A stretch of DNA of 64,000 nt. It comes from Microbispora sp. NBC_01189. Lineage in GTDB: Bacteria; Actinomycetota; Actinomycetes; Streptosporangiales; Streptosporangiaceae. Under the pieces are notes generated by a model, which did not search any database, was not told where the DNA came from, and saw only the letters and a program-made list of their open reading frames with translations. The position numbers were made by a program, and so were the translations under genes. Of the stretch, positions 1 to 64,000 are shown piece after piece. Position 1 is the first letter of the stretch. Every line of letters begins with the position of its first letter. The DNA lies in contig NZ_CP108581.1 of assembly GCF_036010665.1 (NCBI RefSeq), positions 3,577,501-3,641,500 of the forward strand, in the 5' to 3' direction.

Positions 1-1
1 C

Positions 2-604
2 GTCTACGGCCTGGCCGAGGTCTTCCCCACCTCGGAGAACCACCACCCGTACGACAACGACACACTCTACGGCGCGGCCAAGCTCTACAACGAGGGCATG
101 CTGCGCAGCTTCCGGGCCACGCGCGGCCTCGACTACGTGGCGCTGCGGTACTTCAACGTCTACGGCCCCCGGATGGACGTCCACGGGCTCTACACGGAAG
201 TGCTCATCCGGTGGATGGAGCGGATCGCCGGAGGGCAGCCGCCGCTGATCCTCGGCGACGGCGAGCAGACGATGGACTTCGTCTACACCGAGGACATCGC
301 GAGGGCCAATCTGGCCGCGGCGGCGGCCGGCGTGAGCGGCGAGGTCTTCAACATCGCCGGCGGCGCCGAGATCAGCCTGACCGGCCTCGCCGAAGCCCTG
401 CTTGGCGTGATGGGCAGCGACCTGCGGCCGGAGTACGGGCCGCCGCGCCGGGCGAACAACGTCACGCGGCGGCTCGCGGACATCTCCCGCGCGGCGGACC
501 TCCTCGGCTGGAAGCCGGAGATCGGCCTGGAGGAGGGGCTCTCCCGCCTCGTCGCCTGGTGGCGGGAGACGACGGCCGCGGCGGCGGGAGGCCGGGCGCG
601 GTGA
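2..604 (+). CDS. NAD-dependent sugar epimerase/dehydratase (5' end outside window)
   Basis: C-terminal two thirds of an extended short-chain dehydrogenase acting on nucleotide sugars, UDP-glucose 4-epimerase or dTDP-glucose 4,6-dehydratase like. The reading frame is open from base 2. The catalytic Tyr-x3-Lys pair is seen in YGAAK about 25 codons in, followed by the family motifs LRYFNVYGPR, DFVYTEDIA and FNIAGG. The Rossmann GxxGxxG part must lie upstream of the window. The stop overlaps the next gene as GTGA, so it belongs to the operon running to about 7.4 kb. The substrate cannot be assigned from this fragment; it probably supplies a sugar nucleotide for the polymer built by the neighbouring glycosyltransferases. 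Confidence 0.9.
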   Translation, partial: VYGLAEVFPTSENHHPYDNDTLYGAAKLYNEGMLRSFRATRGLDYVALRYFNVYGPRMDVHGLYTEVLIRWMERIAGGQPPLILGDGEQTMDFVYTEDIARANLAAAAAGVSGEVFNIAGGAEISLTGLAEALLGVMGSDLRPEYGPPRRANNVTRRLADISRAADLLGWKPEIGLEEGLSRLVAWWRETTAAAAGGRAR

Positions 605-1782
605 GCGAAGGGCTCCTCGTCTACTTCGCGGGAAGCTACTACGACGGCTCCGTGGCGGGAACCGACCGCCACATCGCCGACCGCCTGGCCACCGGACGCG
701 ACGTGCTCTACGTCAACCCGCCCGTCGCGGTGGCGGCCCGCAGGCGGAGGCCGGAGCTGGCGGGCACGCTGGCCCGCCCGCCGCTGGACGCGGCGGGTCC
801 CGGCCTGTCCGTGCTCACCGTCCGGGTGCCGCCCGCCCGCAGCCGGCCGGGCGTCTATCCGCTCGTCGTCGCGCTGACCCGCCATGCGGTACGGCGGGCG
901 CTGCGCCGCCTGGGACGGCGGGCCGAGGCGGTGATCGCCGCGAACTACGACGACGTCCTCGGCACGGCCGAGGGCGCGCGCACCCTGTTCTACGCCACCG
1001 ACGACATGGTGGCCGGCGCCCCGATGATGGGACTGCCGGTGCGGACCATGATCAGAGCCGAAGCGCGGCAACTGCGCAGGGCGGACGTGGTCGCGGTGGT
1101 CAGCCCCGCGCTGCGCGACCGCTTCGCCGCGCTCGGGCGGACCGCCGAGCTGGTCCCGAACGGCTGCGACGTGGCCGCCTACGCGAATGTGGACGACGCG
1201 CCGCCTCCCCCGGACGTGCCCTTCACTCCGGCGGACGGCCCGGTCGCGGGGTTCGTGGGCAACATCAACGAGCGGACCGACATCGCGATCCTGGAGTCGG
1301 TGGCCGCCGCCGGACCACTGCTCCTCGTCGGCCCCCGGAAGCCGGGCTTCGCCCCCGGCCGGTTCGACGAGCTGATCCGGCGGCCCACCGTCCGATGGGT
1401 GGGGAAGAAACCCTTCGCGGAGCTTCCGTCCTACCTGCGGGTGATCGACGTGGGAATAACGCCGTACGCCGACACCCCGTTCAACCAGGCCAGCTTTCCC
1501 CTGAAGACGCTGGAGTACCTGGCGGCGGGCCGTGCGGTCGTCTCCTCCGAACTGCCGGCCACCGCGCTGCTGCGGAGCGAACCGGACGGCCGGGAACTGA
1601 TCAGGACGGCCCGCTCGCCGGAGGAGTTCGCCCGGACGGTCGCGGAGGCGGCGCGGGAGCCGCGCACCCCCGGCCTGACCGGGCGCCGCAGGAACTTCGC
1701 CGCGCGGCACGACTGGTCGCAACGTGCCCTGGCGCTGGCCGGGCTGCTCGACAACGAGACGAGGGAGGTGTCACGGGCGTGA
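601..1782 (+). CDS. Glycosyltransferase, GT4-like
   Basis: A 393-residue protein with the two-domain layout of GT-B glycosyltransferases. The C-terminal half carries FVGNINERTD, the LLVGP strand, VRWVGKKPF and a donor-site segment around FPLKTLEYLAAGRAVVSS, as in GT4 enzymes of capsule and exopolysaccharide clusters. No signal peptide or membrane segment is seen, so it should act at the cytosolic membrane face. The start is the GTG that overlaps the epimerase stop (GTGA). Its own stop overlaps the next start in the same way, which implies translational coupling. The N-terminal motif YFAGSYYDGSVAGTDRHIA resembles the acceptor domain of teichuronic-type transferases, but acceptor and donor are unknown. 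Confidence 0.85.
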   Translation: MSEGLLVYFAGSYYDGSVAGTDRHIADRLATGRDVLYVNPPVAVAARRRRPELAGTLARPPLDAAGPGLSVLTVRVPPARSRPGVYPLVVALTRHAVRRALRRLGRRAEAVIAANYDDVLGTAEGARTLFYATDDMVAGAPMMGLPVRTMIRAEARQLRRADVVAVVSPALRDRFAALGRTAELVPNGCDVAAYANVDDAPPPPDVPFTPADGPVAGFVGNINERTDIAILESVAAAGPLLLVGPRKPGFAPGRFDELIRRPTVRWVGKKPFAELPSYLRVIDVGITPYADTPFNQASFPLKTLEYLAAGRAVVSSELPATALLRSEPDGRELIRTARSPEEFARTVAEAAREPRTPGLTGRRRNFAARHDWSQRALALAGLLDNETREVSRA

Positions 1783-2909
1783 TACCCGTGATGAAGCCGT
1801 GGTTCGGGCCGGAGGAGGCGGCCGCGGTCGCCGCGGCGGTGGAGTCCGGCTGGGTGGCCCAAGGGCCGAGGGTCGCGGAGTTCGAGGCGGCGTTCGCGGC
1901 GAGGATGAGCGCCGGACACGGCGTGGCCCTGTCCTCCTGCACGACCGCGCTCCACCTCGCACTGCTGCTCGCCGGAGTGGAGGAGGGGGACGAGGTCGTC
2001 GTGCCCTCGCTCTCCTTCATCGCGACGGCCAACGCCGCCCGCTACCTCCGCGCGGTCCCCGTCTTCGCGGACGTCGAACCCACCACCGCCAACCTCACCG
2101 CGGAGACCGTGGAGGCGGCCCTCACCGGCCGCACCCGCGCGGTGATCCTGGTGCACCAGGCGGGCACTCCGGCGGACGCCGACGCGGTGCGCGCGGTCTG
2201 CGAGCCGCGGGGGATCGCCGTCGTCGAGGACGCCGCGTGCGCCGCGGGCTCGGTCTACAAGGGCCGGCCGGTCGGCGCGGACGCGCTGGTGGCCACGTGG
2301 TCGTTCCACCCGCGCAAGCTCCTCACCACCGGTGAGGGCGGGATGATCACCACGGGGAACGGGGAGTGGGCGGCCCGCGCCAGGCGGTTGCGCGAGCACG
2401 GCATGAGCGTCAGCGCGGCCGACAGGCACGCCGCCGGCGCCACCCCCATCCTGGAGCAGTACCTGGAGACCGGCTTCAACTACCGCATGACCGACATGCA
2501 GGCCGCGCTGGGCCTGGTCCAGCTGGCCAAGCTCGACGCGATGGTCGCCCGCCGCAGGTCGCTGGCCGCCCGCTACCACAGTCTGCTGAGCGACATCCCG
2601 GGCCTGTACGCGATCCGCGACCCGCGGTACGGCGAGACCAACTACCAGGGCTTCTGGGTTCTGCCGCCCGAAGACTTCCCGGTCGGCCGCGACGAGCTGC
2701 TGCGGCTCCTCGGCGAGGCGGGCGTGTCGGCCCGGCGCGGCATCATGGCGGCTCACCTGGAGCCCGCGTACGCCTCCGACGCGAAGGCCGACCTGCCGGT
2801 CACCGAGCGGCTGACCCGCGACTCGCTGATCCTGCCGCTCCACCACGACCTGACCGAGCGGCAGCAGGAGGCCGTGGTGGCGGTCATCAGGGCGGCGAGC
2901 CGGGCATGA
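1779..2909 (+). CDS. DegT/DnrJ/EryC1 family aminotransferase
   Basis: A 376-residue PLP-dependent enzyme of the sugar aminotransferase family, which transfers an amino group from glutamate to a keto-sugar nucleotide. The Schiff-base lysine is expected in WSFHPRKLLTTGEGG. Other family marks are SCTTALHLAL, the PSLSFIATANA block, VEDAACAAGS and the C-terminal HHDLTERQQ. The GTG start overlaps the preceding stop and has a GGGAGGTG-type ribosome site at 1763-1770; ATG 1791 is a later in-frame alternative. It lies in the polysaccharide operon with a second aminotransferase at 6310 and a NeuD/PglD-type acetyltransferase at 5631, so an N-acylated amino sugar is a likely product. Confidence 0.92.
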   Translation: MIPVMKPWFGPEEAAAVAAAVESGWVAQGPRVAEFEAAFAARMSAGHGVALSSCTTALHLALLLAGVEEGDEVVVPSLSFIATANAARYLRAVPVFADVEPTTANLTAETVEAALTGRTRAVILVHQAGTPADADAVRAVCEPRGIAVVEDAACAAGSVYKGRPVGADALVATWSFHPRKLLTTGEGGMITTGNGEWAARARRLREHGMSVSAADRHAAGATPILEQYLETGFNYRMTDMQAALGLVQLAKLDAMVARRRSLAARYHSLLSDIPGLYAIRDPRYGETNYQGFWVLPPEDFPVGRDELLRLLGEAGVSARRGIMAAHLEPAYASDAKADLPVTERLTRDSLILPLHHDLTERQQEAVVAVIRAASRA

Positions 2910-4159
2910 GGATCCTCGTCTACCCCCACACCATGGAGGTCGGCGGCAGCCAGCTCAACGCCATCGAGCTCGCGGCCGCCGTACGCGACCTCGGGCACGA
3001 GGTCATGGTGGTGAGCGATCCCGGACCGCTCGTCGAGCGGGTCACGGCGGCGGGGCTGGAACACGTCGAGCTGGACCCGGCGAGGCGGCGTCCCGATCCG
3101 CCCACCATCCGGATGCTCAGAAGGCTGGTGGCCGAGCGGGGCATCGACGTCGTGCACGGATACGAGTGGCCGCCGGGGCTGGAGGCGTACTTCGCCACGT
3201 TCGGCAGGTCGCCCGCCGCGGCCGTGTGCACGGTGATGTCCGCCGGCGTCGCGCCGTTCCTGCCCCCCGAGCTGCCGCTCGTCGTGGGTACGGAGGAACT
3301 GCGGGAGCTGGAGGCCGGGCGCCGCCGGTACGTGCGTCTCGTCGAGCCGCCGGTGGACGTCGTCGCCAACGCGCCCGGCCACCCGTCCGGGGAGTTCACC
3401 ACCCGCTTCGGGCTGGGGGACGACCGGCTCAACGTCGTCGTGGTGTGCCGCCTCGTGCCGGAGCTCAAGCTGGAGGGCCTGCTGACGGCCGTCGACGTCG
3501 TGGGCCGCCTGGCCGCCGAACTTCCGGTCCGGCTGGTCGTCGTCGGCGACGGCGCGGCCCGTGACCAGGTGGAGCGCCGGGCGGCCGAGGTCAACGCCCG
3601 GGCGGGCGAGCGGGTCGTCGTGCTGACCGGCGAGCTGTTCGACCCCCGACCGGCCTACGCGTGCGGCGCGATCGCCATCGGCATGGGCGGGTCGGCGCTG
3701 CGCGCCCTCGCCTTCGGCTGCCCGCTCGTGGTGCAGGGTGAGGCGGGGTTCTTCGAGACGCTCACCCCGCGGACCGCCGATCGTTTCCTGACCGGCGGCT
3801 GGTACGGCCTCGGAGAGGGTACAGCCGAGGGTCCCCGCAGGCTGGAGGAGGCACTGCGCCCGCTGCTGGCCGATGCCGGGCTGCGGACCGAGCTCGGCGC
3901 CTTCGGCCGCTCGCTCGTCGTGGACCGTTTCAGCCTCCAGAGCGCGGCCCGCGTGCAGGAGGGCGTCTACCGGGACGCGCTGACCGGGGCGGGCCCGCGC
4001 GGCTCGCTGCGCTCGGCCCTCGGCTCGTCGGCCGCCGTGGTCGGCTACAAGGTGCGCCGCAAGTACGCGCGGGCGCGGGGCAGGGCGCCCGCCGACGACT
4101 TCAACACCGTGGCCGCGGCCCGTGCCACCCCCCGGGAGCCGATGGCGGACAAGCGGTGA
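2906..4159 (+). CDS. Glycosyltransferase family 4
   Basis: A 417-residue GT-B glycosyltransferase. The N-terminus MRILVYPHTMEVGGSQLNA is the typical GT4 opening with the acceptor-loop GGSQ. Later come VVVCRLVPELKLEGLL, a VVVGDG segment and a GGSALRALAFGCPLVV segment where the nucleotide-sugar loop sits. The classical E-x7-E pair is not obvious and is replaced by this small-residue segment, so the family assignment is firm but the donor is not. The basic, disordered tail after about residue 370 has no recognised role. ATG overlaps the preceding stop (ATGA), and its stop overlaps the flippase start (GTGA). Confidence 0.85.
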   Translation: MRILVYPHTMEVGGSQLNAIELAAAVRDLGHEVMVVSDPGPLVERVTAAGLEHVELDPARRRPDPPTIRMLRRLVAERGIDVVHGYEWPPGLEAYFATFGRSPAAAVCTVMSAGVAPFLPPELPLVVGTEELRELEAGRRRYVRLVEPPVDVVANAPGHPSGEFTTRFGLGDDRLNVVVVCRLVPELKLEGLLTAVDVVGRLAAELPVRLVVVGDGAARDQVERRAAEVNARAGERVVVLTGELFDPRPAYACGAIAIGMGGSALRALAFGCPLVVQGEAGFFETLTPRTADRFLTGGWYGLGEGTAEGPRRLEEALRPLLADAGLRTELGAFGRSLVVDRFSLQSAARVQEGVYRDALTGAGPRGSLRSALGSSAAVVGYKVRRKYARARGRAPADDFNTVAAARATPREPMADKR

Positions 4160-5634
4160 GCCGGTTGCGGAGCATCAGGATGAGGGACGGCGACTCTCTG
4201 TTCGGGCAGGCGTCCCGGGCCCTCGGCTGGAGCCTCGTCAACACCGTCGTCGGAAGGCTCAGCACGCTCGCCATCGGCATCGTGCTCGCCCGGCTGCTCG
4301 GGCCGGCCGAGTTCGGCACGTTCGCCGTCGCCATGGTGGCCCTGCTGGCCGTGCTGAGCTTCAACGAGCTGGGGGTGAGCCTGGCCATCGTCCGCTGGCC
4401 GGGGGATCCGAAGGAGATCGTCCCCACGGTCGCGACCATCTCCCTCCTCTCGAGCGGCCTGATCTACCTCGCCTGCTTCGCCGGCGCGCCGGCGTTCGCC
4501 GCGGCGATGGGCAATCCGCAGGCCGCGCCCGTCGTGCGGCTGCTCGCCCTCAACGTGCTGGTGAGCGGGGCGGTGGCCGCCCCCGCCGCCATGCTGCAGA
4601 GATACTTCAGGCAGGACAGGAAGGCCGTCGCCGACCAGGTCAACAACTGGCTGGGCGCGCTCGTGTCGATCGCCCTCGCCCTGGCCGGATGGGGCGCGAT
4701 GAGCCTCGCGGTCGGGCGCCTGGCCGGGGCCGCCGGATCGGCCCTCCTGTACATCGGGTTCGCGCCCGGCGGGCTCCGGCTGGGGTTCGATCTCTCGGTG
4801 GCCCGCAGGCTGCTGCGGTTCGGCCTGCCGCTCGCGGGGTCGAGCATCGTCGTCTTCCTCGTCGCCAACCTCGACCAGTTCGTCGTGGGGCATCTGCTGG
4901 GGGCCACCGCCCTCGGCTTCTACGTGCTGGCCTTCAACCTGTCCAACTGGCCGGTGAGCGTGTTCTCCCAGCCGGTGCGCAGCGTGGCCCCCGCCGCCTT
5001 CGCCCGGCTGCAGCACGACCCGCCGGCGCTGCGCGGGGCCTTCACCTCCACGGCCGGGCTTCTCGTCGCGGTGACGCTGCCCGTGTGCCTGCTGCTGGCC
5101 GGGGCCGCCGGGCCGCTCGTCCGGTTCGTCTACGGCCCGGTGTGGGAGCAGGCCGCCTCCGCCCTGGTGTGGCTGGCCGTCTTCGGCGCGTTGCGGATCG
5201 CCTTCGAGCTGGTCTACGACTACTTCGTGGTGCTGGCCTGTTCACGGGTGGTGTTCACCGTGCAGGTGATCTGGCTGGTCCTGCTCGCCCCGGCGCTCAT
5301 GGTCGCGGTGCGCGCGTACGGCTTCGCCGGGGCGGGCGTCGCGCACGTCGCCGTCGCGGTGCTCGTCGTGCTGCCCATCTACCTGCGCGAGCTGAGGCGG
5401 GTCGGGGTCGGCTCGCTTGGCCTGGCGGCGAGCGTCGCGCCCGGCGTCGCCGGTGGCCTGCTCGCCGGGCTGGCCGCCGCGCTGCTCGCCTGGTTGATCA
5501 GGATCGACGTGGTGGCCCTGCTCGCGGCGGGTTCCGCCACGCTGGCGGTGGTCGGCGCGCTCGTCTACCTGAAGAGGGGGGCGCTGCGCGGCCTGCGAGG
5601 CGCCGGCGCGGTGGCGGCGGAGGCCGCGACGTGA
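4156..5634 (+). CDS. Polysaccharide flippase (Wzx/MOP superfamily)
   Basis: A 492-residue polytopic membrane protein of the oligosaccharide flippase group in the MOP superfamily. It would move lipid-linked repeat units across the cytoplasmic membrane. The first helix holds the marker ARLLGPAEFGTFAVA. About 12-14 hydrophobic segments follow; residues 5-25 form the cytosolic lead. The GTG start overlaps the previous stop, and the stop overlaps the acetyltransferase start. Together with the ligase/polymerase-like gene at 8472-9932 and the Wzz-like proteins it suggests a Wzx/Wzy-type export route. Confidence 0.9.
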   Translation: MSRLRSIRMRDGDSLFGQASRALGWSLVNTVVGRLSTLAIGIVLARLLGPAEFGTFAVAMVALLAVLSFNELGVSLAIVRWPGDPKEIVPTVATISLLSSGLIYLACFAGAPAFAAAMGNPQAAPVVRLLALNVLVSGAVAAPAAMLQRYFRQDRKAVADQVNNWLGALVSIALALAGWGAMSLAVGRLAGAAGSALLYIGFAPGGLRLGFDLSVARRLLRFGLPLAGSSIVVFLVANLDQFVVGHLLGATALGFYVLAFNLSNWPVSVFSQPVRSVAPAAFARLQHDPPALRGAFTSTAGLLVAVTLPVCLLLAGAAGPLVRFVYGPVWEQAASALVWLAVFGALRIAFELVYDYFVVLACSRVVFTVQVIWLVLLAPALMVAVRAYGFAGAGVAHVAVAVLVVLPIYLRELRRVGVGSLGLAASVAPGVAGGLLAGLAAALLAWLIRIDVVALLAAGSATLAVVGALVYLKRGALRGLRGAGAVAAEAAT

Positions 5635-6284
5635 TCCCCGAGGATCTGGTGCTCGTGGGGGCCGGGGGCTTCGCCAGGGAAACCGCCCAGCTGGCGCTGG
5701 CGTCCGCCGGCCGATGGCGGCTGCTCGGCTTCCTCGACGACGACCCGGCCCGCCATGGGACCCTCGTGGACGGCGTGCCGGTCCTCGGCGGCGTCGCCGC
5801 GCTGCCGGACCACGCCAGGCTCGTCGTCTGCACCGGCCGGCCGGACGACTACGCCAGCCGCCTGCGGATCGTGGAGCGGCTCGGCCTGCCCGCCGAACGG
5901 TACGCCACCCTCGTCCACCCCACCGCCGTGGTCTCGGCCACCTCCCGGGTGGGCCCCGGATCGGTGGTGCACGCACAGTGTGTGCTGACCACCTCGGTCG
6001 AGGTGGGCGCCCATGTCGCGGTGATGCCCCATGTCACCCTCACCCACGACGACGTGGTGGAGGACTTCGCCACCATCGCCTCCGGCGTACGGCTCGCGGG
6101 CGGGGTGCGGATCCGCCGCGGCGCCTACCTGGGCGCCGGGGCGCTCGTCCGGGAGAACCGTACCGTCGGGGCCTGGTCGCTCGTCGGCATGGGCTCGGTC
6201 GTGACCGGTGACGTGCCGGAGGGCGAGGTGTGGGCGGGGGTCCCCGCCCGGTACCTCCGCCCGGCCCCCGTGAATCCAACGTGA
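5631..6284 (+). CDS. NeuD/PglD-type sugar acetyltransferase
   Basis: A 217-residue enzyme. An N-terminal Rossmann-like nucleotide-sugar domain (LVGAGGFARETAQLA, FLDDDPARHG) is followed by a left-handed beta-helix of hexapeptide repeats (about residues 105-190) and the GVPARYL ending. The His in VTLTHDDVVED matches the catalytic base position of PglD-like enzymes. These proteins acetylate amino or hydroxyl groups of UDP-amino sugars or sialic acids with acetyl-CoA. The start is GTG 5631 overlapping the flippase stop. Two DegT-type aminotransferases in the same operon favour an N-acetyltransferase role in making an acetamido-dideoxy sugar. Confidence 0.88.
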   Translation: MIPEDLVLVGAGGFARETAQLALASAGRWRLLGFLDDDPARHGTLVDGVPVLGGVAALPDHARLVVCTGRPDDYASRLRIVERLGLPAERYATLVHPTAVVSATSRVGPGSVVHAQCVLTTSVEVGAHVAVMPHVTLTHDDVVEDFATIASGVRLAGGVRIRRGAYLGAGALVRENRTVGAWSLVGMGSVVTGDVPEGEVWAGVPARYLRPAPVNPT

Positions 6285-6309
6285 CAGCCTCATGGCAGAA
6301 GGAGCTTCC

Positions 6310-7416
6310 GTGATCCCGTTCGTCGACCTGCGTGCCGCCCACGAGGAAGTGGCGGAGGAGATCGACGCCGGCTTCGCCCGCGTGCTCGGCTCCACCGCCT
6401 TCATGCAGGGGCCGGACGTGGCCGCGTTCGAGGAGGAGTACGCGGCCTTCAGCGGCGTCGCGCACTGCGTCGGCGTCGCGAACGGCACCGACGCGATCGA
6501 ACTGGCGCTTCGAGCACTGGGGGTGGGACCCGGATCGGAGGTGGTCCTGCCCGCCAACACGTTCGTGGCCACGGCCGAGGCGGTGCTCAGGGCGGGGGCG
6601 AGGCCGGTTCTCGTCGACGCCGAGCCGGCCTGCCTGCTGATCGACCCGGACCGGCTCGCCGCCGCGATCACCCCGAGCACCGCGGCGATCGTCCCCGTCC
6701 ATCTGTACGGCCGGCTGGCCCGGATGGACCGGATCGCCGAGGTCGCCGGGGACGTCCCGGTCATCGAGGACGCCGCCCAGTCCCAGGGCGCGACCCGCGA
6801 CGGAGTCGGCTCCGGCGGATTCGGAGCCGTCGCCGCCACCAGCTTCTACCCCGGCAAGAACCTCGGAGCGTACGGCGACGCGGGCGCGGTCACCACCGGC
6901 TCGGCCGAACTGGCCAGAAGGGTGCGCCTGCTGGGCAACCACGGCAGCGACGTGAAGTATCGGCACGAGACGCTCGGCTTCAACTCACGCCTCGACACTC
7001 TCCAGGCGGTGGTGCTGCGGGCGAAGCTGCGGCGGCTCGCCGAGTGGAACGACCGGCGGCGAAGGGCGGCGGCCCGTTACGGCGAGCTGCTGGCCGACCT
7101 CGTGGAGGTGGGCGTGACCATTCCGGCCTCTCCGGAGGAGGCGCTGAGCACCGACCATGTCTGGCACCTCTACGTGATCCGGGTGCCCGACCGCGACCGC
7201 GTGCTCGCCGGTCTCCACGAGCAGGGGGTGCAGGCCCAGATCCACTACCCGGTGCCGGTGCACCTCCAGCCGGCGTTCGCGGATCTCGGTCATCGGGCAG
7301 GCGACTTCCCGGTGGCCGAGCGCGCGGCCGGAGAGATACTCTCACTGCCGATCTTCCCGCACATCACTCCGGAACAGCAGGAAGAAGTGGCCGGGGCGCT
7401 CCGCAAGGCGCTGTGA
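6310..7416 (+). CDS. DegT/DnrJ/EryC1 family aminotransferase (QdtB-like)
   Basis: A 368-residue PLP enzyme of the sugar 3- or 4-aminotransferase group. The lysine is in SFYPGKNLGAYGDAG, a form seen in QdtB/FdtB/DesV-type 3-aminotransferases. FVDLRAAHEEVAEEID, GVANGTDAIELAL and VLPANTFVATAEA support this. I prefer GTG 6310 to the longer ATG 6292, because AGAAGGAG sits about five bases before 6310 and family members begin IPFVDL. It is the last gene of the plus-strand operon and is separated by 52 bases from a convergent glycosyltransferase. The substrate is unknown. Confidence 0.92.
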   Translation: MIPFVDLRAAHEEVAEEIDAGFARVLGSTAFMQGPDVAAFEEEYAAFSGVAHCVGVANGTDAIELALRALGVGPGSEVVLPANTFVATAEAVLRAGARPVLVDAEPACLLIDPDRLAAAITPSTAAIVPVHLYGRLARMDRIAEVAGDVPVIEDAAQSQGATRDGVGSGGFGAVAATSFYPGKNLGAYGDAGAVTTGSAELARRVRLLGNHGSDVKYRHETLGFNSRLDTLQAVVLRAKLRRLAEWNDRRRRAAARYGELLADLVEVGVTIPASPEEALSTDHVWHLYVIRVPDRDRVLAGLHEQGVQAQIHYPVPVHLQPAFADLGHRAGDFPVAERAAGEILSLPIFPHITPEQQEEVAGALRKAL

Positions 7417-7468
7417 CCCTCAGCCCGGGACTCGGCCCGGGCGCCCGGGAACCCGGTGGCACGGCCGC

Positions 7469-8590
7469 TCAGGCGGCGGTGACGACCTCGAGCGCCTGCC
7501 GGGCGGCCCGGTCCCAGCTGAACCACTCCACGGTCGCGGCGGCGTCCTTCCGGCACCGGGCGTAGAGCCCGTCGTCGTCCAGGATCCCGACGATCGTCTC
7601 CGCCAGCTCGGCCGGGTCGTCGCCGCGGACCAGGCCGCCGTTCTCACCCGGGCGGATGATCTCCGGCATGGCGAAGGCGTCGCGGCCCACGCACGGGACC
7701 CCCCGGGCGAGGGCCTCGGCGAAGACGATCCCGAAGGCTTCCAGATGCGATGGCATGACGAACAGGTCGTGCTCGTCCCACAGCGCGGCGATCTCGGCGG
7801 GGGGCAGCTGTCCGAGGAACCGGACGCCCTCCGGCGGCTCGCCGGGCAACGGCCAGGCGGGGGGTCCCGCCACGGTGAGGGTGAGGGACGGGTCGAAGTC
7901 GCGGCGCAGCAGCCGGGTGGCGGCGACCACCAGCGCTCCCGCCTTGCGCCGGAAATCCCCGCCCACGAACAGCAGCCGCCGCCGGGGCCGGTCCCGTTCG
8001 GGCAGGGGACGGGAGGGGTCGCCCACGGACGTGATGCCCGGATGCACGACATGCACCTTCCCGGCGGGCAGCCCGGTCACCTCCACGAGCGTCCGGGCGA
8101 ACCAGGAGCTCATCGCCAGCACTCCCGTCGCGCGCGCGTAGATGTCGAGCTGGCGCTCGCGCCTGCGGCGCATCATGCCGGGCGAGATGTTGGGCAGCAC
8201 GGCGTGCTGGTTGTCCGGGTCGTGCACGCTGAGCAGCGCGTCGTAGCTCAGGTCCTGGTAGAGGAAGAAAGGCGCCGGCAGCGGCGCGATGTCCTGGATC
8301 TGCAGGACCGCCTCGCAGTCCGAGCCTCGCAGCGAGCTCAGCAGCGCCCTGCGGCAGTACTCGTCGGTGATCCTCGAATACTTCCACGTCGTGGCCACCC
8401 TGCCGTGGCGGGGCCGTACATGGGCGGCGCGCAGGGCGGTGCGGACCGTCTTCGGAATCTCCACACCGAGATCAACCAGGTCGGCCCGTTCGCGCAGGGC
8501 CGCGCGCAGGTTCCACGGAGTGTACGACCAGGTCCTGCGTGGATCCTCGTCCCACAAGCAGGCGAAGCCAACGCGGGGATACGGCGACAT
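7469..8590 (-). CDS. Glycosyltransferase family 1/4
   Basis: A 373-residue GT-B transferase. The C-terminal half shows LLFVGGDFRRKAG, VRFLGQLPPAEIAALW and an E-x7-E-like motif in HLEAFGIVFAEALARG, followed by RPGENGGLV. These are standard GT4 donor-site features. ATG 8590 is favoured over 8602 because GGAGG lies five bases upstream. This start lies inside the 3' end of the upstream Wzy-like gene, giving an overlap of about 119 bases, which is unusually long. It is part of a three-gene minus-strand operon (Wzz-like, Wzy-like, this gene). Acceptor and donor are unknown. Confidence 0.88.
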   Translation of the reverse strand: MSPYPRVGFACLWDEDPRRTWSYTPWNLRAALRERADLVDLGVEIPKTVRTALRAAHVRPRHGRVATTWKYSRITDEYCRRALLSSLRGSDCEAVLQIQDIAPLPAPFFLYQDLSYDALLSVHDPDNQHAVLPNISPGMMRRRRERQLDIYARATGVLAMSSWFARTLVEVTGLPAGKVHVVHPGITSVGDPSRPLPERDRPRRRLLFVGGDFRRKAGALVVAATRLLRRDFDPSLTLTVAGPPAWPLPGEPPEGVRFLGQLPPAEIAALWDEHDLFVMPSHLEAFGIVFAEALARGVPCVGRDAFAMPEIIRPGENGGLVRGDDPAELAETIVGILDDDGLYARCRKDAAATVEWFSWDRAARQALEVVTAA

Positions 8591-9932
8591 ACGCGCCTCC
8601 ATACGGGTCGGTGATGCGCCACAGCGCGCCCGCGCAGCCGATCAGCAGGAAGGCGGAGCTGACGGCGACGGGGAACGAGAAGGCGTCGAACGTGCCGCAC
8701 GTCACCGCGAAAACCGCGATGCCCGCGGCGAGGGCCTGGCCGAGGTGACGGGTCGTCGCGTCCGCGGACTTGCGGCGCGAGCGACGTGCGACGACCCACC
8801 CGCACACGAAGATGAGCAGCATGGCCGACAACCCGAACGCGCCGGTCTCCACCAGCGTCGCGAGATACTGGTTGTCCAGGATCCGGTAGACGTGCGGCAG
8901 GAAGGTGCCGACCCCGCGGCCGAACAGGGGATGCTGGGAGAAGTAGTCGGCGACCGCCGCGTAGTCGTCGGTGCGGGCCGTGGCGCTGGAGTCCTCGTTC
9001 ATCCCGAAGAACATCCGCTTGAACGTCCCCAGCAGGCCGGGCACCGCGACACCCATGACACCCGTGAACAACAGCAGGGCGATGTAGGCGGTGTGCCGCC
9101 AGGCCCTCGGCCAGGTGGGCATGAGGGCGGCGAACGTGACGGCCATGCCGAGCACCGCGGTCCGGGACACGGTCAGCGGGATGGCCACGGCGAGCGCCGC
9201 CACGCACAAACGGTTGGCCCAGCGCTTCTCCTTGGGGCCGTACAGCAGGTTGTGGAGGGCGAGCGGCAGCGCCATCGCGAGGGTCGCGGAGAACTCGATC
9301 GGGTGGATGGTCGTCGAGGTCGGCCGGTTGAAGCCGTCGCGGTTGTACAGCGAGATGAACGTCCCGTTCACCTTCAGCCCGGGAAACGCCAGGTACTGTG
9401 ACAGGTCGAACGCCGTGGCGAACTGGACGATCCCCACGATGGCCACGAACGTCGCCCCGACGACGAACCTGCGCAGCAGCACGTCGAGGCGCTCGCGGTT
9501 CGGAATTCCGTCGGCGGCCAGCAGGGCGATTCCACACCAGCCGATCACGGGCAGCAGCGCCGTGTTGGCCGCCTGCAGCTCCGCCGGGTCGATCGGCCGG
9601 GTCGTGGCCGCCACGAAGCTGGCCAGGATGGCGCAGACGTAGATGAAGATCGAGGTCCTGATCGGCTGCCGCCCCCGCAGCGGCGTGGAGCGCTCCGTGA
9701 AAATGGACGCGCAGTACCAGCCGAACGCCACCGCGGCGATGAGGATGGCGGGAGTGCCGGCTGAGCCGAGTGGGCCCACCACGTATCGCGACGGAATCAG
9801 CACGAGCGCCACGACCAGCAGGCTGAGCACGGTCACGGCGTCCACGGAGAAGGGCAGCCGCCGACGCGGCGCCTCGTCTTCGAGAACCGGCTCAGAAAGG
9901 TCGCTCACGCCGTCGGCCGCACCGTTGACCAT
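8472..9932 (-). CDS. O-antigen ligase/Wzy-like polymerase, multi-pass membrane protein
   Basis: A 486-residue protein with about 10-12 hydrophobic helices. A large extracytoplasmic loop near residues 290-340 contains the Wzy_C/WaaL-type signature HPLFGRGVGTFLPH and DNQYLATLVETGAFG. It would polymerise repeat units or ligate the chain to an acceptor outside the membrane. The start ATG has GGAAG upstream and follows the Wzz-like gene by 15 bases. The final 40 residues after the last helix are read through the start of the downstream glycosyltransferase; a natural overlap or a sequencing frameshift could explain this. Confidence 0.88.
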   Translation of the reverse strand: MVNGAADGVSDLSEPVLEDEAPRRRLPFSVDAVTVLSLLVVALVLIPSRYVVGPLGSAGTPAILIAAVAFGWYCASIFTERSTPLRGRQPIRTSIFIYVCAILASFVAATTRPIDPAELQAANTALLPVIGWCGIALLAADGIPNRERLDVLLRRFVVGATFVAIVGIVQFATAFDLSQYLAFPGLKVNGTFISLYNRDGFNRPTSTTIHPIEFSATLAMALPLALHNLLYGPKEKRWANRLCVAALAVAIPLTVSRTAVLGMAVTFAALMPTWPRAWRHTAYIALLLFTGVMGVAVPGLLGTFKRMFFGMNEDSSATARTDDYAAVADYFSQHPLFGRGVGTFLPHVYRILDNQYLATLVETGAFGLSAMLLIFVCGWVVARRSRRKSADATTRHLGQALAAGIAVFAVTCGTFDAFSFPVAVSSAFLLIGCAGALWRITDPYGGAYVAVSPRWLRLLVGRGSTQDLVVHSVEPARGPARTGRPG

Positions 9933-9947
9933 GACTTCCGCCGTGCC

Positions 9948-10868
9948 CTAGGGGTATCTTCTCGTGTTCCGGCCATCGTCGGTCCCCCTCGGCCAGGCCG
10001 CGTCGTTCCGGCCGCCGGCCGCGTTCGGGTTCCCCTCGGGATTCGGACGGGGGGTTCTGCGCGTGCCCCGGGTCCTGCTCCGGCCCGAACCCTGCCCCTC
10101 CATCCTCGGGCGGGCCGGCTCCGGCGGATTCCCGGCCGCAGGCGGATGGGCGGGGCCGGCCGCCGCGGGCGGCCAGACGTGAACGGCCGTGGGCGCGTCG
10201 TCGTCCAGCCTGAGCCGTCTCGGCTCGGGTCCGCCGTCCGGGTCCTGAACGCGCTTGGGCTGGATCGGCCGGCGCGGGTTTCTGATCGACTCCGTGATCA
10301 GAGGCGCGCCGACCGTCAGCATGAGACCGACCGCGAGTACTCCCACCAGCGACCGGATCTTCGACGTCGCCACCCGTTCCGGCTCCTTGCTCTTGGTGAG
10401 CACCGAGAGCCGGACCTGGGATATGGAGCTGTTGGTCTTCTGGAGGTCGTCGAGCGCGGCCGGGATCCTCTTGAGGATCGCCTCCATGGTCGCCTGCGCC
10501 ATGGCGGGGTTGCTGTGGGTGACGGTCACCTTGAGCAGGGGGGCGCGGCTGTCGGGCGGGATCTGCGTCTCGTATGTACCGGTGAGCCCATGCTGCGCGA
10601 GGTCCTGCGCGGTGAGCTCGTCGTCGACCGCGCGGCCGACCAGTTCCGCGGTGATCGACAGGGACCCGTCGAAGGACAGGTACGGGTTGCCGCCGGTGTT
10701 CTTCTCGGCGATCTGCTTCGATGTGAGGAACACGACGGTTCCCGAGGACTCGTAGGTCCAGGGCAGCAGGAGGTATCCCACCGTCACGGCCGCGATCGTG
10801 AGCACCAGCAGGGGAACGGTGATCGTCCATCGGCGTGCGAGGACGAACACGGCCTCCATCAGGTCCAC
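9948..10868 (-). CDS. Wzz-like chain-length/polysaccharide co-polymerase protein with Pro-rich tail
   Basis: About 306 residues. An N-terminal VDLMEAVFVLARRWTITV leads into one membrane helix, followed by an extracytoplasmic region with a TYESSGTVVFLT strand. A second helix is near LVGVLAVGLMLTVGAPL, and a cytosolic tail of about 100 residues is rich in Pro, Arg and Gly. This is the two-helix layout of Wzz/CapA-type proteins that set polymer length. No BY-kinase domain is fused. The start is uncertain: GTG 10889, GTG 10868 or ATG 10859. I chose 10868 by comparison with the family opening (V/M)DL; GGAGGT at about 10871-10876 is close to it. Confidence 0.75.
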   Translation of the reverse strand: MDLMEAVFVLARRWTITVPLLVLTIAAVTVGYLLLPWTYESSGTVVFLTSKQIAEKNTGGNPYLSFDGSLSITAELVGRAVDDELTAQDLAQHGLTGTYETQIPPDSRAPLLKVTVTHSNPAMAQATMEAILKRIPAALDDLQKTNSSISQVRLSVLTKSKEPERVATSKIRSLVGVLAVGLMLTVGAPLITESIRNPRRPIQPKRVQDPDGGPEPRRLRLDDDAPTAVHVWPPAAAGPAHPPAAGNPPEPARPRMEGQGSGRSRTRGTRRTPRPNPEGNPNAAGGRNDAAWPRGTDDGRNTRRYP

Positions 10869-11119
10869 CGGACCTCCATCAACTGCCACCCCGCGTGAAT
10901 AGTCGTGCCGCCGGTGTGCTCATGCGGGCGGTACCGGACGAGCCGTCCCTTGACCGCCGGACCGTTCCCAGGTAGCGGACTCCCAAAGTGTCCCCTACGG
11001 CAGGGTGTTCCGCCAGCCGGGCCGGGGAAGCACGCGCCCTGATTCGCGATGCGCCCCGAGTCGTGTGGTGCAACAATGGCACGTCCAGACGGTCCCTTGC
11101 ACCCCGCTTGGAGCGTTCC
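10869..11119. promoter_or_regulatory. Divergent intergenic region between the two Wzz-like genes
   Basis: About 250 bases separate the minus-strand Wzz/Wzy/GT operon from the plus-strand Wzz-like/beta-helix genes, so both promoters should lie here. A ribosome site TTGGAG precedes GTG 11120. I see no clear repeat, operator or riboswitch in it. Confidence 0.4.
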
Positions 11120-11785
11120 GTGACTATTCGCCATATATTCAGGGCGGTTTTCCGGCATCCGCTGGTGGTGCTGTTCGTCGTCATCGCGATCGGCGGTCCC
11201 GGATTCTATGCGACCAAGCTGGCCCCCGCCTCGTACCAGGCGCACACGGTGGTCTCCGTGGTGCGGCAGGGCGAGGAGACCAAGTTCACCTCCAGCACGA
11301 TCGGCACGGCCGAACTGCTGGCGGCGTCCTTCGACGACGACAGGTCCCGGGACGAGGTGGCCGGAGCGGGCGGGCGGGCGGACTACCGGGTCGTGATGGA
11401 CAACCAGGGCAGTGAGGAGGTGCCGACCCACGACCAGCCGTACATCGTGCTCGACACCTTCGCCCCCGGAGCCGCCGAGGCGGAGAAGGCGATGACCGTG
11501 CTGGTCCGGGCGATGCGGGTCAGGCTGGCGTCGTGGCAAATGTCCGCGGGCGCGGACGACGACTACTACATTCTCCGGCTGAAGACGGTGGCCAGCAGCC
11601 GCAAAGCCGTCGAGGTGCCCAGGCATACCAAACAGGCCGCCGCCGTCCTCGCTCTGCTGATAGTCATGGTCGTGGTGAAGAGCGCGGTGGTGGCGGACCG
11701 GATGCTCGCCTCCCGGCGGAGCTGGAAGCGGTTGCGCAGGGCGCCGGTGGCCGCACCGCCGCCGCGGGCGCCCGTACCGTCGTGA
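11120..11785 (+). CDS. Wzz-like two-helix membrane protein
   Basis: A 221-residue protein. GTG 11120 is chosen because TTGGAG lies six bases upstream and the longer frame opens with a non-native-looking Arg-rich stretch. One helix follows the start (LVVLFVVIAIGG). A Tyr-x-Ala strand SYQAHTVVSVV is like the Wzz extracytoplasmic domain, and a second helix AAAVLALLIVMVVVKSAVV lies near the C-terminus with a basic Pro-rich tail. This layout suggests a chain-length regulator or transport partner. The stop TGA overlaps a downstream ATG at 11785, so it is coupled to the beta-helix gene. Confidence 0.65.
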   Translation: MTIRHIFRAVFRHPLVVLFVVIAIGGPGFYATKLAPASYQAHTVVSVVRQGEETKFTSSTIGTAELLAASFDDDRSRDEVAGAGGRADYRVVMDNQGSEEVPTHDQPYIVLDTFAPGAAEAEKAMTVLVRAMRVRLASWQMSAGADDDYYILRLKTVASSRKAVEVPRHTKQAAAVLALLIVMVVVKSAVVADRMLASRRSWKRLRRAPVAAPPPRAPVPS

Positions 11786-11799
11786 TGAAGGGACAACGT

Positions 11800-12738
11800 A
11801 TGGCACCGCCAGGGTGGGGGAGGTTGGTCGCGGCGCTTCTCACGGGCGCCGTGGCCGGCGGAGCGGTCGTGTGGCTGGTGGCCGTGCCGCATCCCGGGGA
11901 TCGGGAGACCCTGCGCGCGCGTCCGGCGAACACGTCGGCCCCGCGCGCCTCCGGCGCCATCGACGCCTCCCGGTGGCCGAACGCGAAGACGACCGGCACC
12001 GGCGGGATCCAGCTGATCCCCAGTCCGGTCCTCCGGGTGACCACCCCGGGGGAGGTGATCGACGGCTACGAGGTCCATGGGGACATCAGCGTCGAGGCCG
12101 ACGACGTCGTCATCCGCCGCACCCGGGTCGTCAGCGACGCCCACCAGGGCTGGGGGATCATCCAGCGGCAGGGCGTCGGCGGCCTGGTGATAGAGGACAG
12201 CGAGATCGTCAGCACGCCGCGGCACAAGATCGACCAGGCGGTGCTCAACTTCGGCGGCATGCTGACCGTGCGCCGCACGAACATCTCCGGCACCGCCGAC
12301 GGCGTCGTCACCTCGCACGGCCTCATCGAGGACAACTACATCCACGACCCGTCGCCGGGCAAGGACGACCACGTCGACCTGATCCAGGCGGGGAGCGGTC
12401 CCGCGGCCGGCCTGAAGCTGATCATCAGGAACAACACCCTGTTCAACCAGCAGGAGCAGACCTCGGCCGTGGGCCTGTTCCAGGACTTCGGCGCCCCGCA
12501 CGACGTCCTGATCGAGGGCAACCTGCTGGGGGGTGGCGGCTACAGCCTCTACGCGGGGCGGGGGGCCGACGACAAACACGCCACCAGCAACATAAAGATC
12601 ATCAAAAACGTCTGGACCCGGCAGATGTTCCCCAAGGGCGGCCGCTGGGGACCGGTCAACGCCTGGGAGCCCGCCGGGCGCGGCAACGAGTGGCAGGACA
12701 ACGTCTGGCTCGACACGGGTCGTCCGGTGGAGCCGTGA
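11800..12738 (+). CDS. Membrane-anchored right-handed beta-helix protein
   Basis: A 312-residue protein with an N-terminal signal/anchor helix (residues about 8-28) and a parallel beta-helix with PbH1-like rungs (VIRRTRVVSD, LVIEDSEIVS, LIEDNYIHDP, IIRNNTLFNQ, VLIEGNLLGGGG). This fold is common in polysaccharide lyases, epimerases and hydrolases. Asp and His clusters in GKDDHVDLIQ may form an active or metal site. ATG 11800 has GAAGGGA upstream; ATG 11785 is an alternative overlapping the previous stop. The same rung order recurs in the protein at 12902, so the two are paralogues. A role in trimming or modifying the exported polymer is inferred from position. Confidence 0.8.
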   Translation: MAPPGWGRLVAALLTGAVAGGAVVWLVAVPHPGDRETLRARPANTSAPRASGAIDASRWPNAKTTGTGGIQLIPSPVLRVTTPGEVIDGYEVHGDISVEADDVVIRRTRVVSDAHQGWGIIQRQGVGGLVIEDSEIVSTPRHKIDQAVLNFGGMLTVRRTNISGTADGVVTSHGLIEDNYIHDPSPGKDDHVDLIQAGSGPAAGLKLIIRNNTLFNQQEQTSAVGLFQDFGAPHDVLIEGNLLGGGGYSLYAGRGADDKHATSNIKIIKNVWTRQMFPKGGRWGPVNAWEPAGRGNEWQDNVWLDTGRPVEP

Positions 12739-12901
12739 GGATGGATATTTCCGACACTCGGTTTGTTTAACTGAAAAATGTATGAACTCTGTCATTCCTG
12801 TTGTCTGGTCGTGTCGCAGCCGCAACAATGACCGCTTGGGTATATCGCTGAGTCGGCGGAAACGAGGCGCTCGACCGGGCGCGTAGGTCGGAGGCAGAGC
12901 G

Positions 12902-14584
12902 ATGGCACGTAGTTCGAGGCGCGCGGGCGGACGGCGGAGCCGTCTGCCCGGTCTGGTGTCGCTGCTCGCCGCCTGCGCCGTCGGCGGGGTCGCGGTCACC
13001 GTGATCCTCACCAATCGTTCGCCCGAGACGTCGCTCGGCCCGACGGTTCCCGTCGCCCAGGAGCGGATCCTGCAGGCCAGCTTTGCGCCGGAGCCGCGGG
13101 AGGCCAGGCCCCGGCGCGATCCGATGCCGGTCGAGGTCGGCATGCGGTTCGTTCCCCAGATCGAGGGTCAGGTCGTCGCGCTGCGCTTCCTCAAGGCGCG
13201 GGGTGACTCCGGCCGTCACATCGGCAGCCTGTGGAGCGACCGTGGGGCGCTGCTGGCACGCGTCACCTTCAGCTCGGAGACCAGCCGAGGCTGGCAGGAG
13301 GCTCGTCTGTCGGCGCCGGTGGCGCTTGAGGCCGGACGCACCTACACGGTCTCCTACAACAGCGGCGCCGGCAGGTACGTGGCGCAGCGCGGGGTGTTCA
13401 CGCGAGGGCCGCTGGAGGCGGGTCCCCTGGTCGCGCCGGCGGAGCGCAACGGCGTCTTCTCCTACGGCCGGCCGGCCTTTCCCCGGCGTTCCAACCGCGC
13501 CGGCTACAACTACTTCGTCGACGTCGTCTTCCGTTACACCACTGCCGTCCCGGATCCGGCGGCCGAGGAAAGCGTGCCGCCGACCTCGGTGCCGGCAGAT
13601 CCCCAGGAGCCGGGGGAAACGCCCGAAGTGCCGGTGACGCCGGCATTGCCGGACGACACGGCGACGACCACACCCGAGGCGACCCCCACGGTGATCGTGC
13701 CCGCCACGCCGCGTTTCACCCCCCGTTACACTCCGCGCGCCACCCCGGCCGCCACGCCCGGCCGCCCCGACCCCACGGCGACGTCCGAGCCCTCCAAGCC
13801 CACCCAGGCTCCGCCGCCGGTGACCGGATTCCCCGACGCCTCCACCACGGGCCCCGCGAAGGGCACGGTGTTCACCCGGATGAAGGGCGGCGAACTCCGC
13901 CAGAACGGCGCCGTCTACGACGGTGTGGAGATCACCGACTCGATCGACGTCTACGCCGACAACGTGACCCTGCGGAACTGCAGGATCATCACCACCGGGG
14001 AGTGGGGCGTCCAGCTCAGGAACGGCCACACCAACCTCGTCGTCGACCACTGTGAGATCGCCGGGGACGGCAGGCGCCAGCTGGCCGTGGCCGTCAAGAA
14101 CATCGGGGACGGCGACATCACGATCCGTGGCAACGACATCCACGACGCGACGGACGCGATCAACACCGGGCGCGGGACCATCGAAGGCAACTACATCCAC
14201 GACCTGCGCGCGTTCACGGGGGACCACGTCGACGGCATCCAGACCGAGGGGTCGTCGGGAAGCGCGCCATTGGTGATCAAGAACAACACGATCCTCAACC
14301 CCGTCGGCCAGACCAGCGCGATCATGCTGGCCACCAGCCTCGGTCCCGTCACCAACGTCCTCATCCAGGGCAACCTGATCGGTGGCGGGGGCTACTGCTT
14401 CTACGGTGGCGGTGACAAGGCCGGGTCGAGCAGGAACGTCGTGGTCCGTGACAACGTGTTCAGCCGCTCGCTCTTCTCCAACTGCGGCGCGTACGGCCCG
14501 GTCGCGCACTTCGACAGATCGGCGCCCGGCAACGTGTGGCAGAACAATGTGTGGCAGGGCACCCGGAACCTGGTCGAGCTCTGA
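12902..14584 (+). CDS. Exported DUF4082 + right-handed beta-helix protein
   Basis: A 560-residue exported protein. An N-terminal Arg-rich signal/anchor (helix about 17-36) leads to a DUF4082 module (about residues 75-205: GMRFVPQIEGQVVALRFLK, GWQEARLSAPVALEAGRTY), often found in secreted carbohydrate-active proteins. A Pro/Thr/Ala linker of about 95 residues is followed by a parallel beta-helix (about 320-560) closely resembling that of the preceding gene, including GDHVDGIQ, NNTILNP and LIGGGGY. The 163 bases before it include an AT-rich stretch and probably its own promoter. The likely role is surface binding or processing of the polymer; the reaction is unknown. Confidence 0.82.
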   Translation: MARSSRRAGGRRSRLPGLVSLLAACAVGGVAVTVILTNRSPETSLGPTVPVAQERILQASFAPEPREARPRRDPMPVEVGMRFVPQIEGQVVALRFLKARGDSGRHIGSLWSDRGALLARVTFSSETSRGWQEARLSAPVALEAGRTYTVSYNSGAGRYVAQRGVFTRGPLEAGPLVAPAERNGVFSYGRPAFPRRSNRAGYNYFVDVVFRYTTAVPDPAAEESVPPTSVPADPQEPGETPEVPVTPALPDDTATTTPEATPTVIVPATPRFTPRYTPRATPAATPGRPDPTATSEPSKPTQAPPPVTGFPDASTTGPAKGTVFTRMKGGELRQNGAVYDGVEITDSIDVYADNVTLRNCRIITTGEWGVQLRNGHTNLVVDHCEIAGDGRRQLAVAVKNIGDGDITIRGNDIHDATDAINTGRGTIEGNYIHDLRAFTGDHVDGIQTEGSSGSAPLVIKNNTILNPVGQTSAIMLATSLGPVTNVLIQGNLIGGGGYCFYGGGDKAGSSRNVVVRDNVFSRSLFSNCGAYGPVAHFDRSAPGNVWQNNVWQGTRNLVEL

Positions 14585-14585
14585 C

Positions 14586-15182
14586 ATGGAACAACTGCCG
14601 ATCGCCGGAGCGTACGTCCTCACTCCGGCGATCCACGCCGACGACCGGGGCGACTTCCTCGAGTGGTTCAAGGCGGACAGGATGGCCGAGGCGGTGGGGC
14701 ACTCCATGCGCCTCGCCCAGGCCAACTGCTCGGTCTCCCGCCGGGGGGTGCTGAGAGGCGTCCACTTCGCCGAGGTGCCGGTCGGCCAGGCGAAGTACGT
14801 CACCTGCGTGGCCGGGTCCGTCGTCGACGTGGTCGTCGACCTCAGAACCGGGTCGCCCACCTTCGGCCGCTGGGAGGCCGTCGAGCTGGACGACGTCACG
14901 AGGAAGGGCGTCTACCTCGCCGAGGGGCTCGGGCACGCCTTCATGGCGACCAGCGAGCAGGCCACGGTCGTCTACCTGTGCTCGGAGCCCTACGCGCCCG
15001 GTCGCGAGCACGGCGTGCATCCGCTCGACCCCGAGCTCGGCATCGCCTGGCCGGCCGGCCTGGAGCCGATCCTGTCGCCGAAGGACGCCGCCGCCCCCAC
15101 GCTGCCGGAGGCCATGGCCGCCGGCCTGCTGCCCGTCTACGACGAATGCCTGGCGTACTACGACAAGCTCCGCGCCATGTAG
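14586..15182 (+). CDS. rfbC: dTDP-4-dehydrorhamnose 3,5-epimerase family protein
   Basis: A 198-residue RmlC-like cupin. The family marks are HADDRGDFLEWFK (the usual R-G-F/W start), RRGVLRGVHF with the catalytic-type His, VAGSVVDVVVDLR, and GLGHAFMATSEQATVVYLCSEPY. RmlC epimerises C3 and C5 of dTDP-4-keto-6-deoxyglucose; some members act on related sugars in antibiotic pathways. It starts one base after the preceding stop, so it is the last gene of that operon. No rmlA, rmlB or rmlD is visible here, so the keto sugar must be made elsewhere, or by the partial SDR enzyme at the window start. The N-terminal fifth is slightly atypical. Confidence 0.88.
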   Translation: MEQLPIAGAYVLTPAIHADDRGDFLEWFKADRMAEAVGHSMRLAQANCSVSRRGVLRGVHFAEVPVGQAKYVTCVAGSVVDVVVDLRTGSPTFGRWEAVELDDVTRKGVYLAEGLGHAFMATSEQATVVYLCSEPYAPGREHGVHPLDPELGIAWPAGLEPILSPKDAAAPTLPEAMAAGLLPVYDECLAYYDKLRAM

Positions 15183-15205
15183 CCATGTAGCCGCGGCTAC
15201 ATGGC
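15182..15205. terminator. Perfect 24-bp palindrome between convergent genes
   Basis: A 12+12 base perfect inverted repeat without spacer (half site GCCATGTAGCCG) starts in the stop codon of the epimerase gene and ends 20 bases before the stop of the convergent MBL/Rieske gene. It could fold as a hairpin in either transcript and act as a bidirectional terminator. No T-run follows on either strand, so the call is tentative. The left half contains a small tandem repeat of ATGTAGCC. Confidence 0.5.
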
Positions 15206-15225
15206 GCTCCGTGGCGGCGAAGCCG

Positions 15226-16728
15226 TCAGGTCAGCGGTTCCACCCGCAGGGGCAGCGTGCCGCCGTCGATGCACTCTCCCGTGGTCGCGTCCCACTTCCA
15301 GTGGTGGCGGGGGCACTCGACGACGCCGTCGCAGATGACGGCGTGAGTGAGGTCCTCGCCCGCGTGCGGACAGAACCGCTGCATGCGCAGGCCGTCACGC
15401 TCGATGGTCTCGGTGTTCTGCCGCTCCCGCAGCATCTGCATCGTCTGCACGGGCTGGTTGCCGTACCGCAGCAGGCTCATGAAGGTCAGGTCGAAGACGT
15501 CGGGCTCGCGGTGCAGGCCCACCCGCATGGACAGCAGGGCCTCCTCCCAGCCGGTCCGCTCCTCGATCACCGCCCGCATCGTCCGGGGGCAGAGCAGGAG
15601 CGTGTACTCGGGGTCGTACGGCTCCTCGCCCTCGATCACGAAGCGCTCGGCCAGGCGGCCCAGGCGCACGTCCCACATGCGGCCGTCCGCCACCAGGCGG
15701 ACATCCTTGGCGAAGTCGCCCAGGAAGCGCCTGTTCCAGCTCTGCAGCTTGGCGAAGTACGCCTCGATCTCCTCGGTGGTGACGGGCTCGGCCGGCTCGT
15801 CGTAGAACGCGCCCCACTCGTCGCGGCGCCGCTCCCGGTAGCCGGCCAGGTCATCGGCGGGCGGCGTGTCGCTGTCACGTTCCACCAGCGGGCCGCCGGG
15901 CTCGTCGCCCAGCCGTACCACGTCACCCGGGAAGAGCCGCAGCACGTCGACGCCGGGGCACGCTTCGGCGAACTGGTCCGCCACGTCCTCCCACCGTGGG
16001 AAGATCGTCGCCTCCCTGTCGTTGTACGCCTCCAGGACCGGATCGAGGAAGCAGGCCGGGCCCGCCGACGGCAGGTAGGCGGCGGCGCCGGTGATCCGTA
16101 CCTTGCGGTAGAGCGTGTCCAGGAGGTCGCCCCGGACGGCCTCGACCTTCTTCCCCATCACCTCCGGCGGATAGTCGTAGCAGTTCGGATACCACATCGC
16201 ACCCGAGTACTGCGCGGCGAGCAGGTCGACGTCGCCGGGCAGCTCCGACATCGGAGTGTTGCAGTCGTTGAGATCGAGGAAGCGGTAGCCGTCCAGATCG
16301 AGCAGGAGCCCGCTGTCCTCCTTGTGACTGGTGTCGAGGTACATCGTGACGGTGAAGCCCGGTGCGAGCTCGTGGGACTCCTTGTGGCCCAGCGCCACGA
16401 CGTCGTCGAAGCCCAGCGCGGCGAACCGCTTCACCATGATCCTTGAGCGGTACCGGGGGACGATCACGGTGATCGACCTGTCCAGCATGCGCAACAGGCG
16501 CTCGTCGTAATGGTCCTCGTGTGCGTGGGAGACGTAGAGGTAGTCGAAACGACCACTGGTCACCACGTCCAGGACGTGCCGGTTGTCGGGGTACGGGAAC
16601 CACGAGTGCAGGAACGCGGGATAGAACCAGGGATCCATGAGCAGCCGGACGCCCTGGTGCTCGGCGATGAACCCGGCATGGCCCAGATAGCGCAGCCCTG
16701 TCCTGGGCGCCCGGCGGTACAGGTCCAT
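15226..16728 (-). CDS. Metallo-beta-lactamase fold + C-terminal Rieske [2Fe-2S] protein
   Basis: A 500-residue protein. Residues about 10-220 form an UlaG-like metallo-beta-lactamase domain with the metal motif HAHEDH (68-73). The end is a Rieske cluster domain with C453-P-H455 and C472-P-R-H475. Proteins combining these folds include CMP-N-acetylneuraminate hydroxylase, but that enzyme carries the Rieske domain at the N-terminus. ATG 16728 is chosen over an upstream in-frame start because GGAGGGG lies eight bases before it. The middle (about 260-450) is not recognised. A role in oxidising or hydrolysing a sugar made by the adjacent cluster is only a guess from position. Confidence 0.8.
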   Translation of the reverse strand: MDLYRRAPRTGLRYLGHAGFIAEHQGVRLLMDPWFYPAFLHSWFPYPDNRHVLDVVTSGRFDYLYVSHAHEDHYDERLLRMLDRSITVIVPRYRSRIMVKRFAALGFDDVVALGHKESHELAPGFTVTMYLDTSHKEDSGLLLDLDGYRFLDLNDCNTPMSELPGDVDLLAAQYSGAMWYPNCYDYPPEVMGKKVEAVRGDLLDTLYRKVRITGAAAYLPSAGPACFLDPVLEAYNDREATIFPRWEDVADQFAEACPGVDVLRLFPGDVVRLGDEPGGPLVERDSDTPPADDLAGYRERRRDEWGAFYDEPAEPVTTEEIEAYFAKLQSWNRRFLGDFAKDVRLVADGRMWDVRLGRLAERFVIEGEEPYDPEYTLLLCPRTMRAVIEERTGWEEALLSMRVGLHREPDVFDLTFMSLLRYGNQPVQTMQMLRERQNTETIERDGLRMQRFCPHAGEDLTHAVICDGVVECPRHHWKWDATTGECIDGGTLPLRVEPLT

Positions 16729-16858
16729 CAACAGAGCCCCTCCGTAGCGTTGGCACACTGATCCCACTCGGGCACCGCCCCGCGGCGCGGTTCGAGTATG
16801 CCATCGATAGCCCCCGGAAAAGGGGACTTATGGTGATGCTTCTGCCTTCAGAAAAAGC

Positions 16859-16890
16859 CACGGCCCCGGTCCTGAAGGACCGGGGCCGTG
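16859..16890 (-). terminator. Rho-independent terminator of korAB
   Basis: A perfect 14-bp GC-rich stem with a 4-base loop lies 17 bases after the korB stop. On the minus strand it is followed by GCTTTTTC, a T-run typical of intrinsic termination. Confidence 0.88.
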
Positions 16891-16906
16891 AGGTCTGCCG
16901 GTTGCG

Positions 16907-17977
16907 TCAGCCGATGGTCCAGGTGTCCCCGCCGTGGAGCAGGCCGGCGAGGCTGCCCTCGCCCTTGTCGGCCATGGCCGTGGCCACCTGCTCGTTCAGC
17001 AGGTGGTCGTAGGAGGGCCGGTCGATCGAGCGGAAGACGCCCATCGGCACGTGCTCGAACGCCGGCTCGTCCAGCCGCGACAGCGCGAACGCGAGTGACG
17101 GGTCCGGGTTGTGGGCGTCGTGCACCAGGATCTCCCCGTCGGACACCTCGGCGCGGCGCACGACCTCGACGCCGCCCGTGGGCGACAGCCGTACGGCCCG
17201 CTCGTTCTCGCCGGTGCCGAAGACGATCGGCTGACCGTGCTCCAGCCGTACGGTGATCTCGTCCCGGGTGCCCGGGTCCTTCAGTGTGTCGAAGGCCCCG
17301 TCGTTGAAGATGTTGCAGTTCTGGTAGATCTCCACCAGCGAGGCGCCGCGGTGCTCGGCGGCCTGGCGCAGCACGCCCTGCAGGTGCTTGCGGTCGCTGT
17401 CCATGGTCCGGGCGACGAACCCGGCCTCGGCCCCGAGCGCCAGCGAGATCGGGTTGAACGGCTTGTCCAGCGAACCCATCGGGGTCGACTTGGTGATCTT
17501 GCCGATCTCGGAGGTGGGGGAGTACTGCCCCTTGGTCAGGCCGTAGATCCTGTTGTTGAACAGCAGGATGTTCAGGTTGACGTTGCGGCGCAGCGCGTGG
17601 ATGAGGTGGTTGCCGCCGATCGACAGCGCGTCGCCGTCACCGGTGATGACCCACACCGACAGGTCGGGCCGGGAGGCGGCCAGGCCGGTCGCGATCGCCG
17701 GGGCCCGCCCGTGGATCGAGTGGAAACCGTAGGTGTTCAGGTAGTACGGGAAGCGGGAGGAGCAGCCGATGCCGGAGACGAACACGATGTTCTCCCGGCG
17801 CAGCCCCAGCTCGGGCAGGAAGCTCTGCACCGCGGCGAGGATCGCGTAGTCGCCGCAGCCCGGGCACCAGCGCACCTCCTGGTCGGACTTGAAGTCCTTC
17901 AGGGTCTGCTTGGCGTCGGTGCGCGGGATCAGGGCCAGGCCCTTGCCGTTGAGGCCCCCGTTGACTGTGTCAGACAC
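16907..17977 (-). CDS. korB: 2-oxoacid:ferredoxin oxidoreductase subunit beta
   Basis: A 356-residue TPP-binding subunit. The CPGCG motif (38-42) and the TPP/Mg motif beginning VITGDGDALSIGGNH are intact. With KorA it decarboxylates 2-oxoglutarate (or another 2-oxoacid) to the acyl-CoA while reducing ferredoxin, as in the KorAB form of the TCA cycle of actinobacteria. Its 5' end overlaps korA by eight bases, so translation is coupled. A strong terminator follows. No 4Fe-4S ferredoxin domain is fused; the nearby NuoI-like ferredoxin at 25532 could be an electron partner, which is inference. Confidence 0.96.
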   Translation of the reverse strand: MSDTVNGGLNGKGLALIPRTDAKQTLKDFKSDQEVRWCPGCGDYAILAAVQSFLPELGLRRENIVFVSGIGCSSRFPYYLNTYGFHSIHGRAPAIATGLAASRPDLSVWVITGDGDALSIGGNHLIHALRRNVNLNILLFNNRIYGLTKGQYSPTSEIGKITKSTPMGSLDKPFNPISLALGAEAGFVARTMDSDRKHLQGVLRQAAEHRGASLVEIYQNCNIFNDGAFDTLKDPGTRDEITVRLEHGQPIVFGTGENERAVRLSPTGGVEVVRRAEVSDGEILVHDAHNPDPSLAFALSRLDEPAFEHVPMGVFRSIDRPSYDHLLNEQVATAMADKGEGSLAGLLHGGDTWTIG

Positions 17978-19814
17978 TCTCGATCACTTCCCCGATGACG
18001 GCGGCGAGCTCCTCGGCCTTGAAGGGGAGCCCCCGCACGCGGTTGTAGCTGATCACGTCGACCAGGAAGCGCGCCCGCAGCAGCATGGCGAGCTGCCCGA
18101 GATTGATCTCCGGCAGCAGCACCTTGTCGTAGGAGCGCAGCACCTCGCCGGTGTTGGCGGGCAGCGGGTTCAGGTGACGCAGGTGCGCCTGGGCCACCTT
18201 GTGCCCGGCCGCGCGCACCCGCCGGGCCGCCGCCGCGATCGGCCCGTACGTCGAGCCCCAGCCCAGCACCAGCACGCGGGCGTCGCCGCCGGGATCGTCG
18301 ACCGTCAGGTCGGGCACGTCGATGCCGTCGATCTTGGCCTGGCGCAGCCGCACCATCCGGTCGTGGTTGTCGGGGTCGTAGGAGATGTTCCCGGTGCCCT
18401 CGGCCTTCTCGATGCCGCCGATCCGGTGCTCCAGACCGGGCGTGCCGGGCACCGCCCAGGGGCGGGCCAGCGTCTCCGGGTCACGCTTGAACGGAAGGTA
18501 GGTGCCGTCCTCGCCGTTGGGCTCGGTGGTGAAAGGCGCGGTGATGTCGGGCAGCTCCGACACCTCCGGGATGCGCCACGGCTCCGAGCCGTTGGCCAGA
18601 TAGCCGTCCGACAGCAGCATCACGGGCGTGCGGTACTTCACCGCGATGCGCGCCGCCTCCACCGCCATCGCGAAGCAGTCCGACGGCGTCGCCGGGGCCA
18701 GGACCGGCACCGGAGACTCACCGTTGCGGCCGTACATGGCCATGAGCAGGTCGGTCTGCTCGGTCTTGGTCGGCATGCCGGTCGAGGGACCGGCCCGCTG
18801 CACGTCCACGACGATCAGCGGCAGCTCGGTGGTCACCGCGAGGCCCACGGTCTCGGCCTTCAGCGCGACGCCGGGGCCCGAGGTCGTGGTCACGCCGAGT
18901 GACCCGCCGAAGGAGGCGCCCAGCGCGGCGGCCACCCCGGCGATCTCGTCCTCGGCCTGGAAGGTGCGGATGCCGAACCGCTTGTGCTTGGACAGCTCGT
19001 GCAGGATGTCGGAGGCCGGAGTGATCGGGTAGGAGCCCAGGAACAGCGGCAGCTTCGCCTGCACCGCCCCCGCGATCAGCCCGTACGACAGGGCCTGGTT
19101 GCCGGAGATGTTCCGGTAGACACCCGGTGTGAGGGTGGCCGGCTTGATCTCGTAGGAGACCGAGAACGACTCGGTCGTCTCGCCGTAGTTCCAGCCCGCC
19201 TGGAAGGCCGCGATGTTCGCCTTGGCAATCTCGGGCTTCCGCGCGAACTTGGACTCCAGGAACTTGACCGTCCCCTCGGTCGGCCGGTTGTACATCCACG
19301 ACAGCAGGCCGAGCGCGAACATGTTCTTGGCCCGCTCGGCGTCCTTCTTCGAGATGTCGAAGCCGTCGAGCGCCCGTACGGTCAGAGAGGTCAGCGGCAC
19401 CGCGTGGAGCCGCCACTCCTTCAGCGAGTCGTCTTCGAGCGGGTTGCCCGGATAGCCCACCTTCTGCAGGTTGCGCTTGGTGAACTCGTCGGTGTTGGCG
19501 ATGATGTCGGCGCCGCGGGGCAGGTCGCCGAGGTTCGCCTTCAGCGCGGCGGGGTTCATCGCGACGAGCACGTTGGGCGCGTCGCCGGGGGTCAGGATGT
19601 CGTGGTCGGCGAAGTGCAGCTGGAAGCTCGACACCCCGGGCAGGGTGCCGGCGGGCGCGCGAATCTCCGCCGGGAAGTTGGGAAGCGTCGACAGGTCGTT
19701 GCCGAACTGGGCCGTCTCCGCCGTGAACCGGTCACCCGTGAGCTGCATTCCGTCGCCGGAGTCACCCGCGAACCGGATGATCACGCGGTCGAGCTGCTGA
19801 ACCTGCTTGGTCAC
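17970..19814 (-). CDS. korA: 2-oxoacid:ferredoxin oxidoreductase subunit alpha (gamma-alpha fusion)
   Basis: A 614-residue KorA-type fusion. Residues about 1-200 are the gamma domain ([19 protein letters not shown]). Residues about 225-600 hold the alpha pyrimidine-binding and transketolase C-like domains ([47 protein letters not shown]). The GTG start has AAGGAGG and GAGGAG upstream. It is the first gene of korAB; its promoter should lie in the 477-base gap shared with nuoB. It is full length for the actinobacterial form. Confidence 0.96.
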
Positions 19815-20291
19815 AGCTCCTCAGTCCTCCTTGGCGCGCCCAGGCCTGTCTGCTTGTGGCACGTTGTCATGTCCATGCTAGATCCATCGGGGTCAGGCTG
19901 GTTTCTCCGAAGTGCGCACTTGACGCGCTGTCTACCGGGACTTGCCGGCCCGCCATCTGCGGGGTGTTTCCACTGGGTGCTCCGGCCGCCGGGGTGGCGC
20001 ACCGTCAGTCTCGCGAACCGTCTGGACGACACAGGCCCGACGCGAGCCGGCACAGGTCCACGTGCAAGCGGGCGACGAGCATGGTTCGGGTCACGATCCT
20101 CAACTATATGCGGGGAGCCGGGCTGCGGCCGTCAGCGTTCAGCCCTTGAGACCGAGCCCGGCGGGATTCAGGGGTACCCGACACACGGTAAGAGCGGATA
20201 TTTCGTCTCATGTGCCGTGGTCATGGCTGGTCCCGGGCCGGACGTGACCGGTCTCTCGGCGGAGGACAATGGGGGTTATGGCGGTGAGCAC
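19815..20291. promoter_or_regulatory. Divergent intergenic region korA / nuoB
   Basis: This gap of 477 bases lies between two divergent redox operons and should hold both promoters. Short open frames in it have no coding look. Apart from the ribosome site of korA at its left edge I find no clear operator, hairpin or riboswitch. Confidence 0.4.
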
Positions 20292-20852
20292 ATGCCCGTG
20301 AACGATCTTCCGATGCCGACGGCAGACCCGGTGACGCGGCCGCTGCCCGAGCCGATGCGCTTCGTGCTGAACTGGGGCCGCCGTTACTCCCTCTGGGTGT
20401 TCAACTTCGGCCTGGCGTGCTGCGCGATCGAGTTCGTCGCCACATCGATGAGCAGGCACGACTTCATCCGCCACGGGGTCAGCCCGTTCGCGGACGGCCC
20501 CCGCCGCGCCGACCTGCTGATCGTGTCGGGCACGGTCACCGACAAGATGGCCCCGGCCGTGCGGCGGCTGTACGAGCAGATGCCCGACCCCAAGTACGTC
20601 ATCTCGTTCGGCGCCTGCTCCAACTCGGGCGGGCCGTACTGGGACTCCTACTGCGTGACCAAGGGCGTCGACCAGATCATCCCGGTGGACGTGTACGTCC
20701 CGGGCTGCCCGCCGCGCCCCGAGGCCCTGCTGCACGGGATCACGAAGCTGCAGGAGAAGATCGCCGCCGAGTCAGCCGGGAACCACTCCCTCCCGGCCGC
20801 GGACTGTTCGCTCCCGGCCTCGGGCCGCTCCGTCCCGGGCGCGGAGTCATGA
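20292..20852 (+). CDS. nuoB: NADH-quinone oxidoreductase subunit B-like
   Basis: A 186-residue PSST/NuoB homologue that binds the N2 [4Fe-4S] cluster. All ligands are present: the tandem Cys in LACCAIEF (43-44), the Cys in FGACSNSGG and the Cys in [12 protein letters not shown]. The tail after about residue 160 is low complexity. It couples to the nuoC-like gene by ATGA. NuoD, H, J-N do not follow. Instead the next gene lies on the other strand, so this is a depleted copy of the second NDH-1 cluster that actinomycetes often keep beside korAB and htpX (recollection of synteny). Confidence 0.93.
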
Positions 20853-21373
20853 GCGCGCTGCCGGAGCGGTACGGCTCCCGCGCCGGCGACTCCTTCGGGC
20901 AGGCCGTGCTCGACGTGGAGCCCGGCGAATGGATCGACGCGCTGACGGCCGCGCGCTCGGCCGGGTTCGCGTTCTTCGACTGGCTGACCGCCGTCGACGA
21001 GCCGCCGGAGGCGTTCGGCGTCGTGGCCCACGTGTTCGACCCCGTCGCGTTCGCGCACCTGCTCCTGCGCACCCGGGTGCCGCGCGCCGACCCCCGCCTG
21101 CCGACCGCGACGGGCGTCTTCCGCGGCGCGAACTGGCACGAGCGCGAGACGTACGAGATGTTCGGCGTGGTGTTCGACGGCCATCCGGACCTGCGCCCGC
21201 TGCTGCTGCCGGACGGCTTCGAGGGCCATCCGCTGCGCAAGGACTTCGTGCTGGCCGCCCGGGTCGCGAAGGCGTGGCCGGGAGCCAAAGAGCCGGGCGA
21301 GTCCGGCCAGGGCTCCCCGAGCCGCCGCAGGACACTCCCCCCAGGCGTCCCGCCCGACTGGACGCCCTCCTGA
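20849..21373 (+). CDS. nuoC: NADH-quinone oxidoreductase subunit C-like
   Basis: A 174-residue 30-kDa subunit homologue. The diagnostic segment is present: a [20 protein letters not shown] stretch leading to [16 protein letters not shown]. The N-terminal half is short and divergent ([22 protein letters not shown]). ATG overlaps the nuoB stop. In complex I the subunit forms part of the peripheral arm; here only B, C and a NuoI-like ferredoxin remain in the neighbourhood. It may form a soluble or ferredoxin-linked module, which is inference. Confidence 0.9.
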
Positions 21374-21424
21374 GAGCCCCACAGCCGACGCGCTCCTACC
21401 GCACCGCGTGACGGCGGTGCGGCA

Positions 21425-21757
21425 TCAGAACGGGCACCTCCACCTCGGCCACGCCGCCGTCGCCTCGTCTTCCCAGGTGGACAGCGTTTTCCCGCGATAG
21501 ACCGTGTCCGCGTGGCCCGAAACCCAAACCGTGAAAGTGGCATCGGGTTCTATCCGCCCGTTGCTCAGCCAGGTGCCAGAAAGCTGACTGTTCGGGATGA
21601 GCCCGGTGTCCAAGAAGCACTGCACCACAGCGACAAGTGCCTCGCCACGGCGGTGAATGTCATCGGGGGAGGAGAGGGCACGTTGCTTGTCCTGCCCGCA
21701 CCCAGCGAGCAGGACAAGGCTGCACATCGCCAGCACCGCACGTTGTGTCGTCGTCAC
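21425..21757 (-). CDS. Small lipoprotein, copy 2 of the WXG-cassette C-terminal domain
   Basis: A 110-residue predicted lipoprotein (VLAMCSLVLLAGC lipobox). The mature part carries the pattern VVQCFLD, W-x2-NGRIEP, VWVSGHADTVYRGKTL, EDEATAAWPRWRCP. The same pattern occurs in the next gene (21846) and at the C-terminus of the large protein at 22196. GTG 21757 follows GAGG by eight bases. Just before it the DNA still reads ATGAGGATGCAGCAGTGA, matching the 3' end of the large gene, so this copy arose by tandem duplication of the gene junction. The function is unknown; immunity, anchoring or partner roles are possible. Confidence 0.75.
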   Translation of the reverse strand: MTTTQRAVLAMCSLVLLAGCGQDKQRALSSPDDIHRRGEALVAVVQCFLDTGLIPNSQLSGTWLSNGRIEPDATFTVWVSGHADTVYRGKTLSTWEDEATAAWPRWRCPF

Positions 21758-21845
21758 TGCTGCATCCTCATGGCGGCCTTCGCTTCCGTGATCCCGCCCG
21801 CCGCCGACCGGCATCGAGCGGCATGGCTCTTCTCGTCGCGGCCCT

Positions 21846-22199
21846 TTATCTGGCCCGTGAGCTGAGGGGGCACTTCCAATCAGGCCACCTCGCCGTCGCC
21901 TCGTCCTCCCACGCCTGCAGCGTCTTCCCCTCGTACACCGTCTCGCGGTGAACGCTCAGCCACTCGACCAGTTCCGCGCTTCCGTGGACCTTGTTTTGTA
22001 CCAGCCAGGGCTGGCCACTGAGGTCCGAGCGGGGGATCCTGTCGTGGTCCACAAGACACTGCACCACCGCCGCGAGCGCCTGGTCGCGCCGCTGTACCTC
22101 ATCGTCCACTGGCGCGCGGGGCTTCTGTTCTCTCGTGCAGGCCGCCAGCGTGAGCGTCAGGAATAGGAGAAGTGCGGTCGTCGCCCACGATGTCCTCAC
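21846..22199 (-). CDS. Small lipoprotein, copy 1 of the WXG-cassette C-terminal domain
   Basis: A 117-residue predicted lipoprotein with signal helix and LTLAAC lipobox. The mature domain (VVQCLVDHDRIP, EWLSVHRETVYEGKTLQAW, DEATARWPDWKCP) is about half identical to the lipoprotein at 21425 and clearly related to residues 598-660 of the upstream large protein. The GTG start overlaps the stop of that gene (GTGA), so it is translated together with it. Both lipoproteins have a Cys near VVQC and a C-terminal W-x-C-P that the large protein lacks, so a disulfide in the exported copies is likely. I do not know the family. Confidence 0.78.
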   Translation of the reverse strand: MRTSWATTALLLFLTLTLAACTREQKPRAPVDDEVQRRDQALAAVVQCLVDHDRIPRSDLSGQPWLVQNKVHGSAELVEWLSVHRETVYEGKTLQAWEDEATARWPDWKCPLSSRAR

Positions 22200-24178
22200 T
22201 GCTGCACCCTCATCGCTTCCTGCGCGGCCCTGATCCATTCGAGCAGGGTTCTGCCACCGTAGGAGGTCTCGGCGTGAGCGCTGAGCCATTCGACGAACTC
22301 GGCGTTGGGCGTGAGCCTGCCGTTCGTGTACCAGGTGACGTGTTCTGGCGGATGAAGCGCGCCCGCGCCGATGAGGCCCTGAACCACCGGCACCTCGATC
22401 TGGAGAACCTGTTTGCGGAAGGCGTCATCATTGTCCTTCAGCGCACGCAACGCGTGATCGGTATCAAACGATTCGCTGGCCAGCGGGCCGAAGCTCCCGG
22501 TCAGGAACTGGGCGATGGTTCCCGGCCCCCACGTGTTCTTGAAGCTGAGCGCACCGAAGCCGCCGGTCAGGATCGCGAAAGCGGTCTGGTTCCGTGTCTC
22601 TTCCTCGTCCCGTAACTGCTCGTCGATGAAATGCCGCTCGTTCTGCAGACGCTGCACGAGGCCGTACAAGCCGGCTACCTCGTGCAGGTAATCCGCATCG
22701 GACGGATCCTTGATGGTCGCCGCGACTGCGATCGCCACGCGAGCGTTGAGGATGCCCTTGAACCGTCCGAACTCTTCCGGCGTCCGCAACGCCTCAGCGA
22801 TCATCGTCTCCAGTTCGCTGCTCTTGACCACGACCGTCCATGGATTCGCGGGATCGTTCTCCTTCGGCAGCGGCTGCGAGGAGAAGTCATGGCCCACCGA
22901 CTTGGCGAAGTCGGGGAGGTAGCGCTCGGCGGTGTAGGTCAGGGCCTGTCGGATTTGGTGGGGAAGCACCGTCTGAGGGTGGAGTTTGGCGAAGGCGGCG
23001 GTGGCTTGGACGATGTGGACGACGGACCAGGCGGATTCCTTGGCGTCGAGGGAGGTGCCGCGCTCGGCGGAGACGGCGGCCTTGAGGAAGGCCCCCACGG
23101 GAGTGGAGAGGTCCATCCGGCCGGCGAGGGGAAGCGCGCCTCCCGGATGCACGTACGAGCTGAGGAACGCGCCAGGATCGAAGCCGGGGGTGTGCCAGGA
23201 GTCGGAGACGAGCATGCGGGCGTACTTCGGGCCGGTGGCGGGGTCGCCGAGCACGTGGCGGGCCGCGATGCCGTTCTCGGCGGCGCGTTGCAGGACGGCC
23301 CCGACGGCGTCGAACTCCGCCATGAGGCGCTGGCGACGGGTGGCGGCGGTGCCGGTCTCCGGCTCGCCGCGATCGGGCGGCCAGATCGCCCTGCCCGCGG
23401 CGCGGGCGTCGAGCATGGTCCGGGTCAGGTCGGCGAGCAGGCGCGGGTCCCACGAACGGCCGTCCGGGCCGTACTTCGCCAGCATGCCGGCCGACCAGGG
23501 GTCGGAACCGCGGGTGATCGCATCGCGGGCCGCGGTGGAGAGCAGGGGACGGCTCTCCTTGCCGGCGCCCACACGCATCCGGCTCGCGGCGGCCAGCGAG
23601 GCGCCGAGCGCCCGCAGAATGCTCACGGTCTCCGCGCCGAACAGCGTGGGTCCGGTGCGGTTGTACAGCATGCGGGCGGCCTGCGAGGCGAGCGGCCCGG
23701 CGCCCGCCCAGAAGGCCTCCTGGTAGTCCTTGTCGGCGAGGTGGCATTCCAGGCGTTCGGCCAACGGCGCCAGGGCGGTACGGGCCTCCTCGGGGTTCTT
23801 GGCCGCGAGGGCGGCGGCCAGCGCCTCGGCGTCACGCCGCCCCTGGTCGCCGCTCTGCCCGGTCGCCTCCCAGTCCAGCCGTACGACCGGGGGGCGGGCG
23901 AAGACCGGCCCGAGCACGCTCGGGGCTCCGGTCATCACATTCCACCCCTGCTGCCTGGCCAGCTCGTACGCCCTCGTCGTACGGGCGTCCATGTCGCGGA
24001 CGTCGTCGAGCGCGGCGGCGATCAGGCGGGACAGCGAGGCGAAGCTGAGTTCACTGCCCCATTTCTGCATCTTCTGCTGAATCGCGGGGCCCTGCCGGGC
24101 GAGCATGTCGTGAAGCCGTTCGAGCCGTCTGGTCAGTTCTTTCAGATTCTCGGGATCGACCCCGACGAAATCCCCCAT
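22196..24178 (-). CDS. Large WXG-associated protein with C-terminal domain shared by two lipoproteins
   Basis: A 660-residue soluble, largely helical protein of no recognised enzyme family. ATG 24178 has AAGGGA upstream; the upstream reading frame is not coding-like. Residues 1-90 look like a helical WXG/ESX-type hairpin (VDPENLKELTRRLERL). The middle (about 100-570) is Ala-rich and helical without motifs. Residues 598-660 repeat in the two downstream lipoproteins (NGRLTPNAEFVEWLSAHAET and GGRTLLEW). It follows a WXG100-like gene, so it may be a large type VII-type substrate or scaffold. It resembles actinobacterial proteins annotated only as hypothetical; a toxin role is not shown. Confidence 0.72.
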   Translation of the reverse strand: MGDFVGVDPENLKELTRRLERLHDMLARQGPAIQQKMQKWGSELSFASLSRLIAAALDDVRDMDARTTRAYELARQQGWNVMTGAPSVLGPVFARPPVVRLDWEATGQSGDQGRRDAEALAAALAAKNPEEARTALAPLAERLECHLADKDYQEAFWAGAGPLASQAARMLYNRTGPTLFGAETVSILRALGASLAAASRMRVGAGKESRPLLSTAARDAITRGSDPWSAGMLAKYGPDGRSWDPRLLADLTRTMLDARAAGRAIWPPDRGEPETGTAATRRQRLMAEFDAVGAVLQRAAENGIAARHVLGDPATGPKYARMLVSDSWHTPGFDPGAFLSSYVHPGGALPLAGRMDLSTPVGAFLKAAVSAERGTSLDAKESAWSVVHIVQATAAFAKLHPQTVLPHQIRQALTYTAERYLPDFAKSVGHDFSSQPLPKENDPANPWTVVVKSSELETMIAEALRTPEEFGRFKGILNARVAIAVAATIKDPSDADYLHEVAGLYGLVQRLQNERHFIDEQLRDEEETRNQTAFAILTGGFGALSFKNTWGPGTIAQFLTGSFGPLASESFDTDHALRALKDNDDAFRKQVLQIEVPVVQGLIGAGALHPPEHVTWYTNGRLTPNAEFVEWLSAHAETSYGGRTLLEWIRAAQEAMRVQQ

Positions 24179-24215
24179 GGTGTCCCTTCTCCCAGGCGAA
24201 CTCCGTGACGACGGA

Positions 24216-24476
24216 CTACGAGGCGGCGGTCCGGCGTTCCGCCTCCTCGGCACGGGCGACGAGATGCGACTGCTCGCTGAGAACGGCGTCGAGTAGCGCG
24301 CTGAGCTGGGCCTTGCGCGCGTGCCAACCGGCGGCCCACAGATCCGCCGCCGTACCCTGCCAGGTGTGGTCGCCGAACATCGGGGGCACGGCGCCGAGCG
24401 CATCGAGAATGTCCCGCGCGGCCGTGGCGGCCGCGGCCATGTCCGCTCTGCACTCGGCGATTTCCGGCGCCGTCAT
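24216..24476 (-). CDS. WXG100-like small helical protein
   Basis: An 86-residue protein predicted as a two-helix hairpin with W-x-G in DHTWQGTAADLWAAGW near the middle, the hallmark of ESX/type VII proteins. ATG 24476 follows GGAGGGA. It precedes the large protein at 22196 by 37 bases in the same direction, the usual order of a WXG100 partner and its large substrate. No EccC-type ATPase or other secretion gene lies in the window. Confidence 0.75.
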   Translation of the reverse strand: MTAPEIAECRADMAAAATAARDILDALGAVPPMFGDHTWQGTAADLWAAGWHARKAQLSALLDAVLSEQSHLVARAEEAERRTAAS

Positions 24477-24585
24477 CGGTCCCTCCGGTTGTCGCGGCTG
24501 ACATAACGCCCAAGGAGCACTTCGCAGCCTAGGGAAATGCATCCCGTATAACCAGAGATATGCGACGAAAGCCGGAGCCGAGCGC

Positions 24586-25326
24586 CTATGGGAGAAAGAC
24601 GCCGTATTCGGATAGCTCGGTGGTGAGGTGGGGAGGCAGGGCCGCGGCGGCGGAGACGTCCTCGGCCGAGACGAAACTCCCCACCTGCTCCCGGACCCGT
24701 ACGACCTGGTCGGCGAGGGCGAGGGTCATCCCCGGCAGGCTCGCGATGAGCGGCGCGGGAGCGCGGTTGAGATCGACCAGGCCGCCGTCGTCGTACTGCC
24801 GGGGCAGGTCGGGCCGTCCGATCCGCAGTTCGCGAGCCATCGCGGGATCCCGCTCGGCCAGCTCCCTCGCCTGCTGCCGCAGCATGCGCCGGTGCTGCGC
24901 GACCGCCAGCGCGTGCTCGTTGAGCGTGGCGGGCTGCGAGGCGAGGCCGAACACCCGCTTCCTGATCAGGAAGGAGTGCAGGGTCCCGCCGAGCCAGGGC
25001 CCGAGCGCGCCGAAGATGATGGCGATGGTCGCCGGCCACGGGGTGGGGACGCCGTCGTAGACCACGCTGTTCCAGATCCACCCCGTCGTCAGTACGGCGT
25101 ATCCGGCGGCGGACAGGCCGAGCGCGACGCTGCGGCCTCGGATGGCGGCGTACAGCATCGAGAAGGGAGTGCCGGCTCCGCAGGTGAAGAGCGGGACGAG
25201 CGCCCAGAACACGCTGGCCGTGCCGGACGGCGGTTGCGGTGGCGGCGGCGGATAGCCCCCGTAGTACGGATTCGGTGGTCCCTGTGGTGCGGGAGGGTAG
25301 CCTCCCGGTCCCCCATAGCCGTTCAT
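24586..25326 (-). CDS. Pro-rich membrane protein with C-terminal helix-hairpin-helix
   Basis: A 246-residue protein. A Gly/Tyr/Pro-rich cytosolic head (about 1-36) is followed by three to four hydrophobic helices (about 38-125), a charged linker and a C-terminal helix-hairpin-helix of ComEA/T2SK type (VDLNRAPAPLIASLPGM, then VRVREQVGSFVSAEDV). Such domains bind DNA or act as a protein fold in membrane proteins of actinomycetes. ATG 25326 is taken as start because the head PPAPQGPPNPYYGG is typical of DUF-type membrane proteins. It is on the same strand as, and upstream of, the WXG cassette, about 110 bases away. Function unknown. Confidence 0.75.
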   Translation of the reverse strand: MNGYGGPGGYPPAPQGPPNPYYGGYPPPPPQPPSGTASVFWALVPLFTCGAGTPFSMLYAAIRGRSVALGLSAAGYAVLTTGWIWNSVVYDGVPTPWPATIAIIFGALGPWLGGTLHSFLIRKRVFGLASQPATLNEHALAVAQHRRMLRQQARELAERDPAMARELRIGRPDLPRQYDDGGLVDLNRAPAPLIASLPGMTLALADQVVRVREQVGSFVSAEDVSAAAALPPHLTTELSEYGVFLP

Positions 25327-25531
25327 TGTCCAGACGATACGGATTCGTCGCCGTTTGTGCGTGCCCTTCTTCCCCACATTCTGTGGACAACCTTGGGGAC
25401 GAGGCTGTGGACGATGTGGAAAACCCGAGGGGGGAGCCGCGTGTCCGGCTGCCGTCCACAGCGCTCGATACGGTGCGCGATGATGAGGTATGGCGTGCGT
25501 ACCAGGAGAAGGACCGGGCGGGGACCCGGCC

Positions 25532-26227
25532 GTGATCATGCGGCAGGCGCCGCGCGAGCCGGAGCCGGGGCAGTATCCGGAGGTCCGCCCCGACCTGCCC
25601 GCGCGCAGCCGGGGCGTGATCGCCCTGGTGGAGGAGAACTGCACCGTCTGCATGCTCTGCGCGCGTGAGTGCCCCGACTGGTGCATCTACATCGACTCGC
25701 ACAAGGAGACGGTCCCGGCGCCGGAGGGCGGCCGCCCGCGTGCCCGCAACGTGCTCGACCGCTTCGCGATCGACTTCTCGCTGTGCATGTACTGCGGCAT
25801 CTGCGTCGAGGTGTGCCCGTTCGACGCGCTGTTCTGGTCGCCGGAGTTCGAGTACGCCGAGTACGACGTCCGCGACCTCCTGCACGAGAAGGACCGGCTC
25901 GGCGAGTGGGTCGCGACCGTACCCCCGCCGCCCGCGCCCGAGATCGGCGCGGAGCCGCCCAAGGGACCGACCAAGGGATCGTCGGCGGGCGCGCGCGGCC
26001 CGGCGGCGGCCGGTCCGGTCAAGGAGCCGGCGAAGGGCCCCGGGACCCAACCTGTGCCCGCGCGCGGGACCGAACCCGCGACCGGCGCGGCGGGCGGGCC
26101 CGGGAACCGCCCTCGGCGCGAGCCGCCGCGCGCCATGCGCGACGTCCGCTCCATCCGGCCGCCCGGCGCACTGCCGAAGAAGCCCCAGCGGCCCGGCGAG
26201 ACGGGTGGTCCCGAGGGGGAGAGCTGA
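25532..26227 (+). CDS. nuoI: NuoI-like 2x[4Fe-4S] ferredoxin subunit
   Basis: A 231-residue protein with two intact 4Fe-4S motifs, [14 protein letters not shown] and [14 protein letters not shown], plus the NuoI context [15 protein letters not shown]. The last 90 residues are a Pro/Lys/Gly-rich tail not found in ordinary NuoI. The start is uncertain: GTG 25532, ATG 25538 or ATG 25490. It belongs with nuoB and nuoC but is separated from them by 4 kb of opposite-strand genes. A role in passing electrons from ferredoxin or KorAB is inferred. Confidence 0.88.
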
Positions 26228-26315
26228 CCTCTCGCACGCCGGACCGTCCCACGGGAACGTTCGCCCAGGACCTGCGCGTTGGAGGGCTGGACACACCGAA
26301 CCGTGAGGAGGAGGC

Positions 26316-27164
26316 GTGCACCACAACCGCCTGCGCACCGCGGTCCTGCTGGGGGCGCTGTCGGCGTTCCTCCTGGCGGCCGGGGTCTGGCTGGGGGGCG
26401 GGGCCGGTGCCCGGATCGCCGTCGTGGTCGCGCTCGCGACCTGCGGCGTCGCCTACTTCACGGCCGACAGGATCGCGCTGTCGGCCCTTCGGGCCCGGCC
26501 CGTGGCCGAGGTCGAGCAGCCGCACCTCTACCGTGTCGTCCGCGAGCTGTGCACGGAGACCCGCGGGCCGATGCCCCGCCTGTACGTGTCGCCGACCATG
26601 CAGCCCAACGCGTTCGCGACCGGCCGCAGCCCGCGTGACTCCGCCGTGTGCGTCACGCACGGCCTTCTCGGGCTGCTGGACGAGCGCGAGCTCAAGGGCG
26701 TGCTCGGCCACGAGCTGTCGCACATCAACAACCGGGACACGCTGATCTCGTCCGTCGCGGGCGCGCTGGCCACGATGATCACTTATTTCGGGTACGTCGG
26801 CCTCTTCTCCGGTTCGGACGACGACGAGGGGCCGGGGTTCCTCGGCGCCATCCTGGTGATGATCCTGGGCCCGGTCGCGGCGACCATGATCCAGATGGCG
26901 ATCTCGCGGTCCCGGGAGTTCGCCGCCGACGACGCGGGCGTACGGCTGACCGGCGACCCGCTGGCTCTCGCCTCGGCGCTGCGCAAGGTCGAGATGGAGG
27001 CGCGCCGGCTTCCCCTTCCGGAGAACGGCAGGCTCGCCTCCGCGGGTCACATGATGTTCGTCAACCCGTTCCGTTGCGCCGGGCTCGGCCGGCTGTTCGC
27101 GACCCATCCGCCGGTCGCCGCGCGCATCGCCCGGCTGGAGCGGATGGCCGGCTACCGGCGCTGA
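26316..27164 (+). CDS. htpX: M48 family membrane metalloprotease HtpX
   Basis: A 282-residue membrane protease. Two N-terminal helices (about 8-28 and 33-50) are followed by the zinc motif HELSH (132-136). A second hydrophobic pair lies at about 143-190, and the Glu ligand is in SREFAADDAG. HtpX degrades misfolded membrane proteins. The GTG start has GAGGAGGAG about five bases upstream. It follows nuoI by 88 bases and converges with the flavin-binding gene downstream. The order NuoI then HtpX fits the second nuo cluster of actinomycetes. Confidence 0.93.
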   Translation: MHHNRLRTAVLLGALSAFLLAAGVWLGGGAGARIAVVVALATCGVAYFTADRIALSALRARPVAEVEQPHLYRVVRELCTETRGPMPRLYVSPTMQPNAFATGRSPRDSAVCVTHGLLGLLDERELKGVLGHELSHINNRDTLISSVAGALATMITYFGYVGLFSGSDDDEGPGFLGAILVMILGPVAATMIQMAISRSREFAADDAGVRLTGDPLALASALRKVEMEARRLPLPENGRLASAGHMMFVNPFRCAGLGRLFATHPPVAARIARLERMAGYRR

Positions 27165-27192
27165 CAGGGCCCGGAGAGGGAGCAGGCGGCGT

Positions 27193-27768
27193 TCAGGAGT
27201 GCTGGCGGACCGGGTCGGTCTCCTCGGCGCCGAGCGCGGGCAGCCCGTCGATGCTCTCCCGGTTGTGCTTGGCGCGGTAGTTCCGCCGCTGCTGCACATC
27301 CTTGCGCCCGGCCCAGTCGTCGAGCAGCGCCCGGTCCTGCTCGTACGCCATGAAGGGCACCGAGTAGCCGCAGGAGTCGGCGATGCGGTCGCAGGACACC
27401 ACGATGACCGAGCGCACCCCCGGATGCGGCCCGAAGAGCGTGAGCAGATCGGAGAAGCCGGCGTCGCCGGGAGTCACCACGCGTCCGGTGCCGAAGAGCC
27501 GCACGATCTTCGGCGGCCCGGCGAAGGCGCAGAACATCAGCGTGACGCGCCCGTTGTCGCGGATGTGGGCGATGGTCTCGACGCCGCTGCCGTCGAGATC
27601 GAGGTACGCGACCGTCGTGTCGTCGATGATCGCGAAGGTGTCCCCGTAGCCCTTGGGTGACACGTTGACGTGGCCACCCTGCTCGGGGGCCGTCGCCACG
27701 AAGAAGACGGGTTGCGCGGAGATGAACTCGCGCAGCCGGTCGGTGAGCTTTTCGTAGACCTTGCCCAT
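27193..27768 (-). CDS. Pyridoxamine 5'-phosphate oxidase-like FMN/F420-binding protein
   Basis: A 191-residue split-barrel protein. VFFVATAPEQGGHVNVSPKGYGDTF is a variant opening of the PNPOx-like family (shown only for its N-terminal 60 residues), with IRDNGRVTLMFCAFAGPP and VRLFGTGRVV following. The C-terminal SCGYSVPFM and WAGRKDVQ are found in the actinobacterial subgroup. It could bind FMN or F420 and reduce small molecules, but no substrate is known. Its 3' end is 28 bases from htpX on the opposite strand. Confidence 0.88.
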   Translation of the reverse strand: MGKVYEKLTDRLREFISAQPVFFVATAPEQGGHVNVSPKGYGDTFAIIDDTTVAYLDLDGSGVETIAHIRDNGRVTLMFCAFAGPPKIVRLFGTGRVVTPGDAGFSDLLTLFGPHPGVRSVIVVSCDRIADSCGYSVPFMAYEQDRALLDDWAGRKDVQQRRNYRAKHNRESIDGLPALGAEETDPVRQHS

Positions 27769-27858
27769 ACTGCGACGATAACCCGGGCCACTCGCCCGGC
27801 AGCCACCATGTCCACAGGGTGGACTGCCGGGAGAGCGGGGGGTCAGGTGCCGGGGATG

Positions 27859-28599
27859 TCAGGTGCCAGGGTGCAGCACCCGGCGCAGGAACTCGCGGGT
27901 CCGTTCGTGCCGCGGGTCGGCGATGACCTGCTCGGGCGGCCCGTCCTCGACGATCACACCGCCGTCCATGAACACCACCCGGTCGGCGACCTCCCGGGCG
28001 AAGCCCATCTCGTGGGTGACGACGAGCATGGTCATGCCGTCCTCCGCGAGCTGCCGCATGACCGACAGCACGTCGCCGACCAGCTCGGGGTCGAGCGCCG
28101 AGGTCGGCTCGTCGAACAGCATCAGCGAGGGGTTCATGGCGAGCGCGCGGGCGATGGCCACGCGCTGCTGCTGACCACCGGACAGCTGGGGCGGATAGGC
28201 GTCGAGCTTCTCGAGCAGCCCGACCTTCTCCAGGTTCTCCCTGGCGACGCTGTCGCACTCGCCCCGGCGCCGCTTGAGCACCCGCTCCTGGGCGATCGTG
28301 ACGTTCCGCCGCACGGTCAGGTGCGGAAACAGGTTGAACTGCTGGAACACCATGCCGATCCGCCGCCGGGCGGCGTCGATGTCGACGTCCGGGTCGGTCA
28401 GGTCGACGCCGTCGACGACCACCCTGCCCGAGGTCGGCTGCTCCAGCAGGTTGACGCAGCGCAGCAGGGTCGACTTCCCCGAGCCGGACGGCCCGATCAC
28501 GCAGACCACCTGGCCGCTCTCGACCGTGAAGTCGATGCCGCGCAGGACCTCCAGGCTGCCGAACGACTTGTGCAGGTCCCTGATCTCGACGGCGCTCAT
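27859..28599 (-). CDS. Polar amino-acid ABC transporter ATP-binding protein (GlnQ/HisP type)
   Basis: A 246-residue ABC ATPase. The Walker A motif GPSGSGKST, the Q-loop [10 protein letters not shown], the signature LSGGQQQR, the Walker [13 protein letters not shown] and the switch His in VVTHEMGFA are complete. The pattern matches importers for glutamine, glutamate or other polar amino acids. ATG overlaps the permease stop (ATGA). It is the last gene of a three-gene operon, the standard order being binding protein, permease and ATPase. Confidence 0.95.
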
Positions 28600-29435
28600 C
28601 GGCCCGCTCCCTGACGAGACTCCAGCCGCCTGGCGACGTACCCGAGCGGAATCGTGATCAACAGGTACGTCAGGCCGGACATGAGGATCGGCGTGGGGTT
28701 GGCGAACGTGGACGACTGGTCGTTGCCGAACTTGGCCAGCTCCACCTGCGCGGCCGTGACCCCGAGGAACAGCACCAGCGAGGAGTCCTTGAACAGCAGG
28801 ACCATCTCGTTGGTCAGCGGCGGGATCACGATCCTGATGGCCTGCGGGATCACGATCGAGACCATCGCCCGCATGTACGGCATGCCGAGCGAGCGCGCCG
28901 CCTCCATCTGACCCCTGGGCACCGCCTGCAGGCCGGCGCGGAACGTCTCGGCCATGTACGCGGCCGACACCAGGCCGAGGCCCAGCGCCGCCTGGCCGTA
29001 CACCTCGCCGGGCACGTGGAAGCCGGGGAACGCCAGCGGCAGGCTGCCGATCATCAGGAAGATGACGAGCGCGGGCAGCCCCCGGAAGATCTCGACGTAT
29101 CCGGCCGCGATCCAGCGGTACGGCGCCACCGACGACTGACGCATCAGCGCCAGCAGCAGACCGGCCAGGAACCCGAAGACGTACCCGCTGACGGTGTAGA
29201 TGACCGTGTTCCGCAGGGCGACCGTGAACAGCTGGGGGAGGCCTTCGCGGGCCACGTCGAGGTTGAGGAACGACTGACGGATCGCCCCCCAGTCGGCCAG
29301 GGCGGCGAGGACGACCACGACGACCACCAGCAGGGCGTACTGGACACCCCGGCTGATGCGCTGTTTCCGGCGCGGGCCGAGCCCCTTGCGGGGCCCGGCG
29401 GGGGAGGGCGCCTCCTGCTCGCTCACCGCACTCAT
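28596..29435 (-). CDS. Amino-acid ABC transporter permease
   Basis: A 279-residue HisM/GlnP-type permease. The N-terminal 30 residues are cytosolic and basic; five to six helices follow. The EAA loop, which contacts the ATPase, is visible in [18 protein letters not shown] and [16 protein letters not shown]. The start overlaps the binding-protein stop and the stop overlaps the ATPase start. As only one permease is present, it probably works as a homodimer. Confidence 0.95.
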
Positions 29436-30364
29436 GACCCGGCGGCGGGCGTCTCGGTTCCGGTCGCGGCCGGGCTCTCACCGGTCGTGGCGCCGTCGGA
29501 AGCGCCGTCCGAGGCGCCGCCGGCCGCTGCGCCCGGCTCGGTGCCGAACCACTTCTTGTAGATCGCGTTGTAGGTGCCGTCGGACTTCGCGGTCGCGAGG
29601 ACCTCGTCGACGACCTTCTTGAGCGCCTCGTTGTCCTTCTTCATGCCGATGCCGTACTGCTCACCGGTGTCGAGGCTCGCGACCTGCTCGAACTTTGCGC
29701 CGACGTCGGGCTTCTTCAGCCAGGTCAGCACGACCGGGAGGTCCTGCACGATGACGTCGGCCTGGCCGGTCTGCAGGCCGAGCAGCTCCTTGGGGGAGTC
29801 GGCGAACTCGATCGGCTCGAAGCCCTTGCGCTTGACGTAGTCGAGACCGGTTGTGGAGGCCTGCGCGCCGAGCTTGAGGTTCTTGGCCTTGACGTCGTCG
29901 AGCGAGGTGACCCCGCTGCCCTTCTTGGCCATCAGCGCCTGCGTGGCGTCGAAGTACGGGTCGGAGAACAGCAGGTTCTTCTTGCGCTCGTCGGTGATCG
30001 TCATGCCGGCGGCGGCCACGTCGCACTTGCGGGCGTTGAGCGCGGCGCCGCTCTTGATCGCCGCGAAGTCGATGTCGACGATGTCCTGCGTCACGCCGAG
30101 CTTCTTGGCGACCAGGTCGACGATGTCCACGTCGAACCCGACGACCTTGTCGCCCTGGTTGAACTGGAACGGCTCATAGGGGACGTTCGTACAGGTCGTG
30201 ATCTTGCTGCCGTTCACGAGGGCGACGGTGTTCGGGCCGGGGGTGGCCGTCGCGCCCGAGTCCGAGCCGCCCGACCCGCTCCCGCAGGCGGTCACCACGA
30301 GGACCGTCGCCAGCGCCGCCGCGCCGATGCCCGCCGCTTGCCGATAAGTGGACCAGGGAGCCAC
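29432..30364 (-). CDS. Amino-acid ABC transporter substrate-binding lipoprotein
   Basis: A 310-residue SBP family 3 protein. A signal helix and lipobox VVTAC indicate a lipid-anchored receptor. A spacer of Gly/Ser follows. The mature part has [34 protein letters not shown] and DPYFDATQ, the amino-acid-binding marks. An Ala/Thr/Gly-rich tail of about 40 residues is unusual. The GTG start follows GAGGAGG. The 109 bases upstream should hold the operon promoter. The ligand is probably glutamate, glutamine or another polar amino acid. Confidence 0.94.
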
Positions 30365-30473
30365 GCGGCCTCCTCGCTGTAGTGCGTGAACCGTACAGAG
30401 GCGCAGTTTAGGGGCACCTTATGACGCTTTTGTCACAGGGTGAGGTCTCCCGGTAACAGTTGTGGCTGTGGAG

Positions 30474-30995
30474 TCAGGGGTGCATGCCCTCGGTCAGTGT
30501 GTTGAACCTCTCCAGCATCCCGGCGAGCAGCCGCACGTCCTCCTCCGGCCAGGCGGCGAGCAGCGTGCGCAGCTGTCCCTGCCGCGCCGACCGCGCGTCG
30601 TGGAGCCGCCGGTGCCCCTCCTCGGTGAGGGCCAGCAGGTGGGCGCGGCCGTCCTCCGGGTCGGGGCTGCGGCTGATCAGCCCGAGCTCCTCCAGCACCT
30701 TGAGCTGGCGGCTGATCGTCCCCCGGCCCACCCGCAGATAGGCGGCCAGGTCGCTGGAGCGCATGGGCGAGCTCTGGTCGATCCGCACGAGCAGGCCGTA
30801 CGCCCCGGGGTCCAGCTCGGGATGCACCTTGCGTCCCATCCCGGCGGAGAACGCCTGGGAGCGCCGGAGCAGGATGGCGAGCTGCCGCTCGACCGCGCAG
30901 TACGCCTCGTGCGCCTGCTGCGCCTCCTGAACCGCCTCGTGCTTCTCGTGGTCTTCGGCCGTGGGCGGCCGGAGAGCGGTCTCCGTCTCTCGCAT
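30474..30995 (-). CDS. MarR family transcriptional regulator
   Basis: A 173-residue winged-helix regulator. The dimerisation helix holds AVERQLAILLRRSQAFSAG. The wHTH region contains MRSSDLAAYLRVGRGTISRQ and the wing LISRSPDPEDGRAHLLALT. It lies 260 bases from the end of the exporter gene at 31254, with a decayed yceI between them. MarR regulators commonly repress a neighbouring drug exporter, and inverted repeats occur in the exporter promoter at about 33885-33930. That link is an inference. Confidence 0.92.
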   Translation of the reverse strand: MRETETALRPPTAEDHEKHEAVQEAQQAHEAYCAVERQLAILLRRSQAFSAGMGRKVHPELDPGAYGLLVRIDQSSPMRSSDLAAYLRVGRGTISRQLKVLEELGLISRSPDPEDGRAHLLALTEEGHRRLHDARSARQGQLRTLLAAWPEEDVRLLAGMLERFNTLTEGMHP

Positions 30996-31028
30996 GGCCT
31001 GCCTCCTCCTGACTGACTGTGGCAGGGT

Positions 31029-31199
31029 CTACCCGCGCACCGCCTGGATGTCCAGCTCCACTTTCAGCGTCGCCCCGATCAGTGAGATGCCGGCCTGGCG
31101 ACCTGGTTGTAGGTCATCGCGAAGTCCTCCCGCCGCAGCTCCGTGCCCGCGCGGAAGGCCGCCCGCAGATGATCATCGCGCATCTCGTTGCCTGTGTCG
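31029..31199 (-). pseudogene. Decayed YceI-family gene
   Basis: On the minus strand the fragment reads DTGNEMRDDHLRA, then directly FRAGTELRREDFAMTYNQVA, then in another frame GISLIGATLKVELDIQAV and a stop. These are the start-middle, the REDFG block and the C-terminal strand of YceI-like lipid-binding proteins. The segment between the DTGNE..RDDHL block and the end is missing and one frameshift is needed, so it is an internally deleted remnant. It sits between the marR gene and the exporter. Confidence 0.6.
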
Positions 31200-31253
31200 C
31201 CTCCGGGGTACGGACCGCCGCGTGCAGCCCCCGGGGGACCGTGGTGGATCTGC

Positions 31254-33863
31254 TCATTCGGGGTGCCCCAGCCACACGTCGTACGGTTCGTCGCCCTGCC
31301 CGTCGAGGTTCAGGGAGCTCGCGACGGGCGGGTAACCGGCCGCGACGACGGTGTAGCGGCCGCCGGTGAGATCGGTGAACGCGTACTCGCCGTCCTCGCC
31401 GGTGGTCACCATGCCGACCACGTTGCCGGCGGCGTCGAGCAGGGTGACCCTGGCGTCCGCCAGCGGCACGCCGTCCCGTACGCGGACCGTGCCGCGCACC
31501 CGCGCGCCGGGCAGCAGCACGACGTCCTGCCGGGTCTGCCCGGTGCCGAGCACCTCGATCGGGACCGCCGCCGGACGGTACGCCGCACCGCTGACGGTGA
31601 GCGTGTAGGTCCCGGCGACGACGCCGGAGAAGGAGAAGCCGCCCTCGGCGCCGGTCGCACCGGTCGCGACGGCCTCGCCGCGCACGTCGGTCACCACGAC
31701 CATCGCCTCGGCGACCGGCCCGCCGTCCGTGCCGCGTACGGTGCCGACGAGCCGGCCCGAGGCCGCGAGCACCATGTCGAAGTCCACCGGCTGCTCGCCG
31801 ACGACCAGCGTGGCGACCTGCGGGTCCCGGTCGCCGGCCGACGCGATCAGCACGTACGTTCCGCCGCCCGGGGCCGTGAGCGCGTAGCCGCCGTCGTTCC
31901 GGGTGACCGTACGGCCGAGCTGGTGGCCGCGTACGTCGATCAGCGTGAGCACGGCGCGGCCCACGGGCGCGCCGTCCCGGCCGGTAACAAGCCCGCGGAT
32001 CTCCACGCCGTTCTGACCATTCTGACCACCCTGGCCGCCGAGGCCGTACGCCTCGGTCGCGAGGCTCGTGTACGGACGCTCGTGCGTGGCGGTGAGGACG
32101 GACGGCTCGGGGGTGAACGGCCGGGTCTCGAGGTGGTGGGGGACGGTGCCAAAGCCGTTGGGCGAGGTCGTCTCGGCACTCGTTGTCTCTACGCCGGCTG
32201 TGAGAGGGCGGAGAGGCGTCTGCCGGTCGCGCTGCGCGTGGCGGCCGGGCGCGGCGCCGTTCCGCCCGCGTGCGGGGTCCGTGAGGGAGGGGTCGGGCTC
32301 CGCCGGAGCCTCGGCCTGGACGGTGTGCGCGCTGGTCCGCAGCGGGACCTCCTTGATGAACAACACGGCGATCAGCGCGAGGAAGGCGACCGGCGCGGCG
32401 TAGAGGAACAGGTCGCCGATCCCGTGGCCGTACGCGCCCTCCATGGCGGTGCGGATCGGCGCGGGGAGCGCGGAGAGCTTCGGGATCGAGCCGCTCTCGG
32501 TGCCGGTTCCGCTGACGCCGATCGCGGAGAGGTTCTCCTGCAGGTAGGTCCGGACGCGGTTGACCATCACGGCGCCGAGCGCCGAGACGCCGATCGCGCC
32601 GCCGAGGGAGCGGAAGAACGCGACGACCGCGCTGCCCGCGCCCAGTTCCTCGGCGCGCACCTGGTTCTGCACGGCGAGCACGAGGTTCTGCTGGCTCATG
32701 CCGATGCCCATGCCGACGAGGAACATGAAGACGGCGACGAGCCAGTAGTCGGTGTCGTACCGCAGCGTGCCCATGAACGCGAAGCCGGCGGTGAGGAAGA
32801 ACGTGCCGCCGACGAGGAAGACCTTCCAGCGCCCGGTGCGGGTGATGATCTGCCCGGAGATGGTGGAGGAGAGCGCGAGGCCGAGGATCATCGGCAGCGT
32901 CATCAGGCCGGCCACGGTGGGCGTCTCGCCGCGGGCGAGCTGGAAGTACTGGCTGAGGAACGTCGTGCCGCCGAACATGCCCACGCCGACCAGGACGCTG
33001 GCGACCACGGCGAGGCTGATCGTACGGATCCGGAACAGGTGCAGCGGGACGATCGGCTCCCTGGCCTTCGTCTCCACCAGCAGGAACAGCGCGGCGAGCA
33101 CGACCGCCCCGCCGACCATCGCGCCGGTCTGCCACGACAGCCAGTCGTACCTGGTGCCGGCGAAGGAGACCCAGACCAGCAGCAGCGAGACCGAGGCCGC
33201 GATCAGGACCGAGCCGCCCCAGTCGATGCGCACGTCACGCTTGACCACCGGCAGGTGCAGGGTCTTCTGCAGCACGATCAGCGAGATGATCGCGAACGGC
33301 ACGCCGACGTAGAAGCACCAGCGCCAGCCGAGCCACGATGTGTCGACGATCAGGCCGCCGATGAGCGGGCCGCCGATCGTGCCGACGGCGAACACCGCGC
33401 CGAGGTAACCCGAGTAGCGGCCCCGCTCGCGCGGCGGGATCATCGCCGCCATGATGACCTGGGCGAGGGCGGTCAGGCCGCCGACGCCGAGGCCCTGCAC
33501 CACCCGCGCCCCGATCAGCATCGAGGGGTTCTGCGACAGGCCGGCGATCGCCGAGCCGACCACGTAGATGGTCAGTCCGAGCTGGATCAGCAACTTCTTG
33601 CTGAACAGGTCGGCGAGCTTGCCCCAGAGCGGCGTCGAGACCGTGGTCGCGAGCAGCGTCGCGGTGATCACCCACGTGTACGTCGTCTCGTCCGCGTGCA
33701 GTTCCGCCGTGATCGTCGGCAGCGCGTTCGCCACGACGGTGGACGACAGAATCGCGACGAACATCCCCAGCATCAGACCCGAGAGCGCCTCCAGGATCTC
33801 CCGGTGCGTCATCGCGGGGGCCGCCGCGCCCGGCGGCGTCTCCCTGGTCATCGCGTTCGCCAT
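31254..33863 (-). CDS. DHA2-type MFS exporter with three C-terminal carboxypeptidase-regulatory-like repeats
   Basis: An 869-residue protein. Residues about 10-520 form a 14-helix EmrB/QacA-type drug:proton antiporter (LSSTVVANALPTI, GRYSGYLGAVFAVG, motif C GTIGGPLIGG, MSQQNLVLAVQNQ). A Pro-rich linker follows. Residues about 605-869 are three tandem beta-sandwich repeats of the carboxypeptidase-regulatory-like type (G-x-V.. P-x-A-x-V.. G-x-Y/F patterns at GLVTGRDGAPVGRAVLTL, LVGTVRGTDGGPVAEAMVVV, RGTVRVRDGVPLADARVTLL). ATG 33863 has GAGGGG eight bases upstream. The substrate is unknown; the tail may bind a cell-wall or polymer ligand. Confidence 0.92.
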   Translation of the reverse strand: MANAMTRETPPGAAAPAMTHREILEALSGLMLGMFVAILSSTVVANALPTITAELHADETTYTWVITATLLATTVSTPLWGKLADLFSKKLLIQLGLTIYVVGSAIAGLSQNPSMLIGARVVQGLGVGGLTALAQVIMAAMIPPRERGRYSGYLGAVFAVGTIGGPLIGGLIVDTSWLGWRWCFYVGVPFAIISLIVLQKTLHLPVVKRDVRIDWGGSVLIAASVSLLLVWVSFAGTRYDWLSWQTGAMVGGAVVLAALFLLVETKAREPIVPLHLFRIRTISLAVVASVLVGVGMFGGTTFLSQYFQLARGETPTVAGLMTLPMILGLALSSTISGQIITRTGRWKVFLVGGTFFLTAGFAFMGTLRYDTDYWLVAVFMFLVGMGIGMSQQNLVLAVQNQVRAEELGAGSAVVAFFRSLGGAIGVSALGAVMVNRVRTYLQENLSAIGVSGTGTESGSIPKLSALPAPIRTAMEGAYGHGIGDLFLYAAPVAFLALIAVLFIKEVPLRTSAHTVQAEAPAEPDPSLTDPARGRNGAAPGRHAQRDRQTPLRPLTAGVETTSAETTSPNGFGTVPHHLETRPFTPEPSVLTATHERPYTSLATEAYGLGGQGGQNGQNGVEIRGLVTGRDGAPVGRAVLTLIDVRGHQLGRTVTRNDGGYALTAPGGGTYVLIASAGDRDPQVATLVVGEQPVDFDMVLAASGRLVGTVRGTDGGPVAEAMVVVTDVRGEAVATGATGAEGGFSFSGVVAGTYTLTVSGAAYRPAAVPIEVLGTGQTRQDVVLLPGARVRGTVRVRDGVPLADARVTLLDAAGNVVGMVTTGEDGEYAFTDLTGGRYTVVAAGYPPVASSLNLDGQGDEPYDVWLGHPE

Positions 33864-33884
33864 CAAAGCCCCTCTGTGCTTGAA

Positions 33885-33930
33885 CTTAGTTTCCCTAAGC
33901 AATCATAACTTGATCGTTGCTTGAGGCAAC
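33885..33930. promoter_or_regulatory. Inverted repeats in the exporter promoter (candidate MarR operator)
   Basis: Two short perfect inverted repeats lie upstream of the exporter: CTTAG-TTTCC-CTAAG at 33885-33899 and GTTGC-TTGAG-GCAAC at 33916-33930. An AAGCAA...TTGCTT pair also links them. They lie in an AT-rich stretch within 70 bases of the start codon, as expected for a repressor site of the nearby MarR regulator. Confidence 0.5.
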
Positions 33931-34114
33931 CAAATGGTCATGGCCCTGAGGGTGCTGGGAACATAACAAAGGCCCCGAACCCGCAGGTCAAGGCCTTAGA
34001 GCTGATTTCCGCCTGTGACCGGCATCACCTGCTGACGCAGGTGCCCGTTACTCATGCGTGAGAGCAGCCTTCGGCTTAGCCTAAAGATGTCGATCCTTCA
34101 GGAAGGTCGCTCCC

Positions 34115-35323
34115 ATGCAGGACGCCAGCACGGACCCCCGGCGCATCGGAGACAACGTCCGCCGGGCACGGCGCTACCGGGGCAAGAGCATCAGCGAACT
34201 CGCCGGCCTGATCGGCAGGTCGAAGGGCTGGTTGTCGAAGATCGAGAACGGGCTCCTGCCGCTCGACAAGCGCGGGGACATCGCGGCGATCGCCGATGCG
34301 CTGGAGGTATCCGCGGTCGACCTGATCGGCGAGTCCGCCTCGGCGATCCCGCGCGTGCGGCGGTACGGCGACATCATGCGCCTGCGGGAGGTGCTGCTGG
34401 ACTCCACGCTGACCTCACCGCCGGACGTGGCTGCGCGATCTCTGGCTGACATCGCCGCCGGGTTCGACAGGGAGATTCTCGCCGCCCGGCAGGCCTCCGA
34501 CCACGCCACCCTGTGCCGCCTTCTGCCCGACGTCGTCGCCGAACTGCACGTCCATGCGGTCGCCGAAGACGAGCGGGACCGTACGACCGCGCTTCGGCTG
34601 CTCGTCGACGCGTGCGCCGCGACGACGTTCCTACTCCGCCACAACGGTCAGATCGACCTCGCGTGGATCGCCGCCGACCGCGCCGCGCAGGCCGCCGCGC
34701 TGCTCGACGACCCGATCACGACTGGTGCGGCCATTTTCGCCCAGGCGCACGCACGCCCCTCGGCCGCCCGCGTCCGCGCGCTGCGTACGGCCGGTACCGC
34801 CGCCGACGCCATCGAGCCGTACCTCGGCGACGACCGCCGGGCGCATGAGGTGTACGGAATGCTGCGCCTGTCGGCCGCGCTCGCGCACGCGATCGAGGGC
34901 AATCACGACGCGGCGCGCGACCAGGCAGACGAGGCGTCCGCGGTCGCGGATCGGGTCGGGGACCACCCGGACGCCTGGCAGTGGTTCGGCCCGTCGAACG
35001 TCGGGACCTGGCGCTGCCTGCTCGCGGTCGAGGCCGGTGAGCCCCGGGAGGCGTTGCGGTACGGCTCGGCCGTGGACCGTTCGGCGCTGGCCAGCCGTGG
35101 CCGGGAGTCGTCACTCCATGTCGAGATGGCCCGGGCGCACGCCATGCTCGGCGACACCGCGGCGTCCGTGGCCGCGCTGCGCACCGCCGAGCGGCTCGCG
35201 GCGCCCCGGGTCCATCACAACCCGCTCGTTCGGGAGCTGGTCACGAGCCAGCTTGAGCGTGCCCGCCGGGAGGCCGGAGGGCGGGAACTACGTGGCCTGG
35301 CCTACCGGATGGGCGTGATGTAG
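34115..35323 (+). CDS. XRE family regulator with TPR-like C-terminal domain
   Basis: A 402-residue regulator. Residues about 8-62 are a helix-turn-helix (RRARRYRGKSISELAGLIG, SKGWLSKIENG). The rest is an alpha-solenoid of the kind found in actinobacterial XRE regulators (VYGMLRLSAALAHAIEGNH, RTAERLAAPR). ATG 34115 follows AGGAAGG by about eight bases. It is followed by two small proteins (35474, 35686), the arrangement seen for WhiJ-like regulators with small partner proteins. No target is shown. Confidence 0.9.
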   Translation: MQDASTDPRRIGDNVRRARRYRGKSISELAGLIGRSKGWLSKIENGLLPLDKRGDIAAIADALEVSAVDLIGESASAIPRVRRYGDIMRLREVLLDSTLTSPPDVAARSLADIAAGFDREILAARQASDHATLCRLLPDVVAELHVHAVAEDERDRTTALRLLVDACAATTFLLRHNGQIDLAWIAADRAAQAAALLDDPITTGAAIFAQAHARPSAARVRALRTAGTAADAIEPYLGDDRRAHEVYGMLRLSAALAHAIEGNHDAARDQADEASAVADRVGDHPDAWQWFGPSNVGTWRCLLAVEAGEPREALRYGSAVDRSALASRGRESSLHVEMARAHAMLGDTAASVAALRTAERLAAPRVHHNPLVRELVTSQLERARREAGGRELRGLAYRMGVM

Positions 35324-35473
35324 CAAGGTTTCCGCGCGGAAACCCTCACAGGGTGGGTCGGCTTTACCGTCTGTCACATGTCACGTGGCGTATTCATGGC
35401 GTCACAGAAGCGGACCCGCCGCAGTGGTAGCGCACCGGGGCGGGTCCTTGACCGGACAGCGGAGGTCCGACCC

Positions 35474-35689
35474 GTGCCACACGATATGACCAAGGCCCCC
35501 CTCGCGACGATCCCGGGCTGGCAGCTCTGGCTGTCCGACGCCGGCCGATTCTGGGCGACCCGAGACCGGCCGTTCACGGTGCCGCAGATGCGAGCGGGGG
35601 CCGAACGCACCGTCGACGCCGACGACCTCGGCCAGCTTCTTGAGACGGTGGCCGCGCAGGAGGCCCGAGCCGAGCAAGCGGTCCCGTGA
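35474..35689 (+). CDS. Small protein downstream of the XRE regulator
   Basis: A 71-residue protein. GTG 35474 is chosen because a perfect GGAGGT lies seven bases upstream; longer in-frame starts at 35378 and 35396 have no such site. GWQLWLSDAGRFWATRDRPF and DADDLGQLLETVAAQ are visible. It overlaps the next gene by GTGA. Similar small proteins often follow XRE regulators in actinomycetes, but their role is not known to me. Confidence 0.65.
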   Translation: MPHDMTKAPLATIPGWQLWLSDAGRFWATRDRPFTVPQMRAGAERTVDADDLGQLLETVAAQEARAEQAVP

Positions 35690-36039
35690 AGCCCTGTGGC
35701 AGGCACCGCGAGGGGGGAAAACCGGGCCCATGGCGGCCCCGCGTGTGGGACCTCGCGCAGCGCGCCGACGCCCGGAGCATCGCCCACCGCTGGCCCGGCT
35801 GGACCGTGCTGTACGGGCCCGGCTCGCGCCGGTTCTACGCCATGGCGGCCTGGCCCGTGCCCGAGTCGGTCATCCTCCAGGCACGCACCGCGGCCGACCT
35901 CGAGGCCGCGCTCCACGAGGAGTCGGCGGCGCTGCTCGCCCTGCGTCAGATCCCCCACAGCGCTGGGCGAGCCGCTGTGACCGGCGGGTTCACCGCAATC
36001 CCTGGGCGCGGCCCGGTCTTGGGTGCGAATCAGCGGTAG
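35686..36039 (+). CDS. Small protein, second partner of the XRE regulator
   Basis: A 117-residue protein starting at the GTG that overlaps the previous stop. Its core [19 protein letters not shown] and [13 protein letters not shown] has the same order of features as the preceding protein (a W-containing strand, an aromatic-rich turn, a terminal acidic helix), so they may be distant paralogues. The 3' end overlaps the convergent yajQ-like gene by ten bases. Confidence 0.6.
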
Positions 36040-36521
36040 TTGACGAACTGGAGGGCGATGTCGAGGTCCTTGCCCTTGAGCAGCGAGATCACCTGCTGGA
36101 GCTCGTCCTTCTTCTTGGAGCTGACCCGGAGCTCCTCGCCCTGGATCTGCGCCTTCACGCCCTTCGGGCCCTCGTCCCGGATGAGCTTGGAGAGCTTCTT
36201 GGCGTTCTCCTGGTCGATGCCCTCCTTGAGGGCGACCACGAGGCGATACTCCCTGCCGGACGGCTTCGGCTCACCGGCATCCAGGATCTTGAGGGAAAGG
36301 TTGCGCTTGACGATCTTGTCCTTGAAGACGTCGAGAACCGCGTTGGCCCGCTCCTCGCTGTTCGCCTTGATCTCGATGTCCTTCTGCCCCGACCAGGAGA
36401 TGCTCGCGCCCGTGCCCTTGAAGTCGAAGCGGTGCCCGACCTCCTTGACCGTCTGGTTCAGGGCGTTGTCGACCTCCTGCCGGTCGATCTTGCTTACGAC
36501 GTCGAAACTGCTGTCGGCCAT
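36030..36521 (-). CDS. yajQ: YajQ family nucleotide-binding protein
   Basis: A 163-residue UPF0234/YajQ protein, full length. Diagnostic features are [32 protein letters not shown] and the C-terminal [15 protein letters not shown]. Members bind cyclic di-GMP or act as RNA/tRNA-associated factors in some bacteria. It is monocistronic here, with a 3' end overlapping a convergent gene. Confidence 0.97.
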
Positions 36522-36575
36522 CGGTGTCCGTGTCCTCTCTCCGTTGACCTTCGAGATTAGTGGCCCCTGATGCGG

Positions 36576-37091
36576 TCAGAGGTCCTTCCTCATCACGACG
36601 CGGGGCGCCACCTCTATGCCGAGGGCCCGTTCGTGCTCGACGAGCGCGCTGAGTTCCGGCCCCCACTCGTGGGGGTGGATGACGCGGAAGCCGCGGCGCG
36701 CGTACCAGGGCGCGTTCCACGGCACGTCCCGGAACGTCGTCAGTGTCACCGCCGCAGCGGTCACCTGGCTGTCAGTTGTTCGTGCGGAGGCGGTCGCTCT
36801 CGCGGTGGCAGTCGCGCAGACGGCCTCCAGAAGCCGGGTCCCGATCCCCTGGTTGGCGTGGCCGGGGTGCACGGCGATCTGTTCGAGATGGGTCAGGCCG
36901 TCGACCACTCCGAGCAGGGCGAACCCCACCGGCGGCCGTCCCGCCACGATGACACGCGCGGGTCCGGCGCGCTCCTCGACGACCGTGCTGCCGGGCGGGA
37001 AGACGATGCCGAGCGGTGCGAACATCCCGTCCGCCGCCCGCTCGATCTCGGGGAGGGCCGCGAGGTCCGCCGGCTCGGCCTGTCTGAACAC
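36576..37091 (-). CDS. GNAT family N-acetyltransferase
   Basis: A 171-residue acetyltransferase. The acetyl-CoA loop LEQIAVHPGHANQGIGTRLL matches the V-x-P-x5-G-x-G motif. The C-terminal WYARRGFRVI is also typical. An Ala/Thr-rich insert (about 92-118) separates the halves. It ends about 150 bases before the tRNA-Tyr on the opposite strand. The substrate is unknown. Confidence 0.9.
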   Translation of the reverse strand: MFRQAEPADLAALPEIERAADGMFAPLGIVFPPGSTVVEERAGPARVIVAGRPPVGFALLGVVDGLTHLEQIAVHPGHANQGIGTRLLEAVCATATARATASARTTDSQVTAAAVTLTTFRDVPWNAPWYARRGFRVIHPHEWGPELSALVEHERALGIEVAPRVVMRKDL

Positions 37092-37238
37092 CGTCCCACT
37101 ATGACCGCCGGCCTGCCGCGCCCGCTCCTGGGTTTCCGGACCCGCCGCTGTCCAGGAGCGACCCGGACGGAACCCATGTCACGTGCACCCGGGAAGTCCG
37201 CTATTCTTCTACCTGTCGCCGCGGCGAGCGGAAGACAC

Positions 37239-37323
37239 GGCAGGTTGCCCGAGTGGCCAAAGGGAGCGGTCTGTAAAACCGTCGGCTCAGCCTACGCAAG
37301 TTCGAACCTTGCACCTGCCACCA
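37239..37323 (+). tRNA. tRNA-Tyr (anticodon GTA), left edge of the island
   Basis: The 85-base stretch folds as a complete tRNA: acceptor GGCAGGT with ACCTGCC, an anticodon loop CTGTAAA in the stem GGT..ACC, a long variable arm and a T-arm GCAAG-TTCGAAC-CTTGC. CCA is encoded. It is followed at 37339-37358 by a terminator. A partial copy occurs at 47098-47150, marking a probable integration junction. Confidence 0.95.
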
Positions 37324-37338
37324 GCAAAGCAGCAGCTC

Positions 37339-37358
37339 AGAGGCCCTCCGGGGCCTCT
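37339..37358 (+). terminator. Terminator of tRNA-Tyr
   Basis: An 8-bp stem AGAGGCCC/GGGCCTCT with a 4-base loop is followed by TCTGTTTT. It is the normal end of the tRNA transcript. An almost identical hairpin lies at 47166-47185. Confidence 0.85.
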
Positions 37359-37589
37359 TCTGTTTTCCAGGCCTGTGCAGCCGTAGGCTACTCGCCGGTC
37401 CACCAATATGCGTGCAATGATCTTGATGACGTCTGCGCAGGTCGCACGAGGCTTTCGGTCCTGGGGATGTCTGTGGATCGCGGGCATGATGCGCCTCCTC
37501 ATCAGCAAGGCGCCGAGGCGGGTGACCGACATGGGAGACTTCTCGAACCGCTGACTTGTCGCGACAGTCACGTTGAAGGAGGCCACCCA

Positions 37590-38669
37590 GTGGATTCGGA
37601 TGGAACGCTCCCCGCAGAGAGTGCACCCCTCCCCTTGCTGGAGGGCCGTCCCACCCTGGCGCGATGGATGCGCGGCGCGGGTGCTCATCATCCGCTGCTG
37701 GGCCTGGCTTCCCCCGAGGGGCGTGCCGCCTCGAATCCGATGCAAGCCCAGACGCTGGACGCTATGGAAAACCTGCTGTCGGTGCTTGAGTCCGACGATG
37801 CCTCCCGGTGGAGGAAGAAGCGAGAGAATGACTTTCCGGCTTTGATCTCTCACAGTCAGTTACTCGATCTTCGCGCCGAACTGCTGGTAGCCAGAGCCCT
37901 GGCCGAGAGCAATGTGAGCTATCAGCTAGGCAACACCAAGGTTTCTAACCCTGACTTCGTCGTGCCTGACCATGATCTGGGAGTGGAGGTCACGGCCAAG
38001 GCTCCACCCAGCATCAGCAGTTTGCACGAACAGGTGGAAGGACTGCTACGTGACTGGCCAGGCGTAGGGGTTCAGCTGACCTTTAGCCTGTACCCAAGCC
38101 GATTGACCGGCCAGCAGGTTGACGAGCTCGTTCAGAAGGTCACCATCGCCGCTAGGGACGTCTGCCAGAGCGGTTCGACTGTGACGATACGGCAGAAAGT
38201 CGACGATCCCAAGAACGTGAAACCGATCATGATCGAGGCGGTGCTAAGGCCGCTGTCTGCCGGTGCGTTAGAGGGACGCGTCTGGTCGCAGGTCGAGGCT
38301 GGCTTGTTGGAAGACCCGCTGAGTTCGGCCGAGTACGCGGTGTTCGAGATAGGCGCCTCTTCTGCGAAGGCAAAGCAGGCTCGTTCCATTTCCGGCGGCG
38401 TTATTTTGGCTATCGACCTGTCCCGATACGGCGCAGCGTGGATGCGTCCAGGGGCGGTGTGGGCAGGGCGGTTGGCGCAGCGGTTCACGTCGGACTTCCC
38501 GTTCGCCGCGATCGCGATCTTTCGGCAGGATTTGCGCCTTCCGCATATCATTGAGCCCGCTGTAGGTATCTCGAGCTACGCCGCTCCCGATACCCGCCGA
38601 CGCATTGAGCAACTGTGTGAAATCTTGGCGTGGCCGCACGCCATCGCCTCTACCAATGGCGAGGCATAG
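37590..38669 (+). CDS. Island protein, possible PD-(D/E)xK-fold nuclease, unrecognised
   Basis: A 359-residue protein. GTG 37590 has GGAGG seven bases upstream. I do not recognise the family. The segment NPDFVVPDHDLGVEVTAKA has the hydrophobic strand, Asp, strand and Glu/Lys order of restriction-like endonuclease folds (PD...E-x-T-x-K), but the lysine spacing is not canonical. The C-terminal half has AVFEIGASSAKAKQ and VILAIDLSRYGAAW. It opens the island next to tRNA-Tyr and faces the TrlF-like ATPase, which suggests a defence role; this is inference. Confidence 0.6.
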   Translation: MDSDGTLPAESAPLPLLEGRPTLARWMRGAGAHHPLLGLASPEGRAASNPMQAQTLDAMENLLSVLESDDASRWRKKRENDFPALISHSQLLDLRAELLVARALAESNVSYQLGNTKVSNPDFVVPDHDLGVEVTAKAPPSISSLHEQVEGLLRDWPGVGVQLTFSLYPSRLTGQQVDELVQKVTIAARDVCQSGSTVTIRQKVDDPKNVKPIMIEAVLRPLSAGALEGRVWSQVEAGLLEDPLSSAEYAVFEIGASSAKAKQARSISGGVILAIDLSRYGAAWMRPGAVWAGRLAQRFTSDFPFAAIAIFRQDLRLPHIIEPAVGISSYAAPDTRRRIEQLCEILAWPHAIASTNGEA

Positions 38670-38776
38670 AAGTCACTGGCAGTGGGGTCGCTGGCCTAGT
38701 TGGCCGGGCTTCTGCACCCTGGGCGTCAGTGCCTCGAGGAGCTACCGGTAGGAGGGGCAGTGCGGGCCGTTCCTGA

Positions 38777-39154
38777 CTAGACCGCAGATGATTGGGGGAT
38801 AGGTGGCGGGCCCTTTACACCCGGCGAGGGTGCACTGTCACGCCGCCAGGGCGTTATCAATCCTCCGATTGGCGATCTCCTGTTGGCCGTCGAGGCATCT
38901 CGGTAGACCCGCAGGAGGACGTCATCTAGCCGCTCGGCCACCGCGACGACTGAGGCGTTTACGGCGCCGAGGGGGAAGTCCACGTAGCGTTCGACCAGCG
39001 CGGCGACTCTGGGGAGGTCAGGCTTGGTCAGCTCGACGAGTGTGAACACGTCCGGTTCGAGAGCACGGAAAAACGCGGGCTCCGGTGCAGCGCCGCCGGA
39101 TCTGGAGATCATGTAGCACATTTCGGCCGCGACGAAGCTGGGGATGTGCCGCCC
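38777..39154 (-). pseudogene. Truncated vapC (PIN toxin) fragment, copy 1
   Basis: The minus strand reads IPSFVAAEMCYMISRSGG, VFTLVELTKPDLPRVAALV, YVDFPLGAVNASVVAVAERL, then diverges and stops. These are the middle and C-terminal PIN domain of VapC toxins (the NASVVAVAERL block holds the usual D as N). The N-terminal metal-binding Asp part is missing. A second copy at 47782-48259 shares the same sequence, so the region is duplicated at both island edges. The surrounding 750 bases (38670-39425) contain nothing else I can support. Confidence 0.7.
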
Positions 39155-39425
39155 CTAAAGAGTACGAGGACAGTAGTCGCAGTCCTGTCTACTCCGTGAG
39201 GCAGGCATCCGCGGATGGATGCCGCGGCCCGCGGCCTTGCTGGGCGGCTGCGGGACGTCCGGTCGACGAGTGATGTTCGTCAAAGCAAGGGGTTCCTCCC
39301 GCTCTACCTTGCGATCTCCCAACGAGCGTCGCCCCAGTCCCTCGCATTATCCCCTTAGAGGGTCCTACAGCTCCTGGAAGAAGGGAACGGGGAACGGCTA
39401 GGAAGGCCCGGCTAGGAGTCGGCGG

Positions 39426-42302
39426 TCAGGATGATCTGACGTCCGGGGAGGGGTTCATGCGGGCCACGTCGCGTCTGTAGGAGCTGACCTCGTTGTCGTA
39501 TTTCATTCCACGCTTAATGAATGCTTTCACACCACCTTCCATGACATCTTGAATGTCCATTCGTACTTCCTGTACGTCAATTGGGCCAACATGAGGTCTT
39601 CCGCTGTTCTTGATCCTGATACTTCCGTCGATGCTCTCTAGGACGATCACCCTATCGGCGTCACCGAGGACAGGAATGTTGGCGTTGTGCGTAACCACGA
39701 TAAGCTGCCGCTTCCATCTGCTCCTGCGGAGTTCGTTGACGATCAGCTCGGAGATTAGCGTGGTGTCCAAGTCGTCCTCTGGCTGGTCCAATATCAGCGG
39801 CTCGATTCCTTGGTGAAGGACGAAGCTGAGCATCGCGGCACTGCGCTGCCCGGGCGAGCCATGCAAGACGTCCTGCCAGTCCTTATCCTGATCAGGGTTG
39901 CCGTCAGTCTTGAGGAAGAGCATGGTCACGGTGTCATCGGCCATCAGTGTGGCAAGTCGGACGCGCATGGTCTGGTCGATGCCAGCTAGCTTTCTCCACC
40001 AGGCGGGCCGTCCCCGCTCCTCGCCACTCCGGAAGATCTGGTTACTTAGCTCCGTATAGGAATTGCCAATGAGGGCAGTCCGCCATAGCTTAAGACGATC
40101 TTCCAGGGTGTCAGTAGGGCCGGCCCACAGCCAACGGGCTAGGCTGCGAACTTCTTCAGGATAACCATCGCTTCTCAGGTTCAGAATTTTCCGTATCGCA
40201 CGAGCCCACCCCGTCCAATCCGAATGAGGCTTCACTTCGAAGCGCAGGGTTTGACTTCGGTTTTTGACGTCCTGCGTGAGACGTCGCCGCCTCTGGGCAC
40301 GTCGAGTGTGGACGAGTGACAATGCTTGCCATGCATCACGCTCGCCTTCGTGAAGATCATTCAGCTCTCTCGCTCGTGCTACCAGGTCGTTCAGCCGCCT
40401 GCGTACGATGGCAAGTTCCTCCCGTAGTGACAGATACTGCTCCGGGTCCACGCCCAGGGTGACGAGTTCGGTTTGATATGCCTCGTCGTCCAGACGCGCC
40501 TGCTGTACCTCGTCGGCCCATTGACCTCTCCGTCGTGCTGCCTCGGCAACCTGCAATTTGGCTTCGGCCTCTGACAGCGCTCCGAGGAGGTTCTGCCGAA
40601 GGGTTGACTCGACGTTCACCAACGTCTGATGGTGGATCTCGGGCCTGGAGCGTTCCGTTTCGCTTGCAGGCAGCAAGCGATCGACGGCTCCCCGTAGCTC
40701 CGCAACGGATTTCGCAATCCGGGTGGCGAGGGCTTCTAGTTTCTTATGATCATTGAGAATCGCTTCATTTCGTTCCCGCCGTTCCCGAGTGACCGGGTTA
40801 TCAAGATGTGCAACCTGCCGACTGAGTTCCGCCTCGCGGGCCTCGAGCTCCGGACGCTGTCCGAGCTCGCTTTCGATCAGGAGTCGACGGGCGACGAAAG
40901 TCTGGCAGGTGGCTTCGATCTCGGCTCGCTCGGCCAAAAAGTCGGCGTGCTGAGACTCGTCCGTTACGGCGAGTGCCTCGTCGATGAGGGCAAGCAGGTG
41001 TCGTGATGCGGCGTGCGGATCGCCGGAGTCAGGTGCGATCCGCTCGTATAGCTCCTTTTGGCTGAAGACGCGCAGGGGGAAGCTCGTGGGAGTCATGCCG
41101 GTGTCTCGGCCTGTGCGACTGCCGTCGGTTGCTGTCCAGAGTGCGATTTGGCTCTGTCCGGAGATTGGAAGGTGATGCACCGCGGAGAGGGTCGCTTCGC
41201 CGAATACACGCTCATAGAAGTCGTCGAGGTCGGCTTTGATTTTTTCAGGCAGGCCGTCTGTACCGCTATATACGCGACGCAGTGCGGACACCACGGTCGA
41301 TTTTCCTGAGCCGCGCCCCCCAATGATTACGTTCAACCCGGGCGAGAAGTCCAGCCTCAGCGGGTCGACCGAGTTGCCAAGTTGACCGCCGAGCGTGAGT
41401 GTCTCAACCCAGGCGTGGGTGATCTGGTTTGGATCACGCCCAGGATACTTGCCGAGCCGTTCGTCCCAGTCGCACATTATGCGGGCATCAAAGTCTAGGA
41501 ATGCCTGGCGTAACCCTTCAAGTGTGGGCTCGGCCATCCGAATCCAGGTGTATCGGCTACCAAGCTTGTCGAGGCTGTAGGCGTCGGAGGTGCTGACGAA
41601 GGCGAGTCGCTCCAGGCATGGAAAGTTGTCCAGTTGCCTGGCTCGGAAACGCTGATTCCATGACCCAGTCTCCCTGGAGTCCTGGTTGCTGCCAGCTTCA
41701 GTGGGGCTGCCTACATCGACTGCGGCGAGCTTGTCATGGTGGAGAGCCTGCCAACGCGAGGTCCCCATGATGGTATTCCCGGAAGCAATGCCGTTTTCAC
41801 CAAGTGCATGTGGCGCAATTGCGATCCATCCTAGCGGGAGATCGCGCAGGATATCCTGGACACTTCGAGGAGCGACGGCGGGGACGGGGGGATTCTTTTT
41901 GCTGGGAACAAACGGTGGGTAATTCGCGTCGAACCCGCAGACCTTCGCGAGGAGAATGTCGATGTCTCGCTCGGTCTTTTCCAGGCTGCCGATAAGCAGG
42001 AGATGGACACCGTCAGATCCGCTGCCCGTCGTTACTTCCACCCCAGGAAAGACAGTGATACCGGCCCGCTCTCCAGCAGCTTTCATCTCCTGCAACCACT
42101 CCGCACTGTGGTGGTCGGCGAGCGCGATCACTTCGACCCCACGTTCTTTGAGAGCGGCCATGTATCTATCGGCGAAACTGCGCCGATGCTTAGCTCGCTC
42201 ATCCGGATCGGGGTGGTTCAGATCGCCCTTCCACTCAGTAGGCAGCTTGAAGTCCCACGCAGGGGTGGCCACCTGTAGATCACATTTGAACCATCGGGAC
42301 AT
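39426..42302 (-). CDS. TrlF-like PHP-AAA/SMC-type ATPase
   Basis: A 958-residue protein. Residues 1-300 are a PHP-type phosphoesterase domain: DHH at 63-65, FPGVEV at 85-90 and APHA at 163-166. The first motif, usually H-x-H, reads Q10-V-A12. Residues about 305-880 are a Rad50/SMC-like ATPase: P-loop GGRGSGKST (328-336), helical coiled-coil middle (440-700), signature GSPGQR (815-820), Walker B PLILDQPEDD (836-843), and switch TH at 871-872. Proteins of this layout are carried on defence islands and are annotated TrlF-like. It may sense foreign DNA or break nucleic acid. No partner is fused. It is monocistronic here. Confidence 0.85.
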   Translation of the reverse strand: MSRWFKCDLQVATPAWDFKLPTEWKGDLNHPDPDERAKHRRSFADRYMAALKERGVEVIALADHHSAEWLQEMKAAGERAGITVFPGVEVTTGSGSDGVHLLLIGSLEKTERDIDILLAKVCGFDANYPPFVPSKKNPPVPAVAPRSVQDILRDLPLGWIAIAPHALGENGIASGNTIMGTSRWQALHHDKLAAVDVGSPTEAGSNQDSRETGSWNQRFRARQLDNFPCLERLAFVSTSDAYSLDKLGSRYTWIRMAEPTLEGLRQAFLDFDARIMCDWDERLGKYPGRDPNQITHAWVETLTLGGQLGNSVDPLRLDFSPGLNVIIGGRGSGKSTVVSALRRVYSGTDGLPEKIKADLDDFYERVFGEATLSAVHHLPISGQSQIALWTATDGSRTGRDTGMTPTSFPLRVFSQKELYERIAPDSGDPHAASRHLLALIDEALAVTDESQHADFLAERAEIEATCQTFVARRLLIESELGQRPELEAREAELSRQVAHLDNPVTRERRERNEAILNDHKKLEALATRIAKSVAELRGAVDRLLPASETERSRPEIHHQTLVNVESTLRQNLLGALSEAEAKLQVAEAARRRGQWADEVQQARLDDEAYQTELVTLGVDPEQYLSLREELAIVRRRLNDLVARARELNDLHEGERDAWQALSLVHTRRAQRRRRLTQDVKNRSQTLRFEVKPHSDWTGWARAIRKILNLRSDGYPEEVRSLARWLWAGPTDTLEDRLKLWRTALIGNSYTELSNQIFRSGEERGRPAWWRKLAGIDQTMRVRLATLMADDTVTMLFLKTDGNPDQDKDWQDVLHGSPGQRSAAMLSFVLHQGIEPLILDQPEDDLDTTLISELIVNELRRSRWKRQLIVVTHNANIPVLGDADRVIVLESIDGSIRIKNSGRPHVGPIDVQEVRMDIQDVMEGGVKAFIKRGMKYDNEVSSYRRDVARMNPSPDVRSS

Positions 42303-42470
42303 GACGGCCTCCCGGGGGAAGGGCCACGGTGCAGCCGTGGCCCCAAGTTACTGCATGAGCCTGGACGGGAAGGTGCGCCGCGATGTCATCGCGCACCTGC
42401 GCCGTATGTGCTGCACTGAGGCGGTTAGAGCCTCCTGTGGCTGAACACCACAACAGTGAAGCACAGAGGG
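42303..42470. other. Gap between TrlF-like gene and IS remnant
   Basis: 168 bases upstream of the ATPase gene. They should contain its promoter. I see no repeat or coding region here. Confidence 0.3.
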
Positions 42471-43907
42471 CAGGGTCAACAACGCCATATCTGTCGACTA
42501 CCTCCGAACCAGGGCTGCAGGAGTTCTCGAATCCTGAGACGGCTGGGTGATTCGGGGCAGGTTACAGCTTGATCGCGTACGGCGTGGCGCGGGTCTGACA
42601 TGCAACAAGGCCCCGTAGAACGGCGGTTCTCACGCCAACCCGATCTACCGGAGCCTCGTTGTCCGTGCATTTTGCCATGCCGCCCGCCGTGTCTGCCATC
42701 ACCGCCATCGTCACTGACGTTGACCAGCACGAACGCTCATCCTGCGGCGAGGAGATCGTGGACATGGCCGACCTTCGTCAGGTCTGGGCGCAGATCCCCG
42801 ATCCCCGCGATCGGGCGCGGGCGACGGCATCCGCTGGTGGTGATGCCGGCGCTGGTCCAGGCGGCGATCGTGTCCGGCGCGGTCTCCTACGCGGCGATCA
42901 GACACTGGATCGCCCGCGCACCCCAAGAGGTCCTCGAACATCTCGGGGCCCGGCGAGATCCGCGCCCCGGTGAGTTCCTGGCCCCGCATCCCGACACCGT
43001 GTGCCGGACGATCGCCCAAGTCAACGCCGCGAGCGTGGCTGCCGCCTACGCCGCGCACCGGGCCAGTCAACTGCGGGAACTGTATGACGACCCTGATGAG
43101 TTGATCCCGATGACCGTCGACGGCAAGACCCAGCGCGGCACCGCCACCCAGCGGCACACCCGCCCAGCACCGGCTTGGCGCGCAGTTGGCCGACGACGCC
43201 CTCATGGTCGCCACCCTCGACGTCGCCGGTAAGAGCAACGAGATCACCGCCTTTGCCCCGCTGCTGGACCAGATCGGCTGCCTGAAGAACGTCGTGATCA
43301 GTGCGGACAGGCTCCACACCCAGCGCGAGCATGCCCGCTACCTGCAACGGCGCCAGGCGTTCTACGTCTTCCCCGTCGGCGGCAACCAGGCGGGCCTGTT
43401 CGACCAGCTGGACGCTCTGGCCTGGAAGGACGTGCCGATCGAGTGGGTCACCTACGACCGCGGCCACGGCCGCACCGAGATCCGTACCATCCAGGTCATG
43501 CCCGCCCCGGCCGGAACCCGTTTCCCGCACGTCAAGCAGGTCTTCCTGCTCGAACGCCACGTCTACGACCTGCGTTGGAAGCCTCTGTCGGCGGTCGCGG
43601 TGCTGGGCGTCACCAGCCTGCCCGCCGAACTGGCCGGCCCACGACGCCTGGCCGAACTGATCAGAGGCGAATGGTCGATCGAGAACAAAGATCATTACGT
43701 GCGGGACGTGACGCTCGGCGAGGACCGGTGCCGGGTCCGCACCGCCTCAGCCCCATCCATCCTCGCCGTCATGCGCAGTTACGCGATCGGCGCGTTACGC
43801 CTGCTCAACCACACCAACATCGCCGAAGGCACCCGCTGGGCCCGCGACGACTTCCGCAACCCGCTCATCGCCCTCGGTCTCACATTGTGAGAACTCCTTC
43901 AGCCCTG
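42471..43907 (+). mobile_element. Decayed ISAs1-like insertion sequence
   Basis: A transposase remnant occupies 42764-43890. Short matching ends CAGGG at 42471 and CCCTG at 43903-43907 give a 1.44-kb element, a usual ISAs1 length. The match is only five bases and no target duplication is visible, so the ends are uncertain. Confidence 0.45.
42764..43890 (+). pseudogene. ISAs1 family transposase, frameshifted
   Basis: The coding trace runs through three frames. It opens MADLRQVWAQIPDPRDR, continues in another frame RHPLVVMPALVQAAIVSGA and MTVDGKTQRGTAT, then after about 43185 in a third frame MVATLDVAGKSNEITAF through GEWSIENKDHYVRDV. These are the DDE-type transposase marks of ISAs1 (DGKT, W-S-I-E-N-K). 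At least two frameshifts, near 42815 and 43180, inactivate it. The long plus-strand pieces alone would be misleading as a complete gene. Confidence 0.85.
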
Positions 43908-43968
43908 ATTTTCTGATGCACCCTAAGCCGACCTTCCACTACCTGGGACGCTGAGCCGATCATTGACC

Positions 43969-44001
43969 AAAGAGGCCCGAGAGACTCCTCCGGTCCTCTT
44001 T
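43969..44001. terminator. Intrinsic terminator-like hairpin
   Basis: AAAGAGG at 43969 pairs with CCTCTTT at 43995, extended inward by CCG/CGG after one mismatch; TTTTATTT follows on the plus strand. It lies between the IS remnant and the 3' end of the HNH gene and may end either transcript. Its AGAGGCCC side resembles the tRNA-Tyr terminator. Confidence 0.55.
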
Positions 44002-44058
44002 TATTTGCGGGCAAAGAAACCTATAGAGTTACATGATGGGTTAACACTGCGCTGTAAT

Positions 44059-45000
44059 CTACACGGGATACCAGCGTTGATAGAGGATTCCGGGGGGCTC
44101 GGACCCTGCATGCTTCTTGCCATTACAATCGTCGCAAAGTAGCTGCAAGTTGGTGACATCGTTCAGTCCGCCCTTTGCTAAGGGGACTACGTGATCAAAA
44201 TTGGCGTGGCTGATAGGTGTGTGAAGCGTGCCGAGCTGCCGCTGGCAATATGTGCACATGCCTCTGTCTCTGAATTCAACGGCACGCTTAGCCCATGTGG
44301 GGATGTTACATCTCTTAAGGTGGGATCCGGAGCTTTTGTGGCTAAAAAACTTGCGAACTTCGGGGTCCTCATGGAAGGCGGCGTCCTGAACGTAATTCGA
44401 GAGCAGATTGTTGAGTCGGGCAAGAAACGAGCGATTGCTGAACATGACGAAGAATATTTCATCGGACATTCTGTTAAGCAAGGTCTCAAAACTAGGCTCG
44501 GCGAGTAGAAGCTCATTCCAATATTCGCCGTAATCGTCATTTATTGCAACGCAGTCATCATTACATCCGGAATGGTCGTCTGCTCGGACGTGTCGGTGAA
44601 AGCCGGGCTTGAGTGGTTTCAATCCCATCATTGCGCGATAGTCATTGAATGTCATGTGCTCAAGTTCGTACTCTTCGAATGCAACCTCGATGGGGAGGAC
44701 TCGCATGGTTGCATCGTAGAGAGGTGCATCGTCGAACTTTTGCCGATCACTCTCGATCAGAGTTACGGGCGGCATTAGATGATCGTAAAATTGCTGCCAA
44801 ATCACATCGTACGCGAACCGGTGTAGTGCGCTGCACTTTTGGAACGGCGCGAGATACGGCACTATGCCGTCATTGACAAATATTTCTTCAAGTGTATGAA
44901 GATAGCCGAAGGGATTGGTGGCGATTTTGTCTATTGTGTTCGCGGCCAGGTAGGTTCGATGATAGCGGTTTTCTGTGAACTCTCTAGTGAGATCGCGCAA
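44059..45000 (-). CDS. HNH endonuclease, third gene of SLATT/CD-NTase operon
   Basis: A 313-residue protein with a C-terminal HNH domain: CTYCQRQL, FDHVVPLAKGG, NLQLLCDDCNGKKH, with all Cys pairs and His intact. The N-terminal 215 residues are unrecognised and mostly helical. The TTG start at 45000 is chosen for AAGGAGG five bases upstream. It lies 59 bases after the CD-NTase gene in the same direction. HNH domains cut DNA, so it could be a nuclease effector or partner of the nucleotide signal. The region is markedly AT-rich compared with the rest, a sign of transfer. Confidence 0.85.
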   Translation of the reverse strand: MRDLTREFTENRYHRTYLAANTIDKIATNPFGYLHTLEEIFVNDGIVPYLAPFQKCSALHRFAYDVIWQQFYDHLMPPVTLIESDRQKFDDAPLYDATMRVLPIEVAFEEYELEHMTFNDYRAMMGLKPLKPGFHRHVRADDHSGCNDDCVAINDDYGEYWNELLLAEPSFETLLNRMSDEIFFVMFSNRSFLARLNNLLSNYVQDAAFHEDPEVRKFFSHKSSGSHLKRCNIPTWAKRAVEFRDRGMCTYCQRQLGTLHTPISHANFDHVVPLAKGGLNDVTNLQLLCDDCNGKKHAGSEPPGILYQRWYPV

Positions 45001-45059
45001 CAGCGTCCCTCCTTGCGTGGCGGGCCATTACAGGGTGTTTAAGTATCAAGTCCATGCCG

Positions 45060-45935
45060 TCAACCCCAGGGCGACGGGAACTTGCCCCCGAAGAGGAGGT
45101 CAAGGTAGTAGAAGGCTCTGCTGGTCTTCTTGTCGTTGTAGGCATCGAGCGCGTTGCGTGCACGTGTTGCGGCGCTCTGGAGCTTCGACAAGGCCTCTGC
45201 TTTCTTAGCCTCCGAAGAGCAGGGGTAGAACCGGGTGGCTGCCTGTTTGGGATCGTTCATTCCGGCAAGCTGATGTTCCACAAGTGCTTCGAGTAACTGG
45301 CAGATATCCCATATGGGGATGAAGCTGTTCTGCGTTGCGACATGCTGCGCTGCGCGCATTTCAAGATAGAACGAAGATATGGGAACGCGATTATAGTATT
45401 TCCATGCCTTAGCGAGCCGTGCGAGCTTCTTGGCACCCCCTTTAGTTTGCCGGCGCTGGTTGCACTCATTAACATAATTCAGATGTTCGACGGGGGCTGT
45501 GTCGATCCAGCCGCTCGCAGCGCCGGGAATATCGTAGACGAACACACCCTCACCGCCGCGCCTGGTAATGAAGCCGGGTGTTATCTCCCAAGGTTCGGAG
45601 CCGAGGGCGAAATTAACTACGACTGCTGGCCGTCTTACCGCCACAGGTGTGAAGGGGAATCTTGCTTGAAGGGCGTCCTTAACCCAGCGAAGCGCAGTAT
45701 CCGAACTATCTGGCCGGTCTCGTCGGATGCTGACGAGAATGTCCATGTCGCAATGTTGGCGGACACCTGTTCCGTGATTGAAAGAGCCGGTTTCGCGGAA
45801 GAGGTTGACTGGCATGGCGGCGCGTATTGCATTTTCGACGCTTTCCCGATGCTTGGCGGCTGCCACGCGCTGACTTGGTAGCGGAGTAAGTCGGTTAAGA
45901 AAAATATCGAATGCCTGAGTAACTGTTCGCGCCAT
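45060..45935 (-). CDS. SMODS CD-NTase (cGAS/DncV-like nucleotidyltransferase)
   Basis: A 291-residue enzyme of the second-messenger synthase superfamily. The nucleotide-binding G50-S51 (GSFNHGTGV) and the D63-x-D65 pair (DMDILV) are intact; the third acid is probably E117 in PWEITPGF, which follows the NF strand where an Asp is common. C-terminal helices (WDICQLLEALVEHQL) fit the helical domain. It should make a cyclic oligonucleotide on phage infection. It lies 11 bases after the SLATT gene and before an HNH gene, forming a CBASS-like operon. The product nucleotide is unknown. Confidence 0.88.
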   Translation of the reverse strand: MARTVTQAFDIFLNRLTPLPSQRVAAAKHRESVENAIRAAMPVNLFRETGSFNHGTGVRQHCDMDILVSIRRDRPDSSDTALRWVKDALQARFPFTPVAVRRPAVVVNFALGSEPWEITPGFITRRGGEGVFVYDIPGAASGWIDTAPVEHLNYVNECNQRRQTKGGAKKLARLAKAWKYYNRVPISSFYLEMRAAQHVATQNSFIPIWDICQLLEALVEHQLAGMNDPKQAATRFYPCSSEAKKAEALSKLQSAATRARNALDAYNDKKTSRAFYYLDLLFGGKFPSPWG

Positions 45936-45946
45936 TTTTCGCCTTA

Positions 45947-46486
45947 TTAGTGCCTATTAGTGTCATTTTGATCGACAGTATAACTTTGTCCGCCATCCTC
46001 GATATTCTTGGCACCTCTTCGATAAGCCCTCCGGTTCGGGACTTCGGCTGTCTTGTTCTGTTCGTTGCGGCGGGCGGTGATTTCAGCCAGGGCTGCTCTG
46101 CCCTCCTCGACCGTCTGGTATGGCAAGTCTGTGAGGCGCGCTTGGCGCGCGGCAGTCTGAATCTCAAGATAGGCATTGGCGGCGGACGAAGCCTGGTTCA
46201 TTCGATGCGAGGCGTTGATGGTGGTGAGGACGGCTCCAAAGCCGGCCGATACTAGGGCGAGCACTCCTGCCACAAGGCGTCCAGCGGTGTCGGCCAAAGC
46301 TGTGGCCCCCGCCACGGCAGCTAGAGCACTGGCTGGCAGGCCAAGGGCAAGGTTGACGCCTCGCCACTGCTTGGCTTGCTCGAACTGAATCTGCGCGCTG
46401 TACATCGCGCTCTCCTCGATCCGCTTCAGCTCTTCCTCGATCACCCTCCGACGCTCGTCATCGTCATCGTGGCGCCCATCTGTCAT
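45947..46486 (-). CDS. SLATT domain two-helix membrane protein
   Basis: A 179-residue protein. A helical charged head (residues 1-38) is followed by two adjacent membrane helices (about 42-60 and 66-86) and a soluble helix with SSAANAYLEIQTAARQARL, typical of SLATT proteins next to CD-NTases. SLATT proteins are thought to act as membrane pores triggered by the nucleotide. ATG 46486 has no clear ribosome site; upstream starts in the same frame are not coding-like. The junction with the next gene contains a short direct repeat CACTAATA. Confidence 0.8.
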   Translation of the reverse strand: MTDGRHDDDDERRRVIEEELKRIEESAMYSAQIQFEQAKQWRGVNLALGLPASALAAVAGATALADTAGRLVAGVLALVSAGFGAVLTTINASHRMNQASSAANAYLEIQTAARQARLTDLPYQTVEEGRAALAEITARRNEQNKTAEVPNRRAYRRGAKNIEDGGQSYTVDQNDTNRH

Positions 46487-47097
46487 GGGTGGACCGTATC
46501 GCTGCCGTGTTCCAGCTCGCTGCTTAGTTCGGTATCTCAGTTGGTCACGGCGGGCACCGTTGTCTGTCCCTGGCCATGTTGCTGCGTCACAGGCATCCTC
46601 GTTGGGAGGCCGCAGAATCCGCAGGACTCTCCGACCGGTGGCATTCGCCCAGCTCAGGGCGCGGGGACCGTCTCTTGATCGTCGTCCGCGCAATCCCGCG
46701 CAATCCCGCACAATGCCGCACAATAGGCTGGCGTCCGCGATGGCTGGCTCAGCAGCAGAGATTCTGCGAAATATCGCGACATTCTGCGGATGAGGATCTT
46801 GCGGAGGGGATGCTTGTGCTGACCTGCGAGAACGTGATCCATAGCCGGCTCTGCAGATAGCGCGGCTTCCGCGGCAGGCTGCGAAGGGGGCCGGGTGACG
46901 GCAGGCCAGTTGATCGAAGTTGAGCCGTCTGTAGTGCTCGCTGAGAGGCGATTGCGGGCGGGTGAGCAGTGGTAGGGGGCCGAGGTGCTCTTGTCACAAG
47001 CCGACTGAGCCATGATCCTTAACGGTTACGGCCAATACGCGGCAGAGAGCGGACTTCTGGCAGCGAAGTCGCAGGTCAGAGCCATCTCGCGGCGGGA
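46487..47097. other. Non-coding stretch upstream of the SLATT operon
   Basis: About 610 bases with no supported gene. It should hold the promoter of the SLATT/CD-NTase/HNH operon. A tandem repeat lies at 46686-46725 (see below). Open frames on both strands here are not coding-like. Confidence 0.4.
46686..46725. repeat. Four tandem 10-base repeats
   Basis: Units CCGCGCAATC (twice), CCGCACAATG and CCGCACAATA follow each other without gaps. They lie 200 bases upstream of the SLATT start, on the side of the island edge. They could be binding sites for a regulator or a simple-repeat accident. The spacing of one helical turn argues for a protein-binding array. Confidence 0.7.
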
Positions 47098-47150
47098 CTG
47101 TAAAACCTTCGGCTCGGCCTACCCAGGTTCGAACCCTGGACCTGCCGCCA
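47098..47150 (+). pseudogene. tRNA-Tyr 3' half (right island junction)
   Basis: From the anticodon loop (TGTAAAACC) to CCA this matches the intact tRNA at 37239 with seven differences in about 55 bases. The 5' half is absent, so it is not a functional tRNA. The T-stem differs from the left copy by compensating pairs (CCAGG/CCTGG against GCAAG/CTTGC), so it derives from another functional tRNA gene rather than by decay. It marks the right edge of the element. Confidence 0.85.
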
Positions 47151-47165
47151 GCAGAACAGCAGCTC

Positions 47166-47185
47166 AGAGGCCCTCCGGGGCCTCT
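47166..47185 (+). terminator. Terminator copy after the tRNA fragment
   Basis: The same AGAGGCCC/GGGCCTCT stem as at 37339, followed by TCTGCTTT. It is part of the duplicated tRNA-downstream segment. Confidence 0.7.
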
Positions 47186-47781
47186 TCTGCTTTCCGGCCC
47201 TGTGCACCGCACGCCACTCCGAGCCCCCTCTGTCGCCGGTTCACCAATCTGTGTGGATGATCTTGGACATGCTTCCCCAGTTCGTGGGAGCGAGAGGCCG
47301 TGACAGGGTGGGTTAGTGGTCTGCCATCTCGCCATAGCAAGAGCATGCCCAGCTTGGCACACGAGGTCCCGGCGCAGGCATTTGGTAGTAAACGCGCTTG
47401 ATCGGCTCGGCATCAACACGATAACGGAGACCGAGGCGGGACTCTGCAAGCATCTTCGCGCCTAACACACATTGCACGGGTATGCAAGTTTAGGCTCCTC
47501 AAGGCGTCCGCCCGCCATAATCTGAACAATCAACTGATCGACACATGCGTTGTGGCGCATTTCGTTGCACCGCAACGAAATGCGCCCCGTACACGTGCCC
47601 ACGTTCACCCTGCTTCCCGGGAAGGGCTTCCATCGCTGCGGCGCACGCCCCCCCGTCCGGGCAGGAAGACCCCCGACCCCGGAGCGCGCCCTAAGAGAGT
47701 GCAAGTCTTTGAGTTGCTCATATGGCTTGACCTGGCCAGACGCATGGAACGGTTGACGATAGTTCTTTGAACACTGCACTC
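47186..47781. other. Region right of the island junction
   Basis: About 600 bases without a supported gene. The first 90 bases still resemble the segment downstream of the left tRNA (around 37393, with CGCCGGT and CACCAAT). A perfect 15-bp hairpin lies at 47554-47586. Confidence 0.5.
47554..47586. repeat. Perfect 15-bp inverted repeat with 3-base loop
   Basis: Left arm GGCGCATTTCGTTGC, loop ACC, right arm the exact complement. No T-run follows, so it is not a typical terminator. It could be an operator, a palindrome of a small mobile element, or a recombination site near the island edge. Confidence 0.75.
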
Positions 47782-48259
47782 TCAAGCAAGGAACCTCTCC
47801 TCTCGCAAGGGTGAGCGCCAGATACTACGTTGCGTGATCGCAAAGAGGGCGTTGCCTTCCGCGGTACCGGGGCGGACCGCAGCGAAGTGGCGTACGTCGA
47901 GCGTGAACACCTCGGTGACCTCCAGGCGCTCGGTCACCGCGACGACCGAGGCGTCAACGGCGCCGAGGGGCAAGTCCGCATAGCGTTCGACCAGCGGGGC
48001 GAGACTCTGGCGAGGTCGGGCTTGGTCAACTCGACGAGCGTGAACACGTCCGACTCCAGAGCGTGGAGAAACGCGGCCTCCGATGCGGCGCCGCCGAACC
48101 TCGAAATCATCTAGCACACTTCGGCCGCGACGGAGCTGGGGATCAGAAGCTCTCGGCGCGCATCGTGGAGGCGCTTGAACTCGCCGACACAGCGATCCTG
48201 ATCGGCATCGTCGGAGAGATCGTGGCGGCCACGAGTGGGCCGGTGTCAACGACGATCAA
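47782..48259 (-). pseudogene. Decayed vapC (PIN toxin), copy 2
   Basis: The trace begins at TTG 48259, overlapping the flavoprotein stop, as LIVVDTGPLVAAT. It shifts frame (DDADQDRCVGEFKRLHDARR, ELLIPSSVAAEVC), hits a TAG where copy 1 has a Tyr codon, continues MISRFGGAASEAAFL, shifts again, and ends YADLPLGAVDASVVAVTERL, EVFTLDVRHFAAVRP. The catalytic Asp of VDTGP and DASVV are still readable. Two frameshifts and one nonsense change make it inactive. It is more complete than copy 1 at 38777. Confidence 0.8.
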
Positions 48260-48915
48260 TCGTCGCGTCCGAAGCCTTCGGCAAGGATCTCCCCAGTACG
48301 GGCGGCTACATCCGAGCGGTCGGCACGGACGGAGCCGAAGAAGGCCGGAGGCCACGAGTCGTTCTCGGCGTGCTCAGAGAAGTGAACCTGTAACGCAGTC
48401 AACGTTAGGTCCCATGGGAAGGTGTCGATCTGGTCGATTCCTGTGCTTGGCGGATGCGGTTCGAACTGTTCAGCGCCCAGAAGTACAGCAATACCTTCAC
48501 TGCGCAGAGAGTCGATGCTGTGGCGGAAGGGGTTGCGAGCGGCGAGGGCGCTGTTGACGAATGGCAGGATGACGACGGGGATGCCGAGGCCTGGGGCTTC
48601 GGCGAGGAGGCCGAGGGCGTAGGTGTCGGCGATGCCCTGGGCGAATTTGTTGATGGTGTTGTAGGTCGCGGGGGCGACGATGATTGCGTCGGCGCGGGGC
48701 GGCTTGGGGTCGCTGAACTTGCGATATCGGCTGCGGACGGGTCGGCCGGTCTGCTTCTCCAGCGCGGGGACGTCGATGAAGTCAAGAGCGTTTGGGGTGG
48801 CGACGATCTGGACGATCCACCCGTCGTCCTGGGCCAGGGTGACGAGCTTGCCGACGTCGCCGGCGGGTCCTGCGGCGCAGACGATGACGTACAGGACCTT
48901 GCCGGGCTCGGTCAC
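48256..48915 (-). CDS. Flavoprotein (HFCD/PPC-decarboxylase-like)
   Basis: A 219-residue protein of the homo-oligomeric flavin-containing Cys-decarboxylase fold. VLYVIVCAAGPAG, ADAIIVAPATYNTINKFAQGI and NSALAARNPFRHSIDSL match the FMN-binding flavoprotein family. GTG 48915 overlaps the stop of the XRE gene. XRE plus flavoprotein pairs are common in actinomycetes; the reaction is unknown. Confidence 0.85.
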   Translation of the reverse strand: MTEPGKVLYVIVCAAGPAGDVGKLVTLAQDDGWIVQIVATPNALDFIDVPALEKQTGRPVRSRYRKFSDPKPPRADAIIVAPATYNTINKFAQGIADTYALGLLAEAPGLGIPVVILPFVNSALAARNPFRHSIDSLRSEGIAVLLGAEQFEPHPPSTGIDQIDTFPWDLTLTALQVHFSEHAENDSWPPAFFGSVRADRSDVAARTGEILAEGFGRDD

Positions 48916-50360
48916 GCGGTGACTCCCAGGGATTCGGCGTATTCGCGCGCTTCGCGTCGGATGCTGATCGGCGCGGTGGCGAGGATGTCGCGGACCAGCC
49001 TACGAGTGGCGGGGCGGGTGGTGATCTCCTCGGGCGCGAGGTCTCCGGCGGTGCGCAGGATGTGAAGGGCACGGTCGTGCTTGCCCAGGGCGAGGAAGGC
49101 TCGGGAGGTGTCCAGGAGGACGGTCGCCTTGCGCTCGTTGACGGGCAGGGCGTCGAGGTCGATTCTGCGGGCGTTCTCGATTGCGGTTCCGGGGTCGCCG
49201 AGGGTGAGGGCGATGTTAACGCGGTGGCACAGGACGTTGTTCGGGCCGAAGGCGGTCCACATGTGGTTGCCGTCGTGGCCGAGTCTCCGGCCTGCGTCCT
49301 CGGCTTCGTCCAGCAGTTCGGCGGCGGTGTGCCGGTTGCCATGGCGCGCGGCGGCGACGGCCCCACGCAACAGAAGTGTCCCGTACACCGACAGGTCGTT
49401 CGGGGACGGCTGGGACAGGGCGGCGTTCAGGCGTTGGGCGGCGCTGCTGGCCATGCCGGTGGCTGCCCGGTGGTGTCCACCGTCCATCAGGGCGTGGGTG
49501 ATGATGCGGGCGCTTGAGCCCATCATCAGCGGGCTCTCGCTGGCCCGGGCGGCGTGGACGCTGCGGTCGGCGGCGAGCCAGGCGAGGCCCTTGTCCTCCT
49601 GCTTGAGCAGGATGGAGGCGGCCACGTGGTGCGCCTCGGCGGACAGAGCGTGCGCCTTGAGCCGAGACTCTCCGTCGAGCGTGACGCAGGCGAGGCGCAG
49701 GGAGCGGATCAGCGCGGGGAGCATCGCCGCGACCTCGGAGTATCGGCACGCCTGATAGCTCCGCTTCGCCCTAACGACCGCGGCGGCGAGCTGCGCCAGC
49801 TCCGGGAGATGGGGGCCGGCAGCCGGGTGTTCGGTGAGGGCCGCGGCGAGATCGTCGGCATCTGCGGATGGTTCGTCGCGGGTGAGGGGTTGGTCTACTA
49901 CGGCGCTGAACAGGGCGGCCCCCGCGAGGCCGACGAAGTCACGACGTCGCACTTCGGTCTCGTCCTCTCCATGTCGGACGAGACCAACGGTAGGCGGCGG
50001 ACTTTCTGGGCGGGAATCCTGCCGTGGGATGGGTGCGGCGGCCAGGTCGCGGGGAGCGAGGCCGAGAGCCATGCGGGCCTGGTCGGGCATGTGCAGGCCG
50101 TCGGCGATGCGCTCGAACACCTCCAGGGCGGTGACCTGCTGGCTTCCGCTCATAATGGCGCTGACCTTGCCCTGGCTGTAGCCGGTCAGGCTGCCGATCG
50201 CGGTCTGGCTCAAACCGCCGTACTGCCGGACGAGCCGGAAGACCGCGCCGACGTCGCGGGTCCTGAGCGCGGTGAGCGTGTCGGGGCGGTTCCACAGCGA
50301 GGCGGGGACCTCGTACGGCTCGGCGACGCGTGGCGGCATCCGCGTGCTTTCCCTTCGCAC
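48912..50360 (-). CDS. XRE family regulator with TPR-like domain
   Basis: A 482-residue regulator. The helix-turn-helix covers about residues 38-95 (QYGGLSQTAIGSLTGYSQGK, VSAIMSGSQQVTALEVFERI). After a Pro-rich linker with DETEVRRRDFVGLAGAA comes a long alpha-solenoid (YGTLLLRGAVAAARHGN, LGKHDRALHILRTAG). The start may be GTG 50360 or ATG 50339. It is coupled to the flavoprotein gene. Two small genes lie divergently at 50428 and 50607, the layout typical of this regulator type. Confidence 0.9.
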   Translation of the reverse strand: MRRESTRMPPRVAEPYEVPASLWNRPDTLTALRTRDVGAVFRLVRQYGGLSQTAIGSLTGYSQGKVSAIMSGSQQVTALEVFERIADGLHMPDQARMALGLAPRDLAAAPIPRQDSRPESPPPTVGLVRHGEDETEVRRRDFVGLAGAALFSAVVDQPLTRDEPSADADDLAAALTEHPAAGPHLPELAQLAAAVVRAKRSYQACRYSEVAAMLPALIRSLRLACVTLDGESRLKAHALSAEAHHVAASILLKQEDKGLAWLAADRSVHAARASESPLMMGSSARIITHALMDGGHHRAATGMASSAAQRLNAALSQPSPNDLSVYGTLLLRGAVAAARHGNRHTAAELLDEAEDAGRRLGHDGNHMWTAFGPNNVLCHRVNIALTLGDPGTAIENARRIDLDALPVNERKATVLLDTSRAFLALGKHDRALHILRTAGDLAPEEITTRPATRRLVRDILATAPISIRREAREYAESLGVTA

Positions 50361-50427
50361 CGGGGCGGTTACGGAAAGTGCCTTCCACAGGTACGCGGTC
50401 GCGACCTATCCCGTCAAGGGATGCCAC

Positions 50428-50610
50428 GTGGGGATGGGCTGGGAGAACGAGAATTCCGACCCTTGCTCCATGGTTGCGGAGACGGAGAGGTGCGGGGCCT
50501 GCCGGGGGAAGGGCTGGCAGGCGTCGGCGAAGGCCCGATACCGGATCGATGGCGTGATCGTGGAGCTGTCCACGGTCGAGTGCTCGGGCCACAGGGCGGT
50601 GGCGTCATGA
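50428..50610 (+). CDS. Small CxxC-containing protein divergent from the XRE regulator
   Basis: A 60-residue protein. AAGGG lies seven bases before GTG 50428; ATG 50434 is an alternative. A CGACRGKGW knuckle and IVELSTVECSGH suggest a small zinc-ribbon-like fold. It overlaps the next gene by ATGA. Unknown function. Confidence 0.6.
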   Translation: MGMGWENENSDPCSMVAETERCGACRGKGWQASAKARYRIDGVIVELSTVECSGHRAVAS

Positions 50611-50948
50611 GCGCGGATCGGCTCGTGGCGGGGCGTCGCCCTCTGGCCGTCACCGCCGCCCAGTGTGCCGAGCGGCTGCGTGTGGAGCTGGAGCAGTACG
50701 GCATCGCCGCCGACGTTCACGAGGGGTACGGGCTGGCGCTGGTGTCGGTCTGGGTCGAGCTGGTCGTGTGGACCGACGGCGGATACTTCCGCTGGCGCTC
50801 GGGCCGTACCTCGACCAGCGGGCGGCCGGTCTACGCCTTCGCCCCGGCCTCAGACGTCGTCACCGCCGCGCGCCGCGTGGCGCACCGGTACGGGCAACTG
50901 CGTCAGCGGTACCCCCGCCCTCCGTACCTGGCGGAAGACGGCTCGTGA
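50607..50948 (+). CDS. Small protein divergent from the XRE regulator
   Basis: A 113-residue protein; ATG overlaps the previous stop. Features are WVELVVWTDGGYFRWRSGR and DVVTAARRVAHRYGQLRQRY. The Trp strand, aromatic turn and terminal helix resemble those of the small proteins at 35474 and 35686, also beside an XRE regulator. Confidence 0.65.
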   Translation: MSADRLVAGRRPLAVTAAQCAERLRVELEQYGIAADVHEGYGLALVSVWVELVVWTDGGYFRWRSGRTSTSGRPVYAFAPASDVVTAARRVAHRYGQLRQRYPRPPYLAEDGS

Positions 50949-51079
50949 ACGACCTCGACGAGCCCGACAGAAAGCGGCGGTGGCGGCGCTCAGGGCGCCG
51001 GCTGCGCGGTCTGGCGGGCCGTCTCGCGGTGGTAGGCGACGTGCCTGATGCTGATGGTGTGCTGCGGTGCGAGGCGTAG
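50945..51079 (+). CDS. Possible small basic ORF
   Basis: A 44-residue frame starting at a GTG that overlaps the previous stop (GTGA). It is Arg-rich (DRKRRWRRSGRRLRGLAGRL) and overlaps the convergent HNH gene by 90 bases. The stop-start overlap is the only support; it may be a shadow. Confidence 0.25.
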   Translation: MNDLDEPDRKRRWRRSGRRLRGLAGRLAVVGDVPDADGVLRCEA

Positions 51080-52180
51080 ATCGCCGGTGATCTGGCCTAT
51101 CACCTCGTCAAAGACCTGCAGATCGTCGGTGAGGGTGAGGGCGCCGCGGTCGAAGAGCACGTGGTCGTTCGGGCAGAGGCAGAGGATGTTGCCCGGCTCG
51201 TCGGGGCCGTTGTGCGGCTGGCCGACCGGGCGGATGTGGGCGCCCTCGGCGTACGAGCCGTTGGGGAGCCGAAGCCGTACGCCGCAGATCTGGCAGTGGT
51301 GTCCGTGTACGTCCTTGATCTGCTGGGCCAGGGCCGAGTCACGGATCACGCGCATCGTGGTGGACTGGCGACGCCGCGGGGCCGGTGATCCGTCGTTCAG
51401 GGACACCTCGGCGTCAGAGGTGCCCGACAGGCCTACTGCGGTGAGCAGCTCGTCGTGGTCGACGCCCTGGAAGTACTTCTCCAGGAGGCACAGCACGATC
51501 TGCGCGCGTACATCGGGGTGCCGGCTCACGATGGTGTGGACCCACGGTCGTAAACCTCCCGTAGGCGCATGCCTGTTCATCCATCGCTGAGCACTGCTCG
51601 TGCTCGCCGCCGGCACGTCGGACGCGTCCAGTTCCCACAGCCCGTGGTGGAACAGTCGCAGGACGGGGAACTCGGGATTCGGCCGGTCGTCGGCGTGGCC
51701 GAACTTCTCGATGAGCGAGGAGATCTCGGCACTTGTCCGGGTCCAGGCCCCCAGGCGTGGCTCCGCCCGCGCGGCTCGTCCGAGTGCCCATAACAGTGTC
51801 AGCGGCTGGTGCCTGCGGGGCCGGCCGGTCGCCTTCGACGTGTCCGTACGGAGGGAGTCGATCTTCAGGAGCAGGCTCTCGATCGTGTGCTCGCCCAGCG
51901 ACAACCCGGGGGCCTCGACCTCGAAACCGAGCCGGATGAGCTGGCGGGCCACGGTCTCCCTGCCACCCGAGAATTCCTCAGGCCGGAGCGAGTGCCCGTT
52001 GACGCCCCGGTGGGCGACTCCCGCGATGGCCTTCGAGTCATAGCGCCGACCCTCGTGGACGAGGAAATAACCGCGTGCCCGCCCGTATCCGTACGTGTCC
52101 AGGAATGCGTCCCGGCCCATGGTGTCGCACTCTGCGATGGCGGCGAGAATCATTTCACGACGAAGATCAGAGAGTCCCAC
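50990..52180 (-). CDS. ScoMcrA-like HNH endonuclease with sulfur-binding-type domain
   Basis: A 396-residue protein. The N-terminal head (about 1-90: AFLDTYGYGRARGYFL, YDSKAIAGVAH, EEFSGG) and the middle (about 95-250: HQPLTLLWALGRAARAE, FPVLRLFHHGLWEL) match the head and DNA sulfur-binding domains of ScoMcrA-like type IV restriction enzymes. The C-terminal HNH is complete (CQICGVRL, EGAHIRPVG, NILCLCPNDHVLFDRGAL). Such enzymes cut DNA with phosphorothioate modification. No SRA domain is seen, so it may be a reduced version. It is monocistronic, 247 bases from the next supported gene. Confidence 0.85.
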   Translation of the reverse strand: MGLSDLRREMILAAIAECDTMGRDAFLDTYGYGRARGYFLVHEGRRYDSKAIAGVAHRGVNGHSLRPEEFSGGRETVARQLIRLGFEVEAPGLSLGEHTIESLLLKIDSLRTDTSKATGRPRRHQPLTLLWALGRAARAEPRLGAWTRTSAEISSLIEKFGHADDRPNPEFPVLRLFHHGLWELDASDVPAASTSSAQRWMNRHAPTGGLRPWVHTIVSRHPDVRAQIVLCLLEKYFQGVDHDELLTAVGLSGTSDAEVSLNDGSPAPRRRQSTTMRVIRDSALAQQIKDVHGHHCQICGVRLRLPNGSYAEGAHIRPVGQPHNGPDEPGNILCLCPNDHVLFDRGALTLTDDLQVFDEVIGQITGDLRLAPQHTISIRHVAYHRETARQTAQPAP

Positions 52181-52427
52181 GTCGAGATCTTATGGGGTGA
52201 TTTATTGCGACAGGCCTACTCTCTGGTTCCTGCTGTGAGCTGGCTGGTCGCGGCGCTGAGTGAGCGAGCGCTGGTGCGGGCCGCGGTCCATCGGTGCCAT
52301 CGTGGTCATCGGCCTGCGCGTGGGCTTCTACGGCCAGCGGCTCGGAGGATCTGCGCCCTCGCCCACCCGGCCGTCACCCCCGCCGAGTGGGCCGCCTACC
52401 TGCCCTTCCGCCCTCCGTGCTGAGGCG

Positions 52428-52823
52428 TCAGGCGTTGTTATAGAAGGGGACGTATCCGGCGCAGCTGGAGGTCGTCAGCCGTTTGAGAGACGAGATCTTG
52501 TCGTTGAACTTCCACGGCGACGATCCGAGGTTCTCGACCCACTCTCCCGGCCGGATGCAGAAATGCCGGTCCTTGTAGTCCACGTCGTCGTACAGAACCC
52601 ACGCGAATAGGTCGACGTTCTTCACAGAGCTGGCCTCGTCGTTCTCCCACCACCCGTACAGTCCGAGGCGGCTGGTGGTGTAGGCGTGCGGATATCCCTT
52701 GTAACCGGAGTCCTCGTACAGGATGATCCCGATCCAGCCGGCGTGGGCCGGCGCCACGTTGACGCCGATCGCGGCGGTGGCGAGCGCTGCCGTGGCGAGC
52801 AGAGTCCTGAGCGTTCTTCTCAC
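52428..52823 (-). CDS. Secreted peptidase-inhibitor I36 / crystallin-like protein
   Basis: A 131-residue secreted protein. GTG 52823 has AGGAGG four bases upstream. The signal peptide ends APAHA-G. The mature part (ILYEDSGYKGYPHAY, SSVKNVDLFAWVLYDDVDYK, DRHFCIRPGEWVENLG) has the Greek-key pattern of I36 inhibitors and betagamma-crystallins, with KISSL near the end. It lies next to a secreted subtilase, so inhibition of that or another protease is possible. Confidence 0.8.
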   Translation of the reverse strand: MRRTLRTLLATAALATAAIGVNVAPAHAGWIGIILYEDSGYKGYPHAYTTSRLGLYGWWENDEASSVKNVDLFAWVLYDDVDYKDRHFCIRPGEWVENLGSSPWKFNDKISSLKRLTTSSCAGYVPFYNNA

Positions 52824-52998
52824 GTTTCCTCCTGTGCGGTACATGGGAGGAGCGTGTCAACCGCCTCTTGGCGCCCACCGATACCGGGGCTTGGCGTCCA
52901 CTCGTACGGCGGTTGTAGATCGCTGGACCCTCGGGCCTGGTAAGACGGCGAGGGCCCGGCGGACACACCGTGTCCGCCGGGCCCCGCACAGGAAAGAC

Positions 52999-55900
52999 CT
53001 ACTGAACGGTGATCTTGTCGACTTCGAACGTGATGCCCTTCACCTCGGGGGTGGAGGTGGCGGTCATGACGGTGCCGGTGCCCGTGGACACGCCCTTCAA
53101 CGTGAAGGAGTAGCTGAGCGTGCCGCCGGGGGCGCCCGGCGTGCTGGTGACGCGGTAGTCCTGCGTCGGCGGGCCGCTGATCTGGGTGCCGGCGGTGCCC
53201 TCGACGTTCTCGGCGCCGACGGTCAGGCCGTACACCGCGCCGGGGTCACCGGGCAGGTTGCCCGGATCGTAGGCGTACGAGATGTCCTCGGCGCCACCCA
53301 GCCCGATCCACTGCTGGAAGACCTTCAGGCTGTTCGTGCCGTACAGGTTGAGCCTCCACTCGACGACCAGCCACCTGCTCACCCCGTCGGTGAGGGTCGC
53401 GACGTAGACGCCGGGCGCTCCGGTGCCGTCCAGGTCGGTCCAGTACGGCGCGAGCACGCCGTTCGGCTGAGCGGTGTCGGGGAGCGTCTGCGGCGTGGAC
53501 TGGATGTCCGCCGAGCCGTTCGTGCCGCCCGCGACCGTGTAGCCGTCGGAGACGACGCCGATCCTGGTGAACGTACGGCCGGCGAAGGTGTACGCCGGAA
53601 CGGTGTAGTTCAGCGCCTCCTCGTCGCCGATGGGCGTCGGGGTGATGCCGAAGGCCGTGAGCGGAATGTAACCGGCCGGGCCCGACCCCGGGGCGATGAC
53701 CGGCTTGTCCGGCTGCCTCCCCGCCAGCGTCTTCTTGGTCGTCACGATCTGGCTGCCGACCTGGGTCGCGCCGGTGACGCCGGTGAGCCGCAGCTTGGCG
53801 TCCAGCGTGCTGAGCGCGGTGACGTCGGTGTCCTGCAGGGAGGTGTTCTGCACCGAGACCGTGCAGGTGGACTGCCCGGTGTTCCTGGCGATGGTGCTCG
53901 GCGTGCAGGTCTGGTCGATCGGGACCGCGCCCTCGCGCCGGGAGAAGGCCACCGGCAGGTGCTGCTCCCGGCCGCCGCCGACCTGCTTGAGGTTCACCTG
54001 GCCGAAGTACTGCCCCTCGGGCAGGTCCGGCGCGGTGATCAGGATGGTGACCTTCTGGCTCTTGCCCGGCTTCACCGTGAACAGCGGCGGCAGCACCGTG
54101 ATGTTCGCCCCGCTGACCGTGGTGCCCAGCGCGGTGTACGTGAGCGTCTTGGTGGTCGGGTTGACGAACGTACGCTTCGCACTGATCACGCCCGGCATGA
54201 CGGGCGCGTTCACCGACGGCAGGTTGAGGTCGATCCGGTTCAGCGGGTCGGCGGCCGAGGCGGCGTAGTTCACCGCGGTCTCGTCCAGGGTCAGGCCCGC
54301 GTCGCCCGCCTTCGTCAGGTCGATGCGCCCGCCGCCGTAGTCGAACGGGTCGGCCTGGGTGGTCCGGTCCTCCTTGGTGACCTTCGTCGTCGCGGTGGTC
54401 TCCAGGGCCGACTTGACCTGGCCCGGCGTCCAGTCGGGGTGCAGCGCGAACAGGAGCGCGCCGGCGCCCGCGACGTGCGGCGACGACATCGAGGTCCCGG
54501 CGATGACCTGGTAGAGGTTGCCCGCCGGGCCTTCCAGCGGTGAGTCGGGAGTCGGCGTCATGCCCGCCAGGATGTGCAGGCCGGGCGCGGTGACGTCCGG
54601 CTTCAGGAAGTCGCCGCCGGGGCCGCGCGAGGAGAACGACGTCATCGTGTCGCCCTGCCAGGTGGCCTTCGTCCCCTGGGTGAAGGTCGCCGTCGTGCCC
54701 GGGTGCGAGCTGAGCCAGCTCAGCAGGACGTCGGTCTCCGGCTTGTCGATGTGCACCGTCGGCAGCCAGTGGTTGTCGGTCATGACGTCCTGCGGCGTGG
54801 CGTTGTAGAGGATCATCCCCGCGGCGCCGCCCTGCTTCACCGAGAAGCCCTTGAGCACCCGGTTCGGGCCGCGCTGACAGGCGACGATCTTCCCGGAGAA
54901 CAGCCCGGGAGGCGCCGGGCTGAGGCACAGCGCGTCGTTGTACGGCGGAGCCGAGGCGAGCACCACGGGCAGCGGCGTCGAGACGCCCGCCGTGATCGAC
55001 GCGCCCTTGATCGACGGCCCGCCGGTCAGCGTGATCGTCGACTGGAAGGTGCGGCTCTGCGTCGAGGCCGCCACGGTGGTCACCCACGGGCCGCGGTGGT
55101 CCGTCGTGCCGGCGCCCGGCCCGGAGTTGCCCGCCGAGGCCGACACGAACACGCCCGCGGCGTACGCGTCCAGGAACGCGAGCTCGACCGCGTCGCTGTA
55201 GGGGTCGGAGCCGCCGCCGATCGAGAAGTTGATGACCCGTACGCCGTCGGCGATGGCCTGCGCCACCGCGGCCACCGAGTCCGACTGGTAGCAGCCTTCC
55301 GCGCCGCAGACCTTGTAGACCGCGACGTGCGCGGCCGGCGCGATGCCGTGGATCGCGCCGCGGTCGATGCCGAGCGGGTTGGCGTGGTCGACCGGCCCGC
55401 CCGCCGAGGTGGTGGCGGTGTGCGTCCCGTGACCGCCGCTGTCACGGGCGCTGTCCGGATACACCTCCCCGCCCACGACCGCGTTGTACGTCGCGAGGAA
55501 CGGCTGGCCGGAGATCAGCTTGCGGTTGCACGGGAAGGGGTCTGCCGCCGGGGTCAGCGGGTTGTCGCCGAAGTTGCAGGTGCGCGGCGTGCCGTCCGCC
55601 TTGGCCGGGGGAGCGGGCAGCGTGCCGGGGTCGGCGAACGACGGGTGCTCCGGCCACGCGCCGGTGTCCAGGATGCCGACGATGACGCCCTTGCCCGACG
55701 ACTTCATCCCGCCGAGCTGGTTGTAGACGGTCGGCGCGCCGATGAACTCGGCACTGGAGTCGGTGAGCGGCTGCTCCACCCTGTCCTTCTGCACGGCCGC
55801 CACACCGGGCAGCTTGAGCAGGTCGGCGGCCTTGTTCGCGGGCAGAGTGAGGGCGACGCCGCCGTACACCGTGCGGAGCTTCTGCCCCACCCTGGCGCCG

Positions 55901-56349
55901 GGGATCTTCCGGCCGAGCTCGCCGAGGAAGGAGTTCTCGACGTTCTCGATGTGCTTCTGGTATTTCGTCGCGTCGCCGCTCTTGACATTCAGCGCCTTGC
56001 CGGTGACGGACGGGCTCGTGCCGGGGAGCCCCGGCAGGCCTCCCTTGTAGGCCGCCAGCGAGTCGTAGTCGAGCTTCACCACGACGGTCGTCGGCTCCGC
56101 CGACTGTGATTTCAGCAGCTCGGGGTCGCTTTCGGCGAGCTTGCCGGAGGGCGACTTGGCGCCCTGCACGCGCTCGGGCTCCGTCAGTGCCGTGGCGGTC
56201 CAGGACCGCGAGGGGGTCGGGGTCGGGGTCGGGTCCGCGGCGGCGGAACCCGCTGGGGCCATCGCTGGTATCAGGGCAAGACCGGCGACGAGCGCCGTCG
56301 TGCGTAACGCCGTCCTACGTAATAAGGCGGACGGGGGCTTCCTCGACAC
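52999..56349 (-). CDS. Secreted S8 subtilisin-like serine protease
   Basis: A 1116-residue secreted protease. A signal peptide (about 1-38), an I9 propeptide (about 85-195) and an S8 catalytic domain are present. The triad is D228 (ILDTGAWPEHP), H307 (GGHGTHTA) and S620 (AGTSMSSPHVAG), with oxyanion Asn in SASAGNSGPG. A PA domain (about 455-560) is inserted before the Ser block. A Fn3-like region and C-terminal beta domains follow (about 700-1116). The GTG start follows GGAGGT. It is a degradative exoenzyme; the long C-terminus may bind substrate or the cell wall. Confidence 0.95.
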   Translation of the reverse strand: MSRKPPSALLRRTALRTTALVAGLALIPAMAPAGSAAADPTPTPTPSRSWTATALTEPERVQGAKSPSGKLAESDPELLKSQSAEPTTVVVKLDYDSLAAYKGGLPGLPGTSPSVTGKALNVKSGDATKYQKHIENVENSFLGELGRKIPGARVGQKLRTVYGGVALTLPANKAADLLKLPGVAAVQKDRVEQPLTDSSAEFIGAPTVYNQLGGMKSSGKGVIVGILDTGAWPEHPSFADPGTLPAPPAKADGTPRTCNFGDNPLTPAADPFPCNRKLISGQPFLATYNAVVGGEVYPDSARDSGGHGTHTATTSAGGPVDHANPLGIDRGAIHGIAPAAHVAVYKVCGAEGCYQSDSVAAVAQAIADGVRVINFSIGGGSDPYSDAVELAFLDAYAAGVFVSASAGNSGPGAGTTDHRGPWVTTVAASTQSRTFQSTITLTGGPSIKGASITAGVSTPLPVVLASAPPYNDALCLSPAPPGLFSGKIVACQRGPNRVLKGFSVKQGGAAGMILYNATPQDVMTDNHWLPTVHIDKPETDVLLSWLSSHPGTTATFTQGTKATWQGDTMTSFSSRGPGGDFLKPDVTAPGLHILAGMTPTPDSPLEGPAGNLYQVIAGTSMSSPHVAGAGALLFALHPDWTPGQVKSALETTATTKVTKEDRTTQADPFDYGGGRIDLTKAGDAGLTLDETAVNYAASAADPLNRIDLNLPSVNAPVMPGVISAKRTFVNPTTKTLTYTALGTTVSGANITVLPPLFTVKPGKSQKVTILITAPDLPEGQYFGQVNLKQVGGGREQHLPVAFSRREGAVPIDQTCTPSTIARNTGQSTCTVSVQNTSLQDTDVTALSTLDAKLRLTGVTGATQVGSQIVTTKKTLAGRQPDKPVIAPGSGPAGYIPLTAFGITPTPIGDEEALNYTVPAYTFAGRTFTRIGVVSDGYTVAGGTNGSADIQSTPQTLPDTAQPNGVLAPYWTDLDGTGAPGVYVATLTDGVSRWLVVEWRLNLYGTNSLKVFQQWIGLGGAEDISYAYDPGNLPGDPGAVYGLTVGAENVEGTAGTQISGPPTQDYRVTSTPGAPGGTLSYSFTLKGVSTGTGTVMTATSTPEVKGITFEVDKITVQ

Positions 56350-56704
56350 GACACCTCCATGGGGACCTGTGAGGCCTCGTCACCCGGGAACCCGCGACGG
56401 CGCCCGGAGGCGCCTGAAGGCATGGAGGAACGCGCCGCCGCCCACTGGGCGTGGAGGGGCACGGCCCTCCCCCGGTGGGCGACGAGCGAACGGCCGCCGA
56501 GGGCAGGCGGCCGAACCTGCACGGAGTCTAACTTCGGATCGTTTGCGAAACTAGATCGTTCCATTCCGCGCTTTTTCATGCTTTTATGGACGGCCTCATC
56601 GTGCTCCGTTGAGAAATCAGAGGAAATCGGTCAGACGGCCCACGTCGTCGGCATTGGTGCCCGCGAAGACCGCGAAGGCGGTCCGAGCGTGGCCGGAACG
56701 CCGC
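56350..56704. promoter_or_regulatory. Intergenic region upstream of the subtilase
   Basis: 355 bases separate the subtilase start from the end of the GAP1-like gene. A GGCCGCC...GGCGGCC hairpin lies at 56492-56512 and an AT-rich segment near 56560-56610, so the subtilase promoter and leader should be here. No recognised riboswitch. Confidence 0.35.
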
Positions 56705-58939
56705 TCACAACCGATGCCGCCCTGCCATCGACCCCTTGAGCCGGGAGGGCACCCGGAAGAAGAAGACCGCCGCTACCAACCCGCCGACGCCGACGATGAC
56801 GCAGACGATCAGAATGATGTCCCAGAAGGATCGCGCCGGTCCGCTCACGGGTTTCGCGGAGGGCGCGAGCGCGGGAGCGGGTGAATAGATCCGGTCCACG
56901 AACGCCTTCGCATCCGCCTTAGGGTCGTCGGAGGATTTCACGCCCTCCTTTTTCAGGCGATCCATTGCCGGCTCCAGGACCGGCTTGAGCGCGAAGTCGG
57001 CCCCGACGATGATCTTCCGCTGCGGAAGGAATTCATCAAGATCGGGCGAAGTCTCGTAATCCTCGGCGGCGACGTTGTAGGAGACGATGGCCGCGGTCGG
57101 GCCGTTCTGCAGGAGTTCGGCCGGCAACTGGCTGGCTGGGACAGGAGAGAACCGAACCTTTGGGAACTGATCCTGGATCTTACGTTCCACGTCCTTGCTG
57201 AATGTGTCGCGTACGTGGATTGTCTCCACGTCGCCGGGAAAGCGTGCCCCGTGCTTCAGGAGCAGGATGTCCAGAGTGCCGACCTTGGCGTCTCCCACCA
57301 TCGTCAGGCCCCTGTCGGCCAACTCGTTCAGAATGTTGGCGTCGTAGTCGATGAGCACCGCGGGGTTCTCCGGTGTGCCGGGCGCCTGGAGGACAGGCGC
57401 GTATCCCTGGCGCCGCAGCGCTTCCTTGATGACCTCGGTGACGTACGGCTGGTCTGCGGTGTCGTTGATGAGGATGGTCTGGGGCGCTGGCGGGGGAAAA
57501 GCCTGCTGGGCGGGGGTGTCGTTGCCGGGCAGAAGCCGCAGGGCGGTGAGGCCGATCAGCACGATGGCGAGCGCCGAGACGCCGATGGTGCAGGCCAGTC
57601 GATATCGCCGGTCCCAGGTGCCGAACCGCCACCACCGCTGCCTGGGCAGACCCTTCAGCCGCCACCACCGCGAGCTGGGCAGAGCCTTCAACCGGAGAAT
57701 CACGGCTTCCGGCGTGTTTTCGGCTCTCAGCAGGGCACGGCGCTTGCTCGCCCACATTGACCGCTCGTCCGGCTTGAAGGCCGCCGAGATCAACCGCTTG
57801 TACAGGTCGTCCCGGTCCCCCCGCTGATTGAATACGTGCCGGAAGCAGTGGTACTGGACCAGGGCATCCGCCAGGGCCTCCCTGTCGGACTGGTTCCAGA
57901 CCACCGCCAGGAGCGCGTCCAAGGTTGGGCGGGCATCCTCAGTGGGGGTCACCTTGGAGAGCGCCTTGGCGAGGGCGGCGACCGTGGGGCCCTGGTGAGC
58001 TACCTCCACCACCTCGGGGCCTCTGCGCACGGCGGGTGCGGGGGCGGGGGTCGGGTCCGGTGGTCGGGCGGGAGGTGACTGGGAGGCTGACCGGCGGAGC
58101 AGCTCGAAGACCCGGGGGCGGTCGTCGTCGTTGAACCACAGGGGTTCGGTCTGGTCCGCGAGCCACCCGATCAGATCCGGGTAGTCCACGTCACGGTTGC
58201 GCAATATGCGGTGGTACTCCGCCGAGTACTTGTCGAGGGGGATGTCCGCGCCCTGGCCCCAATGGACGGCTTGGACACCCTCCGGGGCGTAGCGGGCGAA
58301 GGAGAGCTTGATCCGGTGTTTCGTCGTGCTGCTGGTCCAGGTCGCCGCGCTGAACCTCGTCCGCAGCCCGTACGGCAGCAGCGCCATGACCGTGTCGACG
58401 AAGCGCAACCGCTCGGCCATCGGGACGCCGTCCGCGCCGACGAGGCAGACCTGCTGCCCGGAGGCCAGCAGCGCGGCGGCGGCCAGCGCGTCCGACCCCG
58501 GCATGACGTCGCGCGGGTCGAGCGCCGGCACGGCCACGGTCAGCGGCGGCTCAGGGGTCAGCGGGAGCGCGTCGAAAGCCGCGTACAGCGCCTGGTACGA
58601 CACCGGGTGGTCCTGGAGCTGGTGGTACGGCACGAAGAACCACCGGGTGTAGGCGACCTTGCGGCCCGTGAAGTCACGGTTGTCCGACCAGGTGTGGATC
58701 GCCAGCACCACGTTGTGGGACTTCTCGCCGGTGTCCTTGACTTCGATCCCCGCAGGGACGATCGTCACCTGGGGCAGCTCGGAGGGGGTGCCGGCGGCGT
58801 ACCGTGCCCTGAGCTTGTCGAAGACGTGCGCGAGCCGTTCGGCGCTCCACCTCAGCAGGCCGTACTCGTCGTAGCTGCCGTGCTCCTTGCCTTCGAGCCC
58901 CCACTCGAAGCCGATCCTCCGCGCGCCGTCCCCGTTCAC
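56705..58939 (-). CDS. GTPase-associated protein GAP1-like, membrane-spanning
   Basis: A 744-residue protein. Residues about 5-420 match the GAP1-N2/M/C layout of GTPase-associated proteins (GFEWGLEGKEHGS, YTRWFFVPYHQLQDHPVSYQ, GLRTRFSAATWTSS). A short Arg/Trp repeat (RLKALPSSRWWR, RLKGLPRQRWWR) precedes helix 448-468. An extracellular domain of about 240 residues (INDTADQPYVTEVIKEALRR) looks like a substrate-binding-protein fold. A second helix is near the C-terminus (IILIVCVIVGVGGLVAAV). The GTG start overlaps the GTPase stop (GTGA). It is likely the membrane sensor or effector of the locus. Confidence 0.8.
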   Translation of the reverse strand: MNGDGARRIGFEWGLEGKEHGSYDEYGLLRWSAERLAHVFDKLRARYAAGTPSELPQVTIVPAGIEVKDTGEKSHNVVLAIHTWSDNRDFTGRKVAYTRWFFVPYHQLQDHPVSYQALYAAFDALPLTPEPPLTVAVPALDPRDVMPGSDALAAAALLASGQQVCLVGADGVPMAERLRFVDTVMALLPYGLRTRFSAATWTSSTTKHRIKLSFARYAPEGVQAVHWGQGADIPLDKYSAEYHRILRNRDVDYPDLIGWLADQTEPLWFNDDDRPRVFELLRRSASQSPPARPPDPTPAPAPAVRRGPEVVEVAHQGPTVAALAKALSKVTPTEDARPTLDALLAVVWNQSDREALADALVQYHCFRHVFNQRGDRDDLYKRLISAAFKPDERSMWASKRRALLRAENTPEAVILRLKALPSSRWWRLKGLPRQRWWRFGTWDRRYRLACTIGVSALAIVLIGLTALRLLPGNDTPAQQAFPPPAPQTILINDTADQPYVTEVIKEALRRQGYAPVLQAPGTPENPAVLIDYDANILNELADRGLTMVGDAKVGTLDILLLKHGARFPGDVETIHVRDTFSKDVERKIQDQFPKVRFSPVPASQLPAELLQNGPTAAIVSYNVAAEDYETSPDLDEFLPQRKIIVGADFALKPVLEPAMDRLKKEGVKSSDDPKADAKAFVDRIYSPAPALAPSAKPVSGPARSFWDIILIVCVIVGVGGLVAAVFFFRVPSRLKGSMAGRHRL

Positions 58940-59937
58940 CGCGGGGTCTCCTTGTCGGCGGCGAGCCGCCGCCCGAGCCACAGCATGGGCTCCACCACGT
59001 TGATCGGGTGGATCGGCCCGCGGATGCGCAGGTCCTCGCCCTCGGGCAGCAGGTTCTCGTAGTCGTGCCAGTCGAACGCCTTCGTCTGCGGATGGACGTA
59101 GAAGCCGATCGACGAGGTGACGAAGAACCGCACGCGGTCGGGGTGGAAGTAGCGGCCGAGCGAGTTGAGGACCATGTCGGCGTTGCCGTTGGCCGACAGG
59201 TCGCACAGCTGCCGGAACAGGTCCGGGGCGTCGTCGTCGGACACGCGGGGGAAGCCGTACGGGTCGTCGGGCGCGGAGGCGAGCAGGTGCATCTTCTCGG
59301 CCGTCTCCAGCACACGCGGGTCGTCGAACTTCGTGACGCACACGGCGACGTTGTGGGGAAGCCGGCCGCCGGTGAGCCGGCCGAGGTCGCGCATCCGCTC
59401 GGTGAGCCGTTTGAGCGGCGGATGCAGATGGTTGAAGGCGTCGCCGCGTTCGAACTCGCGGATCGGGTCGAAGAGGAAGACGATGCCGAGGCTCTTCACC
59501 AGGTTGTCCAGCATCCGCTCGCGTAGCTCGTCCAGCACGTCCGGGCCGTAGTCGAGCCGCCGGGGACCCGCGCTGAAGAGGCCGCCTTCCGCGTCGATCA
59601 TGCCGAGGCCGACCTCGAACGGCTCGGGTTTACCCTGCCTGCGCCACCACCGCCGCCTGCGCCGCTCGCCGGGACCGTACAACGTCCAGTGGTAGTGCTC
59701 CAGGCCGGTGCTCGCCTCGGGGAAGACCTTGCCGGTGGACAGCGCGTTCGTCCGCTCGATTAGGAACTCCGACGACGCGGGGTCCGAGCCGACGATCCTC
59801 CAGTCGTCGTCCCTGCGCATCAGGGCGATGTCCAGGGCGGCCAGCAGTGTCGTCTTGCCGCTGCCGGGCGCGCCCCACATGGCGATGTCGTGGGCGGGCC
59901 GCCCCGGCTTCGGATCGGGCTGCATGCCGGTGTTCAC
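58936..59937 (-). CDS. TRAFAC-type GTPase of a GAP conflict system
   Basis: A 333-residue P-loop NTPase. Walker A GAPGSGKT (22-29), a Walker B-like strand with D115 (GMIDAEGG), and a TKFD motif at 202-205 for guanine specificity are present. This fits the DO-GTPase2/TRAFAC family encoded with GAP1 and GAP2 proteins in actinobacterial conflict systems. The GTG start overlaps the upstream stop; its stop overlaps the GAP1-like start. A GTP-driven switch that gates the membrane partner is the likely role. Confidence 0.85.
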   Translation of the reverse strand: MNTGMQPDPKPGRPAHDIAMWGAPGSGKTTLLAALDIALMRRDDDWRIVGSDPASSEFLIERTNALSTGKVFPEASTGLEHYHWTLYGPGERRRRRWWRRQGKPEPFEVGLGMIDAEGGLFSAGPRRLDYGPDVLDELRERMLDNLVKSLGIVFLFDPIREFERGDAFNHLHPPLKRLTERMRDLGRLTGGRLPHNVAVCVTKFDDPRVLETAEKMHLLASAPDDPYGFPRVSDDDAPDLFRQLCDLSANGNADMVLNSLGRYFHPDRVRFFVTSSIGFYVHPQTKAFDWHDYENLLPEGEDLRIRGPIHPINVVEPMLWLGRRLAADKETPR

Positions 59938-61385
59938 TCCGTCTCGTCGAGCAGGGGAAACGGGACGTGGGCGGCGGCGGGCACGGCGAGGCCGAGGCCG
60001 GCGGCCAGTCCCTGGAGATCGAGGGCGTCGAGGTGGGCCAGCGCCCGCGCGCCGAGATGGCGCCAGATCCGGTGCTGCGGGCCGTCCTCCGGTTGGTCGC
60101 AGATCGCGCCGAACGCCATCCCGGGCAGGTGCTCCAGGTACGCCAGCAGCGACCGCCAGTCGTGCCGATGCGGGCAGGGCAGGACGCCGGACCGGTCCGC
60201 CCGCATCGGATGCGGGCGGCGGTCGCCGATGGTGAGCAGCACGTGCCGGCCCGGTGGCGACGTGCTCATGCTCCGGTTGAGCCGGGCCGCCACCGTCGCC
60301 AGCATGTCCTCCACCTGCGCGGCGTGCGGGTGGTACGGGTAGCCCTGGGTGACGGCCCCCCGGTCCTCCAGGGTGTCGAGCCCTTTCAGGGCCGCCTCCG
60401 GCGCGGCCTGCCAGGCGACGACCTCCACCGGCCGATCCGGTACGGACCGGTCGAAGGAGTGCGCGCCGTACGCGACGAGGGAGACGCGCGGCGCGTCAGC
60501 GGGCGCGCCGGAGAGGAACGCGATCATCTGACGGGCGCGGCCCAGCCGCTCCTCGACCTTGACGTCCGGGCCGCACACCTCGACCGCGCAGATCAGGTGG
60601 GCCGGGCCGGTCCTGGGCGGCAGCCGGTCCGGCAGGTCGGCGAGGAGTTCCTCCCAGGTCCGCCGATCGGCGGCGAGGCCGGGCAGCCCCGCGAAGCGCA
60701 CCCTGCCCGGCCGCACCAGCTCGGCGGTGACGACGTACGGCCCGGGGGCGACCCTGGCGCTGTGCACGGAGAGCAGCCGCGGCTCCCGGCCCTGCCGGGT
60801 GACGACGGCGAGGGCCGTGCCGTGCTCGCCGCCCGGCTCGCAGCGGACGGCGAGCTCCGTGCGGGTTCCGGCGCGGGCGCCGACCGGGAACAGCAGCTTG
60901 CCCGCCAGCTCCAGCCGTCCGCCGGCCCCGGCGGGCCGCATCACCACGAGGTCGTACGACCGGCACAGCGGGTCGCCGACGAGGACGTCCCTGACCAGCC
61001 CGGTAATCGGCGCGGTGGTGGCGAACACCTGTGCCGTGCGCGCCTCGCGCAGCCACTCCAGCGCCTGCAGGGCCGTCGCGCTCTCGGGGGACGAGCTCAC
61101 GACGACGACCTCCGAACCGGGCGCGGGCAGGCCGGCGGCGCGCAGCAGGGCCTGCCGGGCCTCCTCGCCCCAGCCGTGCTCCGCCGTCAGCGTGATCCAC
61201 TGCAGGGGCCACCGGCGGCCGAGCGCGGTGCCGTGCTCGTCCCGGTGGATCTCGAAGGTCGTCATGCCGTCGGCGGCGACCTCCACGACGACCAGCCTGC
61301 CGGTGGCGGTGAGTCCCGCGACGGCCCGGGCGAGGGCCTTGCGGAGCAGGTCCTCGCCGGGCTCCGGCACGTTATCCCCCGTCAT
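59934..61385 (-). CDS. GAP2/vWA-like protein of the GTPase system
   Basis: A 483-residue soluble protein, first gene of the three-gene operon. The N-terminal half is a beta-rich fold (EVVVVSSSPESATALQALEW). The C-terminal half has HLICAVEVCGPDVKVEE and HVLLTIGDRRPHP, resembling a degenerate vWA domain of GTPase-associated proteins. The metal-binding DxSxS is not evident. ATG 61385; a divergent promoter lies upstream. It probably acts as an adaptor of the GTPase. Confidence 0.65.
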   Translation of the reverse strand: MTGDNVPEPGEDLLRKALARAVAGLTATGRLVVVEVAADGMTTFEIHRDEHGTALGRRWPLQWITLTAEHGWGEEARQALLRAAGLPAPGSEVVVVSSSPESATALQALEWLREARTAQVFATTAPITGLVRDVLVGDPLCRSYDLVVMRPAGAGGRLELAGKLLFPVGARAGTRTELAVRCEPGGEHGTALAVVTRQGREPRLLSVHSARVAPGPYVVTAELVRPGRVRFAGLPGLAADRRTWEELLADLPDRLPPRTGPAHLICAVEVCGPDVKVEERLGRARQMIAFLSGAPADAPRVSLVAYGAHSFDRSVPDRPVEVVAWQAAPEAALKGLDTLEDRGAVTQGYPYHPHAAQVEDMLATVAARLNRSMSTSPPGRHVLLTIGDRRPHPMRADRSGVLPCPHRHDWRSLLAYLEHLPGMAFGAICDQPEDGPQHRIWRHLGARALAHLDALDLQGLAAGLGLAVPAAAHVPFPLLDETE

Positions 61386-61476
61386 GCCTCGTGCCCCGTC
61401 CTCGACCCCGGACCCCGCCCGGTCCGTGTTCCCGTCCCCGTCCCCGGCGAGAAGTTCTCGGATGCGCCCGCCTTCT

Positions 61477-61510
61477 GTGATGACATCACGGTAAATTCCG
61501 CGATATCGCG
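61477..61510. promoter_or_regulatory. Two palindromes in the divergent promoter
   Basis: GTGATG-A-CATCAC at 61477-61489 and CGCGATATCGCG at 61499-61510 lie in the 224 bases between the GAP2-like gene and the DUF4407 gene. Both are perfect and about one helical turn apart. They are candidate operators that would control both operons. Confidence 0.5.
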
Positions 61511-61609
61511 AAACGTGACATAGGAGAACTACGATAGCGGTGTGGCGCGCGTCACGCGATGTTTCCGTGTGTACGGCGCAGGCCAGAACTCCACTCTCCC
61601 GGGAGAAAC

Positions 61610-62986
61610 ATGAGGGACTTTCTGATTGCGTTGTCCGGAGCGAGATCGGAGGTCCTGGAGCGTTGCCCGACCGAGAAACCCAAGTTCGAGGGCATCGGGG
61701 GCGCCGTCCTCACGACGGGCGTCCTCGCCACGATCTCGATGACGTTCGCCCTGAGCAGCGCGCTCGGGCTCAACGTCGTCGTCTCCCTCCTCGCCGGGCT
61801 GGTGTGGGGCCTGATGATCCTGAGCCTCGACCGCTGGCTGGTCAGCACGATGAGGGCGGACGCGCCGCGCCGCTGGCCGCTGGCCGTCCCCCGAATTCTC
61901 ATGGCGCTCCTTCTCGGTTTCGTCATCTCCACTCCATTGGTCCTGCAGATCTTCAAGTCCGAGATCGACGCGCAGATCGTCGAGATCAAGCAGCGGCGGG
62001 CGGACGTGTTCGTCGCGCAGCAGCAACAGGGCGTGACCGGCAAGACCATCGGCCAGCTCCGCCAGGAGGTCGCGAACCTGGAGAAGGTGGTCTCCTCCGG
62101 CGGTGACGTCCCCGTCGCCACCGACCAGGACCCGCAGATCGTCGCGCTCACCGCCGACCGGGACGGCGAACGGAAGCTCGCCGACCAGCACTACACCGAG
62201 TGGCAGTGCCAGCTCTACGGAGGGTCGTCCTGCCCGAAGAAGGGCGACGGCCCGCTCGCCCGGGACAGCAAGCGCGCGTACGACAAGAACAAGCGGCGCA
62301 TCGACCAGCTGAACGGGCAGATCGAGAAGCGCAGGAAGCAGCTGACCGACAACGGTCAGGAGGCCAAGCAGGTCCGCCTCACCAGCGCGCAGGAGGCGTT
62401 GCCGAAGGCGCGGGCACAGCTCGACGCGGCCCAGAGGCGGCAGGGAGACCTGCAGCAGTCCTTCGACGCCGAGAACCTCACCACCAACGGGCTGCTCATC
62501 AGGATGCAGGCGCTCAACGAGATCACCGGCAAGGACATGAGCCTCAGCATGACCCGGCTGCTGCTCTTCCTGCTGTTCCTGCTCATCGAGTGCCTGCCGG
62601 TCGCGGTGAAGCTGATGCAGCGGCCCGGCAACTACGAGAAGGTGCTCGCGCTCGCCGAGCAGCACGAGTTCCGCGCCGCGCGGGGCAGCTTCACCGCCGG
62701 GGCGATGACCCGGCCGCCGACCGCGGGACCCGCCAACGGCGCCACGGACATCTGGGGCATCTGGTCCCGTACGGGGGACACCGGGCCGCTCCCGTCGGTT
62801 CCCAGCTCCCGTCCCGACGACCCGTCGCGAGGGCCGACGGGAACCCGCGCCGAGCACGTCGCCGACGGTTACGGCTCGGTCGAGGACCAGGAACTGCGCC
62901 GCATGCCGGACACCCGCACCCTCCGGTTGCCGCGGCCCGCCCCGGAGCGCTCCGGCGGGGTCGAGCTGCTCCCCGATGACGACTGA
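61610..62986 (+). CDS. DUF4407 membrane coiled-coil protein
   Basis: A 458-residue protein. Three N-terminal helices (about 32-75 and 100-120) surround a conserved DRWLVSTMRAD loop, followed by a long charged coiled coil (about 125-310: QQQGVTGKTIGQLRQEVANL, RKQLTDNGQEAKQVRLTSA), a fourth helix (LLLFLLFLLIECLPVAVKL) and a disordered tail. This is the DUF4407 layout. ATG has GGGAGA upstream. It overlaps the kinase gene and is divergent from the GTPase operon, a placement seen in such conflict loci. Confidence 0.88.
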   Translation: MRDFLIALSGARSEVLERCPTEKPKFEGIGGAVLTTGVLATISMTFALSSALGLNVVVSLLAGLVWGLMILSLDRWLVSTMRADAPRRWPLAVPRILMALLLGFVISTPLVLQIFKSEIDAQIVEIKQRRADVFVAQQQQGVTGKTIGQLRQEVANLEKVVSSGGDVPVATDQDPQIVALTADRDGERKLADQHYTEWQCQLYGGSSCPKKGDGPLARDSKRAYDKNKRRIDQLNGQIEKRRKQLTDNGQEAKQVRLTSAQEALPKARAQLDAAQRRQGDLQQSFDAENLTTNGLLIRMQALNEITGKDMSLSMTRLLLFLLFLLIECLPVAVKLMQRPGNYEKVLALAEQHEFRAARGSFTAGAMTRPPTAGPANGATDIWGIWSRTGDTGPLPSVPSSRPDDPSRGPTGTRAEHVADGYGSVEDQELRRMPDTRTLRLPRPAPERSGGVELLPDDD

Positions 62987-64000
62987 CTCCGCCGGCATGA
63001 CGGTCGGCGGCCCGGCGCGGCCCGGGCAGGTCGTCGTGGGCCGGTACGAACTGCGGTCCCTGCTGGGCCGGGGCGGCATGGGCGCGGTGTGGCTCGCCTG
63101 GGACACGGCGCTGGAGCGCCTGGTCGCCATGAAGGAGATCCCCCTGTGGCCGTACGGCGAGCGGACCGAGGTCCAGCGGGAGAGGGCGCTGCGGGAGGCG
63201 CGGTCCCTCGCCCAAATCCAGCATCCCTCGATCGTCGTGGTGCACGACGTCTTCGAGGCGGACGGCAGGCCGTGGATCGTCATGGCCCACGTCGAGGGCG
63301 TCTCCCTCGACGACCAGATCAGGGAAGGCGTGCTGGCCGAGAGAAAGGCCGCGTCCGTCGCCCGCGACGTGCTGGGGGGACTGACCGCCGCACACGCCGC
63401 CGGCGTGGTGCACCGGGACGTCAAGCCCGCCAACATTCTGATCAGCCGGGCGGAGAAGGTCGTCCTGGTCGACTTCGGCATCGCCCAGATCTCCGGGACG
63501 AGCGGCCTCACGGCCCGCAGCCGCCTGCTCGGCACCCCCGAGTTCATGGCGCCGGAACAGATCAAGGGGGAGGCGGCGAGCGCCGCGTCCGACCTGTGGT
63601 CGCTCGGCGTCACCCTCTTCTGGGCCGTCGAGGGCCGCTCGCCCTTCCGCCGGGGAAACGAGCACGCGACCATGCTGGCCGTCATCAGCGATGCCCCGGA
63701 GCAGACGCGGCCCGGGCCGCTGTCCCGCGTGGTGGCCGGCCTCCTGGAGAAGGATCCCGCCCGGCGCATGACAGCGGAGGACGCCGACGCCATCCTGCGC
63801 ACGATCCTCGACGGCCCGACGCCCCGGACCACTCCGCCCCCCGGTCGGGGTGCGACGACCGAGCCGCCGCGGACACCCCCGGCGTTGGCGTCTCGGGGGG
63901 TGCCGACGGTGGAGACGATCCGGCGGGCGTCTCCGGCCGAGGGGGCGCGCCTGCTGCTCGCGCAGCCGAGGCAGGTGGCCGCGTCGCTGCTCGACGCCCT
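62976..64000 (+). CDS. Serine/threonine protein kinase, PknB-like (3' end outside window)
   Basis: The frame is open to the end of the window (341 residues seen). The kinase motifs are intact: GRGGMG (31-36), AMKEI with K53, HRD 146-148, DFG 166-168, APE near 192. The start is ATG 62976 (overlap with the DUF4407 stop) or ATG 62997. A Pro-rich linker begins after about 275. It could phosphorylate the GTPase system; this is inferred from position only. Confidence 0.9.
   Translation, partial: MTTDSAGMTVGGPARPGQVVVGRYELRSLLGRGGMGAVWLAWDTALERLVAMKEIPLWPYGERTEVQRERALREARSLAQIQHPSIVVVHDVFEADGRPWIVMAHVEGVSLDDQIREGVLAERKAASVARDVLGGLTAAHAAGVVHRDVKPANILISRAEKVVLVDFGIAQISGTSGLTARSRLLGTPEFMAPEQIKGEAASAASDLWSLGVTLFWAVEGRSPFRRGNEHATMLAVISDAPEQTRPGPLSRVVAGLLEKDPARRMTAEDADAILRTILDGPTPRTTPPPGRGATTEPPRTPPALASRGVPTVETIRRASPAEGARLLLAQPRQVAASLLDA

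Follow-up and report, generated by a model that had tools for sequence, protein, structure and literature searches.

A gene cassette of Microbispora sp. NBC_01189 (Streptosporangiaceae) is likely to be of the polymorphic effector kind and probably encodes an antibacterial toxin with its immunity protein, the effector being likely exported through a type VII secretion system (T7SS). We directly observe a domain shared by the effector-like protein and its lipoproteins, parts that stay constant and parts that vary, exchange as a block, co-variation, a relic and extra gene copies, and the nearness of an ATPase gene in four relatives; we infer that the effector is exported and toxic, that the lipoprotein confers immunity, where they act and that they bind. 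Positions are those of the window, i.e. the whole stretch of 64,000 nt that was analysed (GCF_036010665.1, NZ_CP108581.1, 3,577,501-3,641,500); the studied region is 21425-24178 and all the cassette genes lie on the minus strand. The central gene (22196..24178) encodes a large effector-like protein of 660 aa with a constant N-terminus and an exchangeable C-terminus. Immediately upstream of it, a small gene (24216..24476) encodes a helical WXG-like partner of 86 aa with a TWQG motif. On the other side, the GTG start of lipoprotein 1 (LP1, class A, 21846..22199) overlaps the stop of the large gene by 4 nt (GTGA), and LP1 is taken as cognate to the C-module of the window. Lipoprotein 2 (LP2) occupies 21425..21757.

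The sequence-only reading had recognised one pattern in the end of the large protein (its last ~62 residues) and in both lipoproteins, and profile comparison identifies it as the same domain: hhalign joins residues 594-655 of the large protein (22214..22399) to the lipoproteins with a probability of 98.6 and an E-value of 1e-15. When the large-protein end was aligned locally (BLOSUM62) with the mature lipoproteins, the score was 92 for LP1, where the best of 2000 shuffles gave 46, and 116 for LP2, where it gave 52. Used as a query against its own genome, the large protein hit 3 places only: its own gene, LP1 and LP2. The AlphaFold models of LP1 (mean pLDDT 82) and of the last 70 residues of the large protein (72-87) show the same order of elements. 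The lipoproteins carry two invariant cysteines, and the C-domain of the large protein has an invariant glycine (G601) at the position of the first of these. The C-domain also closes the large protein in nine genomes from two other families (f20/f21), and the lipoprotein was found in 0/9 of them, which makes it plausible that the lipoproteins were derived from the C-terminus of the large protein. The idea of an exported partner descended from its substrate's own C-terminus is therefore borne out as to homology; derivation is plausible, and its direction is one that we infer.

Comparison of 12 Microbispora showed that residues 1-~430 of the large protein are constant and that the C-terminal ~230 residues fall into distinct allelic classes. 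This C-module (residues about 430-660, 22199..22891) belongs to class A in the window. Protein identity falls sharply at residues about 400-430, and DNA identity falls at nt about 1200-1300 and recovers past the lipoprotein. Among these 12 genomes, the 55 pairs of different class have a median N identity of 85% and a C identity of 54% (36-59), and C identity is 64-92 in the 11 same-class pairs. For example, the L038 and L041 large proteins are 96% identical in the N-part and 48% in the C-part; in their DNA, a ~1-kb block with the C-module and the lipoprotein stands at 51-68% between flanks of 86-99% on both sides. Similar DNA pictures were obtained for the window and L034, L033 and L035, and L032 and L037. 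Thus, the C-module and the downstream lipoprotein are swapped as one block and the C-module classes do not track the N-terminus, so that the cassette, which had been called polymorphic from one sequence, proves to be so across Microbispora, with the constant N-terminus and exchangeable C-terminus of polymorphic toxin-immunity systems. The compared C-module classes are all homologous to each other; in many polymorphic toxins, the C-domains are unrelated to each other, and this difference counts against the toxin-immunity reading.

The lipoprotein also changes with the C-module, as expected of the downstream partner in a polymorphic toxin-immunity system. In Mantel tests on the 12 genomes, lipoprotein distances correlated with those of residues 430-590 (r 0.862, p 0.0001) and not with those of residues 1-400 (r -0.009, p 0.41). 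Such matching of tail and lipoprotein is how toxin and immunity pairs evolve. Among 11 representatives, the C-domain and the lipoprotein share 39.7% of residues within a cassette versus 30.6% between cassettes (p 5e-5); within classes A-D alone, the resemblance does not reach significance, p being 0.126 when scored by identity and 0.085 with BLOSUM. An interchangeable tail with a matching lipoprotein that resembles the end of this tail suggests that the immunity protein may be a partial copy of its own toxin. The L046 and L048 lipoproteins group with their own large proteins in the tree, where long branches are involved; separate origins of these lipoproteins were not retained, a single lipoprotein clade not being rejected on these long branches (AU p 0.184). 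Recent DNA copying was not seen, because the same codon is used at 54/110 residues shared by the C-domain and the lipoprotein in nine cassettes (6/15, 5/13, 8/13, 6/13, 5/11, 4/12, 5/10, 7/9 and 8/14), where C-module codon usage would by itself give 56.2; recent gene conversion is not supported.

The sequence-only reading had further noted a near-copy of the last codons of the large gene, and it does exist: ATGAGGGTGCAGCAGTGA lies at 22196-22213 and recurs with 1 mismatch at 21754-21771, these being the only 2 matches in the window when up to 3 mismatches are allowed (0.04 expected). The large genes of several species share this 18-mer as their conserved 3' end, so the copy alone does not prove a duplication of the neighbouring junction. 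Growth of the array by such a tandem duplication is not supported, and for LP2 it is rejected by a comparison of the 110-nt start region, which is identical at 86/110 nt to its best match, the class-B junction of M. triticiradicis (L034), but at 50/110 nt to the LP1 junction of the window itself; the mature parts of LP1 and LP2 have 47% identity. Moreover, positions 21754..21795 (GITEAKAAMRMQQ and stop) read in frame as what is left of the 3' end of a different allele of the large gene: the 40 nt ahead of the LP2 start are 35/40 identical to the end of the L034 class-B gene. LP2 thus looks like a relic or orphan from a displaced module, the allele of another species being a much closer match to its start region than the adjacent one. 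Its mature part is closest to L041b (60%) and L037 (58%), and LP1 shares 80 and 79% identity with its counterparts in the class-A genomes L032 and L033 and 88% with that of L049. Extra or decayed lipoproteins occur in the window, L041 (the extra L041b) and L040 (decayed copies), i.e. the orphan partner genes that displaced modules leave in polymorphic toxin-immunity systems.

The large protein has a match in 35 of the 341 genomes of the family, and its own protein family occurs in several actinobacterial families. The lipoprotein is present in 20 of these 35 genomes and was undetected in 15, with 15 first-look candidates scored per genome, so that misses are possible. Many genomes without lipoprotein copies had been foreseen as an objection to the proposal, and the objection holds in part, given these 15/35 and the 9/9 genomes of f20/f21. 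In seven genomes, the large gene ends between residues 323 and 570, the C-module being lost, and no lipoprotein was detected. Conversely, the lipoprotein is still intact in G011, where the large gene is broken. Three genomes of family f1 keep a C-domain-like end (G445, G454 and G455, the last by match range only) with no lipoprotein detected, and one of the two large genes of G482 (L175) has no adjoining lipoprotein. The Microbispora genomes G004 and G014 gave no large-protein match, and a search for the empty site in them gave no match to the flanking HHH gene either.

The lipoprotein might instead be a surface anchor or receptor that tethers the secreted large protein by pairing of the homologous domains, as proposed for MafA/MafB, with no immunity role. 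Its expected place outside the membrane, its homology to the end of the substrate and the higher residue sharing within cassettes would suit this role, and the accessible parts of PMC3482391 describe MafA as a lipobox protein beside polymorphic toxins. However, they report MafA not to be polymorphic, whereas the lipoprotein here tracks the C-module class; the extra and decayed copies and the lipoprotein that persists beside a broken large gene fit immunity better, and nine genomes have the large protein with no lipoprotein detected. We thus regard an anchor as unlikely. A secretion or folding helper, which would meet the C-module outside the membrane after export and be required for it to fold or be released, block exchange only serving to keep fitting partners together, is less probable still: co-variation and the GTGA overlap would suit any obligate partner, but the lipoprotein is undetected in the nine f20/f21 and three f1 genomes that keep the C-domain, and extra copies would have no role. 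Finally, the cassette might serve no antagonism at all: a T7SS substrate conserved among actinobacteria would do housekeeping work at the surface, its C-terminus diversifying under phage or other pressure beside lipoproteins that are diverged duplicates. This would agree with the spread of the family and with the large protein, where a toxin domain was sought and none recognised, but is very improbable given the sharp block exchange with the downstream gene, the lipoprotein undetected where the C-module is lost and the lack of a match in G004 and G014.

The constant N-terminal part of the large protein and the small WXG-like partner are probably a type VII export signal. Residues 9-76 (23951..24154) are predicted to form a WXG100-like two-helix hairpin (AlphaFold helices H9-40 and H46-76) with a turn near W40-G41, at moderate confidence (ten-residue means of pLDDT between 55 and 80 from residue 11 to 80). 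A small gene of the WXG-like type adjoins the large gene in several Microbispora loci, in L046 and L048 and in five other-family loci; such a hairpin and adjacent small helical gene are features of type VII substrates in the wide sense. So is linkage to an EccC/EssC-like ATPase gene, found near the large gene in four distant relatives (L046, L048, L171 and L174); the Microbispora genome itself has one such gene (eccC, at about 4142070-4147058 of C1), about 540 kb away from the cassette, a distance that weighs against the toxin-immunity reading. In Pfam, the small partner has no match at E<=10, and WXG100 matches neither the partner nor the N-terminus of the window protein; two relatives reach E 0.03 and 0.06, below the cut-off, one of them being L094 with its weak match to PF06013 (E 0.063).

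Under the toxin-immunity reading, the hairpin-bearing N-part and the small partner would direct export, and the C-terminal ~230 residues would be the active, exchangeable module. The lipoprotein, encoded by the overlapping downstream gene, would be exported by the general route, stay tethered to the membrane's outer face, probably be held together by one disulfide, and shield the producer from its own class of C-module. Recombination at one constant place in the chromosome would let strains exchange the C-module together with the lipoprotein as a unit, and old lipoproteins would stay as orphan immunity genes, such as LP2 here and the decayed copies in M. sp. H11081. We tentatively propose a more specific possibility, self-mimicry immunity, somewhat less probable than not: a membrane-tethered, disulfide-stabilised lipoprotein copy of the effector's C-domain would displace that domain on the C-module core or pair with it, in an antibacterial T7SS effector family of Actinomycetes where toxin and immunity have a common ancestry. 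The homologous copies in each cassette would keep co-varying as proteins, without DNA being copied from one to the other, and every new C-module would bring the template of its own antidote. If true, soil actinomycetes would possess T7SS-type kin-discrimination cassettes with immunity lipoproteins, and an immunity protein would have arisen from the C-terminal domain of the very effector that it counters. For questions of specificity, nature offers ready-made swaps in the form of discrete classes (A to E), some in near-identical surroundings (e.g. L038 and L041).

The large protein has no sequence match in Pfam (E<=10), NCBIfam or the PDB, PDB sequence searches gave no match, and fold searches of the PDB matched neither model at E<=0.001, the large-protein model (mean pLDDT 54) being too poor to interpret. 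It has no clear transmembrane segment, and this, like the missing sequence matches and the poor model, weighs against the toxin-immunity reading; a pore-forming reading based on hydropathy was discarded, only 2/24 proteins having a 19-residue window above 1.6. The accessible parts of the open-access literature contained no description of this cassette, nor of an immunity protein homologous to its own effector's C-terminus. A link to DUF6571 (PF20211, function unknown, with no mention found in the open-access papers searched) comes from L089, an other-family relative above the Pfam cut-off (residues 4-153, 29.6 vs 27 bits), whereas the window protein has no match at E<=10. Like MafB/MafA of Neisseria, the cassette would encode a polymorphic toxin with a lipobox protein, but MafA is encoded upstream and the lipoprotein here downstream (PMC3482391, accessible parts). 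In Bacillota, the T7SSb toxins (among them LXG toxins; immunity genes EsaG, TsaI or TipC) are also polymorphic and accompanied by tandem immunity genes that in part undergo recombination, according to the available portions of PMC9484751; here, in contrast, the window protein has no LXG match in Pfam at E<=10, the partner is a lipoprotein, the compared C-modules are all related and the family is actinobacterial. A close parallel is the T7SSb lipase TslA of Staphylococcus aureus and its DUF576 immunity lipoprotein TilA (PMC10730906, seen in excerpt): there too, a T7SS effector has small helical partners, its immunity lipoprotein sits outside the membrane and the lipoprotein paralogues vary in number. 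They differ in that lipase and DUF576 matches are absent here, that the domain order of TslA is reversed and that the excerpted text does not state a resemblance of TilA to TslA, while homology ties the present lipoprotein to the end of its effector. With a sequence relationship undetected, the cassette reads as a system that would work like S. aureus TslA/TilA.

The cassette comprises four genes on the reverse strand of the window: a small WXG-like gene (24216-24476), the gene for the 660-residue large protein (22196-24178), and two lipoprotein genes, LP1 (21846-22199), which overlaps the stop of the large gene in a GTGA, and LP2 (21425-21757). None of the four reaches the cut-off of a Pfam or NCBIfam model, the lipoproteins giving only a few weak matches (E 0.03 or worse), mostly to other lipoproteins at their signal-peptide ends. 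Microbispora and other Streptosporangiaceae account for the named relatives. Complex I-like genes flank the cassette (20417-21373 and 25490-26227; NuoB, NuoC and NuoI by eye); NuoH-, J-, K-, L- and A-like genes surround it in three other loci (L032, L033, L035) and are not adjacent in the window, the genome's only NuoH match lying about 85 kb from the window start. Adjoining the cassette at 24589-25302 is a helix-hairpin-helix protein (HHH_3, E 1e-8), a neighbour that it also has in several Microbispora loci besides this one; two genomes (G004, G014) have no match to this protein and lack the cassette too.

The large protein combines a constant N-terminus with an exchangeable C-module. In a comparison of 12 genomes of Microbispora, strains share 56-97% identity over residues 1-400, and residues 430-660 fall into five classes: A (the window, M. 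siamensis, M. hainanensis and, more distantly, G001), B (M. triticiradicis, M. rosea, G010), C (M. catharanthi), D (H13382, G002) and E (H11081, G008 and two loci of G048, from another genus). C-module identity is 36-59% for pairs of different class (n=55) and 64-92% within a class (n=11), the class names having been assigned after the identities had been seen. Class does not track the N-terminus: L038 and L041 (G008) share 96% identity in the N-terminus vs 48% in the C-module, and L040 (H11081) and L043 share 64% vs 69%. At the DNA level, four locus pairs (L038/L041, window/L034 of M. triticiradicis, L033/L035, L032/L037) diverge over roughly 1 kb: the block begins at nt 1200-1300 of the large gene, closes with the end of the lipoprotein, and is flanked on each side by sequence of far higher identity. 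The lipoprotein follows the module: in the 12 genomes its distance matrix correlates with C-module distances (r 0.862, p 0.0001) and shows no correlation with N-terminal ones (r -0.009, p 0.41); with three loci of other genera added, the values are r 0.850 and r 0.276 (p 0.06).

The end of the large protein and the lipoproteins share a domain. Residues 594-655 align with the mature lipoproteins in a profile-profile comparison (probability 98.6, E 1e-15), pairwise scores against mature LP1 and LP2 are 92 and 116 (shuffle maxima 46 and 52), and a search of the window's genome finds the domain at the cassette only. AlphaFold models have a mean pLDDT of 82 for LP1 and 54 for the large protein, whose better-modelled stretches are an N-terminal hairpin (55-80), residues about 380-520 (60-85) and the last 70 residues (72-87); the latter have the same order of elements as LP1. 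The lipoproteins carry two invariant cysteines (17/17 alignment rows), which presumably form a disulfide; in the large protein an invariant glycine stands where the first of them would be (15/15 rows), and the alignment stops before the second.

Is this resemblance a trace of recent copying? C-domain and lipoprotein are more alike when they come from one cassette (39.7% identity) than when they come from different ones (30.6%; p 5e-5, 11 representatives); within classes A-D alone the effect is not significant (p 0.126), and the signal therefore comes from the deeper classes. Of 110 residues shared by C-domain and lipoprotein, 54 are encoded by identical codons, against 56.2 expected from codon usage. 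These counts argue against recent copying and for a likeness maintained in the protein sequence, or for an old copying since worn away. On this basis the lipoprotein may act as a mimic of the effector's C-domain. In G025 (L048:6343-8995) the within-cassette resemblance is striking: large protein and lipoprotein share an insertion-like stretch (GTQQGWYQ / GTKDGWYK) absent from the Microbispora rows.

Upstream of LP2 sits an in-frame relic of a large-gene end, GITEAKAAMRMQQ-stop. The 110-nt region around the LP2 start matches M. triticiradicis at 86/110 positions, G010 at 82/110 and M. rosea at 76/110, vs 50/110 for the window's own LP1 junction; LP2 is thus best read as what remains of a class-B cassette after the tail of its large gene had been displaced. 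Mature LP2 leaves a loose end in this reading, being nearest to the second lipoprotein of G008 (60%) and to L037 (58%) and just 49-50% identical to class B, which points to mosaics among lipoproteins. H11081 carries further, decayed lipoproteins, and the second lipoprotein of G008 belongs to a class other than that of the G008 cassette. In G011 an intact lipoprotein frame stands beside a broken large gene, split across two contig ends with a frame change and most of its length missing. G010 has an in-frame TAG near the large-gene start (L036:7655-9634) and an intact lipoprotein frame.

Large-protein matches occur in 35 of 341 family genomes and lipoprotein matches, scored on 15 first-look candidates per genome, in 21; both occur in 20. 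The lone lipoprotein match, in G692, is weak; it lies at L182:4934-5404, downstream of a glucose-1-phosphate adenylyltransferase-like gene (by eye), in a genome without a large-protein match. Among the 15 family genomes with a large protein and no detected lipoprotein, seven have a large gene ending between model residues 323 and 570 (G039 and six of one genus: G045, G585, G586, G588, G591, G592); G587, of that same genus, has a full large gene and a lipoprotein. G016 and G582 carry other C-terminal parts, G612 and G636 show only distant similarity, the G458 match is a contig-edge piece, and in G445, G454 and G455 the match extends to residue 630-638 (G455 by match range). The G016 relative (L051:7040-8653) matches residues 3-253 only and then continues differently, perhaps with another module on the same N-terminus. 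G039 has two distant large-protein relatives in tandem (L050:5499-11675; frames of 822 and 893 residues) and no lipoprotein match in the genome. Class-wide, 15 of 394 genomes match; families f20 and f21 together contribute nine of these and f28 one. The nine have the large gene with a C-domain-like end, a WXG-like gene follows it in all five of them with genes listed, and a search detected the lipoprotein in none of the nine; this suggests that the pair of effector and WXG partner predates the lipoprotein, which would have joined it later within Streptosporangiaceae.

Four loci (L046, L048, L171, L174) have, no more than a few kb from the large gene, an ATPase gene that contains two FtsK/SpoIIIE stretches (E 6e-60 to 5e-63). 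The L046 ATPase reaches 533 bits with the EssC model (TIGR03928, cut-off 778) and 419 bits with that of EccCa (cut-off 509), below both cut-offs, and is therefore EccC/EssC-like rather than a curated equivalog. The window's genome has such an EccC/EssC-like gene, with a WXG100 gene adjoining, at about 4.14 Mb of the contig, some 540 kb from the cassette.

The hallmarks of polymorphic toxin-immunity systems come together in this cassette: a constant, putative targeting part, an exchangeable C-module, a downstream gene that matches the module in class, copies that have been displaced, and absence from genomes. The large protein is a putative exported toxin. Given the expected location of the lipoprotein, our likeliest guess is that the C-module acts outside the membrane. 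Parts of this arrangement have precedents: in TslA/TilA a lipoprotein is the immunity partner of a T7SS effector (PMC10730906), tandem T7SS immunity genes recombine (PMC9484751), and one source describes both a single lipoprotein immunity family, Imm65, flagged as exceptional, and MafA, a lipobox partner presented there without polymorphism (PMC3482391). What sets the present cassette apart from these precedents is that its lipoprotein is homologous to the effector's own C-terminus.
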